From positions 4,092,001-4,156,000 of the forward strand of contig NZ_CP019082.1 of NCBI RefSeq assembly GCF_001956985.1: a stretch of 64,000 bases of DNA, read 5' to 3'. Shown here piece by piece: positions 1 to 64,000 of the stretch (position 1 is its first letter; each line of letters starts with the position of its first letter). The notes beneath the pieces are model-generated. The model was not told where the DNA came from. It saw nothing but the letters and a program-made list of their open reading frames with translations, and did no database searches. A program made the translations under genes and the position numbers. Source of the DNA: Paludisphaera borealis (GTDB lineage: Bacteria; Planctomycetota; Planctomycetia; Isosphaerales; Isosphaeraceae).

Positions 1-341
1 GACCGCCGGCGCGACTCCCTGGCCGTCCGGACGGCCGCGCCGTAGAGCCAGGGCTTCAGGCGGTCGACCCGCCGGAGGCTGCCAGCCTTGCGGGCCAGGA
101 CGAGGAAGACCGCCTGGAAGGCGTCGTCGGCGTCGGCCGGACTCGCGAGCATCCGGCGGCAGACGGCCAGAACCATCGGCCCGTGACGGTGGACCAGGGC
201 CGAGAACGCGTCTTCCCGGTCGAGGCCGTCGCGGTCGAGGAACCGCTCGACGAGCTGGCCGTCGCTCAGCCCCCCGGCCGCCCCCGTCGCGTACAGCGTG
301 CGGATCTGGCGGAGCGTCTCCCCCGCGGCGTCCCTCGGCAT
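1..341 (-). CDS. ECF RNA polymerase sigma factor, N-terminal part (cut by window edge)
   Basis: The 113 visible codons begin MPRDAAGETLRQIRTLY and contain LSDGQLVERFL followed by DADDAFQAVFLVLARKAG and LKPWLYGAAVRTARESRR. This is the sigma region 2 layout of planctomycete ECF factors, which direct RNA polymerase to alternative promoters. The same pattern (DGQLLERF, then DAEDAFQATFLVLVRKAG) recurs in the sigma gene at 29.4 kb, which supports the call. The start is the first ATG before the conserved block. Region 4 and any C-terminal extension lie outside the window, so the regulon and any fused sensor cannot be judged. Confidence 0.85.
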   Translation of the reverse strand, partial: MPRDAAGETLRQIRTLYATGAAGGLSDGQLVERFLDRDGLDREDAFSALVHRHGPMVLAVCRRMLASPADADDAFQAVFLVLARKAGSLRRVDRLKPWLYGAAVRTARESRRR

Positions 342-454
342 CCGATCGCCCCCCGAACCACGTCGACCCCTCGTTTCACCAGTCTACTGGTCGCAAGCGG
401 CCCGGCGCGTTCGGGAAAATCGAACATAAAGGGAGATTCATGCGTAAGCTGGGC

Positions 455-2260
455 TCAAGAGCCTATCAGGCCGTTGCGGACGCGGAGCAGGAGGCGTTCG
501 AGCGGGTCGAGGTCGCGGATCTCGGTCAATCGGGCGCGGATGGCGGCGACGTCGTCGGTGATGATGTTGGCTACGCCATGGTCGATCAGAGGGGCGAGAT
601 GGTCGGGGTTGTTGATGGTCCAGGCGTGGATCTTGACGTCGCGCTGGCTGGCCCGATCGACCAGGGCGCGGGTGGCGAGCCGCCGGTCGACCATCAGGAA
701 ATCGACGTCGAGCCGGGTCGGGTCGCCGATCACCGCGCCGGTGATGAAGCCGACCTCCAGGCCGGTCTCGGCGCGTCTCGCCGTCTGGATCGCGCGGAAG
801 GACTGAGAGCAGACGCGGTCGCGATCGAGCATGCCGGCCTTGCGGACCGCTTCCAGCACGCGGTCGGTCAATTCGACGGCCTCGGCTTCGTTCTTGGGCT
901 TGAGCTCGATGTTGAGGCGGATGGCGGTTCCCGCCGCGTCGAGGAACTCTTCGAGCGTGGCGATTCGCTCACCGGCGAACGCCGGGCTGAACGGCGAGCC
1001 GAGATCGACCGCGCGGAGCTGGTCGAGAGTCGAGGTCGCCACCCGCAGCGGCGAACCGGCGACGCGGAGCAGGTCGGTGTCGTGGATGACGACCAGGCGC
1101 TTGTCGGCGGAGAACTGAACGTCGATCTCCGCCCAATCGGCGCCGGCCTCGATCGCGTGGCGGAGCGCCGCGAGGGTGTTCTCGGGCCCGTCGAAGGCGC
1201 CCGCGCGATGGGCGGTGACCTCGATCGTCTCCGACACGCGGGCGTCGGCGATCAGCTCCGTCGCCGAGACGACGGCGAGGGCCGCCGCGAGCCCGGACAG
1301 CACCAGCGCCGTCCCCGACCACAACCGCCCGTTCCAATCGCCGTGTTCGGACGCCTTGATCGTTCCGCCCCCCTTCTGGTAGCAGTCGAGGATGATCACG
1401 GCGAAGGCGACGCCGGCCAGGGCCGACAGCGAGGCGACCACCAGGCCGTCGATGAGGAGAAGCGCGGCGGTAACGGAGATCGCCAGCCCGGAGGCGTGGC
1501 CGATCCGGCTCAGAACCCAGCCGTTGATCCAGCCGAGCGACCACGTCACGGCCGCGTACGCCCCGAGCAAGACCGCCAGGAAGCCCAGCACCAGCACGGC
1601 CCGCGAGACGAGCCGCCCCTGAAGCCGCTCGGCGCTCGACCGCAGGGCGGCCTTCGGGTTGGTCACGTCCTCGAACAGCACGGCGGGCGGGGCCAGGAGC
1701 CATCGCAGGTACAGCCAGCCGGCCGCCGTCAGGTACAGCAGCGCCAGGACCCCGAAGGCCGCCGCGCCGCGCCAGAACTCCGGCGGGCGGACCACGACCA
1801 GTCGATTGACGTCGTGCGAGCCCCAGAACGCGAAGTACGCCGCGGCGCCCGCGATCGCGAACGGGACGGCCAGGAGCAGGTACGCGACCGATTCGAGCAG
1901 GCCGAGCCGGATCAGAGCCGGCAGCCGCCGCAACACGTCGAGGGCGTGCCACACCCCGGGGCCGTCGCCGGAGAGCACCGCCATCAGACCGGCGAGCCTC
2001 AGGTGCAGCGTGGCGAATTGCACGCCGACGATCAGCGCCAGCCCCGCGAGCCCCACCGGAGAGAGCAAGAACGAGAGGATCTCGAAATTGCCGACCGAAC
2101 ACCGTCCCCACGTCCCCAGCGCCAGCCGAAGAATCCCGGCGACGAGGGGAGTCAGGATCGCCCACTCCAGCAGCGAGAAGGCGACCGAGAACGAGACGAG
2201 CGGCCCCGCCCGACGCCTCGCCCGATCGCAAACGTTCATCATGATATTTCCAAACGTCAT
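455..2260 (-). CDS. Membrane-anchored glycerophosphodiester phosphodiesterase
   Basis: A 601-residue protein. Residues 20-335 hold about eight hydrophobic segments resembling the membrane domain of YhdW/GlpQ-like fusions. From about 345 a GDPD catalytic barrel begins, with HR at 351-352, ENT at 360-362, EID at 378-380 and HD at 393-394, the known metal and acid/base residues. The family hydrolyses glycerophosphodiesters to glycerol-3-phosphate and an alcohol; here it would act at the membrane. The C-terminus (LERLLLRVRNGLIGS) is intact. The first Met is used; a Met seven codons later is equally possible. It lies 58 bp downstream of carB on the same strand but has no obvious functional link to it. 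Confidence 0.9.
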   Translation of the reverse strand: MTFGNIMMNVCDRARRRAGPLVSFSVAFSLLEWAILTPLVAGILRLALGTWGRCSVGNFEILSFLLSPVGLAGLALIVGVQFATLHLRLAGLMAVLSGDGPGVWHALDVLRRLPALIRLGLLESVAYLLLAVPFAIAGAAAYFAFWGSHDVNRLVVVRPPEFWRGAAAFGVLALLYLTAAGWLYLRWLLAPPAVLFEDVTNPKAALRSSAERLQGRLVSRAVLVLGFLAVLLGAYAAVTWSLGWINGWVLSRIGHASGLAISVTAALLLIDGLVVASLSALAGVAFAVIILDCYQKGGGTIKASEHGDWNGRLWSGTALVLSGLAAALAVVSATELIADARVSETIEVTAHRAGAFDGPENTLAALRHAIEAGADWAEIDVQFSADKRLVVIHDTDLLRVAGSPLRVATSTLDQLRAVDLGSPFSPAFAGERIATLEEFLDAAGTAIRLNIELKPKNEAEAVELTDRVLEAVRKAGMLDRDRVCSQSFRAIQTARRAETGLEVGFITGAVIGDPTRLDVDFLMVDRRLATRALVDRASQRDVKIHAWTINNPDHLAPLIDHGVANIITDDVAAIRARLTEIRDLDPLERLLLRVRNGLIGS

Positions 2261-2318
2261 TAATGCGATCCGGGCGAGCGGGGGAACGCCCCCGCTCGTC
2301 CGGGCCGAACGCTCGCCG

Positions 2319-5554
<3,236 letters not shown>

Positions 5555-5802
5555 GGCAGATCATTCTCGCGACGTTAAGAGGAAACCAAGTGCGAAACCG
5601 CGGCGCTGGCAAAGCAAGCAGGCCGCGCAAGCGCGCGTCGAGCCGCGCTCGCCCTCGCATTCCGACCGAGGCGGCGCGGCCCGGAAAATTTCCCGATCAT
5701 AGCAATTCTTAAGAACCCACAGCAAGGGGACCGAACGTCGCCGGCTGCTGTTCGGGTCGCGGGCGACGCGGCCGGGGCGAAATCGTCAGACCGATCCGGC
5801 CG

Positions 5803-6993
5803 TCATTTTCTCAGCTTCCGATACGCGAGGCCGACCCCGGCCAGACCGAAGACGACGAGCGTCGACGGCTCGGGCACCGGCATCTCGGGAAAGACCAGGT
5901 CGGGGGGAGTGGGCTGCCCGTCGGGGGTGAGCAATAGGGTGCTCACGCTGCCGCCGTCCTGGGTCGCGTACGCCAGAATCTGGCCGCGGTTGTTGAGCGC
6001 AAACGCTTCCCTGAGCAACCAGCCGCTGCCGGAGTCGATCAGGTCGTTGAGGTTGGTCATGACGCCGTTCTGATAGAGGAACGCGCGATTCTGGAGCAGC
6101 CCGTCGAAGGAGACCCCGACGATCTCCCCTTTGTCGTTGATCGCGTTCGCCCGGCTGTAGGCGTCTCCCGCCAGCGTGCCGAGATCGATCGCCTGGCCGC
6201 CGTTCGGGACAAGCACCGCATGAGAAGGATCGGGTCCCAGGGGGGCGGACGCCCCAACGACGTCGCCCTGCGCATTCATGGCCTGGGCGCCACTCGCGGA
6301 GGCATTCGGGACCAGACTCCCCAGGTCGGTCCACCGGCCGTTGGCGAGTAGGAACGAGTGGTTGAAGGTCCAAGACCCGCCGGTGGTGGCCGCCGCCGAA
6401 ACCAGGACCTGTCCCGCATCGTTGGCCGCGACCAGCCGCGCGGAGACCATGCCGGGCGGCAAGCCGAGGTCCTGAAACCGGCCGTCCCGATAGACGAACG
6501 GTTGATAGTCGGAGTACTGGCCCGCCCGGTCCATCTCGCGCGAGCCGTAGATCGTGCCGCCGTTGGTGATCCGGAGCGCCCCCCCGTAGCCGGATGGGAA
6601 AGACAGCGGCGTGGTCCCTCCCGTCCCCGTGTCGAAGAGCAAGGCCTCGTTCTTGTCGTTGTTGTAACCAACGCCCTGGCCGCGGTCGTTGAGGCTCGTG
6701 GCGGCGCTCCGGAAGTCGTAGCTCCCGGGGTTCGACCCGCTCGGCGGCGTGACCCCCGAGACCACGACCCGGCCTCCGGGATTGGAATCGTAGACGGCAC
6801 CGTAACCCTGGTGGTTCTCAGACGAATAGAGGCCCGCAACCAGGCCGTTGTTATTGATCTGGCCCCAGGAATCGCCGCTCAAGACCGTGATCTTGTAAGG
6901 CGAAGCCGTGCTCCGCGCCGGAACGGCCAGAAATACGAGGGAAGCGCCCAGAGCACAAATCCATGCTCGTTCGATCGCGAATCGCTCCGTCAT
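5803..6993 (-). CDS. Secreted HAF-repeat protein with PEP-CTERM sorting tail
   Basis: A 396-residue exported protein. It has an N-terminal signal sequence (WICALGASLVFLAVPARSTA) and a series of repeats of the kind xINxxGxVVGxS...AFLYxxGxxxDLG. Examples are MNAQGDVVGAS and INDKGEIVGVSFDG, followed by RAFLYQNGVMTNLNDL. These are the probable extracellular HAF repeats, a beta-propeller-like arrangement. The C-terminus is a PEP-CTERM signal: VPEPSTLVVFGLAGVGLAY then RKLRK. In other bacteria this tail is recognised by an exosortase for envelope processing; no exosortase gene is in this window. The substrate or role is unknown. It lies about 250 bp upstream of carB on the same strand; the gap has no recognisable element. 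Confidence 0.85.
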   Translation of the reverse strand: MTERFAIERAWICALGASLVFLAVPARSTASPYKITVLSGDSWGQINNNGLVAGLYSSENHQGYGAVYDSNPGGRVVVSGVTPPSGSNPGSYDFRSAATSLNDRGQGVGYNNDKNEALLFDTGTGGTTPLSFPSGYGGALRITNGGTIYGSREMDRAGQYSDYQPFVYRDGRFQDLGLPPGMVSARLVAANDAGQVLVSAAATTGGSWTFNHSFLLANGRWTDLGSLVPNASASGAQAMNAQGDVVGASAPLGPDPSHAVLVPNGGQAIDLGTLAGDAYSRANAINDKGEIVGVSFDGLLQNRAFLYQNGVMTNLNDLIDSGSGWLLREAFALNNRGQILAYATQDGGSVSTLLLTPDGQPTPPDLVFPEMPVPEPSTLVVFGLAGVGLAYRKLRK

Positions 6994-7901
6994 CTCATCC
7001 TCCCTGACTGCACATCAAACCACCGCCACCCAGACCTTCCATCAGGCCGAGCATCTTGGTTCGACTGCTTGCAATCGTCAAGATAGATCGAATTAAAACG
7101 CTTTAACCGATTTAGCACCGATCGCGCGGACCGTCGACGTCTTCTCGACCTCCCTTCGCCGCGCGTCCGCCCCAAGCCCAATAGCCCGGCCGAACGCCGG
7201 CTCTCCGAAATTGGCTTCGTTCGTCGCGAAACCGTGGGCTTCTCACCATGTCGGGTCCTTGCCCCCCTACGTAACCTCGGCCTGAAATCCGTATTGGCTT
7301 CGTTCGCGCGGGAAATCGTCGTTTTCCTGACCGCCGCCCCTCATCCCAAGCCCGCCGGCCCGCTCCCCGAAATTGGCTTCGTTCGTCGCGAAACCATGGG
7401 CGTCTCCAGGTGTCGAGTTGCTGCCGGCCGGCCGCATCCGAACGCCTCAACCCCTAGCACTGCAATACTTTCGGCCACCCTCACGAAACCTCGACCTGAA
7501 ACCTGGATTGGCTTCGTTCGCCCGGAAACAACTTGCTTCTCGACCTCGACCATCCCAAGTCCGCCACTCCCCTCGGCCCCTGGCGGATTGGGTTCGTTCG
7601 CGCGGATTTGGGATCGATCGACGCCGGTTCCGCCTGCACCGATTCCGAATTGACAACGAGCCGGGACGCTCCGGACGGAGTTTCCCTTATCTCAAATGTA
7701 CGACACGATCGCCCTTTTGATCGTCCCCTCCGGCAAGACGTCCGACGACCGTTAGCGTCGAAAACCAGGCACTCTCGTTTTCCGCTCTCCGTCAAACATG
7801 TTTTGGCTGCCCAAAAACACCTATTGCCGACACCAAAACCTTCCGGTAAATTGCCACGATGCGGTTCGTGAACCACCAGACAGGCCCAACACCAAGGAGC
7901 C
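6994..7901. other. 908-bp non-coding stretch with a repeat array
   Basis: No reading frame here looks like a gene. The first 130 bp are the upstream region of the HAF-repeat gene and include an AT-rich patch near 7080-7105. The middle (7210-7600) holds five copies of a repeat core annotated separately. The last 150 bp lead into the DUF1559 gene, with an AAGGAG ribosome binding site just before 7902. Short frames in both strands decode the repeats as variants of IGFVRRET or LASFARE. They are not preserved as full proteins. Confidence 0.6.
7210..7600. repeat. Degenerate array of five repeats, about 80-bp period
   Basis: The core ATTGGCTTCGTTCG occurs at 7210-7223, 7293-7306, 7372-7385 and 7507-7520, and as ATTGGGTTCGTTCG at 7587-7600. 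Spacings are 83, 79, 135 and 80 bp. Two longer units seem to alternate: copies 1 and 3 continue TCGCGAAACCrTGGGCkTCTC, while copies 2 and 4 are preceded by a TCGrCCTGAAAyC block. The 135-bp interval may have lost one unit. It lacks the short exact repeat and uniform spacer pattern of a CRISPR. Its function is unknown. Confidence 0.8.
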
Positions 7902-8945
7902 ATGCCTTTGAAGTGCCGAATGATTGGTCCAGGGCGCGGCTTCACCTTGATTGAGTTGCTCGTCGTCATTGCGATCATCGCCGTTTTGATCGCGCTTTTG
8001 CTGCCGGCCGTGCAGTCGGCCCGCGAGGCCGCGCGGCGGATCCAGTGCACCAATAATCTGAAGCAGATCGGCCTGGCCGTCGCCAACTACGAGTCGGCCA
8101 TCGGCTGCATCGTGCCGGGTTACATCAGTTCGACCGCGCCGCTGGCGCAGAACGGGGTGTCGGGCTACAACCCCGACCCGTTCACCCTGGACAACGGCCC
8201 CGGCTGGGGGTGGCTGGCGATGCTTCTGCCCTTTGCCGAGCAGACCCCGCTGTACAACGCGACGAATTTCAACCTTCCCACGTGGGTCGCGGCGAACGGC
8301 ACGATCGTCACGACCCAGATCAGCGCCTTCCTCTGCCCGGCCGCGAACAATCCGACCCCGACCTGCATGATGGTCGACGCCGGCTTGAACCTCCTGCCGG
8401 TGGCGAATCCGTACTTCGCCCGCGCCAACTACCAGTACAACATGGGCTGGAACGACACGAGCATCCAGCCGCCGAACACGAATTACGACGACCAGTCCAG
8501 GGGATGCAACGGGCCGATCTACCGGAACAGCCGCGTCTCCTACGCCGGGGTGACCGACGGGCTGAGCAACACGGTCTTCGCGAGCGAGAAGACCCCCTAC
8601 CTGGCGGACGCGACCTGGGTGGGGATCATCCCGGGTTACCGGCACTTCGCCTACAACGCCTTCGCCAGCGCCGGGACGGGCGGGGACGGGGTCAACTACG
8701 ACTATCCGGGCGCCATCCTGGCCTCGCACAGCGGACCGTCGCTCTACGAGGTCCCCCAGGTGATCCATCCGCCCAACAGCCCGCTGGGCCATACCGACGA
8801 GTTCTATGCGCTCCACCCGGGCGGGGCGAACGTCCTGATGGGGGACGGCTCGGTCCGGTTCGTCAAACAATCGATCAACCTGCTGGCGTGGCAGGCCCTG
8901 AGCAGCCGATCGAACGGGGAGGTGATCAGTGCCGACGCCTACTAA
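7902..8945 (+). CDS. DUF1559 family protein with prepilin-type N-terminus
   Basis: 347 residues. The N-terminus has the type IV pilin-like methylation motif [20 protein letters not shown] followed by [14 protein letters not shown] and NNLKQIGLA. This is the signature of the large planctomycete DUF1559 (SBP_bac_10) family. Near the end it has [17 protein letters not shown], the H-x9-DG motif of that family. By analogy with type II secretion pseudopilins, the N-terminal helix would be cleaved by a prepilin peptidase and anchor the protein in the inner membrane. The biological role of the family is unknown. The ATG has an AAGGAG site. The next gene starts 17 bp before this one ends, so the two are probably translated together. 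Confidence 0.93.
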   Translation: MPLKCRMIGPGRGFTLIELLVVIAIIAVLIALLLPAVQSAREAARRIQCTNNLKQIGLAVANYESAIGCIVPGYISSTAPLAQNGVSGYNPDPFTLDNGPGWGWLAMLLPFAEQTPLYNATNFNLPTWVAANGTIVTTQISAFLCPAANNPTPTCMMVDAGLNLLPVANPYFARANYQYNMGWNDTSIQPPNTNYDDQSRGCNGPIYRNSRVSYAGVTDGLSNTVFASEKTPYLADATWVGIIPGYRHFAYNAFASAGTGGDGVNYDYPGAILASHSGPSLYEVPQVIHPPNSPLGHTDEFYALHPGGANVLMGDGSVRFVKQSINLLAWQALSSRSNGEVISADAY

Positions 8946-9291
8946 TCGACCGCCCCTCCCGGGGACGCGCCGCCCCTTCCTCTCTTCTCTGCTCGTCGGC
9001 CTGGCGACGACGCTCGCCGGCTGCGGCGGGGAACCGACGCAGCGCGAAGTCCAGAACGCTCGGGCCTTCGAGGCGCTGCTGACGGCCGTGTCCTTGAAGA
9101 ACGAGAAGGAGCTGGAGAGGGACGCCAAGCTGATCGAAAAACGGCACGCCTCGGGAGAACTCTCCGACGAAAACCATCGAGAGATCGAGAAGATCATCGA
9201 GAAGGCCCGGGCGAAAGACTGGGCCGGCGCCGAGAAGCAGGCGTACGAGTTCCGCGCCCAGTTCGGCGATCAAGGCTCCTACTTCAAGTGA
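8929..9291 (+). CDS. Small predicted lipoprotein coupled to the DUF1559 gene
   Basis: 120 residues, starting at a GTG inside the end of the preceding gene with GGGGAGG six bases upstream. A hydrophobic N-terminus ends in the lipobox LAGC (FLSSLLVGLATTLAGCGGE), so the mature protein would be lipid-anchored at Cys. The rest is highly charged and helical (EKELERDAKLIEKRHASGE), probably coiled coil. No family was recognised. Small lipoproteins with CGGE or CGDD after the lipobox also accompany the other two DUF1559 genes in this window, which suggests a functional partnership. Confidence 0.7.
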   Translation: MPTPTNRPPLPGTRRPFLSSLLVGLATTLAGCGGEPTQREVQNARAFEALLTAVSLKNEKELERDAKLIEKRHASGELSDENHREIEKIIEKARAKDWAGAEKQAYEFRAQFGDQGSYFK

Positions 9292-9441
9292 TGCATACTC
9301 CTGAAACGGACCCGCTGGGGATGCCCCAACTTCTCCGCTTCCTGCCCCTTTTCCACTCTCCCAGCCTACGATAAGAATGAAGAAGGGGCCTTTTCCGCTC
9401 CCCGTCCGCCATGAGCCGGCCGCATCCAGGAGTGTCGAGCC

Positions 9442-12375
<2,934 letters not shown>

Positions 12376-12406
12376 ATTCCCAGCCGGCGTGCTGAATCAG
12401 GAGCTG

Positions 12407-12597
12407 CCCACGAACCAGGTCTAAATCGTCGGTTCGAAGAATCTCACCACGGAGGAGTCGGAGAATACGGAGGGGGACGATTCAATGAATCCATCTCCGA
12501 ATATGCCTGGATGCCTCTCCTCTTCCGCTCCGCGTCCTCCGTGGTGAGTACCTGGGTTTCTTCGACCCCACGTTTCGAGCTGGATGTTGTTCGTGGA
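12407..12597. repeat. MITE-like element, CCCACGAAC/GTTCGTGG ends, copy 1
   Basis: About 191 bp bounded by CCCACGAAC (12407-12415) and GTTCGTGGAC (12589-12598). Inside are nested inverted repeats: CTCACCACGGAGGA at 12443-12456 and its complement TCCTCCGTGGTGAG at 12535-12548. A second copy of nearly equal length lies at 16695-16886 in the opposite orientation. There is no coding capacity, as expected for a non-autonomous element. Confidence 0.8.
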
Positions 12598-12606
12598 CGA
12601 CCTCTA

Positions 12607-12804
12607 ACGCGATTTACCTTTGGGCTGCGCGCAATCATCAAGACAAGCTGTTGCGAGCATGCCTTCTCCCCTTGCGGGAGAAGGTGGCCGGCACGGCCGG
12701 ATGAGGGGTGAGCATCATGGCCTGGGCATCATCAAACGCCTCGGCGGTCGAGTACCCCTCATCCGCCCCTGCGGGGCACCTTCTCCCGCAAGGGGAGAAG
12801 GGAT
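12607..12804. repeat. Palindromic repeat element (GCGGTTT family), copy A
   Basis: The left end is ACGCGATTTACCTTTGGG (12607-12624), related to the terminal repeats of copies B and C. Two palindromic blocks follow: CCTTCTCCCCTTGCGGGAGA at 12662 onward, and the inverted block at 12755-12801. Each block is a hairpin in RNA, and the two arms also pair with each other across about 45 bp. No right terminal repeat is visible, so the element seems truncated beside the stop codon of the acyltransferase gene. It could serve as that gene's transcription terminator. Confidence 0.75.
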
Positions 12805-12811
12805 TTCAGCC

Positions 12812-14473
12812 TCAAGCGACGACCGCCGGCTCGCCAGCGCGCGTCGGCCGCTCGCGCGGGCCGTTCAGGAAGCGGCCCAGCCAGGTGTAGCGGACGAAGG
12901 TCTGGTACGTCCAGAGCAGGAACAAGGTCACGACCGCGACGATGATCAGGAATTTCAACGGGGCCGGCAACGGCCAGTCTCGCACCGCGTACTGGGCCGC
13001 GATGACGAGCGGCGTGTGGGCGAGGTAAAGCCAGTAGGCCGAGTCCGACATGTACCGCGTCGTCGGGCTCTCGACCGCGCAGATCCGCCGGAACAGCCCC
13101 ATGAGGCCGAACGTCATGAGCCAGGGATAGGCCGCCTGCAACGTGATCGAGAGAATCCGGCGGGTCGGCGGGTCGAGCGCGACGCCCAAGGGTCCGGCCC
13201 ATCCCCCGAGGAGGGCGAGTTCCAGGGGGAGGACGATGAGGAACGCGATCGAAAGCGGCAGCAGCCAGCGTTCGCCGACGCGGCCGGATCGATCGTCGTA
13301 CCCGAAATAGAGCGCGCCGAAGCCGAAGAAGATCGCGTAATACGCCAGGACGTGGGGGATCGGCAGGAGGCCGGTCGAGGTGTCCGGCCCGAACAGCGGC
13401 GAGTCGCCGCCGCCCCCCATGTACGACTGGGGGATCATCGTCAGGGGGATCAGCCAGAGGTAACGGGCGGGCGAAAGGACCAGCCACGCGGGCAGGCGGA
13501 TCGACGGGAGCCGGGCGCCGAGGGCGGAGAGAGCCGCCATCCCGAGCACCAGCCACCAGAGGAACCAGAGGAACCAGAGGTGGCTAAACAGCGGCATCTG
13601 CATGAGCAGGTCGGCCAGGCCCGCCTTCTTCATCCCCTCGGTCGCGCCCCGCTCGCGCAGGTACGCCGCGACGGCCGCCTTGCGGCTTCCCAACCCATCC
13701 TCGTTCACCTTGAGCTGGAGGAGCGACGCGAAGAAAAGCGTCGTCGGCTCGTCGACGACCGCGTTATCCAGCGGCGTCTCGCCGCGCTTGTTCTCCGCGT
13801 TGACGTTCGCGCCATTTTGAACGAGCGTGGCGACGGCCTTCTCGTGGCCCAGGAAGGCCGCCGCGTGCAGGGGCGTCCCGCCGTCGCTCGCGGCGGCGTT
13901 CACGTCCGCGCCGCGGCGGATGAGCAGTTCGGCGGCCTCCGCGCGATCGGCGAGCGCCGCCCAGAGCAGCGGCGTCATGCCGCGCTCGCCGTCCCGGCCG
14001 TCGACCGCCGCCCCGGCCGCCAGGTGACGCTCGATCGCGCCGAGGTCTCCGGCGTCCGCCGCCGCCCAGATGTCCGACTTCCCTTCGGTCGACGACGCGC
14101 CGGCGGGCTTCCGCGAGGCGGACGACATCGCCACGCCGGAGATCCAGTTCGTGAGCGGGATGATCGTGACCAGCCCCAGCAGCAACGGCAGGAACACCCG
14201 GCGGAACCGGTGCTTGACCAGCGCCCCACGGCCTCGCCGGCTCATCAGCATCGCGCTGAAGAAGCCGCTCATGACGAAGAAGAGCGGCATCCGGAAGCCG
14301 TGGACCGCCGAGAAGAAGACGCCGAAGCCGGGCGCTTGCCGACGATCCGAGACGACCCAGAACGCCGGGAAGAACGAGAGGGCGGAGTGCAGCGCGATGC
14401 CCAACAGCATGGCGACGGCCCGCAGGGCGTCGAGGTCCGATCGTCGGGCGAAGGGGGGGGTGTTGGTGCTCAT
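12812..14473 (-). CDS. Acyltransferase-3/OpgC-like membrane protein with ankyrin insertion
   Basis: 553 residues from the ATG at 14473 (MSTNTPPFARRSDLDALRAV). The first three helices carry features of the acyltransferase 3 / glucan-modifying family: SDLDALRAVAMLLGIALHS and FRMPLFFVMSGFFSAML. Residues 132-280 are then a block of ankyrin repeats (GDLGAIERHLAAGAAVDGRD, GGTPLHAAAFLGHEKAVATL, NGANVNAENKRGETPLDNAV). From 299 (HLWFLWFLWWLVLG) the remaining membrane helices resume to the end. The enzyme class transfers acyl groups from a donor to envelope glycans or lipids. A longer upstream frame exists but runs into repeat copy B, so the later ATG is preferred. Confidence 0.85.
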   Translation of the reverse strand: MSTNTPPFARRSDLDALRAVAMLLGIALHSALSFFPAFWVVSDRRQAPGFGVFFSAVHGFRMPLFFVMSGFFSAMLMSRRGRGALVKHRFRRVFLPLLLGLVTIIPLTNWISGVAMSSASRKPAGASSTEGKSDIWAAADAGDLGAIERHLAAGAAVDGRDGERGMTPLLWAALADRAEAAELLIRRGADVNAAASDGGTPLHAAAFLGHEKAVATLVQNGANVNAENKRGETPLDNAVVDEPTTLFFASLLQLKVNEDGLGSRKAAVAAYLRERGATEGMKKAGLADLLMQMPLFSHLWFLWFLWWLVLGMAALSALGARLPSIRLPAWLVLSPARYLWLIPLTMIPQSYMGGGGDSPLFGPDTSTGLLPIPHVLAYYAIFFGFGALYFGYDDRSGRVGERWLLPLSIAFLIVLPLELALLGGWAGPLGVALDPPTRRILSITLQAAYPWLMTFGLMGLFRRICAVESPTTRYMSDSAYWLYLAHTPLVIAAQYAVRDWPLPAPLKFLIIVAVVTLFLLWTYQTFVRYTWLGRFLNGPRERPTRAGEPAVVA

Positions 14474-14563
14474 GGTAGAGATTCGCCCGACCTGTTTCGA
14501 TATTGAGCCGGCCCGCGACCCGTCCATGGCCATTGACTCGTCTGACAACTGTGCGACAATAGA

Positions 14564-14727
14564 GCGGTTTGCGTTTGGGTTGCACTCGTAGGGGCGTCCC
14601 TTGTGGGCGCCCGATCGGCGTCGGCAACCGTGGCGGCCTTGGCGATTCGGGCACCCACAAGGGGTGCCCCTACAGCGATATGGGCTTCCCGCGCACACCG
14701 GATGCGTGCAAGCCAAAAGTAAACCGC
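14564..14727. repeat. Palindromic repeat element (GCGGTTT family), copy B, both ends intact
   Basis: 164 bp with imperfect terminal inverted repeats: GCGGTTTGCGTTTGGGTTGC at 14564-14583 and the complement of GCGGTTTACTTTTGGCTTGC at 14708-14727. Inside are two inverted arms, one around GTAGGGGCGTCCCTTGTGGG (14588-14613) and one ending GGGGTGCCCCTAC (14648-14673). The inner arms differ from those of copies A, C and D but match the element at 34161-34246. It sits in the 297-bp divergent gap between the acyltransferase and the small gene at 14771; nothing else is seen in that gap. Confidence 0.8.
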
Positions 14728-14770
14728 GAGGGATTCGCGACGAAGTCGGTTCCTCTCCTGGAGCTCTCCG

Positions 14771-15031
14771 ATGAAGCGTTTATCCAGCTTGCTCGTTTGC
14801 TTCGTCCTGGTCGAGATGGGCGGTCCGGCGGCGGCTTGCATGAACGACAATGAGTCGCCGACCCATGAACGGGAGTTCCGCTCGCAGTACGGGGGACTCG
14901 CATGGATCCCCTCCGGCGACGAAGTCGCCTACCACTACCGAAACCGCCACAACCTCCTGATCGCGGGCGGGGCGGCCCTGCTGGGCGGGGGATTCGTCCT
15001 CGCCGCGAGGCAGGTTCGAGTGAGGGCCTGA
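14771..15031 (+). CDS. Small exported protein with C-terminal membrane helix
   Basis: 86 residues. A signal sequence (MKRLSSLLVCFVLVEMGGPA) is followed by a short charged part and a C-terminal hydrophobic helix (LLIAGGAALLGGGFVLAA) ending in RQVRVRA. No known family was recognised. The gene ends four bases before the start of the next one, so the two form a tight pair and are likely translated together. It may be a membrane partner or subunit for the TPR-like protein that follows. Confidence 0.6.
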   Translation: MKRLSSLLVCFVLVEMGGPAAACMNDNESPTHEREFRSQYGGLAWIPSGDEVAYHYRNRHNLLIAGGAALLGGGFVLAARQVRVRA

Positions 15032-15034
15032 ACC

Positions 15035-16537
15035 GTGAGCGCGACTCGGCGCGTCGTTGAAACGGCCATGGCGGCCGTGGTGGGCTGGTGCGTCGGCTGG
15101 GTGGCCGGGGCGGTCGGCCACGTCATCCCGCAATCGGCGAGATACCCGTTCCTGGCCGAGTACGTGCCGTTGCCGCACCACGTCCCGAAATACGCGGACG
15201 GCGTGTCGTTTCGGTTCGCCATGGCCCAGGACGTGATCCACGAGCGGTTCGCCAGGCACGGCGCCTCCCACTATCGCGAGCGGGATCGGATCACCCGCGA
15301 GAAGCTCAAGGGCCTGGCGCCCGACGACCCGGCGGCCTTCGCGGCGGCGGACGATCTGGGAGTCGGCCTCGACCGGCTCGGTCGGTCGGACGAGGCGATC
15401 GCGGCGCTGCGGGACAAGCTGGCTCGCCAGCAGGCCAAGGGGATCAAGGGCCGCGGCCTCTACACGTCGTACGCCAACCTCGGGACGTTCCTGATCCACG
15501 GCAACGTCAAGAAGGCCGGGGCCGGCGACGCGTCGGCCAGGGAACGGTTTCGAGAAGGGGTCGCCCTGATCCGCGAGTCGGTGATGGTGAACCCCGAGGC
15601 GCATTTCGGCCGCGAGCAGTGGCAGGCCGCGATCGCCGAATTCCTCCTCGCCGCGATGGACGCCCCGGCGCTCTTGAAGACGTACGACTGCGTCGGCGAC
15701 CGGCTCGACCTCGGGATCGACGAGATCCTCGACCGCGAGGCGAACTGGACCAGCACGGGTTACGGCCGCCCCTACGACCCGGCGTTCGGCCAGGGGAAGG
15801 CGGACCACGAGGTTCCCGCGTTCTTCCTTCCGGGCGCTCCGGTCGACGATCCCGCCCGGTGGCCGGAAGTCAGCCCGATCCGCAAGCACGTCACGAAGAT
15901 CGGGGCCGAGGCCGGCTGGGAAAACGTCGCGGCGCCGTCGCACCGCGCGCCGGTCCCGTTCGACGAGCCCGTGCTGGGGATCATCGGCATGTGGCGCCAG
16001 GGGGGCGGAGCCAACCCTCACTTCGCCCTGGCCCTGGGCGAGATCATGCTCCGCGTCGGCCAGAGGCGCATCGCCTGGACGGCCTACGAGCGCGCCGGTC
16101 GGCTCGCCGACCGCTACTCGGCCGACCCGGAAACCCAGGCGTTCCTCCGCGAGCACTGCCGCAAGCGGCAGGCCGAGATCGAACGGACGCTGGCGTCTCA
16201 GCCAGGCGGGGCGGCGGTGGACCGGCTGCGTCCCCAGTTCGAGGCTGAACTGGCCTACGGCGAAGGCTTCCAGAAAGATTACCAGGACTTCGAAGCGGCC
16301 CAGATCGCGGCCGGCGCCTCGATCGCCGACGAACACTTCTTCGACGACTTCCCACGTCGGAACCAGGCAATCGCCTCCCAAAGCGGCCCGGAAGAATGGT
16401 TCGCCAGGGTGACGCATGCAAGAATTTCCAAATACCAATCCGAGAACAGCCAAGCCTGGGGCGTGTTCGGCGCCGGCCTCGCGGCGATCGCGGCGGCCGC
16501 GCTCATGCGATGGAGAGGTTGTAACGCTGAGGGTTAG
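15035..16537 (+). CDS. Membrane-anchored TPR-like protein of unknown function
   Basis: 500 residues from a GTG. Hydrophobic segments lie at both ends: AVVGWCVGWVAGAVGHVI near 15-32, and GVFGAGLAAIAAAALMRW near the C-terminus. Between them is a helical solenoid with TPR character (DDLGVGLDRLGRSDEAIAAL; LALGEIMLRVGQRRIAWTAY). The soluble middle probably faces the periplasm. The function is not recognised. It follows the 86-residue gene at a distance of three bases, so the pair is one operon. Confidence 0.6.
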   Translation: MSATRRVVETAMAAVVGWCVGWVAGAVGHVIPQSARYPFLAEYVPLPHHVPKYADGVSFRFAMAQDVIHERFARHGASHYRERDRITREKLKGLAPDDPAAFAAADDLGVGLDRLGRSDEAIAALRDKLARQQAKGIKGRGLYTSYANLGTFLIHGNVKKAGAGDASARERFREGVALIRESVMVNPEAHFGREQWQAAIAEFLLAAMDAPALLKTYDCVGDRLDLGIDEILDREANWTSTGYGRPYDPAFGQGKADHEVPAFFLPGAPVDDPARWPEVSPIRKHVTKIGAEAGWENVAAPSHRAPVPFDEPVLGIIGMWRQGGGANPHFALALGEIMLRVGQRRIAWTAYERAGRLADRYSADPETQAFLREHCRKRQAEIERTLASQPGGAAVDRLRPQFEAELAYGEGFQKDYQDFEAAQIAAGASIADEHFFDDFPRRNQAIASQSGPEEWFARVTHARISKYQSENSQAWGVFGAGLAAIAAAALMRWRGCNAEG

Positions 16538-16560
16538 GGACCGTCCATCGGCATGGGACC

Positions 16561-16583
16561 GACCTCACAGAGGCCGGCTACAA
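16561..16583. repeat. Short repeat shared with 63822-63889
   Basis: The sequence GACCTCACAGAGGCCGGCTA followed by CAA is the reverse complement of the left arm of the palindromic element near 63822. This copy is a single arm with no visible inverted partner, so it looks like a fragment. It lies in the 474-bp gap 16538-17011, which otherwise holds the MITE-like copy 2 and no gene. Confidence 0.6.
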
Positions 16584-16694
16584 ATTTGGAGTGCGGGACC
16601 TTGCTCCCGCATGGGCCGCGTATTCAGCGCGGCGGCAAGCCGCCGCACACCACATCCGACTCGAACGCTCGGGCGACCTTTCTACTTGCGAATC

Positions 16695-16886
16695 CCCACG
16701 AACAACACCCAACTCGAAACGCGGGAGTCGAAGAAATTCAGGCACTCACCACGGAGGACGCGGAGCGGAAGGGGACAGGCATCAATAAAGATTCAGATAT
16801 CGCTCCACTGAATCGTTCCCCCTCCGTATTCTCCGACTCCTCCGTGGTGAGATTCTTCGAACCAACAATGGGACCTTGTTCGTGGA
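16695..16886. repeat. MITE-like element, CCCACGAAC/GTTCGTGG ends, copy 2
   Basis: About 192 bp, running in the opposite orientation to the copy at 12407-12597. The ends are CCCACGAAC (16695-16703) and GTTCGTGGAC (16878-16887). Inner inverted repeats are CTCACCACGGAGGA (16745-16758) and TCCTCCGTGGTGAG (16838-16851). Long near-identical blocks such as CCCCCTCCGTATTCTCCGAC confirm common descent; the centre has diverged. No target-site duplication could be fixed by eye. Confidence 0.8.
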
Positions 16887-17011
16887 CGGTCCCTTAAAGA
16901 AGAGACGGCGAATGTGGCGCAGCCGTGGCTTGCGTCGCACGGATTGAGTACCACCCGTGGCACTCAGGGACGGTTCGCCTCGCCCCTCGCGGGCGACGAG
17001 CGAACCTTGGT

Positions 17012-18166
17012 TTATTTCCCTGAGCGCTTGATCGTCCAGATAGTAACGGCGTTGCTGACGTCGTTGACGGCGGCGAAGTATCGGCCGTCGGGGGAGGTGG
17101 CGACTCCGAACGCGCCGCCTTGGGCGTCGCTGATCGAGAACTGGCCGACGAACTGGCCGCGACGGGTGAACTCGACGAGTTCACTAGGGAAGGCCGGGTC
17201 GCCGTTGACGGCGTCGCCGTTGGCGACGATCAGGTTCCCATCGGAGGCCGTGGTCATGCCGAGCGGCCCGCGGAGGTGGGCGTCGTCCTTGTAGATCACC
17301 CGCCCGGTCCCGTGGTCGGACCGCGCATGGGCGGCGTTGTGGATCGCGTAGACGGCGTTGTCGCCCGTCGAGGCGACGTACAGGCTGTCGGTCGCGTGGT
17401 CGTAGACCAGGCCGGTCGGGCCGATCTCGAAGGCCGCCGGATCGCCGTGATGCGTGTATCCCGAGGCGATCTGGGTCAGTGAGGCCACCTGGACCCCGCC
17501 CCCCGACGGCAGCCGGAGGTCGATCCGGGTCACGGTCCCGCTGAGCGCGTTCGAGACGAACACCAAGGCGCGGTTGCCGCCGTCCAGGACGGTCAGATCC
17601 CAGGGGCCGTTCAGCAGCGCGGAGTCGGTCAAGTTCGCGACGAGCTTGCCGTTCTTGTCGACGATCATCAGCGAGCCCTGCATGGCCGTCGCCGACGTGC
17701 CGTCCGTGCTCGGCAGGTTGCCGACCAGCACGTAACCGCGCTTGAGCACCCCCAGCGCGGTCGTCAGGCCCGACCCCGCCGGGGCCTGGAAGAAGACCGA
17801 GGTCTGGTTGTCCGGCGTGACCCGCACGATCGTCGTTCCGGTCCCCTGGAGATTGGAGCTGTTGTTGAAGTTCGAGACCAGCACGTCGCCGGCCTGAAGC
17901 AGTCCGCCCGAGGCGAAGCCGCTGGGGACGAACGCGACGCCGTACGGGTTCACGTCGCCGTTGGCGGGAATCGTCGTCGCCGTGCGGCTCGGCGCGGTCG
18001 CAAGCTGATCGATGACCGGGATCTGATGCTGATGCCCGTGCGACGCGTGAAAGGAGGCGATCTCCGCGGCTGTCGCGTGCATGGCGCTCAAGACCTCGCG
18101 GGCCTCAAGACTCTCCAAGGACGGACGAACGGCTCGTGATCGTGACGGGCGAGGACGAAGAAACAT
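17012..18166 (-). CDS. Secreted beta-propeller (NHL-like) protein
   Basis: 384 residues. The N-terminus RPSLESLEAREVLSA resembles the planctomycete LExLExRxLLS motif found at the start of many large secreted proteins, which may be an export or sorting signal. The rest has repeated propeller blades, e.g. NPYGVAFVPSGFASGG, GPTGLVYDHATDSLYVASTG and GPLGMTTASDGNLIVANGD. These read as an NHL-like propeller probably binding a protein or polysaccharide outside the cytoplasm. It ends FGVATSPDGRYFAAVNDVSN then AVTIWTIKRSGK, without PEP-CTERM tail. No operon partner is adjacent. Confidence 0.75.
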   Translation of the reverse strand: MFLRPRPSRSRAVRPSLESLEAREVLSAMHATAAEIASFHASHGHQHQIPVIDQLATAPSRTATTIPANGDVNPYGVAFVPSGFASGGLLQAGDVLVSNFNNSSNLQGTGTTIVRVTPDNQTSVFFQAPAGSGLTTALGVLKRGYVLVGNLPSTDGTSATAMQGSLMIVDKNGKLVANLTDSALLNGPWDLTVLDGGNRALVFVSNALSGTVTRIDLRLPSGGGVQVASLTQIASGYTHHGDPAAFEIGPTGLVYDHATDSLYVASTGDNAVYAIHNAAHARSDHGTGRVIYKDDAHLRGPLGMTTASDGNLIVANGDAVNGDPAFPSELVEFTRRGQFVGQFSISDAQGGAFGVATSPDGRYFAAVNDVSNAVTIWTIKRSGK

Positions 18167-18383
18167 CGCTGACCCTCCTTCTTGAGAAGAACCGACCAGG
18201 CGTTTCAGTCACAGCACGATGTTCGCGCCACCCCCTCCGCGATTCAAGAAGAAAATGAAAAATCCATAAGATTTCACTAGGCAAATCCACTCGTATCCTG
18301 AGCTTCCATTGATATTTGATCGTCCGTCAATCCGAGTTCCCCGGGACGGGCGACGTGCTCGCGACAGCCGCACTCGACGACTG

Positions 18384-19601
18384 TCACACGACGGCGGCCA
18401 GAGGAGAGCCGGGACGGGTTCGGACGCGTCTCGCAAACGCCAGCACGCCCCAGGCCGCCGCCCAGATCCAGGCCGCCGCGAGCACCCAGAACGGTCGGTC
18501 CATTCGGTGGTCGAACCGGATCTGCTCGCGACCCGTGGCGGCGTCCCAAACTCGCGCCGCGCCGTCGCCGTCGCACGAGGCGGCGAGCCGCCCGTCGGGG
18601 GAGAACGCCACCGACCAGACCCTGTTAGCGAAGTCGGTCGCCAGGTAGTTGCGTTTCGTCTGCCCGGCCAGCTTCCTGGTGAGATTGTCGATCTCCTTCC
18701 TGCCCCCCCTGATGTACTGGATCGCCCGCGGTCGGACGTGCCCTTCGAACCGAGAAATCGGCCTCAGCGAACCCAGGTCCCAGACGATCACTTGCTGCTT
18801 GTCCGCCACGGCCAGGCGACGGGCGTCGGGAGAGAACGCGACCGCATCGGCCTGGACGTAGTTGAACGCAGCCCGGAGGCGGCCGTCGGCGGGATCGAGC
18901 AGGTTGAGCTTGCCCCCGATCGCCTGGACGGCCAGGGCCGAGCCGTCGGGCGCGAACGCCAGCGGTGCCACGCACTGAGCAGCGGACTTCGACCAGCCGA
19001 GCACGCCGCCGGAGCCGACGTCCCAGGCGGCCAGCCGCCTCCCGAGCGCGCCGGCGAGGAGAATGCGGCCGTCGGGGGAGAAGGCCAGCGTGTACACGAA
19101 CTCGCAGTCGTCCAGCGCCTTGATGAATCGACCGTCGGCCACGTTCCAGAGACGGACGCGAAAGTCGTCGTCCAGATCGACCCGGTGGCGGGCGGTGGCC
19201 AGAACGCAGCCGTCGAGACTCAGCGCGGCGAGGCAACCAATCCCGTTCACTGGGCTGTCGAGCAAGAGCCGCTCGGGCCAGCGCGCCAGGTCGGACAGAG
19301 GCCGCGCGCCGCCGTCCGCCGCGCGGGCGACCAGGCGCTCACCGCCGTCGGCGACGGTCAGCAGCGGGTCGGGCGACACGCGCCGGTCGGACCGCCGCTC
19401 GCGCCTCGTCGCCAGGTCCCAGATGCGCAGCTCCGCGTGTGGTCTGGGAGACCGCAAGTAGCAGACCGTGGCGAGCGCGCGGCCGTCGGGCGAGAACGCC
19501 GCCGCGCCGACCATCGCGACATCGGGGGCGTCGCCGATCGCAACCCACACCGGAGGAGCCAGCGCAACGACCAGAATCAGCAAGCGGCGCGACCGGCTCA
19601 T
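18384..19601 (-). CDS. WD40 repeat protein with terminal membrane helices
   Basis: 405 residues from the ATG at 19601 (MSRSRRLLILVVALAPPVWV), preferred over an in-frame TTG three codons upstream. A signal or anchor helix is followed by WD40 blades ending in typical motifs: GAAAFSPDGRALATVCYL, AELRIWDLATRRER, TLAFSPDGRILLAGALG, VAFSPDGRLAASCDGDGAAR and VWDAATGREQI. The C-terminus has another hydrophobic stretch (WVLAAAWIWAAAWGVLAFAR) and ends RPGSPLAAVV. It is probably a membrane-tethered scaffold. The kinase gene at 53.8-57.2 kb carries similar blades, but no linkage is implied. Confidence 0.8.
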   Translation of the reverse strand: MSRSRRLLILVVALAPPVWVAIGDAPDVAMVGAAAFSPDGRALATVCYLRSPRPHAELRIWDLATRRERRSDRRVSPDPLLTVADGGERLVARAADGGARPLSDLARWPERLLLDSPVNGIGCLAALSLDGCVLATARHRVDLDDDFRVRLWNVADGRFIKALDDCEFVYTLAFSPDGRILLAGALGRRLAAWDVGSGGVLGWSKSAAQCVAPLAFAPDGSALAVQAIGGKLNLLDPADGRLRAAFNYVQADAVAFSPDARRLAVADKQQVIVWDLGSLRPISRFEGHVRPRAIQYIRGGRKEIDNLTRKLAGQTKRNYLATDFANRVWSVAFSPDGRLAASCDGDGAARVWDAATGREQIRFDHRMDRPFWVLAAAWIWAAAWGVLAFARRVRTRPGSPLAAVV

Positions 19602-19736
19602 GAGGATCAACTCCGCTGGAGTGAGGGAAACGAGGACGTCTGGAGACGGGTCTTGCCCCGTCTTCGTCCGTCCAGCCGCACCGCGCGCCCTCGCCCGGCA
19701 CGATCCGATGCTCGGCCGCCCGTATTTTACAACTGT

Positions 19737-19767
19737 AACACGACGGCTCCCAAGGGAAATCCGGGAC
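19737..19767 (-). pseudogene. Possible relic of a WD40 gene 3' end
   Basis: Read on the minus strand this gives RARPGFPLGAVVLQL, against RTRPGSPLAAVV at the end of the intact WD40 protein (18384-18420). At the DNA level the two roughly 45-bp stretches share most positions, including GTCCCGG and the CGTCGTGT block. It is short, so chance similarity is not excluded. Confidence 0.35.
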
Positions 19768-19903
19768 GGGCTCGACCCTCGGTAAACCCATCGCCGACGC
19801 CGAATTCGTTAGGCGGGGGAGACGAGGGGAACGTCGGCAACCCGAAAAGCTCAGATTCCGCACCGGTTCCCTCCTCTCTCGGAGATCTTCCGAGCTTCCC
19901 AAT

Positions 19904-20011
19904 CGACGTTAAAATTTCGCAATGCTCCTTTTCATTCCTCAATATCCACCAACAATCGCTTTAACTCCTACAGCCGACGTTATAATCTAGCAATGCCCCC
20001 TTTCCCTGCTC
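19904..20011. repeat. Two 37-bp imperfect direct repeats, 71 bp apart
   Basis: Copies at 19904-19940 and 19975-20011 match at 29 of 37 positions. Both begin CGACGTTA and share GCAATGC. The second contains TATAAT at 19981-19986. A tandem promoter or operator region is possible, 460 bp ahead of the GNAT gene. Confidence 0.55.
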
Positions 20012-20470
20012 GATGAGATCCGAGATAAAATTTACATGAGGCCGGAAGAAGGATCTTCATCGATACGGCGGCGGGGAACGTGGGCATTTCCATGGGGGAG
20101 ACCTCGAAGGGGCGCGGCCTCGGGCGTGACGTGCCGACGATCGGGACGGTCGGAAGTCTTGCTCGAACGCGCTGTTGCACCTAGACGCTTTCAGCGGACG
20201 AATGGCACTCGAATAAGGCCATTGCACAGTAGGTTTTCGGCCGAACCCAGTGGACACCCACTCTGAACCGAGTGCTATTCGGGCCAAGACGATCTGGCTT
20301 ACTTTCAAAAAACCGCCGTTTTGCGTCTCCTTTTAAAACCTGCGATATGGCAAAATACCTGGGGGCGTTGATACCTGGACCGGTGTCGGGAATCGTTGGG
20401 AAGGCAGAGTGAGTCGGCGTGATCGGCGGGCCGTAGGCGGCGTCAAGATGCAACGGGGAGGGGGACGGCC

Positions 20471-21772
20471 GTGACCAGGTTGATCGAAGTCGAGCCGGCG
20501 AGCGCCGGCCTCCAGACGTTCCGCGTGGCGCTGATCTTTCTGATCCACGATCCGGCGCTGCTCAAATCGATCGCGCCCGACGAGGGTGACTTCTGCGATC
20601 GGAGCCCGGTCGAAGACCACGGGGAGATCTTCCGATTCCCGGCCGAGTCGGTGGGCGACGAGGAGGACCTCCGCAAGCGGCTGGCGGTTTTCCGCGCGCA
20701 GGAACGGCCGGGGCAGTTCCTGTTGATCTCCGATCTCCTGGCCGTGCGCGATCCCAAACTCGGGATGGTGGAGAGCGATCTGACGCGGTGGGTCCGGGAC
20801 ATGTTCCGCACGAGCCACCACCTCTGCGGGCTGGTCTCGCTCACGGAGCCGCCGGGCGCGCGGGTGAGCGACGTCGACGCGAGCATCCCCCGCGACGCCG
20901 ACCGCGCCGCCTTGTGCCGGGCGATCGTGAGGGTCGCCACCGGTCTGCGGCTCAAGGCCAAGCCGCCGGTTCGAGCCGACGCGGCGTCGGCCGCCGCCGC
21001 CGTCCACGTCGAGGCCGTGCAGTCGTTGGAGCAGTTGCGCGATTGCTTCGCGCTCCGGAAGAAAGTCTACGGGCTGCTGGGCTACCTGCCCGACAAGATC
21101 ACGAACGACAAGAGCGGCTTGGAGATGGACTGCTACGACATCGGCGCCGTCCACTTCGCGGCGATGCGGGGCCGCGAGGTCGTGGGCACGGCGCGGTTGG
21201 TCACCCAGTTGCCGGCCGACCTCGGCAGGTCCGACGAGTACTCCATCGACGCGATCACCACCTGCATGAAGCACCGCGATTGGGCGGAGCGGATCGCCCT
21301 GAAGGCGGGAGGGGCGGTGCGCGACCGGGCGACCAGCCCTTGCTTCATGCAACTGCCGATCCTCCAGTCGAGCGACTTCAGCGACCGCTGGCCCGAGATG
21401 CTGCAACTCACCTCGAGCGGGGCCGAGCTGAGCCGCGTCGTCGTGGCGCCGGCCTGCCGGGGGCTGCGGGTCTCGAAGAGCCTGGTCAAGATCGTCGAGG
21501 CCAAGGCGTGCCAACTGAACATCCAGATCGTCTTGCTGGAATGCATCCCCTCTCACGTCGATATGTATAGTTCCTATGGATTCAGGCCCATCGGGGGCGG
21601 GACCCACGTCCGGTCGAGCGACCTCGACCAGTTCGCCGTCGGGATGTGGTTCCGGTTCGACGCGGCGAATCGGTCGGCGACGGCCGCCGAAGACCTGCTG
21701 GGTAAGATCAAGATGCAACTGGCGCCCGGTTTCGGGCCGATCGACGTACGCGACGGGCGGATTTCAGGATAA
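20471..21772 (+). CDS. FeeM/autoinducer-synthase-like GNAT acyltransferase
   Basis: 433 residues from a GTG preceded by GGGGAGGGGG. Residues 185-400 match the long GNAT fold of N-acyl amino acid or acyl-homoserine-lactone synthases: LRKKVYGLLGYLPD, MDCYDIGAVHFAAM, VVGTARLVTQ, ELSRVVVAPACRGLRVSKSL and YSSYGFRPIGGG. Such enzymes move an acyl chain from acyl-ACP or CoA to an amine. Residues 17-160 look like a degenerate response-regulator receiver (FRVALIFLIHDP, FLLISDLLAV with D88, and VDASIPRDADRAALCRAIVR), which is an inference from pattern only. The multidomain TIR gene begins 33 bp downstream on the same strand, so both probably form one operon. The substrate is unknown. Confidence 0.8.
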   Translation: MTRLIEVEPASAGLQTFRVALIFLIHDPALLKSIAPDEGDFCDRSPVEDHGEIFRFPAESVGDEEDLRKRLAVFRAQERPGQFLLISDLLAVRDPKLGMVESDLTRWVRDMFRTSHHLCGLVSLTEPPGARVSDVDASIPRDADRAALCRAIVRVATGLRLKAKPPVRADAASAAAAVHVEAVQSLEQLRDCFALRKKVYGLLGYLPDKITNDKSGLEMDCYDIGAVHFAAMRGREVVGTARLVTQLPADLGRSDEYSIDAITTCMKHRDWAERIALKAGGAVRDRATSPCFMQLPILQSSDFSDRWPEMLQLTSSGAELSRVVVAPACRGLRVSKSLVKIVEAKACQLNIQIVLLECIPSHVDMYSSYGFRPIGGGTHVRSSDLDQFAVGMWFRFDAANRSATAAEDLLGKIKMQLAPGFGPIDVRDGRISG

Positions 21773-21805
21773 CGACGGAACCGCGATCGACCCGGGAGCG
21801 CCGCC

Positions 21806-24805
21806 ATGCCGACTCGAACGAAAGTCTTCATCAGCTATTCGAGCAAGGACCGCGCCTGGCTTGAGCGTCTCCAGGTGCACCTCAAGCCGCTGGAGCGCGA
21901 CGGCCTGATCGATCGCTGGGACGACACGCGGATCCAGACCGGCGACGCGTGGCGGGAGGAGATCCAGCGGGCCGTCGCCGCGGCCAAGGTGGTGATCCTG
22001 CTGGTCAGCGCCGATTTCCTGGCGTCCGATTTCATCGAGCGGGAAGAGCTGCCCCCGTTGCTGGCCGCCGCCGCAGAGCGAGGGGCGCGGATTCTGCCGG
22101 TGATCGTCGGCTCGTGCATGCTCGAGGGGCCCAATTCCAACGTCGGGAAATACCAGGCGGTCAACTCGCCGAACGAGCCGCTGGAGATGCTCAACGAGGC
22201 GGCCCGGAACCGCGTCTGGGCGGACCTGGCGCGGCAGATCTTCGACCTGCTGGCGCCGTCGCCCGATGCGTCGCCCCCGGCCCCCCCGAGCGCGGAGCCG
22301 ACGCCGCCGGCCGCCGCCCCGCCGCGACCGGCCCCGCTGCCGACGGCGACCTCGACCCCGGCCGCGACGCCCCCGCCCGCCTCGGTCGCCGAGCCGGGAG
22401 CGGGTCGGTACGCGCTTCTGGTGATCAACGACAAGCATGTCGATCCGGTCTACGCGAGCCTGGCCGCCCCGCTGGACGAGGCCTTCAGCCTGGAGGGGGT
22501 GCTCGCCAGCGAGGACGTCGGCGGGTTCAAGGTGACGACCCTGCGGAACCAGGCGTGCGAGTCGGTCAAGAACGCGATCGACCAATTCTTCGCCAAGCGT
22601 CAGCCCGACGACCTCGTCCTGCTCTATTACTACGGCGTCGCGGTGAAGGATTCGGAGTGGGGGCTTCAGTTCATCACCCAGGACAGCCAGCGCGACGACC
22701 CGGAGCTCTCCATCAAGGCGTACGACATCCAGGGGGCGATGCGCCGGAGCGACTCGCGTCGGCAACTGATCGTGATCGACTGCGCGTTCGCCTGCGCGTA
22801 CACCGGCGATGTTCCGCTCGCCGTCCTCTGCAAGCAGCGCGGCTTCCTGGCGAGGTTTCAGGGGGAGGGCCGATTCGTGCTCTCGGCCCCGGAGACGCCC
22901 CGGCTGAGCTGGGAGAAGGGGACGGCCCCCGAGCCGCCGGCCGAGGGCGCCGCCGTCGCGACCGGCCCGGTGCTGGCCGCCGCGATGGTCCACGGGCTCA
23001 AGTCGGGGAAGGCCGACAAGGATCGCGATCGCCGGGTGAGCGTCGACGAGCTGTTCGCCTACATCGAGGCGACCGTTTCGAGTGCGAGCGACGCCCCGAA
23101 CAACGCCCCGGTCCGCTGGGCGTTCGACCAGTCGAAATCCGACCTCGTCATCGCCAACGCCGCCCTCCCGGGCGAGGACCAGATACCGACCCCGATCGTC
23201 CGACGCGATTCGGTCTCGCAGGACATCCGCCAGCCGTTCCTCGAATTGACCGTGCCGACCTACATCCTCGATCATCACTTCTTCCTGCTCGACTGGAACC
23301 CCGCCTTCGACGAGGTCGTCGCCAAGCAGTTGAAGCTGGTGCGCGGGCAGGACCACGCCAAGGCGTTCGTGCAAGCCCTGGTCAACGTCGAGGAGGTGGT
23401 CAAGCACGCCAAGGAGGTCTTCGGCGGCGAACGCCATCCCCTGGTCGACACCGAGATCCTCATCTTCAAATCCGACGTCTACGGCGAGGTTCGGTTCCGC
23501 AAGGTGGCGGCGCAGATCACCAACGCCGAGGGGCGCACCATGGGATGGATGGTCTGCCTGAACGTGCTCGACGCCGACGGCGGCGACAAGATCTGGGAAG
23601 ATGTACTGTCGAGAATGGAGCAGCATGTGAGCTGGTCGCGGTACGCAGTCGTTTACGACGCCTTACTTCTCAAATTTCCCGCGTACCTCAAGCTCGTCGA
23701 GCAGGTCACCCGGCTGGTCGACGGCAAGAGGCGCTGCATCGTCCTGGGCGCGGGCACCGGCAACGACACGCTCCAGTTGCTGCAGGACCCCGACAGGGAC
23801 GTCTGGGCGGTCGAGGTCAACGAGACGATGCTCGGGCAGTTCCGGGCCAAGCTGGTCGACTACCCGCCCGACTTCTCCGACCGGCTGACGATCGTGAAGG
23901 ACAACATCCTCCGGCTCGACGCCATGCCCCGCGCCTCGTTCGACGCGGCCGTGATGACCAACGTGCTGTACGCCGTGCAAGACCGCGACGGCTGCCTGAA
24001 TCAAGTCAACCGGATCTTGAAGCCGGGGGGAATCCTGGCCCTGTCCACCCCCCACCGCGAGACCGACGTCGACGCCCTCTTCGCGGGGCTCTCGGCGGCC
24101 CTGGAGCAGCAGGATTTGCTGGACCGCTACCAGGAGCACTTCGACGCCGCCCGCGCCCGTCACGACGCGATGCTCGACCTGATCCACCGCGACACGATCG
24201 ACGAGACCCTGCAGATGCTCGACCGGGCGGGGTTCCAGGTCGAGGGGGCTCCGGTCCCCTCCTACCTCGGGGCCGTGGTCGTGATCAAGGCCGTGAAGGT
24301 CCGCGAGCCGGCCGTCCAGGTCGCGGTCGCGGTGGAAAAGAAGACCGCTCCGGAGACGCAGACCGAGCTCCGCGACGTGTTCGTGAGCTACTCGTCCGAG
24401 GACAAGCCGATCGCCGATCAAATCCGGGCCTGCCTGGAAGATCAGGCGATCTCGTGCTGGGTCGCTCCCCTCGACATCCACGCGGGCCTGGATTTCGCCG
24501 CCGAGATCGTCCACGCGATCAAGAGCAGTCGCGTGATGGTACTGGTCCTCTCGCCGTCCGCGAACAAGTCTCAACACACTCCGCGCGAGGTGGCCCTGGC
24601 CGCCAAGCGGGGCATCCCCATCATACCCTTCCGAGCCGAGAATGTGGACCCTTCCGAGGCGCTGGCCTATTACCTGAGCAACGTCCACTGGCTCGACGCC
24701 TTCCCCCCGCCGATCTCCCAGCACTTCCCCCGGCTGGGCGAGACGGTCAAGTCGCTGCTGTCCACCATCGCGGGTGAAGCCGTCGAGGCCGAGGACGCAA
24801 AATAA
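21806..24805 (+). CDS. TIR - pseudo-caspase - PAS-like - methyltransferase - TIR protein
   Basis: 999 residues with five domains. TIR 1 (5-150) starts KVFISYSSKDRAWLE, with E80 in the NADase-type position (SDFIERE). A Pro/Ala linker runs 151-195. A caspase-like domain (200-455) has RYALLVINDKHVDP and the blade LLYYYGVAVKDSEWGL. Its usual GHG is GVA (V278) and the usual DCCFSG is DCAFAC (A327), so both catalytic residues are lost. A PAS-like domain lies at 476-595. A SAM methyltransferase (605-825) has motif I VLGAGTGND at 646-654. TIR 2 (857-985) reads DVFVSYSSEDKPIAD, CWVAPLDIHAG and E928. The combination suggests sensing plus NAD-linked or signalling output; the role is inferred. Confidence 0.88.
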   Translation: MPTRTKVFISYSSKDRAWLERLQVHLKPLERDGLIDRWDDTRIQTGDAWREEIQRAVAAAKVVILLVSADFLASDFIEREELPPLLAAAAERGARILPVIVGSCMLEGPNSNVGKYQAVNSPNEPLEMLNEAARNRVWADLARQIFDLLAPSPDASPPAPPSAEPTPPAAAPPRPAPLPTATSTPAATPPPASVAEPGAGRYALLVINDKHVDPVYASLAAPLDEAFSLEGVLASEDVGGFKVTTLRNQACESVKNAIDQFFAKRQPDDLVLLYYYGVAVKDSEWGLQFITQDSQRDDPELSIKAYDIQGAMRRSDSRRQLIVIDCAFACAYTGDVPLAVLCKQRGFLARFQGEGRFVLSAPETPRLSWEKGTAPEPPAEGAAVATGPVLAAAMVHGLKSGKADKDRDRRVSVDELFAYIEATVSSASDAPNNAPVRWAFDQSKSDLVIANAALPGEDQIPTPIVRRDSVSQDIRQPFLELTVPTYILDHHFFLLDWNPAFDEVVAKQLKLVRGQDHAKAFVQALVNVEEVVKHAKEVFGGERHPLVDTEILIFKSDVYGEVRFRKVAAQITNAEGRTMGWMVCLNVLDADGGDKIWEDVLSRMEQHVSWSRYAVVYDALLLKFPAYLKLVEQVTRLVDGKRRCIVLGAGTGNDTLQLLQDPDRDVWAVEVNETMLGQFRAKLVDYPPDFSDRLTIVKDNILRLDAMPRASFDAAVMTNVLYAVQDRDGCLNQVNRILKPGGILALSTPHRETDVDALFAGLSAALEQQDLLDRYQEHFDAARARHDAMLDLIHRDTIDETLQMLDRAGFQVEGAPVPSYLGAVVVIKAVKVREPAVQVAVAVEKKTAPETQTELRDVFVSYSSEDKPIADQIRACLEDQAISCWVAPLDIHAGLDFAAEIVHAIKSSRVMVLVLSPSANKSQHTPREVALAAKRGIPIIPFRAENVDPSEALAYYLSNVHWLDAFPPPISQHFPRLGETVKSLLSTIAGEAVEAEDAK

Positions 24806-24982
24806 CCCCCAACTTGGATCAGAATACAAACCATCGTGTTTTCAAAACCCGTTGTGGCGTTGTTCACGGAATAGTAGTAGAACCTTCTTGCAGATGCCAA
24901 GGGTGGGTTGTACTGTCTTTGGGATCAGACTCGCGAGCTGACAGTCCCTTCGGTCCCAACACCCAGTCGATATCCGGTGATA

Positions 24983-25438
24983 ATGCAAACGGCGACCCCG
25001 ATGCGATCGGCATGGTTTGGGACGACGGCGCTCCTCGCGCTGGCCGCCCTCGCCGTGATTGCGCCGACGGCGGCGCAAGCCGGTTGCAAAGGGCACGCGG
25101 TCGCCCGAACGCATGAATTCGGATTCGCCGGCCTGGACGCATTGCGGGACGTCGGGGCGCTGGCCGATCTCGCGCAGCCGGGCCCCGCGAAGCCCATCCC
25201 GGTCGACGCGCCGGTCCCGTGCTCGGGGGCCTTTTGCTCGGGCAGTCCGGCCGTCCCCGCGACGCCGCTGATCGTGCCGATCGAAGACCTGGGCGTGTGG
25301 GCGACCTTGATCGACCAGCCCGAAGCGCCCGAGCTGAGTTCCCAACCCCTCCCGTTCGACGAATCCCGGATTCTCCCCTCGTTCTGCGGGCTCTCCGTCT
25401 TCCACCCTCCCCGCCCGACCGCCTCGGCGTCCGCCTGA
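24983..25438 (+). CDS. Small secreted protein of unknown function
   Basis: 151 residues from the ATG at 24983; an ATG six codons later also fits. A clear signal peptide (FGTTALLALAALAVIAPTAA, then QAGC) precedes a short mature part rich in Pro and Ala with four cysteines (CSGAFCSGSP among them). It resembles no family I recognise. It starts 178 bp after the TIR protein on the same strand, with no promoter or terminator seen in the gap. Whether it belongs with that operon is uncertain. Confidence 0.5.
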   Translation: MQTATPMRSAWFGTTALLALAALAVIAPTAAQAGCKGHAVARTHEFGFAGLDALRDVGALADLAQPGPAKPIPVDAPVPCSGAFCSGSPAVPATPLIVPIEDLGVWATLIDQPEAPELSSQPLPFDESRILPSFCGLSVFHPPRPTASASA

Positions 25439-25869
25439 CGCTCTTTACGCTCGCGCGCTCATGGGGTGATTCCATGCCCCGCGCGTGCTCGACACCGCTC
25501 TCCGTGGTGCGTCTTTCGTCCGTCGGTGGAGAAGCTCCATCGATCGAGGAGATCGCGCCTGGGGCGTTGGGCGCCTGACGCCGACCGTCGACAATCAATC
25601 GGCACGCCGTCCTTGTCTGGACGACCGTGGCGATGCGTTCGTCGATCGGTCGTCGCCCCATGTCGCGACGACCGGGCGCCGATCGACGTCACCCTACGAA
25701 ATCCGCCGCCACATCGCCGCGGACGAAGCCGCGACCAGCCGCTTCCGCGCGTCGCGCGGGCGTCCCTCCAAGAGAGGACGCCCGCGGGGCGGATGATCGC
25801 CGTGCGCGCATTCCGAACTCCACAATCGTCTCGTTGCATCAATTTGCAAAAGGAAAGAAGAGGCTCCCA
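25439..25869. other. 431-bp gap without a credible gene
   Basis: Several overlapping frames exist on both strands but none has a recognisable start site or family. The last bases carry AAAGGAAAGAAGAGG, which is the ribosome binding region of the DUF1559 gene at 25870. A small inverted repeat GGACGCCCGC / GCGGGCGTCC lies near 25760-25795. Nothing else is seen. Confidence 0.5.
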
Positions 25870-26991
25870 ATGAAGCGTCGTTCCGGTTTCACACTGATCG
25901 AATTGTTGGTGGTGATCGCGATCATCGCGGTCCTCATCGCACTCCTCTTACCCGCGGTTCAGTCGGCGCGCGAGGCCGCCCGCCGGTCGCAGTGCATCAA
26001 CAACCTCAAGCAGTTGGGGTTGGGGGTCCACAACTACCATTCGCAGCAGAACGTGTTCCCGCCTCTGGACCAGAACTACTCGGCGGCGGCGATCGCTTCG
26101 AACCGTTTCCCCAACGACCCCTGGCCGATCGACTGGATGGCGTCGATCCTCCCTCAGATCGAACAGCAGCCGCTCTACAACTCCATCAACTTCATGCTCA
26201 TGTCGGGCGCCTGGGGCGAGGGAACCCCGCCGAACACCACGGCGATTCGCTCCCGGGTCTCGACGGTGATGTGTCCTTCCGAGAACACGAAGGTTCCGAC
26301 GATCGCGCAAGGCTGGAAGAATTACGTCGCCAACGTCGGCGGTCCTCCGGTCACCAGCGGCTGGACGGGGCTTCTCGTGGTCATGCGGAGCGATCCCAAC
26401 AACTACCCCGGCTTTTCATCCTGCCAGACCAATTCCAACTGCGGCAGCTTCGGGGTCGAATCGGTCACCGACGGCACCTCCAACACCGCGCTCTTCAGCG
26501 AGACCCTGCTCGGCACCGGCCCGGCGATGAATTCGGTCACGATCGCGACGGCGCAGCGGAAATCGACCTACCAGTTCCCGAGCGGGCTGAACATCCCCAT
26601 GGACGTCGGGGCGGCGCAGCCCCAGGCGGCGCAGAACTTCGTCGCCACGTGCAAGGGGCTTCCGGGAACCACGGCCGGCTACGGCGGCCTCCCGCCGGCG
26701 AGCGGCAACGCCTGGCTCGCCGGTCACGCCGGTTCGACCTTGGTCTGGAACGCCTACAACCACTGGATGACGCCCAACGCGATCGGCTGCTACAACATGA
26801 ACGACGGAAACACCGGCGGTTGGGGCAACGTCGTCGACGCCATCCCCCCCAGCAGCAACCACCCGGGCGGCGTGAATATGGCCATGGGCGACGGATCGGT
26901 CCGATTCATCAAGGACTCCATCAATCTCCAGGCCTGGTGGGGCCTCGGCACCCGCAACGGCAATGAAGTCGTCAGCAGCGACGCGTTCTGA
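25870..26991 (+). CDS. DUF1559 family protein with prepilin-type N-terminus
   Basis: 373 residues from the ATG at 25870, chosen because it follows a purine-rich AAGGAAAG site and directly precedes the prepilin motif. [18 protein letters not shown] begins the protein, followed by [20 protein letters not shown] and [13 protein letters not shown]. The H-x9-DG motif near the end reads [20 protein letters not shown]. It is a paralogue of the genes at 7902 and 35026. A small lipoprotein gene follows 118 bp downstream. Confidence 0.93.
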
Positions 26992-27109
26992 CGGATTGGG
27001 CGCCGGCTCCGTTTCGAATGTAGGGACTTCGAAACCCGCCGGCAGCCGATCCACTCCCGCTCTTTTTCCGAACTTCCAGAGATTCCTAATCCGTTGGAGA
27101 CTCGTTCTT

Positions 27110-27343
27110 ATGTCACTGTATCGACTTCGGGCGGCCCTGGCGGGCCTGGTGTTGACGATCTTCGCGTCGGGCTGCGGCGACGATATGGCGGCGCCGGTCG
27201 AGAAATCCCCTCACGCGCCAACCAAGGCCCAGATCGACGAGATGACGAACAGCGTGCTCCGCAAGGGCAAGACCGCCAAGGCGCCAACCGAAGCCCCCGC
27301 CAAGGCGCCGGCCGAAGTGCCGGCTGAAGCGCCGAAGAGCTAA
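27110..27343 (+). CDS. Small predicted lipoprotein following DUF1559
   Basis: 77 residues from the ATG at 27110 (MSLYRLRAALAGLVLTIFAS, then GCGDD). The lipobox is FASGC. The mature part is an Ala/Pro/Lys-rich, probably disordered tail with repeats of APAEVPAEAPKS type. It matches the other two small lipoproteins near DUF1559 genes in having GCGD or GCGG after the lipobox, but the tails differ. Its stop codon touches the left end of repeat copy C. Confidence 0.65.
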   Translation: MSLYRLRAALAGLVLTIFASGCGDDMAAPVEKSPHAPTKAQIDEMTNSVLRKGKTAKAPTEAPAKAPAEVPAEAPKS

Positions 27344-27344
27344 C

Positions 27345-27573
27345 GCGGTTTGCTCTTGGGTTGCTCACAACAATCAACATCAGCTGTTGCGAACATACCT
27401 TCTCCCCTTGCGGGAGAAGGTGGCCGAAGGCCGGATGAGGGGTGGACGTCATAGGGATTCGTCGAAAGGCCGAAGCGATCGAACACCCCTCATCCGCCGC
27501 TGCGCGGCACCTTCTCCCGCAAGGGGAGAAGGGAATTCGGATCCGCACCATCTGCAACTCAACTGCAAACCGC
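27345..27573. repeat. Palindromic repeat element (GCGGTTT family), copy C, both ends intact
   Basis: 229 bp with terminal inverted repeats: GCGGTTTGCTCTTGGGTTGC at 27345-27364 and the complement of GCGGTTTGCAGTTGAGTTGC at 27554-27573. The inside matches copy A: a hairpin of CCTTCTCCCCTTGCGGGAGA and its inverted partner CCTTCTCCCGCAAGGGGAGA. It follows the lipoprotein stop codon directly and lies ahead of the converging radical SAM gene. It could terminate both transcripts. Confidence 0.8.
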
Positions 27574-27614
27574 GCTGGTTGACGTCCAATCCGGCTTATC
27601 TCGACGATGCGCGT

Positions 27615-29129
27615 TCAAACACCGGCGGAGACGACCGACCCGGCCATCGGGCGATTGTTGGCGAGGGTGGTCTGCTCCAGCCGACGACGGAACCGCAAGT
27701 GCCGTTGCCGCGTCAGTTCCACCAGTGGGCGCCAGGCCGGGCCGGTCAGTCGGTGGCGGATCAGTTGATGCCAGATCCGATTCGACTTCTTGTAGAGGTA
27801 CGACATCGCCAGGTACGGCGGCACGGCCCGCCAGTCCTGCGGCCTGCGCCGCCAGATCGAGCCGTGCGAGAACAGGCGGTCGTAGCACCAGGCGTAGCCC
27901 TCTTCCAACTCCTCCGGCGTCATGTGCCGGGGCCGGAAGACGGCGTGCGACGTGTCGTAAAGGCTCCAATCCTGGTGCAGCAGCCGCCCCTCCGACTCCA
28001 TCGATCGGAACAGCGGCGTGCCCGGATAGGGGGTCAAAATGTGGAACGTGGCGCACTCCAGACGCGCGTCCTCGATCCACGCGACCGTCCGCTCAAACAC
28101 GTCCTTGCGGTCGTGGTCGAAGCCCAGAACGAAGCTGCCGTTGACCTGGATTCCATGGTCGTGAAGCACCGCCACGCGCCTCGCGTAGTCCGCCGGGCTC
28201 GGGGTCTTCTTGTTCGCCTCGACGAGGTTCGCGCCAGCGAGCGACTCGAAGCCGACGAAGACCCCCGTGCAGCCCGCGAGCGCCATCTCGCGGACCAGCG
28301 ACGGGTCGTCGGTCACGTCGATGGTCACGGCGGCGCTCCAGATCACCCCCAGCGGCCGGAGGGCCAGGCAGAGGCTCCTCAGGTACTCGGGCCGCGATCC
28401 GAGGTTGTTGTCGATGAACACCGCGTAAGGCTGGCCGTCCGCCCGGAACTCGTCCACGACCTGCTGTACGTCGCGAACCTGATACGGCATCGTCAGGCCG
28501 TTCGTCGCCAGGTAGCAGAAGCCGCAGCGGTTGTGGCAGCCCCGCGTGGCGATCAGGCTCGTGGTGGTCAAGAAGCTGCGCCGGGGGATCAGGTCGCGGC
28601 GCGGCGGCGGGTCGTCGCGGTAGGGACGGCGGTAGCTCCCCCGGTACACGTCGCGGAGCGCCCCCGCCTCGACGTCGCGGAGGATCTCCGGCCAGACCTG
28701 CACCCCCTCGCCGATCGCCAGCGCGTCGGCGTGGGGCGCGGCCTCCTCGGGGCATGACAGGACGTGAAGCCCGCCCAGGACCACCTTCGCCCCCCGCTCG
28801 CGATACCAGGCGGCCAACGCGTAGGCGCGGTCGGCGAACGTCAGATGTACGGAGATCCCGACGACCTCCGGGAACGGCTCCCACGGCGGCGGCCCCTGCA
28901 ACAGGTTCTCGTCCCAGTACGATACGTCCCAGTCGGCCGGCGTCGCCCCGGCGATGCTCGTGAGCGCCAGCGAGGGCGTCAGGACGTGCTTGCCGTAACT
29001 CGCGTGCGGGTCCTTGGGATAGAACGGATTGATCAAAAGCGCCGACTTCGTCCGGACCGGACCCGGCCGAACCGACGCGTCGAGCTCAGGGGCGATCCGC
29101 AACGCTCGGGGAATCCACGGGGACTTCAT
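27615..29129 (-). CDS. B12-binding domain-type radical SAM protein
   Basis: 504 residues from the ATG at 29129, which starts MKSPWIPRALRIAP; a longer frame extends over the operator-like palindromes upstream and is not preferred. The first 190 residues resemble a cobalamin-binding domain (VVLGGLHVLSCPEEAAPHAD then ALAIGEG). The radical SAM cluster motif CHNRCGFC is at 198-205 and binds a 4Fe-4S cluster, with downstream elements GVFVGFESLAGANLVEANK and PYPGTPLF. Enzymes of this type often methylate or rearrange unreactive carbons. The substrate is unknown. A relic of an O-methyltransferase gene lies just upstream. Confidence 0.88.
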   Translation of the reverse strand: MKSPWIPRALRIAPELDASVRPGPVRTKSALLINPFYPKDPHASYGKHVLTPSLALTSIAGATPADWDVSYWDENLLQGPPPWEPFPEVVGISVHLTFADRAYALAAWYRERGAKVVLGGLHVLSCPEEAAPHADALAIGEGVQVWPEILRDVEAGALRDVYRGSYRRPYRDDPPPRRDLIPRRSFLTTTSLIATRGCHNRCGFCYLATNGLTMPYQVRDVQQVVDEFRADGQPYAVFIDNNLGSRPEYLRSLCLALRPLGVIWSAAVTIDVTDDPSLVREMALAGCTGVFVGFESLAGANLVEANKKTPSPADYARRVAVLHDHGIQVNGSFVLGFDHDRKDVFERTVAWIEDARLECATFHILTPYPGTPLFRSMESEGRLLHQDWSLYDTSHAVFRPRHMTPEELEEGYAWCYDRLFSHGSIWRRRPQDWRAVPPYLAMSYLYKKSNRIWHQLIRHRLTGPAWRPLVELTRQRHLRFRRRLEQTTLANNRPMAGSVVSAGV

Positions 29130-29174
29130 GAGCGAGTCCTGTTCAAGGGGTCGAGGAGTACGCCACCCATCCTG

Positions 29175-29222
29175 CTTTGCAACACAAAGCGACATGGGCG
29201 ACTCGAGCTTTGCGACGCAAAG
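29175..29222. promoter_or_regulatory. Two CTTTG-N5-CAAAG palindromes upstream of the radical SAM gene
   Basis: Sites CTTTGCAACACAAAG (29175-29189) and CTTTGCGACGCAAAG (29208-29222) are both perfect 5-base arms around a 5-base spacer. Their centres are 33 bp apart, about three helix turns. They lie 46-93 bp upstream of the radical SAM ATG. This arrangement fits binding of a dimeric regulator to one face of DNA. The regulator is not identified. Confidence 0.6.
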
Positions 29223-29249
29223 AATGATTGTCAAGAGGTGAGCGGGCGG

Positions 29250-29337
29250 AAGGCGTCGCGAGAAGCAAACGGAACTGGGCCTCGGCGCGTTCGCGGCCGC
29301 CGATCATGATGAGCATCTCCAGGTCGAGCAGCTTGCC
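29250..29337 (-). pseudogene. Relic of an O-methyltransferase gene
   Basis: On the minus strand this reads KLLDLEMLIMIGGRERAEAQ then FRLLLA. The intact methyltransferase at 32827-33846 has KLLDLEMLIMVGGHERTEVQ then FRDLLA. The DNA matches over about 67 bp at high identity and fades on both sides. No start, SAM motif or stop of the gene survives. It lies between the sigma gene and the palindromic sites ahead of the radical SAM gene, which hints that a methyltransferase once stood in this cluster. Confidence 0.7.
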
Positions 29338-29390
29338 AGCGAACCGCGCCTCTGGAAAAAGATGGAACGATCGGCTCTGCTCCCGACGTT

Positions 29391-31034
29391 ATGAAGAGGT
29401 TGGACGGAAGACCATCGGAACCTCGTGGAGTCATGCTCGTGACCACCCGTCGCAAGAACTCAGTCCCCGGGCCGCTGCGCACGCTCTTCAACGTCGGCGC
29501 GATCGGGGACATGACCGACGGCCAGCTCCTGGAGCGATTCGCGATCGGCGGAGAGGCGGCCGAACTCGCCTTCGCCGCCCTGGTCGAGCGCCACGGGCCG
29601 GTGGTGCTCCACGCCTGCCAGTCGATCCTGCGCGACGAGCACGACGCCGAGGACGCGTTCCAGGCGACGTTCCTGGTGCTCGTCCGAAAAGCCGGATCGC
29701 TCTGGGTGCGGGACTCGTTGGGTCCCTGGCTCCACCAGGTGGCTTATCGCGCCGCCCGGTGCTCCCTGTCCGCCAGGACCCGGCGAACGGCCCATGCACA
29801 GAGGGCGGCCGAGATGATCGCGGCGCGGCGCGACCAGGGAAAGACCGACGACGGCGAGGAGATCGGGGCGGCGCTGCACGAGGAGATCGAGCGGATGCCG
29901 GAGCGTTACCGCATCCCGGTCCTGCTCTGCGACCTCGAAGGACGCACCCACGAGCAGGCCGCGCGGCATCTGGGATGCCCGGTCGGCACGATCAAGAGTC
30001 GACTGGCCCGGGGCCGGCAGCGGCTTCGAGACCGGTTGACGCGCCGCGGCCTCGTCGTCCCGACGGGAGCCCTCGCGGCCGGCCTGCTTCCGCCGACCGC
30101 TCGGGCCGCGCCGCCGGCGTCGTGGGTCGAGTCGACGACCCGGGCGGCCATGCACATCGCGGCCGGTCAGCCGCCCGCCGCGGTTGTCTCCGCGACGGTG
30201 TTCGCGTTGTTGAAAGGTATCTCGAAGGGGCTCTTCATGAACAGTCTGAAGGGGACGTTGGCTGCCGTCGCGACGCTCGGAATCCTCGCCGCTGGGGCCG
30301 CCGGGCTGGCATGGGCTGGACTTCAGCAACCGTCGGGCTCCGACGCGCCGCGCCCGGCGGCCGTCGAGGAGAAAGCGCAAGTCGAAGCCCCGAAAATCCA
30401 GGACACCGAGCCCATTGACGGCTCGTGGCGCGTGCTCTACCTGGCCGGCACGGTAGCCGGCAAACGCGAGGGCTACTTGATGCCGAACCTGGAGGCTCCC
30501 ATCACGGGCAAGACGATCGACTTACCCACGCTGACCGACGACCCGAAAAACCCGATCAACTACCTGGGCAAGACTTCCTACACGCTGAAACCGGGTCGGA
30601 TGGAGGCCGACGAGTGGGTCAAGGCGGACGAGGAACGGCTTGAGGAGTTCCGCGGCGAGTTGTCCTGGATCGAGCTGTCCGCGCGCAGGCTCGCGCACAA
30701 TAACCAGCCAGTTCCCAGCGACTCGTTGATCATGGCCAGGAAGAAGGTCGACTTTGGTGAGGCGCGGCTGCGGAACACACAGAAGAGGCGCGACCAGCGG
30801 TGGGCGGAAACGACCGCCCAGATATCCCAGATCGACATCGCAGCCTCCCCCAAGAATGGGAAGGTAAGGCTGGGCATCTACCGGATCAAGGACGACGTCC
30901 TGACGATCTGCTACGACGAGTCCGACCACGGCCGGCCCGAGACCTTCGCCGACGTCAAACCGTCCCAGCGCCTCATCATCCTGCATCTACGCGGAATGAA
31001 ACTGGAAAGCGTCCCTCCGTTGCAACCAGAGTAG
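29391..31034 (+). CDS. ECF sigma factor with membrane helix and TIGR03067-like C-terminal domain
   Basis: 547 residues. Residues 40-105 are sigma region 2 (LTDGQ-type MTDGQLLERFAIGGEAAELA, then DAEDAFQATFLVLVRKAG). Region 4 lies near 165-220 (MPERYRIPVLLCDLEGRTHE, HLGCPVGTIKSRLARG). A hydrophobic helix follows at about 285-305 (TLAAVATLGILAAGAAGLAW). The last 200 residues form a soluble domain ending DDVLTICYDESDHGRPETF, which resembles the TIGR03067 family of planctomycetes. A membrane-tethered sigma with its own extracytoplasmic domain would need release for activity. The first ATG is used; M15 is an alternative. Confidence 0.85.
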   Translation: MKRLDGRPSEPRGVMLVTTRRKNSVPGPLRTLFNVGAIGDMTDGQLLERFAIGGEAAELAFAALVERHGPVVLHACQSILRDEHDAEDAFQATFLVLVRKAGSLWVRDSLGPWLHQVAYRAARCSLSARTRRTAHAQRAAEMIAARRDQGKTDDGEEIGAALHEEIERMPERYRIPVLLCDLEGRTHEQAARHLGCPVGTIKSRLARGRQRLRDRLTRRGLVVPTGALAAGLLPPTARAAPPASWVESTTRAAMHIAAGQPPAAVVSATVFALLKGISKGLFMNSLKGTLAAVATLGILAAGAAGLAWAGLQQPSGSDAPRPAAVEEKAQVEAPKIQDTEPIDGSWRVLYLAGTVAGKREGYLMPNLEAPITGKTIDLPTLTDDPKNPINYLGKTSYTLKPGRMEADEWVKADEERLEEFRGELSWIELSARRLAHNNQPVPSDSLIMARKKVDFGEARLRNTQKRRDQRWAETTAQISQIDIAASPKNGKVRLGIYRIKDDVLTICYDESDHGRPETFADVKPSQRLIILHLRGMKLESVPPLQPE

Positions 31035-31262
31035 TTCCCGTCGGCGAACGTTGAGGACTGAAGGCGGCTAGCAACGCCCCGAGGCGGCGTCGCAGTCCCG
31101 GATCATGGGGGTGAATCTCGGCCCCGGGACCAGGCCGGTCGATTGCGGGCTGTCGGACTGTGAATCATCGCTCGGCGACCGGGCCGTTTTCCCCGCCGGC
31201 GGTCGAGTCTATACTGATCAACCTGGCCCCGCCGTCACTCAACGCCATCGAGGTGTCCCGCC

Positions 31263-32804
31263 ATGTCGAGCCCCAAGGAATCGTCGTTCCCGCGCCGGGA
31301 TTTTCTGCAAGCCGCGATCGCGGCGGGGGCGTTGAGTTCGGGGGCCGCGGCCGCCGGCTCCGGCGAGGCAGGCGTCGGGGGCCGGGATGGGAACCGGATC
31401 GTCGCCGAGAACAAGCGGGAAGGGGCGCTCGACTGGCAGTTGACGCGGGTGCGCGTCGACGGCAAGGGGTTCCGGTCGCCCTGGGTCGAGGGGTACTGCT
31501 CCAGGCAGAGCGTGAAGGCGGGGGAGGAGATCGAGATCTTCGTCTCCACCGACCCGGCGCGCAAGGTCCGCCTCGAAATCTTCCGGATGGGGTATTACGG
31601 CGGTCGCGGGGCGCGGCTGATGAAGACGATCGATGGGTTGCAGGGCGTCGCGCAGCCCACGCCGCAGCCCGGGAAGAAGAACTTGCACGAATGCCGATGG
31701 GAGTCGAGCGCCCGGCTCACGATCCCCAGCGACTGGTTGAGCGGCGTCTATCTCGGCCGGCTGACCACGGTCCCCGAGGGCAAGGAGTCGTACTGGCAGA
31801 GCTACGTCGTGTTCATCGTGCGCGACGATCGGCCCGCCGACATCCTGTTCCAGTGCTCCGACAACACCTGGCAAGCCTACAACCGATGGCCGAACGACTA
31901 CTCGGTCTACACCGATCCCAAGGGGGGGCAGGGGCCCTGGGCCGACGTCAGCTTCGACCGCCCGTACGGCCGCGAAGCCCAGCACGACGGCGTCGTCAAC
32001 GATCCGCTGACCGTCGGGTCGGGCGAGTTCCTCCCGTTCGAGTTCCCGCTGGCCTACTGGCTGGAGGAGCAGGGTTACGACGTCTCGTACTGCTCCAACA
32101 GCGACATGCTGAGCCCCGACCGCGGGCTCAAGTGCAAGGCGTTCATCAGCGTCGGGCATGACGAGTACTGGGACATCCGCCAGTTCCGCAGCGTCGAGGC
32201 GATGCGCGACGCGGGGGTGAACCTGATGTTCCTCTCGGGCAACGCCATCTGCTGGGTGACGCCGTTCCGCGACGGGGCGTCCGGTCGGCCCAACCGGATC
32301 ATCTTCCGGGGCGGCCCCTACGGCGCCGAGAATGAGTACGCGGTGAACCGCGAGCGCGACCACGGGCCGTTCCCGCATCGCGGCCCCGACGAAGGGTTGC
32401 TGATGGGCGGCCGCAACGTCGAGCCCGTGAACGGGGGAGGGGACTGGATCATCGCCAAGCCCGACCACTGGATGTTCGAGGGGACCGGCGTCAAGCAAGG
32501 CGACGCCGTCCCCGGCCTGATCGGCTGGGAATACCACGGGCAGCCCGCCGACATCCCCGGCCTGGAGGTCGTGGCCGGCGGCACGGCCTGGCAAGGCGGC
32601 GTGAATCCGCAGCAGTGGACGGCGACCATCCATCCCGGCCCGAAGGGCAACTTCATCTTCAACGCGGCCACCATCTTCTGGGCGCAAGGCCTGAGCACGC
32701 CGCCGGGCCACGTCCTGCCGTGGTCGCACTGGAGCCGGCCGCACGGCCCCGACCCGCGCGTCCAGCGGATCACCCGCAACCTGCTCCAACGCGCCTTGTC
32801 GTAG
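31263..32804 (+). CDS. N,N-dimethylformamidase beta-subunit-like protein, Tat-exported
   Basis: 513 residues. The N-terminus SSFPRRDFLQAAIAAGALSS has a twin-arginine signal, so it is exported folded. The body matches the DMFase large subunit family, e.g. YCSRQSVKAGEEIEIFVSTD, RLEIFRMGYYGGRGARL, NTWQAYNRWPNDYSVYTD, DMLSPDRGLKCKAFISVGHD and EYWDIRQFR. The family is named for hydrolysis of N,N-dimethylformamide, but many members have no shown activity. No small alpha-subunit gene is adjacent, so the true substrate is open. It converges on the O-methyltransferase gene with a 22-bp gap. The 228 bp upstream hold no gene. Confidence 0.85.
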   Translation: MSSPKESSFPRRDFLQAAIAAGALSSGAAAAGSGEAGVGGRDGNRIVAENKREGALDWQLTRVRVDGKGFRSPWVEGYCSRQSVKAGEEIEIFVSTDPARKVRLEIFRMGYYGGRGARLMKTIDGLQGVAQPTPQPGKKNLHECRWESSARLTIPSDWLSGVYLGRLTTVPEGKESYWQSYVVFIVRDDRPADILFQCSDNTWQAYNRWPNDYSVYTDPKGGQGPWADVSFDRPYGREAQHDGVVNDPLTVGSGEFLPFEFPLAYWLEEQGYDVSYCSNSDMLSPDRGLKCKAFISVGHDEYWDIRQFRSVEAMRDAGVNLMFLSGNAICWVTPFRDGASGRPNRIIFRGGPYGAENEYAVNRERDHGPFPHRGPDEGLLMGGRNVEPVNGGGDWIIAKPDHWMFEGTGVKQGDAVPGLIGWEYHGQPADIPGLEVVAGGTAWQGGVNPQQWTATIHPGPKGNFIFNAATIFWAQGLSTPPGHVLPWSHWSRPHGPDPRVQRITRNLLQRALS

Positions 32805-32826
32805 CCCCGCCGCGCCGGCGGACGAC

Positions 32827-33846
32827 CTAGTCGACCACCGCTTCGATCACGCAAGTGGGCGAGGCGGTGGGGACGATCCGGGTCAGACGGAGGCCGGCTC
32901 CGGCGAGCAGGTCGCGGAACTGGACCTCGGTGCGTTCGTGGCCGCCGACCATGATGAGCATCTCCAGGTCGAGCAGCTTGGCGACGTGGGGGTCGTTGCC
33001 GGGGGGGACGACCATCTCGGCGAGCAGAACGCGCCCGCCGGGGCCCACGGCCTGACGGCAGTTCCGCAGAATGGTCGTGGCGTGAGAGTCGTCCCAGTCG
33101 TGGATCACGCTCTTGAGGATGCAGGCGTCTGCGCCGGCGGGGACCGCCGCGAAGAAGTCGCCCGAGGCGACCTGGCAGCGGTCGGCGAGCCCCTCGGCGG
33201 CGAACCGGGCCTTCGCGCCCTCGCTGACTTCCGCCGTCTCGAAGAGGACGCCGCGGAGCGCCGGGTTGGCCTTGAGGATGGTGGCCAGCAGGTAGCCGTG
33301 GCCGCCGCCGACGTCCATCAGCGCGCCGATCCCCGAGAAGTCGTAGGCCGCCGCGACGGCCAATGAGTTCTGCACCGACCAGCCGGTCATGGCTTCATCG
33401 AAGACGGCCGCCGCGCCCGGGTTGGCGGCCAGATAGGCGAACGGGGGCATGCCGAAGATGCCGTCGAACGCCCGCTCGCCGGTCTTCACGCTCCGGTGCA
33501 GCTCGCCCCACGGCCGCCAGGTCCACTCTTCGCCCGTCATCGTCGCCACCGCCCGGAGCGAGCCCCGGACGTCCGACCGCAGAAGTTCGGCCATCGGCGT
33601 CAGGGCGAACCGGCGGTCGGCCTCCTCGGTGAACACCCCCACGCTGGCCAGGGCGCGGAGCAGGCGGTACAGGGCGGTCGCGTCGACCTCGGCCGCGCGG
33701 GCCAGCTCGTCGCAGGGGCGAGAACCGTCCTTCAGCAAGTCGGCGATCCCCAGCTTCGCCGCGACGCTCACCGCCTGGGACACCCATTTGCCCAGGATCA
33801 GGTTCTGCAAGGCCAGCAAAGAAGCAAGCGGTGCGGGCTCCGGCAT
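32827..33846 (-). CDS. SAM-dependent O-methyltransferase (hydroxyindole-OMT / CrtF-like)
   Basis: 339 residues. An N-terminal winged-helix dimerisation domain (SQAVSVAAKLGIADLLKDGS; LYRLLRALASVGVFTEE) is followed by the SAM-binding fold with LMDVGGGHGYLLATIL, then DFFAAVPAGADACILKSVIH, DWDDSHATTILRNCRQAVGP and GGRVLLAEMVV. The HDWDD catalytic His-Asp region is intact. The family methylates hydroxyl groups on aromatic or polyketide-like small molecules. The substrate is unknown. A fragment of a second copy of its C-terminal part is at 29.25-29.34 kb. Confidence 0.9.
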   Translation of the reverse strand: MPEPAPLASLLALQNLILGKWVSQAVSVAAKLGIADLLKDGSRPCDELARAAEVDATALYRLLRALASVGVFTEEADRRFALTPMAELLRSDVRGSLRAVATMTGEEWTWRPWGELHRSVKTGERAFDGIFGMPPFAYLAANPGAAAVFDEAMTGWSVQNSLAVAAAYDFSGIGALMDVGGGHGYLLATILKANPALRGVLFETAEVSEGAKARFAAEGLADRCQVASGDFFAAVPAGADACILKSVIHDWDDSHATTILRNCRQAVGPGGRVLLAEMVVPPGNDPHVAKLLDLEMLIMVGGHERTEVQFRDLLAGAGLRLTRIVPTASPTCVIEAVVD

Positions 33847-34160
33847 ATTCGTTTCTCCACTCGGTCGTGACAGGATCGTTCCGCGAGCGGGAGATCATAC
33901 CAAGGGACGCGGAATCGGGGAGCCCAGCCCCCAAGAAGTTCACCCCGCCACGGCCGCCGCGAGGGGAGAGGACACGATCGCGACACGCGATCCTCACAAA
34001 AATCATACATTCATGTTTCAATACATATAATCTAATACTCCGGCTCCGACTCCACCTCCAGGCCGCGAGCGGCCTCCCAATACAAACCACCATGACGCCG
34101 CGGGGACACCCGGCCTCATGAAAATGGGGGGCTTTTCGCATGGCGTCACGACCGGGTCCG

Positions 34161-34246
34161 GTAGGGGCGCCCCTTGTGGGCGCCCGGTTCGTTTCACGTC
34201 GACCGCTCACGCTCGGCGATCGGGCGCCCACAAGGGGCGCCCCCAT
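34161..34246. repeat. Palindromic repeat sharing the inner arms of copy B
   Basis: The left arm GTAGGGGCGCCCCTTGTGGG (34161-34180) continues CGCCCG, and the right arm CGGGCGCCCACAAGGGGCGC (34221-34240) is its inverse. The same two arms form the core of copy B at 14588-14673. The GCGGTTT terminal repeats are not visible here, so only the core is present. Confidence 0.7.
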
Positions 34247-34280
34247 GGCAAACAACAGACCGGAATTCTTAGAGCAGCCC

Positions 34281-34335
34281 GAAGCGCCAGCGAGGGAGTG
34301 TTTTCGAGTCGCCGAGGCGATCCCCTCGCTGGCGC
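34281..34335. repeat. GAAGCGCCAGCGAG inverted repeat, copy 1
   Basis: Arms GAAGCGCCAGCGAGG (34281-34295) and CCTCGCTGGCGC (34324-34335) flank a 28-bp loop. A second copy with perfect 19-bp arms is at 46016-46075. The hairpin may act as a terminator or be a small mobile palindrome. Confidence 0.65.
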
Positions 34336-34696
34336 GTCGGACTTGTATTTCACTCCTCGATCGTCCCGCAGTCGGCCCAACGAGTTCTTTTCAGATCAAC
34401 CAGTTGGACGTCGTTCGTGGACCACCCCCAACCCCGCCGGGAAGGCATCGCGGGCGACCTGGAGAATCCGATGCAATTCAGTTCTCTACTCGTCTTAACA
34501 TCTCACACCATTATACAACATGAAATAAATTTCATTAAGACCGAAGAAATTTCCACAAAGCAGGAAATAGGGACGAAAGAGGCTGTTCGAGGGAATGTCC
34601 GTCGGCATAAACTACGTGACCGTGTCGGTCACCCTTGCCGGCGTCAGGCCCGACCCCTCGAGCTCAGCCGGCCCCTTCACCTCTGGGGATTCCCAC

Positions 34697-34900
34697 ATGG
34701 ACGCGCGACGCATCGGTCGGCCCCTCGCGGCCATCGCCGCCCTGGCGATACTTGTCCCGCCGCTCCAGTTCGGCTGCGGAGACGACAGCAGGACGTCCGG
34801 CACCCAGGTCCAGATCAGCCCTGAGGCGAAAGCGCAAATCAAGGATATGAAAGACATGTACAAGGACATGAACAAAGGCGCCGCGAAGAAGAAGCGGTGA
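34697..34900 (+). CDS. Small predicted lipoprotein preceding DUF1559
   Basis: 67 residues from the ATG at 34697 (MDARRIGRPLAAIAALAILV, PPLQFGCGDD). The lipobox is LQFGC. The mature part is charged and ends in GAAKKKR after a Met/Lys-rich stretch (MKDMYKDMNK). Unlike the other two loci, the lipoprotein gene here precedes its DUF1559 gene, by 125 bp. No family is recognised. Confidence 0.6.
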   Translation: MDARRIGRPLAAIAALAILVPPLQFGCGDDSRTSGTQVQISPEAKAQIKDMKDMYKDMNKGAAKKKR

Positions 34901-35025
34901 CGGAGGGACGTCCCTACTCTCCCTTGGTCTCTCGTCGTCGGCCGGCCGACCGGCCCGACGGCCGTCCCGTCAGGCTTCATCGATTTTCATTATTCGATTG
35001 ACCTTAGGTGACGAAGGAGCGACGG

Positions 35026-36120
35026 ATGAGGAACACGAAGCGAGGTTTCACGCTGATCGAACTTCTCGTGGTGATTGCGATCATCGCGGTGCTGATCGCG
35101 CTGCTGCTGCCGGCGGTCCAATCGGCGCGCGAGGCGGCCAGGCGGGCGCAATGCGTCAACAACCTGAAGCAGTTGGGCCTGTCGCTGCACAATTACCTGT
35201 CCTCGACGGGGGCGTTCCCGCCGGGAATCGTCACGACCGCCGACGGCGACGCGCCGGGGGAGCTAGGCACCTGGACGGTCTGGAGTCCGCAGGCGATGCT
35301 GCTCCCCTACGTGGAGCAGGGCCCGCTGTACAACGCGGCCAACTTCAGTTGGGCCTGCTGTTTCGACGGGCCGTACGCCGACGCGGTCAACTCGACGGTC
35401 TACCTGACCCGCATCGCGGGATTCCTCTGCCCGTCGGACGGCAACGCCGGCGTCGAGCAGATCAACAGCTACCTGGGCAGCCTCGGCTCCTCGACCCGCT
35501 CGACGCCGGCCGACGGGCTGACTAACGGCGTCTTCCAGGTGTACGACGCCAACCTGCGCACCGTGTCGGTCAGGATCGCGCAGTTGACCGACGGCACGTC
35601 GAACACCATCGCGTTCAGCGAGGCGCTCGTGGGCGACTTCGGCAAGAAGAACAACTACGCGGGCAACGGGATGACGGGGGTCGCCCACTGGGACGGCAAG
35701 GCCGACTTCCTCGACCCGGCGACCAACGTCCCCGCCGTGATGCAGGCTCTCCAGGACTGCAACACCTTCTGGAACGGGACCGCGATCATCGCCTGCCCCG
35801 GCGGCAACTGCAACAAGAGCGGCCTGAAGCAGTACGGCGGCCAGCTCTGGGCGCTGGGCGAACGGGGCTACACCCTGTTCAACACGGTGGTCCCCCCCAG
35901 CTCGACCCAGTACCCCTGGCGAATCTGCGGCCGGACCTGCTTGAACTGCTCCCCGGAAGAGTCCAACTTCCTGAACGCCAACAGCAACCATCCCGGAGGG
36001 GCGAACTTCGCCTTCGCCGACGGCAGCGTGAAGTTCCTCAAATCCAGCATCAGCATGCAGACGTACTGGGCGCTGGGCAGCCGCAACGGCGGCGAGGTGA
36101 TCAGCTCCGATCAGTACTGA
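35026..36120 (+). CDS. DUF1559 family protein with prepilin-type N-terminus
   Basis: 364 residues from the ATG at 35026, chosen over an in-frame GTG at 35008 because GAAGGAG lies seven bases upstream. [20 protein letters not shown] opens the protein, then [20 protein letters not shown] and LKQLGLSLHNYLSS. The C-terminal motif is HPGGANFAFADGSVKFLKSS. It is the third family member in the window; the three proteins share N- and C-terminal blocks but differ in the middle. Its eight or so cysteines in the middle part are unusual relative to the other two. Confidence 0.93.
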   Translation: MRNTKRGFTLIELLVVIAIIAVLIALLLPAVQSAREAARRAQCVNNLKQLGLSLHNYLSSTGAFPPGIVTTADGDAPGELGTWTVWSPQAMLLPYVEQGPLYNAANFSWACCFDGPYADAVNSTVYLTRIAGFLCPSDGNAGVEQINSYLGSLGSSTRSTPADGLTNGVFQVYDANLRTVSVRIAQLTDGTSNTIAFSEALVGDFGKKNNYAGNGMTGVAHWDGKADFLDPATNVPAVMQALQDCNTFWNGTAIIACPGGNCNKSGLKQYGGQLWALGERGYTLFNTVVPPSSTQYPWRICGRTCLNCSPEESNFLNANSNHPGGANFAFADGSVKFLKSSISMQTYWALGSRNGGEVISSDQY

Positions 36121-36144
36121 TCACGGCCGCATCCCGCCGCCGGC

Positions 36145-36915
36145 TCAGACCTGGGCCGGCGGCTTCTTCTTCGCCTCGTCGGCCGCCACGATCGCTCCGA
36201 TCGCCGCGCCGAGCCCGACGAGGACCTGGGCCATCGCCCGCGTTTCCGGCGACCCGGCCACCGGCAGGTGGGTGCGGTGGGTGGGAAACAGCAGGGCCCC
36301 GGCCAGCTCGTAGACGACCGTCGCGAGCGCCGCGCCGACCAGTCCCCCCACGGCGGTTCTCAGCCAGACGCCCTTGCGTCCGGTCCCGATCCCGAACGCC
36401 AGGCCGCCGGCGAACCCCGCCGTCGACCAGAGCGCAATATGCCCCAGCAGCGGGACCGCCAGGTCGGTGGACTGAGGGTCGAGCTTGGCGTACAGCAACG
36501 GCATCAAGACGCTCGCGACGCCGGCCGCCGCGAGCCCTCCCGCCAGCACCCCCACGACGCCCGCCTTGATCGTCGCCCCGACCGATCGCCGCGCCGCGCC
36601 GCCGGCCGCGCCCAGCGCCATCCCGACCAACGCGCCGGCCGCCGTGACGGCCGCGATGCCGCTGGACACCCGCGCCCGCGTGATTTTGAGGCTGTCTTCC
36701 AGCGTCGGCACCGGCTTCATCGTCGGCGTCAGCGTGGGCCGGTAAGCCCGCTGCACTTCCTCGCCGGCTCCCCAGGCGGCCAGCCCCGCGAGGGCCCCGG
36801 CCGCCACCGCCAGCACCCAGCCCCGGCGGGTCGCGATCCGCCCGGCCTCCAGGCCCGAGCCCCCCCCGCCGTGTTCCACGCCGATGTCCAGCCCCGAAGT
36901 CGGTTCACCAGGCAT
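36145..36915 (-). CDS. Hypothetical polytopic membrane protein
   Basis: 256 residues from the ATG at 36915 (MPGEPTSGLDIGVEHGGG). About five hydrophobic helices are seen, such as VLAVAAGALAGLAAWG, VTAAGALVGMALGAAGGAA, GVVGVLAGGLAAAGVASVLM and LWSTAGFAGGLAFGIGTG. The last part ([20 protein letters not shown]) ends in EAKKKPPAQV. Glycine/alanine-rich helices resemble small glycine-zipper membrane proteins, but no family is recognised. It converges with the DUF1559 gene with a 24-bp gap. Confidence 0.6.
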   Translation of the reverse strand: MPGEPTSGLDIGVEHGGGGSGLEAGRIATRRGWVLAVAAGALAGLAAWGAGEEVQRAYRPTLTPTMKPVPTLEDSLKITRARVSSGIAAVTAAGALVGMALGAAGGAARRSVGATIKAGVVGVLAGGLAAAGVASVLMPLLYAKLDPQSTDLAVPLLGHIALWSTAGFAGGLAFGIGTGRKGVWLRTAVGGLVGAALATVVYELAGALLFPTHRTHLPVAGSPETRAMAQVLVGLGAAIGAIVAADEAKKKPPAQV

Positions 36916-37251
36916 TGTTGATTCGTCTCCCTCGCGTGACAGCAAGCGACGGCCATTTCCACAACTTGGCTTCAGACTACTTGACGCAATACTCCTTCGA
37001 TACAAAATATGCTATTCGTCGAAGCAGATAGGGAAAACGCATCGCCCGCGCTCCTTCGTCACCCCTGAACACCATAGCCTATGCACGCATTTGCAATACT
37101 CGCAGGGTTGGTCGACCACATCGGCGAGCCGGCCAGGATCGGAAGGACCCGCGCGGCGCGGAACGCGTTGCGGCGGCGCTTCGACGGCTTTCGCGCCCGT
37201 TGCGATCTCCGGGCCTGCACTCGGGGACGCCTCTCTCGATCAGAGTGAAGG
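36916..37251. other. 336-bp divergent gap, no gene
   Basis: This lies between two divergent genes and must hold promoters for both. It is AT-richer than the flanks around 36985-37025. No repeat, operator-like palindrome or small gene was recognised. GAAGG at 37244-37248 is the likely ribosome binding site for the gene at 37252. Confidence 0.5.
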
Positions 37252-39006
37252 ATGGCCGCGATGAATGTGACGACCTGCGACTTGTGTTCGGCTCAAGTGG
37301 TCATCGAGAACGACGGGACGTGTCCAGCTTGCGGCGGCTCACCGCTCGCGACCAGCTCGGGGGCGGCGCGCGGCACGCTGAAGGCCCGGATCGACGCCTG
37401 GCTGGACCAGCCCGCATGGCCGAACAAGGCGCGCGGCGCAAGCGGCGCGGTGAACGCCCCGACGATCGCATGGCCGAACGGAGTCTTTCGGCCGAAAGGC
37501 AAATCGGCGGCGAGTGTTCGGGGGATGGGCTTCTTCACGTCGTTGATCATCGGATTCCTTGCCGCGAAGGGGGCCGGTTTCGCGGTCTATCTTCTGACGT
37601 CGGACTTGACCCGCGATCCCCTTGGGACGGGCCTCCTGCTGGGCCAGGTTCTTTTCCTGGCGGTCCGAGCGGTGGGCGGTTACGTGGGAGGCTTGGCGCG
37701 ACAGAAGGATGAGCTTGCGCTCGCCGTGTGGCTGGGCGCGATCGACGTCGGATCGATGGCGGCCCTCAGCGCCGTGGTCAGGTGGCTGGGCTTGGGTCCC
37801 GTCGAACTCCAGGAGATCGTCCGCTCGACCTCGATGACAGACTATCTTCTCGAGGCTTTCATCGCCGTCCCCGGCTATATCGTCGGCGGTGGGTTGGCCC
37901 GGATCCAGCGCCGATACGCCTCGACTCGCGCATCACGCTCCGCCACGGCGAGCCTGGGGCGCCGCGTGATCTTTCTCTTCTCGGGCGGCATGCTCTGCAT
38001 CATCGGCGTGCTGCTCTGCCTCGGGGCCTTCATCGTTTGTTACAAGAGCACGCAGCCGGGCAGCCCACCCCTATTTTCTCTGGACATGCTGATCCTGACG
38101 TTCACCTGGACCGTGGGAGGCTTCCTGGGCACAGGTGCGTATGCGATCGGCAAGCGACTCTGGGCCGCTGGGGCGCCCCCACTGACGGCGACGCCCGAGT
38201 TCGTGGTGTTGCGGGCGTTCCAGGATGATGCGATCGCCTTCCAGGGCGGCAACTTCCTCAGCGAACGCTTCCTCCCGTCGGCCGCCAAGTCGCTGGAAGA
38301 GATCCTGGTGATCGCTGCGCGTCGCTATGGACGCGCAGCGGCGATCGGCGACCCCAGGGAGAGCCTCCCCAGACCGGGAGCCTTGCGGACCTATTTCGAG
38401 GCGACCGACGACACCCACTGGCGCGATCAGGCCCTGGCCTATATCGACGGATGCAAGCATATCCTGGTCGTGCTCGGCTCAGGGGAGGGGGTGCGGTGGG
38501 AGTACGGCCAGCTCGCCGACCGCAACGCCCTGAACCGGACGATTCTCGTCGTCTCGCCCCGTGGGGCCGGCTCCTGGGCCGAATTCCGCAACACCGTCGC
38601 GGAACACGGCGTCCACAATCTGCCCGACGCTCTGCCGCCCAATACGATCCTCGTCCGCTTCGACGACGAGGGGCGGCCCAGGTTCTACAAATCCACCAAG
38701 ATGAGCGCCGATGCGTACTTCGAGCGATTGCACCAGGCGCTCAGCGATAAAAAGGCCGGACGCAATTCGCCGGGCGAAGTCAAGGCACGGCCCGCGCGCC
38801 GAGCCGTCACATTCATCGGCGTACTGCTCATGGCGCCGCTCTGCGCCCTGCAGGGAGGTGCCCTCGGCTGGCTCGCTGTCATGGCGCTATCGCGATGGGC
38901 GGGCGAACCTGGCCAGGCCGTCGGGGCGGTCGTGATCGGTCTCGGCGCCGTCGCCGGGCTCATCTTCGGCGTCGTCAAGGGGGCGACGATCAAGCGGTTC
39001 TCTTAA
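37252..39006 (+). CDS. Zinc-ribbon membrane protein with a TIR-like domain
   Basis: 584 residues. A four-cysteine ribbon (C9, C12, C24, C27; CDLC and CPAC) begins the protein. Membrane helices lie at about 93-115, 125-148, 158-178, 196-213, 238-264 and 278-300. Residues 317-500 form a soluble domain: [58 protein letters not shown] and [14 protein letters not shown]. This pattern resembles TIR-like domains of membrane-tethered bacterial conflict proteins, with E417 in the position of the TIR Glu. Two further helices follow at the C-terminus. The TIR-like label is my inference. No effector partner is adjacent. Confidence 0.7.
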
Positions 39007-39093
39007 CGCCGGAAGCCCCAATGCCGACTCCGACGACGAACGCCGACTCTCTTCGGCGTCCGTCACATCGCCGTCGGTGGAACTCGGTCCTCG

Positions 39094-39993
39094 TCACTTG
39101 CCCGCGTTCACGATGGGCTGGGTGCCGCGATCGGAGCAGAGGACGACCAGGAGGTTGCCGACCAGGGCGGCTTTCTTGTCGTTGTCGAGATCGACGATCT
39201 TCTGGTGGGAGAGCCGCTCGAGGGCCATTTCGACCATGCCGACGGCGCCCTCGACGATCTTCTGGCGGGCGGCGATCACGGCGCTGGCTTGCTGGCGCTG
39301 GAGCATCGCGTGGGCGATCTCCGGGGCGTAGGCCAGGTGGCTGATCCGGGCTTCCATGACCTGGACCCCCGCCTGTTCGAGGCGGTCCTGGATCTCGGTT
39401 TTGAGGTGCTCGGCGATCTCGGGCGTGTGGCTCCGCAGCGCGATCTCGCCCTCGACGTGGGGGTCGTAGGGGTAGCTGGTCGCCATGTTCCGCAGGGCCG
39501 ACTCGCTCTGGACGTGGACGAAGTTGTTGTAGTCGTCGACGTGGAAAAGCGCCTCGGCGGTGTCGACGACCCGCCAGACCACCACGGCGGCGATCTCGAT
39601 CGGGTTGCCCGCGAGGTCGTTGACCTTCAGCCGCTCGCTCTCGAAGTTCCGCACCCGCAGCGAGATCCCCCGCTTGGTGAAGAACGGGTTGACCCACCGC
39701 AACCCCGGCTCGCGGACCGTCCCCTGATAGTTGCCGAAAAGCTGAAGCACCTTCGCCTCGTTCGGGCTGACCGTGAACAGGCCGATCAGTAAGAAGAAGC
39801 AGATGACGGACAGCGGAATGCCCAGCAAGATCAGGATCGGGCTCGCCGCGCCGGCGCCGGTCAGAACCAACAACCCGCCAAACGCTATCCCGCCCAGCAG
39901 CCCGGCCAGCATCCCCAGCCCCGGCTTCGGGATGATGGGGATCTCCCGCATCTTCAGAGACGGCTTCGTCGTGTTTTCCCACTCCGCGTCCAT
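39094..39993 (-). CDS. SPFH / Band 7 domain membrane protein
   Basis: 299 residues. Two N-terminal membrane helices ([18 protein letters not shown] and [20 protein letters not shown]) lead into [20 protein letters not shown]. The SPFH domain follows ([59 protein letters not shown]). SPFH proteins form large rings at the membrane and are linked to microdomains and protease regulation. The C-terminal coiled-coil typical of flotillins is short. No adjacent NfeD or protease gene is seen. Confidence 0.9.
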
Positions 39994-40146
39994 CGTCGCA
40001 ACCCCCGATTGTTCAGTTCGTTGGGTGAATCGTCGTCAGCAGTGCGTTCGTCGCCGAGGCCCGAGTATTGACACGGGCCTCGCAATTGACAAACGTAGGA
40101 GCGCGCAGCCATCCCATTATCGAGCGGATCGCATCCTGCTTCGGCG

Positions 40147-40599
40147 ATGATTCAAGGCGGCGAGAGGTCTCAGGAGCCTGTCATAACGCTTCGGTCTTTG
40201 CGGTTCGTCTGGGGATCGCTCGCTCTAGCGGCGCTCATGGTGTGCGCGGCCGCTCTGGCCGCGTGGAATCCCGCATGGCTCTATCGCGTGACGGGTAGTC
40301 AACGGTACTTCAACATCGCGGTGAGCCGGGCCGTCCCCAAGGGGGCGACTCTCGACCAGCTCGAAAGCGTCGTAGGTCCCGGACAGCGAGTCGCCGATCC
40401 GTCCTGGTCGAAGAAGTGTATCGAGCGTATGCCGAGCGACAACCCGGACGGCTGGCGCGAGGGGGACGTCTTCGTGTCTTATTCGTTCCCAGGCAAGGTG
40501 ACCTGGTATTTCCAGGCGAGGGGTGGTCGGCTGATCAACTACGAGCCCTCCGTCCTCGCGGGCCAGCCGCAAGAGCATATCGCGCTCATCGGTCGGTAG
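40147..40599 (+). CDS. Hypothetical single-pass membrane protein
   Basis: 150 residues. One hydrophobic helix near 20-40 (FVWGSLALAALMVCAAALAA) is followed by a soluble part with no recognised family (GATLDQLESVVGPGQRVADP; GDVFVSYSFPGKVTWYFQAR). It may be small and envelope-facing. The GNAT gene starts 26 bp downstream on the same strand, so it may head the GNAT / epimerase / DapA operon. Confidence 0.55.
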   Translation: MIQGGERSQEPVITLRSLRFVWGSLALAALMVCAAALAAWNPAWLYRVTGSQRYFNIAVSRAVPKGATLDQLESVVGPGQRVADPSWSKKCIERMPSDNPDGWREGDVFVSYSFPGKVTWYFQARGGRLINYEPSVLAGQPQEHIALIGR

Positions 40600-40625
40600 A
40601 GAGACGCACGCATGGAGAACCCCTG

Positions 40626-41453
40626 ATGGTCAACATCCGACCCATGACGGCCGACGACGTCGCGGACGCCATGCGATTGAAGGCCGAGGCGGGGTGGAAC
40701 CAGGTCGCCGCCGATTGGGAGCGGTTCCTGGCCCTTGATCGCGACGGCTGTTTCGTCGCCGAGAGCCAGGGGCGGGTCGTCGGGTCGGTCACGTCGTGCC
40801 GCTTCGGCCCGGTCGCCTGGATCGCGATGGTGCTGGTGGAGAAGGCCCGGCGCGGGGCGGGGATCGGCCGGAGCCTGCTGGTCCACGCCCTGGAGCACCT
40901 CGAAGCCGCCGGCGCGCGGTCGATCCGGCTCGATGCGACGTCAATGGGACGGCCGCTGTATGAGTCGCTCGGCTTTCGCGTCGATTTCCATCTCGATCGC
41001 TACTCAGGAATCGTTGAGACCGTCGAGGCCGAGGGGACGTCGCGCCCCGCGCGGCCGGCGGACCTGGACGGGATCGCGGCCCTCGATCGGATCGCGACCG
41101 GGACCGACCGGCGGATTCTGGTCGATCGACTGTTGCGCGACAATCCCTTAGAATCCCTCGTAGCGGTGCCGATTCGCGGCTTCGCGCTGTGGAGGCCGGG
41201 CTCGTCGGCCGATCAGATCGGGCCTTGCATCGCCGAGCCCGACGCCGGCCAGGCGCTGCTGAACGACGTGGGCCGGCGACTGGCCGGGCGTCGCGTGATC
41301 GTCGATATCCCGACCAGCAACGTCGACGCCGTCGCCTGGGCCGAGCGGGCGGGCCTCAAGCCGAGCCGGGAGTTCTGGCGGATGACGCGCGGCGAGCCGG
41401 TCGTTGAAGACCTGTCCCGCCTCTGGGCGAGCTCGGGTCCGGAGATGGGTTGA
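40626..41453 (+). CDS. GNAT acetyltransferase with duplicated GNAT fold
   Basis: 275 residues from the ATG at 40626 (MVNIRPMTADDVADAMRLKA). The first half has the acetyl-CoA binding region VLVEKARRGAGIGRSLLVHA, and LYESLGFRVDFHLDRY. The second half resembles a second GNAT-like fold (VAWAERAGLKPSREFWRMTR), as in the YitI-type family. GNAT enzymes transfer acetyl from acetyl-CoA to an amine. It is the upstream gene of a tight co-directional cluster with the epimerase (30 bp) and DapA-like (25 bp) genes. The substrate is unknown. Confidence 0.82.
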   Translation: MVNIRPMTADDVADAMRLKAEAGWNQVAADWERFLALDRDGCFVAESQGRVVGSVTSCRFGPVAWIAMVLVEKARRGAGIGRSLLVHALEHLEAAGARSIRLDATSMGRPLYESLGFRVDFHLDRYSGIVETVEAEGTSRPARPADLDGIAALDRIATGTDRRILVDRLLRDNPLESLVAVPIRGFALWRPGSSADQIGPCIAEPDAGQALLNDVGRRLAGRRVIVDIPTSNVDAVAWAERAGLKPSREFWRMTRGEPVVEDLSRLWASSGPEMG

Positions 41454-41483
41454 AGGGCGTACAAGATCGGCGGGGGAGGGCGG

Positions 41484-42512
41484 ATGAATCAGGACGTGAT
41501 TCGCGACGTCGAGGACCTCGAAAACCGATTGAGCACGCCGACGGAAGGGGTGCTGGAGACGATGGCCCGCCTCGAAGGGGACCTGATCGTCCTGGGCGTG
41601 GCGGGCAAGATGGGGCCGACCCTCGCCCGCATGGCCCGCCGAGCCGCGGACGTGGTCGGCGGCGGCCGTCGCGTGATCGGCGTCGCGCGGTTCACCGACG
41701 CGGCCTCGGAAGAACGCTTGCAAGCGCACGGCGTCGAGACCATTCGATGCGACTTGCTCGATGAGGACGGGCTGTCGCGGCTGCCCGACGCCCCCAACGT
41801 CGTCTACATGGCGGGCCGGAAGTTCGGCACCACGGGCCAGGAAGCGGTCACCTGGGCGCTGAACGCCTACTTGCCCGGACCGGTCTGCCGGCGGTTTCGA
41901 GACAGCCGGATCGCGGCCTTCTCGACCGGCAACGTCTACGGACTCGTCCCCGTCGCGAGCCCTTCGCGCGAGTCCGACGCCCCGGCGCCGGCCGGCGAGT
42001 ACGCGATGAGCTGCCTGGGACGCGAGCGGATGTTCGAGCACTTCAGCCGGACGCTGTCGATCCCCTCGGCCCTGATCCGCCTGAATTACGCGACGGAGAT
42101 GCGGTACGGCGTGCTCGTCGACATCGCGCAGAAGGTCCGCGACGGCCTGCCGATCGACCTGTCCGTCGGCTCGTTCAACGTCATCTGGCAGGGTGACGCG
42201 AACGCGAACGCCTTGCAGACGTTCGACCACCTCGCGACGCCCCCCTGGTTGATCAACGTCACCGGCCCTGAAATCCTGAACGTCCGCGAGACCGCCGAGA
42301 CGTTCGGCCGACTGTTCGGCCGATCGGTGGCGTTCACGGGCGCGGAAACAGAGCAGGCGCTGTTGAGCGACTCCGGCCAGGCGTTCCGACTCTTCGGCCG
42401 ACCGCAGATCAGCGCCGACCAGATGATTCGATGGATCGCCGACTGGCTCGCGCGCGGCGGCCCGACGCTCGGCAAGCCGACCCACTTCGAGGCGAGCGAC
42501 GGGAAGTTCTGA
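41484..42512 (+). CDS. NAD-dependent epimerase/dehydratase family protein
   Basis: 342 residues of the extended SDR family. The Rossmann motif GVAGKMGPTLARMARRA is at 38-54, followed by NVVYMAGRKFGTTGQEAVT and AFSTGNVYGLVPVASPSRES. The catalytic Tyr is probably Y173 (AGEYAMSCLGRERMF). The usual Lys four residues later is Cys177, so the YxxxK pair is not intact and catalysis may be altered. It lies between the GNAT gene and the DapA-like gene in one operon, which points to a sugar or keto acid route. Confidence 0.82.
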   Translation: MNQDVIRDVEDLENRLSTPTEGVLETMARLEGDLIVLGVAGKMGPTLARMARRAADVVGGGRRVIGVARFTDAASEERLQAHGVETIRCDLLDEDGLSRLPDAPNVVYMAGRKFGTTGQEAVTWALNAYLPGPVCRRFRDSRIAAFSTGNVYGLVPVASPSRESDAPAPAGEYAMSCLGRERMFEHFSRTLSIPSALIRLNYATEMRYGVLVDIAQKVRDGLPIDLSVGSFNVIWQGDANANALQTFDHLATPPWLINVTGPEILNVRETAETFGRLFGRSVAFTGAETEQALLSDSGQAFRLFGRPQISADQMIRWIADWLARGGPTLGKPTHFEASDGKF

Positions 42513-42537
42513 CGAGACGCAACGAGGAGTCGTCGAC

Positions 42538-43608
42538 GTGTTGAATTTGCCGATGCTGATCCGTGCCGCTCTCGATCGCGGCGTCGCGATTCCCGCAATG
42601 CCGCTGGCGCTGACGCCCGCGCGTCGACTCGACGAGCGCGGCCAGCGCGGCTTGATCCGTTACTACGCGGCGGCCGGCGTCGGGGGGCTCGCGGTCGGGG
42701 TCCACACGACGCAGTTCGCGATCCGCGAGCCCCGGCACGGCCTGTTCGAGCCCGTGCTCGCCCTGGCCGCCGAGGAGCTGACGCGCGCCGATCGCGATCG
42801 CGCGCCGGCCGACGCGCTCATCCGGGTCGCCGGGCTTTGCGGCGACACGAGGCAGGCCGTCGCCGAGGCCGAGCTGGCCCGCGACCTCGGCTATCACGTC
42901 GGCCTGCTCAACACGTCGGCGCTGGGCGCCGCGGCCGAGGACGCCGTGATCGCGCACTGTCGGGCCGTCGCGGAGGTGATCCCTCTGTTCGGCTTCTACC
43001 TCCAACCGAGCGTCGGCGGGCGGGTTCTGCCTTACGGCTTCTGGAGGAAATTCGCCGAGATCGAGGGGGTGGTCGCGATCAAGATGGCCCCGTTCAATCG
43101 CTACCAGACGCTCGACGTCGTCCGCGCCGTCGCCGAGGCGGGCCGCGCCGACGTCGCGCTTTACACCGGGAACGACGACGCCATCGTGCATGATCTGCTG
43201 ACTTCCTACCGCATCGAAACGCCGCGCGGCCGCGTCGAGCGGCGGATCGTCGGCGGGCTGCTCGGCCACTGGTCGGTCTGGACGCGCCGGGCCGTCGAGC
43301 TGCTCGACGAATGCCAGGCCGCGACGCGCTCCGGCGCCGTTTCGACCGAGCTGCTTGCGAAGGCCGTGCACGTCACCGACGCCAACGCGGCCTTCTTCGA
43401 CGCGGCGAACCGGTTCCAGGGCTGCATCGCCGGCCTGCATGAAGTCCTCCGCCGGCAGCGCTTGCTCGCGGGCGTCTGGTGCCTCGACCCGGACGAAACC
43501 CTGAGCCCCGGACAGATCGAAGAGATCGACCGCGTTTATCGTTCCTACCCCGAGCTGAACGACGACGCCTTCGTCGCCGCCCACCGCGACGCCTGGCTGT
43601 CCGGCTGA
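42538..43608 (+). CDS. DapA-like dihydrodipicolinate synthase / N-acetylneuraminate lyase family protein
   Basis: 356 residues from a GTG. The class I aldolase barrel has the Schiff-base Lys at K182 (VVAIKMAPFNRYQTLDVV) and Tyr154 (FGFYLQPSV). Members catalyse aldol cleavage or condensation of pyruvate with an aldehyde, or dehydration of sugar acids. The EDGEA-like GVGGLAVGVHTTQF block at the N-terminus matches the substrate loop. It is 25 bp after the epimerase, so both may act on the same keto acid. True DapA is less likely, given this neighbour and the divergence. Confidence 0.85.
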   Translation: MLNLPMLIRAALDRGVAIPAMPLALTPARRLDERGQRGLIRYYAAAGVGGLAVGVHTTQFAIREPRHGLFEPVLALAAEELTRADRDRAPADALIRVAGLCGDTRQAVAEAELARDLGYHVGLLNTSALGAAAEDAVIAHCRAVAEVIPLFGFYLQPSVGGRVLPYGFWRKFAEIEGVVAIKMAPFNRYQTLDVVRAVAEAGRADVALYTGNDDAIVHDLLTSYRIETPRGRVERRIVGGLLGHWSVWTRRAVELLDECQAATRSGAVSTELLAKAVHVTDANAAFFDAANRFQGCIAGLHEVLRRQRLLAGVWCLDPDETLSPGQIEEIDRVYRSYPELNDDAFVAAHRDAWLSG

Positions 43609-43618
43609 TCGAGTTCGC

Positions 43619-45055
43619 TCAGGCGCCCGCCGGCACTGCGGCGAAGAGCGGGCCGAGCCCCTCGGCGATCGTCGGGTGCGTCAGGATCGCGTCGCGGAGG
43701 GCGGTGTACGGCAGGCCCGCGATCATGGCGACCTGGACGACGGCCATCAGTTCGCCGGCCTCGGCGCCGAACGCGGTGAAGCCGAGGATGCGGTCGCCGT
43801 CGGGCTCGACGAGCGCCTTCAGGAAGCCGCGCGGCTCGGAGAGCGTCCAGGTTCGGAGCACCGCCGTCATGGGGATCTTCGCGAGCCGGTAGGCAATCCC
43901 CTTGGCCTTCGCCTCGGTCTCGCTCAGGCCGATGCGGGCGAGCTCGGGGTCGGTGAACAGGCAGTACGGCACCTGGCGACCGGTCGTCGTCCGGCTCCCA
44001 CCCGCGAGGTCGCTCAGGACGACGCGGAAATCGTCCTCCGCGATGTGCGTGAACTGCGGGCTGCCGGCGCAGTCGCCCGCGGCCCAGACGCCGGCCGCCG
44101 TCGTCCGGAGTCGCTCGTCGACCTTCACGAAGCCCCGACCGTCCACCTCGACCCCCGCGTGCTCCAGGCCGACGCCGTCGGTGTTCGGCGTCCGACCGCT
44201 TGCGGCCAGCAGGTGGGTCCCCTCGACCACGATCTCCGACCCATCACGCGTCGCGTGCATCTTCACCGACGCGCCGGACGTCCCCTCGACGCGCGTGATC
44301 TTCGCGCGGGTGCAGACCTCGATCCCCTCGTCCTCGCAGAGTTGTCGCAGGCCGTCCGAGACGTCCGGATCTTCCCGGTGCGCGAGAGCGCCGTTCCGCT
44401 CGACGATGGTCACGCGGCTGCCGAAGCGGCGAAACGCCTGAGCCAGTTCGAGGCCGACGTAGCCGCCGCCGAGGACGAGCAGATGATCCGGGGCCACGTC
44501 GAGTTCGAGGGCCTCGACGTGCGTCAGCGGTCGCGCTTCAGCGAGGCCCGGCGTCCGGTCGATCCGCGCGCGGGTGCCCGTGTTGATCACGACGATCGCG
44601 CCGCGCAGCGTTCGCGTGCCGCCGTCGGCCAGGTCCACCTCGATCGTCTTCGGCGCGACGAAGCGGCCTTGCCCCATCACCAGCTCGGCGCCGCTCGCCT
44701 TGTACTTCTCAAGGTGCATTGCGATTAGCCCGTCGACCATCGCGCGCTTGCGGTCGCGCACCACGCCCATGTCGACTTTCCAGCCCCCCGCGTCGATCCC
44801 GAACTCGGCGCCCCTGCGGAAATACGAGGCGACCTTGGCGCTCTGGATGACGTTCTTGCTCGGCAGGCAAGCGATGTTCGGGCACGAGCCCCCGACATAC
44901 CGCCGTTCGACGACCGCCGCCCGTTTGCCCTTCGAGGCGAGCGTCCAGGCGATGAGCTTGCCCGACGCGCCGCTGCCCAGAACCACCACGTCGTACTCTT
45001 CAGGGTTCGACACGTTCGCCTCCGTAGATCGGACCGTCGGATGCATCATCCCCAT
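43619..45055 (-). CDS. FAD-dependent pyridine nucleotide-disulfide oxidoreductase (mercuric-reductase-like)
   Basis: 478 residues. The FAD motif YDVVVLGSGASGKLIAW lies at 21-37, the redox-active disulfide GGSCPNIACLPSKN at C58 and C63, and the NAD motif DHLLVLGGGYVGLELAQAFR further on. The C-terminal interface domain ends EGLGPLFAAVPAGA. The fold is that of dihydrolipoamide dehydrogenase, glutathione or mercuric reductase. The specific substrate cannot be told; there is no MerT/MerP or dehydrogenase partner nearby. It converges with the DapA-like gene, ten bases apart. Confidence 0.88.
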   Translation of the reverse strand: MGMMHPTVRSTEANVSNPEEYDVVVLGSGASGKLIAWTLASKGKRAAVVERRYVGGSCPNIACLPSKNVIQSAKVASYFRRGAEFGIDAGGWKVDMGVVRDRKRAMVDGLIAMHLEKYKASGAELVMGQGRFVAPKTIEVDLADGGTRTLRGAIVVINTGTRARIDRTPGLAEARPLTHVEALELDVAPDHLLVLGGGYVGLELAQAFRRFGSRVTIVERNGALAHREDPDVSDGLRQLCEDEGIEVCTRAKITRVEGTSGASVKMHATRDGSEIVVEGTHLLAASGRTPNTDGVGLEHAGVEVDGRGFVKVDERLRTTAAGVWAAGDCAGSPQFTHIAEDDFRVVLSDLAGGSRTTTGRQVPYCLFTDPELARIGLSETEAKAKGIAYRLAKIPMTAVLRTWTLSEPRGFLKALVEPDGDRILGFTAFGAEAGELMAVVQVAMIAGLPYTALRDAILTHPTIAEGLGPLFAAVPAGA

Positions 45056-45253
45056 GATCGCCGCGCCGAGGCGTCGTCGGAAGACAGCTGTCGGAACAGA
45101 CGCGCGTTTCTTTGCACATCTTAAACCGTCTTAATTCTCATTTTCCGGTTCGCTCCACGTAATGAGCCTGCTCGTTCCACGTAACGTGTGTGAACGCTCC
45201 TCAATTGCTCACTCGACGCCGAAGGCGTACAGCTCGCCGCAAGGGCCGCCGTC
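45056..45253. promoter_or_regulatory. Divergent gap with two CGyTCCACGTAA direct repeats
   Basis: CGCTCCACGTAA (45151-45162) and CGTTCCACGTAA (45173-45184) are direct repeats with starts 22 bp apart, about two helix turns. The second is followed by CGTG. The gap lies between the oxidoreductase and the hydroxylase-like gene, which are divergent, so a shared regulator could bind here. No palindrome beyond CACGT is visible. Confidence 0.5.
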
Positions 45254-45964
45254 ATGAACACCTGGATTCAGATCGCCGTTGGATTGACGACTTCGTACCT
45301 GATCGCGACCCTGTCGGAATCATACATGCACCGCGCGATCGGCCATGCGGGCGCGCGAACGCGCCGAAACTGGGCGCGGCATCCCAGGCTCTGCGGGTTT
45401 TTGACGAGGGCGCACTACCGGCACGCCGTGGTTCACCACGGGCTCACATACGCGCGGGATCATGTGACGCAATTCCTTGATGAGTCGGACAAGGCCAGGG
45501 TGGACGCGATTCTCAAGCCGCGAGGTGATTGGCTGATCGAGAAGGAGCGTTACGGATTGACCATCCACTTGCGCGGCGTGTTGACCTTCAACGCGATCGC
45601 CCTGCCGATGCCGCCCGTCCTTTTCTGGCTCTGCGGGCCGATCGCCTGTCTGAGCGCGTTGCCGGTGCCGATCGCGGTGCCGCTGCTGTCGATGTTCATT
45701 CATCCGTATCTCCACCTGCCTCACGAGGATGCCGTTCGACTGGCCCCCCGCCCACTGGCGGTCTTGCTCAGGACGCGTTATTGTCGCGCCCTGGCTCGGC
45801 ATCACTACGTGCACCACGTTTACCAGCGGTTCAACTTCAACCTCCTGATGGGCGGCGATTGGCTGCTGGGCACCTACCGCCAAGCCAGCCCGGACGACCT
45901 GCTGGCCATGGAGGCGATCGGCATCCCGACCCACGAATCCCGTCAAGCCCCGCCAGCGTGCTAA
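45254..45964 (+). CDS. Membrane di-iron fatty acid hydroxylase-like protein
   Basis: 236 residues. Hydrophobic segments surround histidine motifs: HRAIGH near 27-32, HYRHAVVHH near 55-63, HPYLHLPHE near 152-160 and HHYVHH near 178-183. These are the iron ligands of the fatty acid hydroxylase / desaturase superfamily. The reaction would be oxygen-dependent hydroxylation of a lipid or hopanoid-like chain in the inner membrane. The redox partner is not nearby. Its upstream gap holds a pair of repeat sites. It is well conserved in structure and the start at ATG 45254 is clear. Confidence 0.78.
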   Translation: MNTWIQIAVGLTTSYLIATLSESYMHRAIGHAGARTRRNWARHPRLCGFLTRAHYRHAVVHHGLTYARDHVTQFLDESDKARVDAILKPRGDWLIEKERYGLTIHLRGVLTFNAIALPMPPVLFWLCGPIACLSALPVPIAVPLLSMFIHPYLHLPHEDAVRLAPRPLAVLLRTRYCRALARHHYVHHVYQRFNFNLLMGGDWLLGTYRQASPDDLLAMEAIGIPTHESRQAPPAC

Positions 45965-46409
45965 CAGCTGCTGCTCGGAAAAGAGCCCCGCGAGGGCATG
46001 CCCCGATACAAGCCCGAAGCGCCAGCGAGTGAATGAATTCCAACGGCCGACCGCCGATTCACTCGCTGGCGCTTCGAGCTGGTATTCGGACCCGGTCGAC
46101 CGGACTGTCGGCTACCAGGATTTCGAGAACGACCGACCAGGGCCGACGCGCCGCCGCACGATTCCCGCAGGCGCCCCAGCTTTCGGAACGAATCGCGTGG
46201 ATGGCGGAAGTTCGGAGGGAAATAGCGGGATCTCGCGTTTTTTTAGTAAGGGCGGGGGGCGGGACCGCGTATACAATGCCGATTCCGGGGCGGAGCGTCG
46301 TCGGCGTCGGGCGGTCCGGGGCGAGCCTGTCCGATCCACACCCTTGCATTCGTCGGATTGGTCGAGGCCGCGCGTCACCCGCGTCGCCTTGAAGTGAAGG
46401 AGCCGCCTG
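45965..46409. other. 445-bp gap with a perfect hairpin, no gene
   Basis: No gene is recognised. The GAAGCGCCAGCGAG inverted repeat copy 2 fills 46016-46075. The last 45 bp, from GTCGCCTTGAAGTGAAGGAG to GCCTGATGAG, closely resemble the leader of the second metalloprotease gene (47690-47720), showing that the duplication of these proteases included the 5' leader. Confidence 0.55.
46016..46075. repeat. GAAGCGCCAGCGAG inverted repeat, copy 2 (perfect 19-bp arms)
   Basis: GAAGCGCCAGCGAGTGAAT (46016-46034) and ATTCACTCGCTGGCGCTTC (46057-46075) are exact inverse complements with a 22-bp loop. Flanks AATACCAGCTC-like and GATACAAGCCC also resemble each other in inverse, so the element may be slightly longer. 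The same arm sequence occurs at 34281-34335. Confidence 0.75.
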
Positions 46410-47531
46410 ATGAGAACCCGAACCGTCGCCGGGCTGCTAGTCCCGTCGCTCTTGCTCCTCGCGTCATGGGCCGTGCAAGGGCGATCCTCCGCTTCCGGGA
46501 AGCCCGCGCGCGAGGAGCCCGCCAACGCCGGCAAGACCACGCAAATCAAGGTCCGGGTCCTCGAAGGCATACCCTCCCAGTTCCAGGCGCGGATCGAGCA
46601 GCAGAAGCGGGCGCTCAGCAAGGTCGTCCCGCCGTCGGTGGGCCTCGCCCCCCGCGCCATGCTGAACCTGACCAAGCGCTGGACCAACGGCCAGACGCTC
46701 AAGATCGCCTTCAAGGGGGGCGATGCGAACCTGCACAAGCGGATCGCCGACGTCGTCTCGGAATGGACCCGGTACGCCAACCTCAAGTTCGACTTCGGCG
46801 TCGACCCGGCGACCGGTCAGTACCGGCGGTGGACGCCCACCGACGCCGAGTTCGCCGCCGAGATCCGGGTGTCGTTCAACCAACCGGGCTACTTTTCGCT
46901 GGTCGCGCGCGACAGCGTCGACCCGCAGATCGCCCGGCCCGGCGAGGCGTCGCTCAATCTCGAAGGCTTCGACAAAAAACTGCCCTCCGACTGGAAGGGA
47001 GTCGCCCTTCACGAATTCGGCCACGCCATCGGCTTCGAGCACGAACACCAGGGGCCGGGCTCGATGTGCGACTTCCGGTTCGACGACGACCCCGGGTACG
47101 TCGCCGCGACCGACGACTTCGGCCAGTTCGTCCCCGACCCCGCCGGCAGGCGCCCCGGCCTCTACACGCTGCTCGGCGGCCCGCCCAACAACTGGCCGCA
47201 GGCCGTCGTCGACCACAACCTCAAAGACCTGCCGGCGACGAGCGCTTACAGCGGGGGGGCGTTCGACAAGCTCTCGATTATGAAATACTTTTTTGAGGAC
47301 TACATGTTCATTTCGGGAACCGCCAGCCCGTGCTATACGGATTCCGAGAACGTCGTGATCTCCACGCTCGACAAGATCGGCGCCGCCCGGGTCTACCCCC
47401 GCGCCCTGGACGCCATCGCGGCCGACGACCAGATCCGCGCCAAGATCTTCGACGTGCTGTCCAAGGCCGAGACCCTGCCGGCGACGACGAAGAAGCATTT
47501 CAACCACCTCCTCGACGGGCTCAAGCACTAG
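46410..47531 (+). CDS. Secreted metzincin-type zinc metalloprotease, paralogue 1
   Basis: 373 residues. A signal peptide (VAGLLVPSLLLLASWAVQG) leads to a domain with HEFGHAIGFEHEH at 201-213, the zinc-binding HExxHxxGxxH of metzincins (H201, H205, H211; E202 catalytic). A downstream SIMKYFFEDYMF is the likely Met-turn. This places it near matrixin/astacin-like peptidases such as M10/M12. It would digest extracytoplasmic protein. It forms a tandem pair with the next gene, 184 bp apart, and shares most of its sequence. Confidence 0.85.
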   Translation: MRTRTVAGLLVPSLLLLASWAVQGRSSASGKPAREEPANAGKTTQIKVRVLEGIPSQFQARIEQQKRALSKVVPPSVGLAPRAMLNLTKRWTNGQTLKIAFKGGDANLHKRIADVVSEWTRYANLKFDFGVDPATGQYRRWTPTDAEFAAEIRVSFNQPGYFSLVARDSVDPQIARPGEASLNLEGFDKKLPSDWKGVALHEFGHAIGFEHEHQGPGSMCDFRFDDDPGYVAATDDFGQFVPDPAGRRPGLYTLLGGPPNNWPQAVVDHNLKDLPATSAYSGGAFDKLSIMKYFFEDYMFISGTASPCYTDSENVVISTLDKIGAARVYPRALDAIAADDQIRAKIFDVLSKAETLPATTKKHFNHLLDGLKH

Positions 47532-47715
47532 AGACGGCCGGCCTCTGGCCGCGCCGCAACGCGACAGAAATCCGCGCTCGTTCGAGGGGATCGAATCGAG
47601 CCGAATCGATGTGACGCGACAGCGAGGGGAGGGGGTCGCGCGGGACCTCGGGCGTTTCCGGGGAGCGTCAAGGCCGCACTCCCCGAGCCTCACTTTGAAG
47701 CGAAGGAACCGCCTG

Positions 47716-48843
47716 ATGAGAAGCTCGTCGTCCCGAACCGCCGCCGTGCTGCTGGCGCCGTTGCTCTTGGGCCTCGCGTCGTGGGCCGCCCAGGGGCGTC
47801 CCCCTGGCCAGCAGGCCGCGCCCGAGGCGCCCCCCGCCGCCGAGACGAAGACCGAGGCCGTCAAGGTCCGCGTGCTCGAGAACGTCCCCTCCCAGTTCCA
47901 GGCGCGGATCGAACAGCGGAAGCGGGCGCTCAGCAAGGTCCCGGCGCCGTCGGCGGGCTTCTCCCCCCACGCCTTGGTGAGTTTGAGCAAGCGCTGGGCC
48001 AACGGCCAGACGCTCAAGATCGCCTTCAAGGGGGGCGATGCGAACCTGCACAAGCAGATCGCCGACGTCGTCTCGGAATGGACCCGGTACGCCAACCTCA
48101 AGTTCGACTTCGGCGTCGACCCGACGACCGGTCAGTACCGGCAGTGGCAGCCCACCGACGCCGAGTTCGCCGCCGACGTCCGGGTGGCGTTCGACAAGTC
48201 CGGCTATTATTCGCTCGTCGGCAAGGACAGCACCGACCCGGAGATCGCCCGGCCCGGCGAGGAATCGCTCAACCTCGAAGGCTTCGACAAGAACCTGCCC
48301 GCCGACTGGATGGGGGTCGCCCGTCACGAATTCGGTCACGCCATCGCCTTGGAGCACGAGCACCAAACCGAAGGCGCCTGCGACTTCCGGTTCGAGGACG
48401 ACCCCGGATACGTCGCCACCAGAGACGGCGACGGTCAATACATACCCGACTCCGCCCGCAGGCGCCCCGGCCTTTACACGCTGCTCGGCGGCCCCCCCAA
48501 CAACTGGCCGCAGGCCGTCGTCGACCACAACCTCAAGGATATGCCGCCGTCGCGGGCCTACCCCACCGGGCCGTTCGATAAATCATCCATCATGCAATAC
48601 CATTTTGACGCGTTCATGTTCACGTCGGGCGATCTCAGCCAGTGCTACACGAGCGGCGAGAACCTGGTCCTCTCCGATCTCGACAAGTCCGGCGTCGCCA
48701 GCGTCTACCCCCGCGCCAAGGAGGCCATCGCGGCCGACGACCTGATCCGCGCCAAGGCCTATGAAGTGATGTCCAAGGCCGAGGCCCTGTCGGCGACGAC
48801 GAAGAAGCATTTCAACCACCTCCTCGAAGCGCTCAAAAAATGA
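47716..48843 (+). CDS. Secreted metzincin-type zinc metalloprotease, paralogue 2
   Basis: 375 residues from ATG 47716. It has the same signal sequence type (AVLLAPLLLGLASWAAQG) and domain as paralogue 1. The zinc motif is HEFGHAIALEHEH at 204-216: the metzincin Gly is replaced by Ala, but the three His and Glu remain. The Met-turn region reads SIMQYHFDAFMF. The leader GAAGGAACCGCCTGATGAGAA is duplicated from the first copy. A palindromic repeat (copy D) follows its stop codon and may terminate transcription. Confidence 0.83.
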   Translation: MRSSSSRTAAVLLAPLLLGLASWAAQGRPPGQQAAPEAPPAAETKTEAVKVRVLENVPSQFQARIEQRKRALSKVPAPSAGFSPHALVSLSKRWANGQTLKIAFKGGDANLHKQIADVVSEWTRYANLKFDFGVDPTTGQYRQWQPTDAEFAADVRVAFDKSGYYSLVGKDSTDPEIARPGEESLNLEGFDKNLPADWMGVARHEFGHAIALEHEHQTEGACDFRFEDDPGYVATRDGDGQYIPDSARRRPGLYTLLGGPPNNWPQAVVDHNLKDMPPSRAYPTGPFDKSSIMQYHFDAFMFTSGDLSQCYTSGENLVLSDLDKSGVASVYPRAKEAIAADDLIRAKAYEVMSKAEALSATTKKHFNHLLEALKK

Positions 48844-48852
48844 GGGCGGCTC

Positions 48853-49055
48853 GCCCGTACCGCACACACCAATCCAACCATGCTGTCGCGAGCATTCCTA
48901 ATCACCTTGCGGGAGAAGATGGCCGGAACGGCCGGATGAGGGGAGTTTAAGGGCCAAAGCGATCGAAGCCCCCTCATCCGCCCCTGCGGGGCACCTTCTC
49001 CCCGCATGCGGGGAGAAGGGGATACGCCTCGGCCCGTGTGCAAGCCAACTTCAAT
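48853..49055. repeat. Palindromic repeat element (GCGGTTT family), copy D
   Basis: Two palindromic arms (CACCTTGCGGGAGAAGATGG, and CACCTTCTCCCCGCATGCGG) lie at about 48903-49019. The right end GTGCAAGCCAACTTCAAT (49038-49055) is a degenerate form of the terminal repeat. The left end shares TGCTGTCGCGAGCATT with copies A and C but has lost GCGGTTT. It fills the gap between the protease and cupredoxin genes. Confidence 0.65.
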
Positions 49056-49066
49056 CGGAGTCGCTC

Positions 49067-49519
49067 ATGATCCACATTCTGACGTCGGCGCTCGTCCTGA
49101 CGACGCTCCTCGCGCCGGCGTCGTTCGCGGGGCAGGGCGATAAGAAGGAGAAGGGGAAGAAGCCCGACCGCACGATCGAGATCGTTCGCGAGGACGGCAA
49201 GATCGTGTTTCGCGAGAAGGACAAGCCGAAGGGGCAGGGCAAACCCAGGGCCGTCGCCGTCGTCGTCGGCGAGACGGTCCGCTGGGTGAACCGCGACACC
49301 GAATCGCACACCTTGAAAAGCGTCTCCAAGGTCGGCGACAAGCCCGTGTTCGACACCCAGGCCATCAAGCCCGGCGAGCACAAGGACGTCGTCTTCAACA
49401 TCGACATGTACCGCGGCGTCGGCGGTCTCCCGGCGCAGTACGTCACGCTCAAGTACCGCGGCGGCGACAAGGCCGACCAGGAAGGCGAACTCACCTTCCT
49501 GTCGGCCGCCCGCCGTTGA
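49067..49519 (+). CDS. Cupredoxin-like secreted protein lacking a full copper site
   Basis: 150 residues with a signal peptide (HILTSALVLTTLLAPASFAG) and a Lys-rich spacer. The domain has VVVGETVRWVNRDTESHTLK, with the first copper His (H in ESHTL), and then AIKPGEHKDVVFNIDMY. The later Cys-x-His-Met cluster of plastocyanin-like sites is not evident (QYVTLKYRGG). It may bind copper differently, or be an electron-carrier relative that lost the metal. The di-haem cytochrome gene starts 22 bp later, so they are likely co-expressed. Confidence 0.65.
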   Translation: MIHILTSALVLTTLLAPASFAGQGDKKEKGKKPDRTIEIVREDGKIVFREKDKPKGQGKPRAVAVVVGETVRWVNRDTESHTLKSVSKVGDKPVFDTQAIKPGEHKDVVFNIDMYRGVGGLPAQYVTLKYRGGDKADQEGELTFLSAARR

Positions 49520-49541
49520 ACCCAACGAAAGGCTTCCATTT

Positions 49542-51302
49542 ATGCGATTGGCTCTCGGATTCGTCTTCGCCGCATTCGTCTGCGGCTGCGTCCCGTCCGG
49601 GGACGACAAGAAGCCGGACGTCGGCCCCACGAACAACGTCGACCCCGCACGCGGCGCCGATCCCTTGCGCAACGCCCAGGCGGCGGCCGACGACCCGCTG
49701 GGCGAGTCGGTCGCGAAGGTCGTCTATCTCGATCAGGGCTGGTCGGCCTCCGACAGTCTACGGTTCTACTTCACGGCCCAGGGGTCGCAGATCATCCCCT
49801 ACGACTGGTTCCTCGCGCTCGAGCAGGCCGATTCGTCGACCCCGTTCCGCGACGCCAAGAACATGCTCCGGTTCCGATACCTGCCGCAGTCGCCCGGTCC
49901 GCAGAATCTGGACGGCCTGCCGGTGGGGTTCGTCGCCGACAAGGGGGTCGACCGCTCCTGGCTGGGCCTGACCTGCGCCGCGTGCCATACGACCGAGATC
50001 CATCACGAGGGCACGGCCTACCGGATCGACGGCGGGCCGACCATGGGCGACGTCGGCGGCATGCTCTCGGCCCTGATCGAGTCGATGCAGAAAACCCACG
50101 ACGACGCCCCGAAGTTCGACCGATTCGCCGCCAAGGTGCTCGGGACGCGCGACACGCCGTCCGCCCGCGCGCTCCTGAAACTCCAGGTTGAAGAGTCGCT
50201 CAAGACCCGGATCGGCTACAACACCCGCAACTTCCCCGGCTACGACCCGGCCCAGCCCGCCCCCCCGCCGACCCATTACGGCCGCCTCGACGCCTTGGGC
50301 GCGATCGTCAACGAGGTCTACCACCACGCGGCCAAGGAAGGCGCTCCGCCGACCTCGAAGCCGGCCAACGCCCCGGTCAGCTACCCGTTCCTCTGGGACA
50401 CGCCGACGCAAAACCTGGTGCAGTGGGTCGGCCTCGAAAACGGCGGCCCGTTCGGGATTCTGAGCCTGGCGCGGAACGTCGGCGAGGTGATCGGCGTCTT
50501 CGGCGGCCTGGAGATCCCCCCGTCGCCGACCAAGTTCGGCTACAGCTCGACCGTGCGGATCAGCGCGCTGCGCGACATCGAAGACTGGGTCAAGACGCTC
50601 AAGCCCCCCAAGTGGCCGGCCGCCTTCCCGCCGATCGACACCGCGGCCGCGGCCCTCGGCAAGACGATCTATCAGAACCGGTGCGCCAGTTGCCACCCGT
50701 TGATCGAGACCGGCAACGTCGCGAAGCTGGACGACGCCAAGACCGACCGCGCGACGTGGGACAACTTCTTCGTGCCCCGTCGACCGTCGGGCAAGCTCGA
50801 AGGGGCGTTCGAGAACGTCGTCAACGTGACCTCCTTCGCCAAGATCGGACCGCAGGCCGACGCGCCGACGATGGTCCGCAACGCCGTGATCGGCGCGATC
50901 GTCGGCGGCTGGAAAGAGCCGCCCCCCGACGAACTCTCGCTGATCGCCTTCCAGCCGCGGCTGTTCAAGGCGGCGGCACCGGGAGGCGGCCCGCCTCCCG
51001 CGACGTACAAAGCGCGCCCGCTCGACGGCATCTGGGCGACGGCCCCTTACCTGCACAACGGGTCGGTCGCCAACCTCGACGACCTGCTCAAGCCGGCGGG
51101 GCAGCGGCTCAAGTCGTTCAGCGTCGGCACGCGGACCTTCGACCCGGTCCGCGTCGGCTTCCGGACCGACGCGCCCGGCTTCCCGAAGCTCGACGTCACG
51201 GCCCCCGGCAGCTCGAACGTCGGCCATGACGGAGCGACCTACGGCGCCGACCTGACCGACGACGACCGCCACCGCCTCCTCGAATACCTCAAAACGCTCT
51301 GA
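49542..51302 (+). CDS. Di-haem cytochrome c (peroxidase / RoxA-like), lipoprotein
   Basis: 586 residues. A lipobox-like FVCGC near residue 16 suggests lipid anchoring. Two haem-binding motifs are CAACH (145-149) and CASCH (381-385). Between them LWDTPTQNLVQWVGLENGG and GYSSTVRISALRDIEDWV resemble the RoxA / di-haem peroxidase family, and the end contains GIWATAPYLHNGSVANLDDL. The reaction is redox chemistry in the periplasm, perhaps peroxide reduction or polymer oxygenation. The upstream cupredoxin-like gene is a possible electron partner. Confidence 0.82.
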   Translation: MRLALGFVFAAFVCGCVPSGDDKKPDVGPTNNVDPARGADPLRNAQAAADDPLGESVAKVVYLDQGWSASDSLRFYFTAQGSQIIPYDWFLALEQADSSTPFRDAKNMLRFRYLPQSPGPQNLDGLPVGFVADKGVDRSWLGLTCAACHTTEIHHEGTAYRIDGGPTMGDVGGMLSALIESMQKTHDDAPKFDRFAAKVLGTRDTPSARALLKLQVEESLKTRIGYNTRNFPGYDPAQPAPPPTHYGRLDALGAIVNEVYHHAAKEGAPPTSKPANAPVSYPFLWDTPTQNLVQWVGLENGGPFGILSLARNVGEVIGVFGGLEIPPSPTKFGYSSTVRISALRDIEDWVKTLKPPKWPAAFPPIDTAAAALGKTIYQNRCASCHPLIETGNVAKLDDAKTDRATWDNFFVPRRPSGKLEGAFENVVNVTSFAKIGPQADAPTMVRNAVIGAIVGGWKEPPPDELSLIAFQPRLFKAAAPGGGPPPATYKARPLDGIWATAPYLHNGSVANLDDLLKPAGQRLKSFSVGTRTFDPVRVGFRTDAPGFPKLDVTAPGSSNVGHDGATYGADLTDDDRHRLLEYLKTL

Positions 51303-51621
51303 CCCCGCCCAGCGACCCACGACCGCCGGCGCCCTCGGCCGGCGGTCGCACCTCCGCCCGCCCGCCCCGCCACGTTGCCGCCAATCAACAACACACCGAA
51401 GCATTCTTGCAATTCACATCCCGTCACGGTTATGATCACACGGCGACCGGGATTCCTCGTATTTAAATGATTTCTCCACGCACTGCGGCGTCGAGTTGAT
51501 CGCGAAAGTCCCGACTCCAGCGACCAAACGTCGTCCGGTGTTTCAGAAAATACACCGCGCAATAAATCCACCGTTCCAAAACGTACCCATGTCGGCAGTC
51601 TTGCTTCAGGGAGAACTCTTC
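51303..51621. other. 319-bp gap, no gene
   Basis: The first 90 bp are GC-rich and the middle (51410-51470) is AT-richer, with GTATTTAAATGATTTC. No repeat of the other families and no clear terminator was seen. CAGGGAGAAC precedes the ATG of the PEP-CTERM gene at 51622 and is its probable ribosome binding site. Confidence 0.45.
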
Positions 51622-52320
51622 ATGTCTGGCCCGAGTCGTTCGACGGGACGAGCGATCGCGGCGGTGCTTTGCGCCGCCCTCGCGAGCTGTTTTACGGCCC
51701 CGGCTCACGCCGGCGCGGCCAAGTCGGTGATCCTGATCCAGCCCCCCGCCGGAGGCATCACGCCGAAGGGCGATCCGTTCTACGACTTCACGACGAACGC
51801 CTTCCTGGGCTCGGGCTACCAACTGCTGATCGGCGACTATTTCACGATTGAAAACGTGATCGGCGTCAACAGCACGTCCCTGACGAGCCAGCCGCTCCCC
51901 GCCAGCGGCCTCCTGCCTCCGGGCGACCACTGGACGCCTGACGTCGTCGACCTGCCCGCCAAGGCGGTCTGGCCGGGAGCGGCCCACGAGACGGTGGACA
52001 CGGCGGACGCGACCTGGTATCTCACCACGACCTCGCCTCCGGGAACGGCGATCGCGAACCTCACGAACCCCAATCCTCTCAATCTCGGTCTGTTCACGTT
52101 CCAGACCTACGCGGATTTTTCCGCCCTGGCCGCCAACTTCAGCATCACGTTCAACTATTTCGTCCACGCTCACGACGACCTGGGCAACCTGGTTGAGGAG
52201 ACGGGAACCGTCACCTACAGCATGGCCCCCGTCCCCGAGCCGGCCTCGCTCGCCCTCCTGGGTCTCGGCGTCGCCCTGCCGGTCGTCGCCGCCCGCCGCC
52301 GCCGCGCCGCGGCCGTCTGA
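51622..52320 (+). CDS. PEP-CTERM secreted protein
   Basis: 232 residues from the ATG at 51622 (MSGPSRSTGRAIAAVLCAAL), preferred to an earlier in-frame start because the signal peptide follows directly (AIAAVLCAALASCFTAPAHA). The middle is beta-rich without a recognised family. The end is VPEPASLALLGLGVALPVVA then ARRRRAAAV, a PEP-CTERM tail. It is probably processed at the envelope. It ends 40 bp before the GH43 gene, which is on the opposite strand. Confidence 0.8.
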   Translation: MSGPSRSTGRAIAAVLCAALASCFTAPAHAGAAKSVILIQPPAGGITPKGDPFYDFTTNAFLGSGYQLLIGDYFTIENVIGVNSTSLTSQPLPASGLLPPGDHWTPDVVDLPAKAVWPGAAHETVDTADATWYLTTTSPPGTAIANLTNPNPLNLGLFTFQTYADFSALAANFSITFNYFVHAHDDLGNLVEETGTVTYSMAPVPEPASLALLGLGVALPVVAARRRRAAAV

Positions 52321-52360
52321 GCCGCCGGGATTTCGAGGGCTCGGAAAAGGTGTCGGGTCG

Positions 52361-53764
52361 TCAGGGTCGATGTTCCACCAGGGGCTCGATGATCACGTCG
52401 AGAGAATCGACGTCGATCCGGCCTTGGTCTGGGCCGTCGACCGGGGCCAGCTCGATCCGGTTCGCGCCCGCTTTGAGCGCGGCTCGGGCGAAGGCGTTCG
52501 ACCAGTTGTTCGCCCCCGAGGACGGAGAGTCGATCACGGCCGTCTCGCGACCGTTGACGATCAGGCGATGGCGGGGCGTCGGCTCGTCGCGGTTCGAGGA
52601 GTCGGTGCGGTAGCGGACGGAGAGCAGATAGTCCCCCGCGCGTTCGACGTCGGCGTCGAACCGCCGCCGCGCGCCGACGGTTTCGGCCTGGAGCCGCAGC
52701 CGGCGCGGCTCGCCGGACGGGACCGCGATCGGCCGGGCCGGCGACGTCGGCGCGCCGAAGACCGGGCGGCCGTCGGCGGCCCAGTGGAACGGCTGGGCGC
52801 GGATCGACCGGGTCCAGCCCGCGCCCGGGAATCGGGCGGCGTGGTAGACGATCCAGTCTTCCTTGCCGTCGGGCGAGGTCGTGAACGAGGCGTGGCCGGG
52901 CGCGAGCACGCCGTCGCCGCTTTCGAAGACCGGCGCGGGCTCCTTCCGCCACGTCGAGGGCTCAAGCAGATCGCCGTCGACCGGGGCCGACAGCAGCCCC
53001 AGGCAATAGTGATCGGACCAGCTCCCGGCCGCCGAGTAGACCAGGAACACCCGGCCGCCGCGAACGATCGCCTCCGGCCCCTCGTTGACCGTCGGCGGCC
53101 CCGCCGCGACCTCCCAGGGGAACGTCGGCGTCGAGATCCGCACGCGTGGGCCGCTCAGCGTCCAGGGGTTCGCCATCGGCGCGATGTAGAGATCCTGGCG
53201 GACGTCCTTGTCCCCTTCCCAGCCGGACCAGACGAAGTAGAGCTTCGGGCTCACGCGGAGCACGGTGCCGTCGATCGCCCAGCGATCCGAGGCGGGGTCG
53301 AAGACCTTCGCCTTGAGCGTGAACCGGCCCTCGAATGGGTCCTTCGACGGGTTCTCAAGCGCGTACATCCGGTGGTTGGCGTTGTGGCCGTCGTCGGCCG
53401 CGACGTAGACGTACCACTTGCCTTCGAGGAAGTGGATCTCCGGCGCCCACAGCTCCTTGCTGTAAGCCCGCCCCGGGGGAGGTTCCCAGACTACCCGGCT
53501 CTCCGCGCCGCCGAGTCCCGAGATCGTCTTCGACCGCCGCAAAACGACGTTGGCGCCAGTCGAATACGTGCAGTAGTACCAGCCGTCGTCGTGCCGGATC
53601 ACCCACGGGTCGGCCCCCTCGGGCGCCACGACGTTGTAGAAGTCCCCCGTCTCGCCGGCCGTCGCCGCCGACGCCATCAGCAACCAGACCGCCGCGGCGG
53701 CGCGCGCCGACCGGCGGATTGTAGGGGTCGTCCTGGACGTGGGATCGTCGATCGACTCGTTCAT
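52361..53764 (-). CDS. Glycoside hydrolase family 43-like secreted enzyme with C-terminal carbohydrate module
   Basis: 467 residues from the ATG at 53764. A signal (AAAAVWLLMASAATAGETGD) is followed by the five-bladed propeller typical of GH43/GH117: GADPWVIRHDDGWYYCTYST, LWAPEIHFLEGKWYVYVAAD, AIDGTVLRVSPKLYFVWSGW, VNEGPEAIVRGGRVFLVYSA and APGHASFTTSPDGKEDWIVY. The catalytic Asp (in DPW) and general acid Glu (NEGPE) are present. It likely cleaves arabinan or xylan side chains. A further 130 residues look like a carbohydrate-binding beta-sandwich. Its ATG overlaps the kinase stop by ATGA, so it is translationally coupled. Confidence 0.85.
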   Translation of the reverse strand: MNESIDDPTSRTTPTIRRSARAAAAVWLLMASAATAGETGDFYNVVAPEGADPWVIRHDDGWYYCTYSTGANVVLRRSKTISGLGGAESRVVWEPPPGRAYSKELWAPEIHFLEGKWYVYVAADDGHNANHRMYALENPSKDPFEGRFTLKAKVFDPASDRWAIDGTVLRVSPKLYFVWSGWEGDKDVRQDLYIAPMANPWTLSGPRVRISTPTFPWEVAAGPPTVNEGPEAIVRGGRVFLVYSAAGSWSDHYCLGLLSAPVDGDLLEPSTWRKEPAPVFESGDGVLAPGHASFTTSPDGKEDWIVYHAARFPGAGWTRSIRAQPFHWAADGRPVFGAPTSPARPIAVPSGEPRRLRLQAETVGARRRFDADVERAGDYLLSVRYRTDSSNRDEPTPRHRLIVNGRETAVIDSPSSGANNWSNAFARAALKAGANRIELAPVDGPDQGRIDVDSLDVIIEPLVEHRP

Positions 53765-56700
53765 GGTTGAGCACCGGGGGAAGAGGCTTGCGACGGGACG
53801 GCCGGGTCGGCGCGCCAGATCCGGACCGCGCCCGAATGATCGGCCGAGGCCAGGGCGGAACCGTCGGGCGAGAAATCCAGGTCGTTGATCTGCGCTTCGA
53901 GGCCTTCGAGGCTGAGGAGTTCGTGGCCGGTCTCGGGGTCCCAGAATCGGATCGACTTTCCGAGGCCGCCGCTGGCCAGGGTGCGGCCGTCGGGGCTGAA
54001 GGCGAGGCCTCGGACCTCGCGGTCGTCGCTCCGGATCACGCGGACGAGCTGGGCGGTCGCGGGATCGAGCAGGTGGATGGCGCCCTCGCGGCTGGCCGCG
54101 GCGAGTCGACGGCCGTCGGCGTCGAACTTGACGGCCAGGATCTCGGCCGAGGCGCGGAACGCGCCGAGCGGCCGGCCCGAGGCGGCGTCCCAGATCCGCA
54201 CGAAGCCGTCGTCGCCCCCGGTGGCGAGGCGGGCGGAGTCGGGCGAGAAGGCGACGGTGTGGATCCGGTCGACGTGGGCGGAGACCGTCCAGATCGTCGC
54301 CAGGTCCGCCGCGTTCCAGACCCGGAGCGTCCCCATGCTGCCGCCGGCCGCGAGCCGCGCGCCTCGGCCGTCGAACGCGACCGAGCGCGCCGGCTCGGCC
54401 GGCCACTCGGGCGTCGCAAGCAATCGGCCGGTCGCGGGGTCCCAGACCCGTACGCCTTGATCGACGGAGAGGCTCGACGAAGCCAGCCGCCCGCCGTCGG
54501 CGTCGAACGACAGCGCCGTCGTCGTGGCGTCGTGGCCCTTCCAGGCGCGGAGCAACGCGTGGGAGCGGGCGTCCCAGATCTTGATGGTCTGGTCCTCGCG
54601 CGTGTCGTTGCTCGCCGTGGCCAGCAGCGAGCCGGCGCGGTTGTAGGTCGCGGCCCAGGCCTCGTCGGCATGGCGGAGCGCCGCCGCCGCGCCCTGCTTC
54701 TCCGCCTGGTCCCACCTCCAGCACCAGACGTATCGCCCCTGGCTGTACACCAGCCCGGAGCCGCCGACCGACGGCCCGAGGATCGTCCAGTCGCCCATAT
54801 TCCCCATCTGCCGGCCGGGCGACTCGGCCCGAAGCTTGCCGTCGGCCGTCGACCTCAGCTCGATCCGGTCGGCCTCCATGTAAGGTTCCCGACTGACCAG
54901 GAAGTCGTCCCCGTCCGGCGTGAACGCCAGTTGGACCCGCCTGCCTCCCTTGGGCTCCGGGTTGGGCGGAAGTATCGGGATGTCGAGGCCGCGCGACGGG
55001 TCGATCAGCCGGACTTCTTCGCGCAAGTCGGCCGTCAAGACCCCCTCGCCTCCCGGCTGGAGCGCGATCCGGGTAAGCGGCGACGTCAGCGAGCCGAGCT
55101 GTTGCAGCAGCTTCCCGGAAGCCGCATCCCAGATCATCAGTCGCCGAATCTTATCGTCATGGACGGCCACGCGTCGACCGTCGGGGGAGAACCGGGCGAG
55201 GTTCAACGTCAGGCCCGGCGGGGCGTCCGTGAAGCCGACCCGCAGCGTCTTCGAGTGCAAATCATAGACGCCGGGCTTGTCGTCTGCGGTCGTCGCCGCA
55301 TAGCTCAGGCCGTCCGGAGCGATCCCGAATTCGACGTAGGCCGCCAGGGGCAGCGAAGCCTCCGAGCGGCGACGCGGAGTCCGCCGCGACGCGTCTCCCA
55401 GCTCCCAGGTCGTCACCTTGTAGTCCGCGCTTCCGGAGGGACCCGTCCGATGGTCGATGACGGTCAAGTTCCGCCCTTGAGCGGTCAAGACGAGCCGATC
55501 GATCACGCGGTTTTCCACGGCGGGGGGCGCGAGGGCGAGTTTGCCGCCGGGCAGTTCGCGAATCTCGGGTTTCGAGGTTCGAACTCCATCGGGACGGTCT
55601 TCCGCGAACGCCGAGGCGAGCGTGCGGCCGTCGGACGACACGGCCACCTGCTCGCCGTGGCCGTTCTGGTTGCGGCGTAAATACCAGATTCTTTCGCCTC
55701 GATGGACGTCGAACAGCCCGAGGCCCCCCTCGCGATCGGTGAGGGCGAGCAAGCCGCCGTCGCCGCTGAGGGCGTGGTTGGCGAAGACGTCGGCCTCCAT
55801 CTCGCCGAGCAGCCGGGCCTCGCGGCGGCTGAGTCGCCAGAGGTAGCGCCAGGCGAACTCGCGGTGATCCGGATCGCCGGAGGCCGGCGCGAGGTCGCGG
55901 AGCAAGAGCTGCGAGCGGCCGAGCTGGCCCTGGTCGTAGGCGCGCTGGGCGAGCTGGAGCTGGAGGGTGTAGTTCAGGCGGTCGGTCAGCCGTCGATGGC
56001 CGGTGATCTGCTCGTTGAGGCGTCGCAGCGAGAGGTTCCAGCCGACGCCGGCGCCGATCACGAGCACCGTCGCGAGGCCGCCCGCCGCCAGCGACCGGGC
56101 CAGCTTCGGCCGCCGCCGGGCCCATCGGGCGATCCGCCGCCGCATCGACCCGGTCCGCGAATCGATGGGCCGGCCGTCGAGGAACCGCCGCAGGTCGTCG
56201 GCGAGGGCCGAGACCGTCGCGTAGCGGTCGGCCGGCGCTTTCTCCAGGCATCGCAGGGCGATCCGGTCGAGGTCGCGCGACAGGCCGGGCCGCAGCTCGC
56301 GGGGCGGCACCGGATCGGCCTCGCGCACCAGCCGGAGCGTCTCGGCGACCGTCTCGCCGCGAAACGGCGGCCGGCCCGTCAAGAGCCCGTAAAGGATGGT
56401 CCCCAGACCGTAGACGTCAGTGCATCGGCCGACCGCCGCCGCCTTGCCCGTCGCCTGCTCGGGAGCCATGTAGGCGGGCGAGCCGATCAGGTCGCCGGTC
56501 TGCGTCAGCAAGAGCCGCGTCGCCTGGTCGTCGCCCCCCCCGCCGTCCTCCTCCAGCTTCGCCAGGCCGAAGTCGGTGATCCGGGGCGTCAGCTTCTCGA
56601 CGTCGGTCTCGAAAGCGGCCCCGGGCAGCATCACGTTGGAAGGCTTCAAATCCCGATGCAGGACGCCCCGATCGTGCGCGTGGGCCACGGCGTCGGCCAG

Positions 56701-57207
56701 CAGCGCGGCGAGCCGCGCGGCACCCCGGGCCGTCGCCGGCTCGGCCTGCGCGCGGATCCACGCCGCCAGGTTCGGGCCGTCGCAAAAGTCGCTGACGATG
56801 TACGGGAACGGCCCGTCCTCGCCCAGCTCGCGAAACCGGACGATCCCCGGATGATCGAGCAGGCTGGCCGCGTCGGCCTCGCGGAGGAACCGCCCGTGGA
56901 GTGATTCGTCGGCCATGAGCCGGGAGGCCGGGATCTTGACGGCGACGACCTCGTTCGTCCGGGAGTCGACCGCGCGGTACACCGCCCCCATGCCGCCGCG
57001 ACCGACCCGCTCCAGATCCCGGTACGGCCCGATCCGGTCGAGCCGCGTCGGCGGATCGTCGCCGCCGGAGGGGCGCCACGCCTGGTCGAGAGCCTTGATC
57101 AGCCCGTGAAGATCCCCGATCGTCCGCGAGCCGTATTCCAGCGCGTCCGATCCGGGCGACCCGTCGGAACCTCCCCCGTCGTTGAAGCCCTCGTCAGCCT
57201 GCCTCAT
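53761..57207 (-). CDS. Membrane Ser/Thr protein kinase with WD40 repeats
   Basis: 1148 residues. The kinase (59-345) has GRGGMGAVYRAV (69 onwards), K91 in AVKIPAS, HRDLKPSN (184-191), DFG (212-214), GSPAYMAPEQAT and DVYGLGTILYGLLTGRPPF, all intact. A membrane helix near 370-390 (SLAAGGLATVLVIGAGVGWN) separates it from about 750 residues of WD40 blades ending VAFSPDSARLATGGDDGFV and IWDAASGRPLGAFRASAE. The blades would be outside or near the membrane and bind a signal. It overlaps the sigma gene by 14 bp upstream and the GH43 gene by 4 bp downstream. Confidence 0.93.
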   Translation of the reverse strand: MRQADEGFNDGGGSDGSPGSDALEYGSRTIGDLHGLIKALDQAWRPSGGDDPPTRLDRIGPYRDLERVGRGGMGAVYRAVDSRTNEVVAVKIPASRLMADESLHGRFLREADAASLLDHPGIVRFRELGEDGPFPYIVSDFCDGPNLAAWIRAQAEPATARGAARLAALLADAVAHAHDRGVLHRDLKPSNVMLPGAAFETDVEKLTPRITDFGLAKLEEDGGGGDDQATRLLLTQTGDLIGSPAYMAPEQATGKAAAVGRCTDVYGLGTILYGLLTGRPPFRGETVAETLRLVREADPVPPRELRPGLSRDLDRIALRCLEKAPADRYATVSALADDLRRFLDGRPIDSRTGSMRRRIARWARRRPKLARSLAAGGLATVLVIGAGVGWNLSLRRLNEQITGHRRLTDRLNYTLQLQLAQRAYDQGQLGRSQLLLRDLAPASGDPDHREFAWRYLWRLSRREARLLGEMEADVFANHALSGDGGLLALTDREGGLGLFDVHRGERIWYLRRNQNGHGEQVAVSSDGRTLASAFAEDRPDGVRTSKPEIRELPGGKLALAPPAVENRVIDRLVLTAQGRNLTVIDHRTGPSGSADYKVTTWELGDASRRTPRRRSEASLPLAAYVEFGIAPDGLSYAATTADDKPGVYDLHSKTLRVGFTDAPPGLTLNLARFSPDGRRVAVHDDKIRRLMIWDAASGKLLQQLGSLTSPLTRIALQPGGEGVLTADLREEVRLIDPSRGLDIPILPPNPEPKGGRRVQLAFTPDGDDFLVSREPYMEADRIELRSTADGKLRAESPGRQMGNMGDWTILGPSVGGSGLVYSQGRYVWCWRWDQAEKQGAAAALRHADEAWAATYNRAGSLLATASNDTREDQTIKIWDARSHALLRAWKGHDATTTALSFDADGGRLASSSLSVDQGVRVWDPATGRLLATPEWPAEPARSVAFDGRGARLAAGGSMGTLRVWNAADLATIWTVSAHVDRIHTVAFSPDSARLATGGDDGFVRIWDAASGRPLGAFRASAEILAVKFDADGRRLAAASREGAIHLLDPATAQLVRVIRSDDREVRGLAFSPDGRTLASGGLGKSIRFWDPETGHELLSLEGLEAQINDLDFSPDGSALASADHSGAVRIWRADPAVPSQASSPGAQP

Positions 57208-57775
57208 CGGCCGGCCCCAGGATCAGCCGCAGGCGGTTCACGGCGCGCATATGCCGCTTCCGCGCCGACTCGGACGACGGCAGGCCCATCCACCTTGCGA
57301 TCGATTCGAAGTCCAGGCGGTCTTCGTGCCGGAGCTGCAACAGCTCGCGATCCTTCGGATTCAGCCAGCGCAGGGCGTCCCGAAGCGCGGCGGCGCTTTC
57401 CCGGCCGAGCGCCGCGGCGCTCGGCGAGACCGCCGAATCGATCGGCGTCATGCCCGGATGGTCGTCGATCGGGACCGTCCCCCTCCCGGCCTTCCGGTTG
57501 GTCCGCGAGATCCGCGTCCGGAGCACCATCAAGAGCCAGGCCCGCCACTCGGCCCGGGTGCGGCCTCGAAAGCTCGACGCCCACCGCTTCGCCTCCAGCA
57601 GCGCGTCGTGGACGACGTCGGACGCCCCGACGCTTGCGTCGGCCTTCCCCGGCAAGCCCCGAAGAGCGGCCCGTCTGAGAAACGACCGCTCGGCCTCCAG
57701 CCGCCTCCAGGTGTCGCTCCGCGCCGGCGTCCCGGCCGCGTCGCGCGGGGCGCCGCCTCGTTCTCGGACGCTCAT
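57194..57775 (-). CDS. ECF sigma factor (planctomycete STPK-linked type)
   Basis: 193 residues. Region 2 is SDVVHDALLEAKRWASSFRG and WRAWLLMVLRTRISRTNRK. Region 4 is LRWLNPKDRELLQLRHEDRL then DFESIARWMGLPSSESARKR. Its stop lies inside the start of the kinase gene, a 14-bp overlap, so the kinase is probably translated after it. Sigma genes followed by WD40 kinases are a common planctomycete pairing. The kinase may control the sigma factor, but no anti-sigma is present. Confidence 0.88.
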   Translation of the reverse strand: MSVRERGGAPRDAAGTPARSDTWRRLEAERSFLRRAALRGLPGKADASVGASDVVHDALLEAKRWASSFRGRTRAEWRAWLLMVLRTRISRTNRKAGRGTVPIDDHPGMTPIDSAVSPSAAALGRESAAALRDALRWLNPKDRELLQLRHEDRLDFESIARWMGLPSSESARKRHMRAVNRLRLILGPADEAG

Positions 57776-58120
57776 GGCTATGCTCCGCCGCTCCGTCGTC
57801 TGGATTCACCTTCTTTAACATTACTGGCGCCACGCCGCGATTTCAACTCGACCAACCGCACAAACGCACACCGCATGGGCCGAAAGTTGGAAAAAAACCC
57901 GTCCGGTCGAGGGGGCGAACCGGCTCTCCTATGCGACAGGGCATCTACATTCGAACCACCTTAGATTAACTGTCTTTCAGAAATCAGCCGTCGCGCGGGA
58001 CATCTCCCGGATCTTCACCGTGTTTTCCGCCTTGCTGATCCCCGCCGAAGCGACCAAATCCGGCTCCATCCTGTTCCCGCACCGAAGACGACCTGTTTAG
58101 AACCAAGGAGATTCAAGATC
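57776..58120. other. 345-bp divergent gap, no gene
   Basis: It lies between the sigma gene (minus) and a PEP-CTERM gene (plus). It must hold both promoters. TTAGATTAACTG near 57960-57971 is locally AT-rich. AAGGAG at 58108-58113 is the ribosome binding site for the plus-strand gene. No repeat family of this window is present. Confidence 0.5.
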
Positions 58121-58744
58121 ATGACGATTCATCGGCCGCATCTCATCCTAACGGCGATCCTGACCATGACGTTGTTCATGGCGTCGACGTCCAACGCGGG
58201 CTCCATCACCTATACGATCACCACGAGCGGCTCGGGCTCACTTGGGGGGCAAGCATTCGACGGCGAAGTCGTCTTGCGGTTCGTCGGCGACACGGCGAAC
58301 GTCGTCGAGCCTGCGCCCGGCGTCTTCTACAACAGCCTGGGCACGGCGACGGTCACGATCGCGGGGCTGGGCACGGCCGTCTTCACGCAGCCGATCGCCG
58401 TGTACGCCGACCACACGTATAATTCGGTCGGGTTTATTGATGGAAGCGACTACACTTCGGGCAAGGCGACCTTGGGCATCTTGAATCTGCTCTCGCCTGA
58501 CTACGCGACCTACGCTCTCTCGAGCGCCTTCGGCCCCGTCTCCGGCAACGGCTGGACGAGCTTCACCGTGGCGGGATTCGCGACGGATCGCGGCGCCTTC
58601 ATCCTTCCCCCGCCCGGATCCGGCGTCTTCGAGGCGGTCACGTCAGCCGGCGCCGTCCCCGAGCCCGCCAGCCTCGTGATGCTCGGCCTCGGCGCGGGCG
58701 TGCTCGGCTGCGTCGTCCGTCGCAAGGCGCGGGCCGCGGCCTGA
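58121..58744 (+). CDS. PEP-CTERM secreted protein
   Basis: 207 residues. Signal peptide LILTAILTMTLFMASTSNAG, beta-rich body (GSITYTITTSGSGSLGGQAF and onwards), and PEP-CTERM end VPEPASLVMLGLGAGVLGCV then VRRKARAAA. AAGGAG lies seven bases before the ATG. The body resembles the type of short envelope protein found widely in planctomycetes; no function is assigned. Confidence 0.8.
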   Translation: MTIHRPHLILTAILTMTLFMASTSNAGSITYTITTSGSGSLGGQAFDGEVVLRFVGDTANVVEPAPGVFYNSLGTATVTIAGLGTAVFTQPIAVYADHTYNSVGFIDGSDYTSGKATLGILNLLSPDYATYALSSAFGPVSGNGWTSFTVAGFATDRGAFILPPPGSGVFEAVTSAGAVPEPASLVMLGLGAGVLGCVVRRKARAAA

Positions 58745-58809
58745 ACCGTTTGAAAGGCGGGGCGGCGACGGGTCGAGGCCGGACGCGCCCCGCTTGCCTT
58801 GCCTTGTGG

Positions 58810-59418
58810 TCAGGCGCGGCGGAGGCGTCGGTAACCGACGCAGCCGGCGGCGGCGAGGAACACGAGGACCGACGACGGCTCGGGGACTGGCGCGGCAGGG
58901 CCGGGGGTGATCGTCAACGTCGTGTAGTAGCCGTTGATGCGGCCGTCCGAGACGAAGGTGTCGGCCGTCGCGGTCATCCCCGTGAACCACGACGGAATCA
59001 GGCTGGGGTCGACCCCCGACTCGATGTGCAGCTCGCCGACCGCCGATCCGTGGGCCTCGGCGCCGAACCGGCCGGTCCCTCCCGCATAGTAGAGCGTACC
59101 CGTGATCGGGGCCGAGAACATCACCCAGGCCAGGATGCGGTCGGCGTCGTAGAGGGTCGCCCCTATGTGGATGGAGTCGTTGATCGGCTTCTGCCAGCTC
59201 TCGGCTTCCCACTGATGCTGGAGGGGCATGCCTCCCCCCGTCTGGGTGTATCCCGAAAAGCCGTTGGAGACGTCGATGGTCTTGGTCGTGCCGCTGGGGA
59301 TGTAGAAGTTCTGGGCGCTCCCCCAGAGTTCCAGCTTCAAGGGCGAAGCATGGACCCGGTCGACGCCACCGAGCACGGCCAACGACGCCAGACCAACCAG
59401 CCAAGCAATGCGACGCAT
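58810..59418 (-). CDS. PEP-CTERM secreted protein, tandem copy 1
   Basis: 202 residues. Signal peptide IAWLVGLASLAVLGGVDRVH then ASPLKLELWGSAQNF. It shares with the next gene blocks such as DVSNGFSGYTQTGG, ESWQKPINDSIHIGA, AWVMFSAPITGTLYYAGG and SGVDPSLIPSWFTGMTAT. The tail is PVPEPSSVLVFLAAAGCVGY then RRLRRA. The copies are about half identical by eye. Their upstream leaders are also duplicated. Confidence 0.82.
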   Translation of the reverse strand: MRRIAWLVGLASLAVLGGVDRVHASPLKLELWGSAQNFYIPSGTTKTIDVSNGFSGYTQTGGGMPLQHQWEAESWQKPINDSIHIGATLYDADRILAWVMFSAPITGTLYYAGGTGRFGAEAHGSAVGELHIESGVDPSLIPSWFTGMTATADTFVSDGRINGYYTTLTITPGPAAPVPEPSSVLVFLAAAGCVGYRRLRRA

Positions 59419-59532
59419 GACGACCCTCCTGGTCTTGAATCCTCGGTGCGCGCCCGACGTTCCCTTCAGGCGAGTCGACTATGCAAGGGACCGAGGCGGC
59501 GGTCAAGGCCAAGGCGATGCACGCCCGCAAGC

Positions 59533-60165
59533 CTACGTCCTCATCCCATTCAGACGGTCGGCGGCGGCGCGACGGACGCGTCGGTAACCGACGCAGCCGG
59601 CGGCGGCGAGGAAGACGAGCACCGACGACGGCTCAGGGACCGGGGCGGCGTCGGTGGTGAGCGTCAGCGTTGACTCGAAGTTGTTGAGGTAACCCCCCGT
59701 CACCTGGCTCTGAACCGTCGCGGTCAATCCCGTGAACCACGACGGGATCAGGCTGGGGTCGACGCCTTGACCGATGCTCACCACGCCGGCCGCCGATCCT
59801 TGGGCGCTGCCGCTGTATCGGCCGAACATCCCAACATAGGACAGCGAGCCCTCGACTGGGGCCGAGAACTGCGCCCAGGCCAGGGTGCGGTCGCCGTCGG
59901 AGAGGCTCGCCCAGATCTGCATGGCGGAGTCGACCGGCTTCTGCCAGTTCTCGGAATCCGACCCGTGCTGGAGGATCTGTCCTCCGCTTCGAGTGAATCC
60001 CGAGAAGCCGTCGGTGACGTCGATCGTCACCGGGTCGTTGGGAAGAATCTGGAGGTTGTGGGCGTTTCCCCAGATCTGGAGCTTCAGCGGCGATGCATGA
60101 GCCCGGCCGATCCCCCCAAGCACGACGGACGACGCCAGACAAACCAGCCAAGCGACCTGACGCAT
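59533..60165 (-). CDS. PEP-CTERM secreted protein, tandem copy 2
   Basis: 210 residues from the ATG at 60165 (MRQVAWLVCLASSVVLGGIG). Blocks match copy 1: DVTDGFSGFTRSGG, ENWQKPVDSAMQIWA, AWAQFSAPVEGSLSYVG, QGVDPSLIPSWFTGLTAT and the tail PVPEPSSVLVFLAAAGCVGY. It carries a 12-residue extension after the tail (AAADRLNGMRT). Upstream of both ATGs the sequence ACCCTCCTGGTCTTGA is conserved, indicating the duplicated unit included the leader. Confidence 0.82.
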   Translation of the reverse strand: MRQVAWLVCLASSVVLGGIGRAHASPLKLQIWGNAHNLQILPNDPVTIDVTDGFSGFTRSGGQILQHGSDSENWQKPVDSAMQIWASLSDGDRTLAWAQFSAPVEGSLSYVGMFGRYSGSAQGSAAGVVSIGQGVDPSLIPSWFTGLTATVQSQVTGGYLNNFESTLTLTTDAAPVPEPSSVLVFLAAAGCVGYRRVRRAAADRLNGMRT

Positions 60166-60288
60166 GACGACCCTCCTGGTCTTGATTTCTCGGTGCGATC
60201 CTGAAGTTTTCTTTAGGCGGCAGCGAATATGCAATCGACCGAGGCGTCCGTCAAGGCGAACGCGACGCACGCGTGCAAGCCCACTCTA

Positions 60289-61440
60289 TTACCCAATCAA
60301 CCGCTCGACGGCGGCCACGGTGCGGAGGACGGCTTCATCGACGTCCGATTCGGTGGTGGACGCGCCCAGGCTGAACCGGACGGAGGAGCGGAGGCGGTCG
60401 GGGGGAACGCGCATGGCGACCAGGGTCGGCGACGGCTGGGTCGAGCCGCTGGCGCAGGCCGAGCCCAGCGAGACCGCCACGCCCGCGAGGTCGAGCTGGA
60501 TCATGAGCGCCTCCCCCTCGATCCCCACGAACCCGAGGTTGACCGTTTGGGGGAGCCGTCGGGCGCGATCGAGAGGCCCGTTGGGGACGACGCGGTCGGG
60601 CCCGAGCGCGGCGATCAGGCCGGCTTCGAGGCGATGGGAGAGCCGCGCCCAGGTGGCGATCCGGGTTTCGGACTCGGCCCGCCAGAGTTCGAGGGCCGTC
60701 GCCAGCCCCACGACCAAGGGCACCGGCGCGGTTCCCGGCCGCCGCCCTTGCTGCTGGCCGCCGCCGAACAGGCGAGGGGCGAGCTTCACCCCGCGTCGGA
60801 TCAGCAGCAGCCCGACCCCCACCGGCCCGTGGAACTTGTGCGCGCTCGCGGCCAGGGTCGCGACGCCCAGCGCGTGGAAGTCGACCGGAATCCGCCCCAC
60901 GGCCTGCACGGCGTCGGTGTGGACCGGCACGCCGCGCGTCGCCGCCAGTTCGGCCAGGCGGGCGACCGGCTGAAGGGCCCCGGTCTCGTTGTTCGCGAGC
61001 ATCAAGGCCGCCAGCCGCGTCCGGTCGTCGAAGTAGGACGCCATCAAGTCGGCGTCGGCCAGCCCCTCGGCGTCGACGTCCGGCCGATCGACCGCGAACC
61101 CTCGGCTTTCAAGGAAGGCGATCGGCTCGGCGACCGCCGGATGCTCGATCGGGCTCGACACGATCCGCCCCGGCCCGTCGTCGCCCCTCGCCAGCCCCAG
61201 CACGGCGAGGTTGTTCGCCTCGGTCCCCCCCGACGTGAACACGACCTCGTCGGCGAACGCCCCTAGCACCCCGGCCGTCGCCTCCCGCGCCTCATCCCAG
61301 GCCCGCCGCGCCCGACGCCCCGCCGAGTGCCGGCTCTCGGCGTTCCCCGCGCTCAAAAAATAAGGACGCATCGCCTCCAGCACCCGAGGATCGAGCGGCG
61401 TCGTCGCATTGTGGTCGAGGTAGATCGATGGAGCGGGCAT
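60289..61440 (-). CDS. Cysteine desulfurase (NifS/IscS family)
   Basis: 383 residues. It removes sulfur from cysteine for Fe-S cluster or thio-cofactor synthesis. The start IYLDHNATTPLDPRVLEAMR, the TSGGTEANNLAVLGLA block, the PLP Lys K202 (SAHKFHGPVG) and the active Cys C329 (SLGSACASGSTQPSPTL) are all present. The short active-site loop is of the NifS/IscS group I type. No scaffold or IscU gene is adjacent. The 67 bp downstream toward 61507 hold nothing. Confidence 0.93.
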   Translation of the reverse strand: MPAPSIYLDHNATTPLDPRVLEAMRPYFLSAGNAESRHSAGRRARRAWDEAREATAGVLGAFADEVVFTSGGTEANNLAVLGLARGDDGPGRIVSSPIEHPAVAEPIAFLESRGFAVDRPDVDAEGLADADLMASYFDDRTRLAALMLANNETGALQPVARLAELAATRGVPVHTDAVQAVGRIPVDFHALGVATLAASAHKFHGPVGVGLLLIRRGVKLAPRLFGGGQQQGRRPGTAPVPLVVGLATALELWRAESETRIATWARLSHRLEAGLIAALGPDRVVPNGPLDRARRLPQTVNLGFVGIEGEALMIQLDLAGVAVSLGSACASGSTQPSPTLVAMRVPPDRLRSSVRFSLGASTTESDVDEAVLRTVAAVERLIG

Positions 61441-61506
61441 GGGTTGGAGTGATCGAGAAATCGCGACGGCAGTTTTTGTTCAACGCACGAGCAAATCGCG
61501 CCCACT

Positions 61507-61845
61507 CTATCCCAAGCATCGGAGCGTCAGCAGCAGGCCGATCAGGAACATGGGGACGCCGATGAGGAAGAACGGGCCGGCGCAGAAGGCCATGCCGACG
61601 GCCATGAGCGTGAAGCCGACGGCGATCCCCGTCAGCCGGCCCAGCAGGCTGATCGCGCCGATCACCAGCCGGAACGGGAGGGTCACAACGAACCAGACGA
61701 TCGAGAAGGTCGCGGCGATCACGGTGATCACGGGGTTCGTCACCTCGAAACGCGCGTCGCGAGACCCCTCCGGCCATGTATGACGCCATGCCGGACGGCT
61801 AGCGACGTTGGCGAACCGCGGCGGGGGGGAATGGGCTTGCCTCAT
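61507..61845 (-). CDS. Small membrane protein of unknown function
   Basis: 112 residues with a basic N-terminal part and two long hydrophobic helices (ITVIAATFSIVWFVVTLPFR; LTGIAVGFTLMAVGMAFCAG), then FFLIGVPMFLIGLLLTL. The gene ends with GLLLTLRCLG. No family is recognised, though small two-helix proteins of this type occur in other planctomycetes. It is upstream of the desulfurase on the same strand, 66 bp away. Confidence 0.6.
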   Translation of the reverse strand: MRQAHSPPPRFANVASRPAWRHTWPEGSRDARFEVTNPVITVIAATFSIVWFVVTLPFRLVIGAISLLGRLTGIAVGFTLMAVGMAFCAGPFFLIGVPMFLIGLLLTLRCLG

Positions 61846-62145
61846 GCGAACGTCTCGGGTAAATACTGCGCGATTTCGGTATTTCGGACTGTGACGGCGC
61901 GGCGCGTTTCGACATCATGGGGATCGGCTTTTGATCCAACGTCGGTTCGCCCAAACTGCACAGCCCACGCGTTCTTGACTCTCGGCGCGACGCGTCTGAG
62001 AGGGATTCGCGGGAAACGGACGTCCCTTTCGTCTATCAGGGATTATTGCGGCGAACCGAGCTTTGACAAGGCTCTGCAAGCTTGATTGAGCGAGCCCATC
62101 AAAAGGAACGGATGGGCGGGAAAAGCAACGGCAGGAGGCCGGGTC
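61846..62145. other. 300-bp divergent gap, no gene
   Basis: No gene or repeat of the families described is seen. AGGAGG at 62133-62138 is the Shine-Dalgarno of the next gene and lies seven bases from its GTG, which sets the start at 62146 rather than an upstream TTG at 62086. Confidence 0.5.
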
Positions 62146-62964
62146 GTGCGTCAATTTTTCTTCGCGATCGTACTCGTGGCGGCGGCCGTCGTCGGCGGCG
62201 CGATAGTCAACGGCCCCGGATTTCGGTGGGCCCAGGACCACGTCTTCGACTATATGGGCCTGAAAGACGGCGGCGAGATCGCCCTGGTCGACCTCCCGCC
62301 CGCCCCGGGCGACGCGAACGCCGACCCCGCCCCCTCACAACCCCCGACCGGCTCGTCCGACCGCAAAGGTGGGCCGACCGCCGCCGACCGAGCCTCTCGG
62401 AAGCCCGATCCGAAGCCGAAGTCGCTGCCCCAGGTCTTCGGCGGGGAGAAACCCGCGCCGACGCCCGAACCCAAGTCACCCGAGCCGGTTGCGTCCGCCG
62501 CCCCCCCGACGCCCACGCCCTCGCCGACGCCGGATTCGATCCCGATCCCGCCGGCCCTGGCGGGTCCGGCCGGCGCGCCGGGCCCCGAGCCGAGCGCCCC
62601 GCCGGCGCCCCTCGATCCCGGCGTCGCGCCGGCGATCCTCGCCTCGCTCTCGCCGGCCCCCGCCGTCGCCCTGGCTTCGGCGGCCGCGCCAGCCGCTCCG
62701 ATTCCGGACGCCCCCGCATCGGGTGGGGGCGACTGGGCCGAGCTGCGCCGCAAACTCAAGGCGCAAGGCGTGACCCGGTATACAATTGAGGGTGAGACGG
62801 GGGGGCGCGTCGTGTTCTCGTGTCTGATCCCGCTGGCCGGCAAGCAGGCGGTGTCGCAGCGGTTCGAGGCCGAGGGGGACGACGAGTTCGCGGCCGCGCA
62901 GGCGGCGTTGCGACGAATCAACCTCTGGCGGGCGACCCGAACCGCCGCGCCGGCCTCGTCTTGA
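62146..62964 (+). CDS. Membrane-anchored Pro/Ala-rich protein with small C-terminal domain
   Basis: 272 residues from the GTG at 62146, chosen for AGGAGG seven bases upstream. An N-terminal anchor (FFFAIVLVAAAVVGGAIV) precedes a linker of about 150 residues rich in Pro and Ala (PTPTPSPTPDSIPIPPALAG). The C-terminal 70 residues are a compact domain (WAELRRKLKAQGVTRYTIEG, GRVVFSCLIPLAGKQAVSQR). It is likely a membrane-anchored protein with an exposed tail. No family is recognised. It is followed by a gene of unknown function at 63144. Confidence 0.6.
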   Translation: MRQFFFAIVLVAAAVVGGAIVNGPGFRWAQDHVFDYMGLKDGGEIALVDLPPAPGDANADPAPSQPPTGSSDRKGGPTAADRASRKPDPKPKSLPQVFGGEKPAPTPEPKSPEPVASAAPPTPTPSPTPDSIPIPPALAGPAGAPGPEPSAPPAPLDPGVAPAILASLSPAPAVALASAAAPAAPIPDAPASGGGDWAELRRKLKAQGVTRYTIEGETGGRVVFSCLIPLAGKQAVSQRFEAEGDDEFAAAQAALRRINLWRATRTAAPASS

Positions 62965-63143
62965 GTCGATGTCCCCTGGGGCCCGGCGCGGTCGGGCCGT
63001 CTCGCGAAGCCGCCCAAATCGAGAGGGAGGTGAACGCCGGCGGAAGTCGCCCCCTATAATCGTTATTGAAGTTCATTCGACCTGATCGACGCTACGGGGA
63101 ACCACCCCGACCGGTCGATCTTCAGAAAGGGCCGGGCCGTCCA

Positions 63144-63641
63144 ATGGCCGAGGGATTGCCGTTGCGTCTTCTCCTGATCGTGACAGGCAGTACGCTGCGG
63201 GCCGAGCAAATGGACCGCCCGCTCGCCTACTACCTGAAACAGCGCATCGAGCAGGCGCTGGCCTCCGGCCCGTACGACGACGTCTCGGATTACCACGTCC
63301 AGGTCGTCGCCGACTTCCGCTGGATTCAAGACGAGGGCCTGCACGAGATGGCGACGATCTCGCTCGGCGGCCCCGGCGTCAACGAGCTGGCCCATCGCTG
63401 GCTGGAGGAAGTGCCCGTCTCGCTCGCGTACAACGAGCGCTACTTCATCCAGATGGACCCCGACTTGAACGAGCCCCGGGTGAGCATCTGGGGCATGGAC
63501 AACCCGACGACCCAAATTGCGGTCTCCGTGTTCCTCGACCGGTTCCTCCCACGGTTCCTGGAACGTTGCGCCTCGCTCCCCCCGAGCGTCCTCGATTCGG
63601 ACGACGAGGGCGAGCCCGAGATCGAAGCCGACGACGACTGA
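63144..63641 (+). CDS. Hypothetical protein
   Basis: 165 residues from the ATG at 63144 (MAEGLPLRLLLIVTGSTLRA). A TTG 26 codons upstream keeps the same frame, but the ATG has better context. It is soluble, with an acidic tail (DSDDEGEPEIEADDD). Blocks such as QMDRPLAYYLKQRIEQAL, DYHVQVVADFRWIQDE and TISLGGPGVNELAHRWLEE are strongly constrained in composition, but no family is recognised. Codon use is like its neighbours. Confidence 0.6.
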   Translation: MAEGLPLRLLLIVTGSTLRAEQMDRPLAYYLKQRIEQALASGPYDDVSDYHVQVVADFRWIQDEGLHEMATISLGGPGVNELAHRWLEEVPVSLAYNERYFIQMDPDLNEPRVSIWGMDNPTTQIAVSVFLDRFLPRFLERCASLPPSVLDSDDEGEPEIEADDD

Positions 63642-63821
63642 CCGGACCGGCCAGGCCAGGCCAAGGCCAGACACCCCTCCCGACGCGCACCACGCGACCT
63701 CTCCCTCCCTGTCCCGGACCGCCGCGCCGCCGCTCCCGTCGCCCGCCCGTTTCGATCGCAAATCCATCTCGAACCGACGGCCTCCCTGGGTGATGGGATA
63801 GAGGCCCTGGCTGCAAGTGAT

Positions 63822-63889
63822 TTTGTAGCCGGCCTCTGTGAGGCCGGTCTCACGGCCAGCGTCCCCGGGGTCACAGACCCCGGCTACCA
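63822..63889. repeat. Palindromic GTAGCCGGCCTCTGTGAGG element
   Basis: Left arm TTTGTAGCCGGCCTCTGTGA (63822-63841) and right arm GTCCCCGGGGTCACAGACCC (63861-63880) then CGGCTACCA form an imperfect palindrome. One arm of the same sequence occurs alone at 16561-16583. The 293-bp gap from 63642 to 63934 holds nothing else. Confidence 0.65.
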
Positions 63890-63934
63890 TCGGTCGCCGT
63901 CCGTCGGTTCGTTTCGTTTCGTTGTCATTTCGCC

Positions 63935-64000
63935 TCAATGCGTCATGACGATGTCGACCATGTCGTAAATTCCCGATAGAGGCCCGCCAGGCGGTCGAGA
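63935..64000 (-). CDS. Possible 3' end of a gene cut by the window edge
   Basis: On the minus strand the last bases read PGGPLSGIYDMVDIVMTH followed by TGA at 63935-63937. It is too short to classify and could be a chance frame. It would enter the window from the right. Confidence 0.3.
   Translation of the reverse strand, partial: SRPPGGPLSGIYDMVDIVMTH

Follow-up and report, generated by a model that had tools for sequence, protein, structure and literature searches.

The window analysed here, a stretch of 64,000 nucleotides, carries a gene whose 553-amino-acid product, P0001, joins an acyltransferase-3 (AT3) membrane domain to an ankyrin-repeat module with a family-specific cap, set into the loop between the third and fourth transmembrane helices (TM3 and TM4). 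The gene, the predicted fold of both parts, the invariant AT3 residues, the conserved site of the insertion, a tree compatible with one gain and later losses, and the duplications of the inserted module all come directly out of the computation. The explanation that best covers them, to which we give about an even chance, is an enzyme of the TmAT superfamily that would carry acyl groups from cytosolic CoA to an acceptor outside, with the ankyrin module docking that acceptor or a partner.

ORF inspection placed the gene at 12812-14473 on the minus strand, where the first-pass annotation had put it, with an ATG at 14473 and a stop codon ending at 12812. The Pfam profile Acyl_transf_3 (PF01757) matched at 94.4 bits (cut-off 31) in two stretches, the best of them covering residues 13-113, and the two halves taken separately gave 63.2 and 37.4 bits in a genome scan. 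Pfam also recognised Ank (PF00023, 58.2 bits, cut-off 21.1) and Ank_2 (PF12796, 55.6 bits, cut-off 27.3, residues 137-228). An AlphaFold2 model made from an alignment of 40 homologues (mean pLDDT 87.0, pTM 0.79) has TM3 at residues 82-102 followed by a helix at 104-119, ankyrin-type helix pairs including a two-helix cap at 135-274, TM4 at 297-319 and the C-terminus shortly after TM10. The whole ankyrin domain spans approximately residues 132-281, so that Pfam and AlphaFold2 agree with the earlier claim of about 150 ankyrin residues between helices 3 and 4, the helix ends shifting by no more than about 10 residues.

All parts of the gene lie on the minus strand. The first part of the membrane core (residues 9-113, 14135-14449) contains TM1-TM3 with the DxxRx10H and RxxR motifs and was delimited from invariant alignment columns (the 40-row alignment A1, described below) and predicted helices. 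It is followed by a variable linker (residues 114-134, 14072-14134) of low conservation and low pLDDT: the mean majority fraction in A1 is 0.30 at residues 114-136 versus 0.69 in TM1-3, and residues 120-132 have a pLDDT under 50 and are poorly ordered in the model. The ankyrin repeats proper (residues 135-240, 13754-14071) are supported by Pfam, by conservation and by structural comparison with VIA-align, where the modelled solenoid (range 132-279) matched known ankyrins with Z up to 21.4 and an rmsd of 1.7 over 125 aligned residues, a match that is far above chance. By inspection of the sequences, the last repeat is non-canonical, with a family-specific extension of about 20 residues (approximately 241-260). 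Its cap (residues 241-279, 13637-13753) forms two helices and was defined from the sequences, the A1 columns and the model, and elsewhere in the family it is duplicated together with the repeats. The second part of the core (residues 293-545, 12839-13597) contains TM4-TM10, begins with an HLWFLWFLWW motif and was assigned from Pfam, A1 columns and predicted helices. Inverted repeats lie just outside both ends of the gene, one at 12659-12709 / 12754-12804 (51-nt arms, 90% complementary) and the other at 14588-14614 / 14647-14673 (27-nt arms, 89% complementary); these palindromes are possibly REP-like elements or a terminator. Of the 12 Acyl_transf_3 stretches in the genome of the window (7.65 Mb, 99.9% complete), the two parts of P0001 account for two, and P0001 is the single Ank_2 match in the 7.65 Mb, while five genomes of the same genus have 8 to 34.

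Relatives of P0001 were gathered by scanning the contigs of the genome collection, which gave 68 loci. Alignment A1 consists of P0001 and 39 full-length ankyrin-AT3 proteins from these loci, 40 rows in all; the 29 loci left out of it form five groups, namely fragments (L060, L081, L085, L089 and L093), double-module proteins (L071, L075, L076, L082 and L088), ten ankyrin-less proteins (L080, L086, L094-L099, L101 and L103), eight ankyrin-only proteins (L100, L102 and L104-L109) and L079. Every one of the 40 rows keeps D15, R18 and H29 of the DxxRx10H motif in TM1 and R89 and R92 of the RxxR motif at the cytoplasmic end of TM3, and further columns of the same invariance include R10, D13, A16 and L17. 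Both motifs are described as conserved and essential in AT3 proteins in parts of two published accounts (PMC9833829, PMC12423673). The AT3 profile in two stretches and the invariant motifs of the first part uphold the view that the membrane segments on both sides of the insert keep family features.

The fold of the core was examined in an ankyrin-less relative, L086, because ankyrins filled the structure list for P0001. The L086 model (pLDDT 91.7, pTM 0.91) aligned with human HGSNAT at Z 15.2 (294 residues, rmsd 5.0) and with GWT1 at Z 11.1 (286 residues, rmsd 5.3), the latter to be read with the caveat that between helical folds a Z below about 13 may arise by chance; the next unrelated structure reached Z 3.6. 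Foldseek alone also ranked HGSNAT first, but with an E-value of 0.27. HGSNAT and GWT1 are members of the TmAT superfamily and resemble L086 in fold, yet their sequence identity is 11-15%. We read the core as the ten-helix TmAT fold, a predicted fold that comes from the relative L086 rather than from P0001 itself. P0001 is likely to be a working integral-membrane acyltransferase of the AT3/TmAT superfamily, its activity being predicted from sequence.

The first-pass annotation had called the protein acyltransferase-3/OpgC-like, and while the first half of that label stands on the PF01757 score, the second does not go beyond that of the nearest named family. AT3-only proteins such as E. coli OpgC/MdoC have PF01757, DxxRx10H and RxxR in common with P0001 and differ from it in that P0001 has some 150 residues of ankyrin and cap in the TM3-TM4 loop. 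The best NCBIfam label of P0001 is indeed MdoC/OpgC (NF003014), at 132.1 bits, about 206 bits short of the equivalog cut-off of 338, and E. coli OpgC as the positive control scored 637.2 bits. The marker of the OPG pathway, MdoG/OpgG (PF04349), was found in none of 45 genomes of the order, the window genome included, with a positive E. coli control. Orthology with OpgC was rejected on these two grounds, and since the score lies so far below the cut-off and opgG is missing from all 45 genomes, OPGs are unlikely as the acceptor of P0001.

Acyltransferases with ankyrins at the same site, the search for which had been proposed as a check, turned out to be numerous. A match of some kind to P0001 is present in 41 of the 45 genomes of the order, and by profile search and long matches the family itself is present in 16 of them, among these all six examined from the window's genus. 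One of the 16 carriers, G006, has an incomplete copy: its open reading frame (L011, on G006:C132) holds part of the ankyrins and TM4-10, with unrelated sequence in place of TM1-3, and may have been rearranged or misassembled. Planctomycetota supply full-length relatives with the insert at this site, as do MAGs assigned by their labels to Acidobacteriota, Verrucomicrobiota and Poribacteria; among the isolates with an ankyrin-AT3 protein are Paludisphaera soli, Thalassoglobus neptunius and Rhodopirellula rubra, all Planctomycetota. At E <= 1e-60 the A1 profile matched 88 of the 397 genomes sampled from the class Planctomycetia, to which the window belongs, and 18 of the 392 sampled from the phylum, two samples drawn in different ways; an E-value cut on the whole profile is not proof of the insert in each row, most of the matches listed being nearly end to end. 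One genome of the family has several ankyrin-AT3 genes (L013 and L032 on G005:C115, L033 and L034), two of them in tandem on one contig.

That the ankyrins were inserted into a loop and not fused at a terminus, as first proposed, is borne out by the relatives that have none. Between the equivalents of residues 118 and 293 there are 174 residues in P0001, 39 in L086, 17 in L080 and 21 in E. coli OpgC. L080 is from a SAR202 MAG and L086 from an Acidobacteria MAG; a domain search found no ankyrin match in either, and their core segments are 49-56% identical to P0001. L089, on the same Acidobacteria contig as L086 and about 8 kb away, is a second ankyrin-less AT3 copy, truncated near TM4. Two trees were built. 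The first, with 80 rows, the partial row L013 dropped and the long E. coli OpgC branch as root, left the ankyrin rows L079, L084, L090 and L091 at an unresolved root and needed four changes of the ankyrin label. The second, made from core columns only, with 74 rows and also without EcOpgC, L026, L095, L027, L033 and L034, put 56 ankyrin rows together with L080 and L086 on one side of a branch with support 100/99.8 and needed three changes, compatible with a single gain of the insert followed by two losses (L080 and L086). Three of the four rows floating at the root are in A1, where their alignment continues across the cap, a point in favour of a common origin of the insert. As placed on the tree, the module was lost twice with the core kept, which would mean that it is not needed for the core reaction. 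The repeats and cap have also been duplicated together in two separate lineages (L071/L075/L076 and L082/L088), where the copies within one protein are 49% identical in L071 and 44% in L088, and because they were duplicated together twice, ankyrin and cap seem to evolve as one unit. In the AT3 relative L026 (G026:C126) some 58 residues rich in Pro and Gly occupy roughly this site, so the TM3-TM4 loop may tolerate different inserts.

The module also has a conserved hydrophobic pair. Phe occupies position 13 of the repeat around residue 200 (F207) in 35 of the 40 A1 rows, and Phe followed by Leu, Phe or Met occupies positions 13-14 (F207-L208 in P0001, 13850-13855) in 33. We take these sites to be ankyrin-repeat positions 13 and 14 in DARPin numbering, positions that are randomised in DARPins since they face the ligand. 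Among control ankyrin repeats Phe-[LFM] was seen once in 137 (none of the 80 from the same order, one of the 57 from other contigs; a recheck that excluded the AT3 loci left no AT3 open reading frame among them), and as the 40 rows of A1 are related to each other, a Fisher p-value for 33/40 versus 1/137 overstates the evidence. A narrower control gave Phe in 2 of 20 repeats and Phe-[LFM] in 1 of 20, and Phe was not among the eight commonest letters at position 13 in the first control of 41 repeats. In control repeats position 13 is most often filled by Arg, Ala, Tyr or Glu, and position 14 by Glu, Asn, Arg or Lys. In each of the five double-module proteins both copies have retained Phe at position 13. 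Ankyrin proteins and DARPins have the solenoid fold and TPLHxAA-type motifs in common with P0001, but DARPins randomise positions 13 and 14 where the P0001 family keeps Phe-[LFM], and the non-canonical extension of the last repeat is found in the P0001 family, unlike in ankyrin proteins and DARPins. The conserved Phe-[LFM] face suggests a ligand or surface to which each module would bind.

The side of the membrane on which this face would lie was approached through charge and precedent. Lys and Arg make up 21.9% of the A1 residues in loops predicted inside versus 7.9% in those predicted outside, a comparison in which the insert contributes most of the outside residues; taken singly, the other predicted outside loops have 2.0 to 8.7%. 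The net charge per sequence is +5.8 in the TM2-TM3 loop and -6.1 in the ankyrin part, a bias that is uneven, as the predicted inside loops TM6-7 and TM8-9 have only +0.1 and +0.5. Ten helices and an inside N-terminus would mean that an insert after TM3 faces outward. A long periplasmic loop at the same TM3-4 position is described for OafB and Oac, and in OafB it borders and helps to delimit the pore, according to the parts of PMC9833829 that deal with these proteins. From the charge bias and the AT3 precedent we infer that the ankyrins are outside the cytoplasm, and topology together with the same precedent would place them by the acyl-transfer pore.

The working of such an enzyme can be proposed as follows. 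Acyl-CoA would bind from the cytosol at the arginines of DxxR and RxxR, and the acyl group would be exposed through the pore that the ten helices enclose, with His29 near the site of transfer, and passed to an acceptor outside the cytoplasmic membrane, most likely a glycan or glycoconjugate. The loop between TM3 and TM4, which borders the pore in OafB, would have been expanded into the ankyrin and cap module, and the module at the outer mouth would dock the acceptor or a partner protein. The outside location, the enzyme activity and the docking role are the parts of this explanation that go beyond the computed features. The first-pass annotation raised the idea that the repeats could bring a partner or substrate to the catalytic face, and both the inferred outside position and the conserved hydrophobic pair agree with it, the recruitment itself being a proposal. 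To our knowledge, neither activity nor substrate nor partner has been measured for any member, and a literature search returned no such report for an ankyrin-AT3 protein. The nearest parallel is found in the AT3-SGNH proteins OafB, OafA and OatA, which likewise have an AT3 core with an extracytoplasmic domain, as described in parts of PMC9833829 and PMC9558356. Their SGNH domain is C-terminal, behind helix 11, and is believed to carry out the last transfer step, unlike the ankyrin module of P0001, which has no known catalytic fold and lies between TM3 and TM4; no SGNH or lipase Pfam match was found in P0001 at E up to 1. HGSNAT has an extra domain that is described as luminal and distinct from SGNH.

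The neighbourhood of the gene was compared by setting the reading frames of window positions 1-32000 against ten 19-kb Isosphaeraceae regions (L111-L120). The nearest neighbours in the window encode an FG-GAP/ASPIC protein, a protein without a Pfam match and an NHL-repeat protein, and no gene-specific neighbour common to the ten regions was found. The FG-GAP protein was matched in one region (L115) and the DUF1559/N-methylation family in four; because two members of the latter are in the window and several match sites are in L113 and L114, we take it as a probable multi-copy family and not a linked neighbour. The gene seems to stand alone in Isosphaeraceae. Within the Pirellula subclade, 9 of the 11 tree rows have a divergently oriented pair upstream, a response regulator with a histidine kinase (L061, L064, L066-L068, L070, L074, L077 and L078; in L067 the pair has Trans_reg_C and HAMP/HisKA domains), an arrangement which suggests that expression there is controlled by a signal. 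The pair was not found in L069, nor in L073, which has only about 2.3 kb of upstream sequence, nor matched in the fragment L081 outside the tree, and the arrangement does not extend to the window's clade. A conserved reading frame lies close to the gene in L066-L068 and L077; in L067 it is immediately downstream and encodes a HlyD-type membrane-fusion protein. The early-branching L079, L084, L090 and L091 have FHA-domain-like and redoxin-like reading frames (labelled by eye) as common neighbours. PADLOC matched only the ankyrin part of P0001, and no defence role is claimed.

Several other readings have to be weighed against the docking of an acceptor or partner. The chance that the architecture is an artefact of assembly or annotation is negligible: the open reading frame is uninterrupted in a 7.5-Mb contig, and the family occurs in 16 of the 45 genomes examined from the order, while the isolates and MAGs that carry it bear the labels of four phyla. 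Nothing at this locus speaks for an artefact, although one relative, that of G006, does carry an incomplete copy. Uniqueness to a misassembled locus had been named as what would overturn the first observation; the architecture instead recurs in named isolates and many independent MAGs, and the artefact was rejected because independent genomes carry it. Most of the well-known ankyrin repeats work in the cytosol, and this lends something to the notion that the topology is reversed from the AT3 norm, with cytoplasmic ankyrins binding a cytosolic regulator protein. Three helices precede the insert, however, and the Lys/Arg-rich loops alternate as they do in a protein with its N-terminus inside; with the same loop periplasmic in OafB and Oac, as described in part of the AT3 literature, we consider reversal very improbable.

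Stronger competition for the docking role comes from readings that accept the outside position. The module could be a gate, lid or oligomerisation element whose hydrophobic pair packs on the outer loops or on another subunit and controls access to the pore, and the conservation of the pair across the family is what an intramolecular contact would produce. Modelling of OafB, as reported in part of PMC9833829, also has its outside SGNH domain opening and closing like a lid. A single contact site, however, would not require both copies to keep Phe-13, as they do in all five double-module proteins, and relatives without any module retain the core, so that we regard such an element as unlikely, perhaps one chance among a few. 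Rather less probable is that the pair anchors the enzyme to the membrane surface or to a lipid-linked carrier, raising the local amount of acceptor without specific recognition of a protein. Phe followed by Leu, Phe or Met, where the controls favour Arg, Ala, Tyr or Glu at the first site and Glu, Asn, Arg or Lys at the second, would suit an anchor, as would a module joined to the membrane domain at both ends, but the module is acidic overall (net about -6), which disfavours binding to anionic lipids, and the ten neighbourhoods have no constant neighbour that would name a carrier. Docking of an acceptor or partner is about evenly balanced against the gate or oligomerisation, membrane-anchor and other roles taken together.

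The broader significance lies in the possibility, which we hold tentatively and at somewhat below an even chance, that these proteins form a third architectural class of AT3 beside the AT3-only and AT3-SGNH proteins. Such a class would carry an outside, exchangeable head of ankyrin plus cap in the pore-mouth loop, with a conserved hydrophobic face for recognising the acceptor or partner. The history of this head would comprise one gain, at least two doublings and at least two losses, and about a fifth of Planctomycetia (the 88 of 397 sampled genomes) would carry it. The literature search, whose coverage left most subscription journals outside, found no paper on an ankyrin-in-AT3 architecture, and the word ankyrin is absent from the main text of PMC9558356 and PMC12423673. 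The relevant parts of the AT3 review PMC9558356 rank the fusion to SGNH as the commonest one and present as an open question how AT3-only proteins manage the transfer and whether they need any partner. The family provides a natural series of the same enzyme with zero, one or two inserted modules, and with it a way to test what the TM3-TM4 loop does. If the proposal is true, bacteria would have a conserved use for ankyrin repeats outside the cytoplasm, and the family would offer an entry point to the modification of the envelope in planctomycetes.
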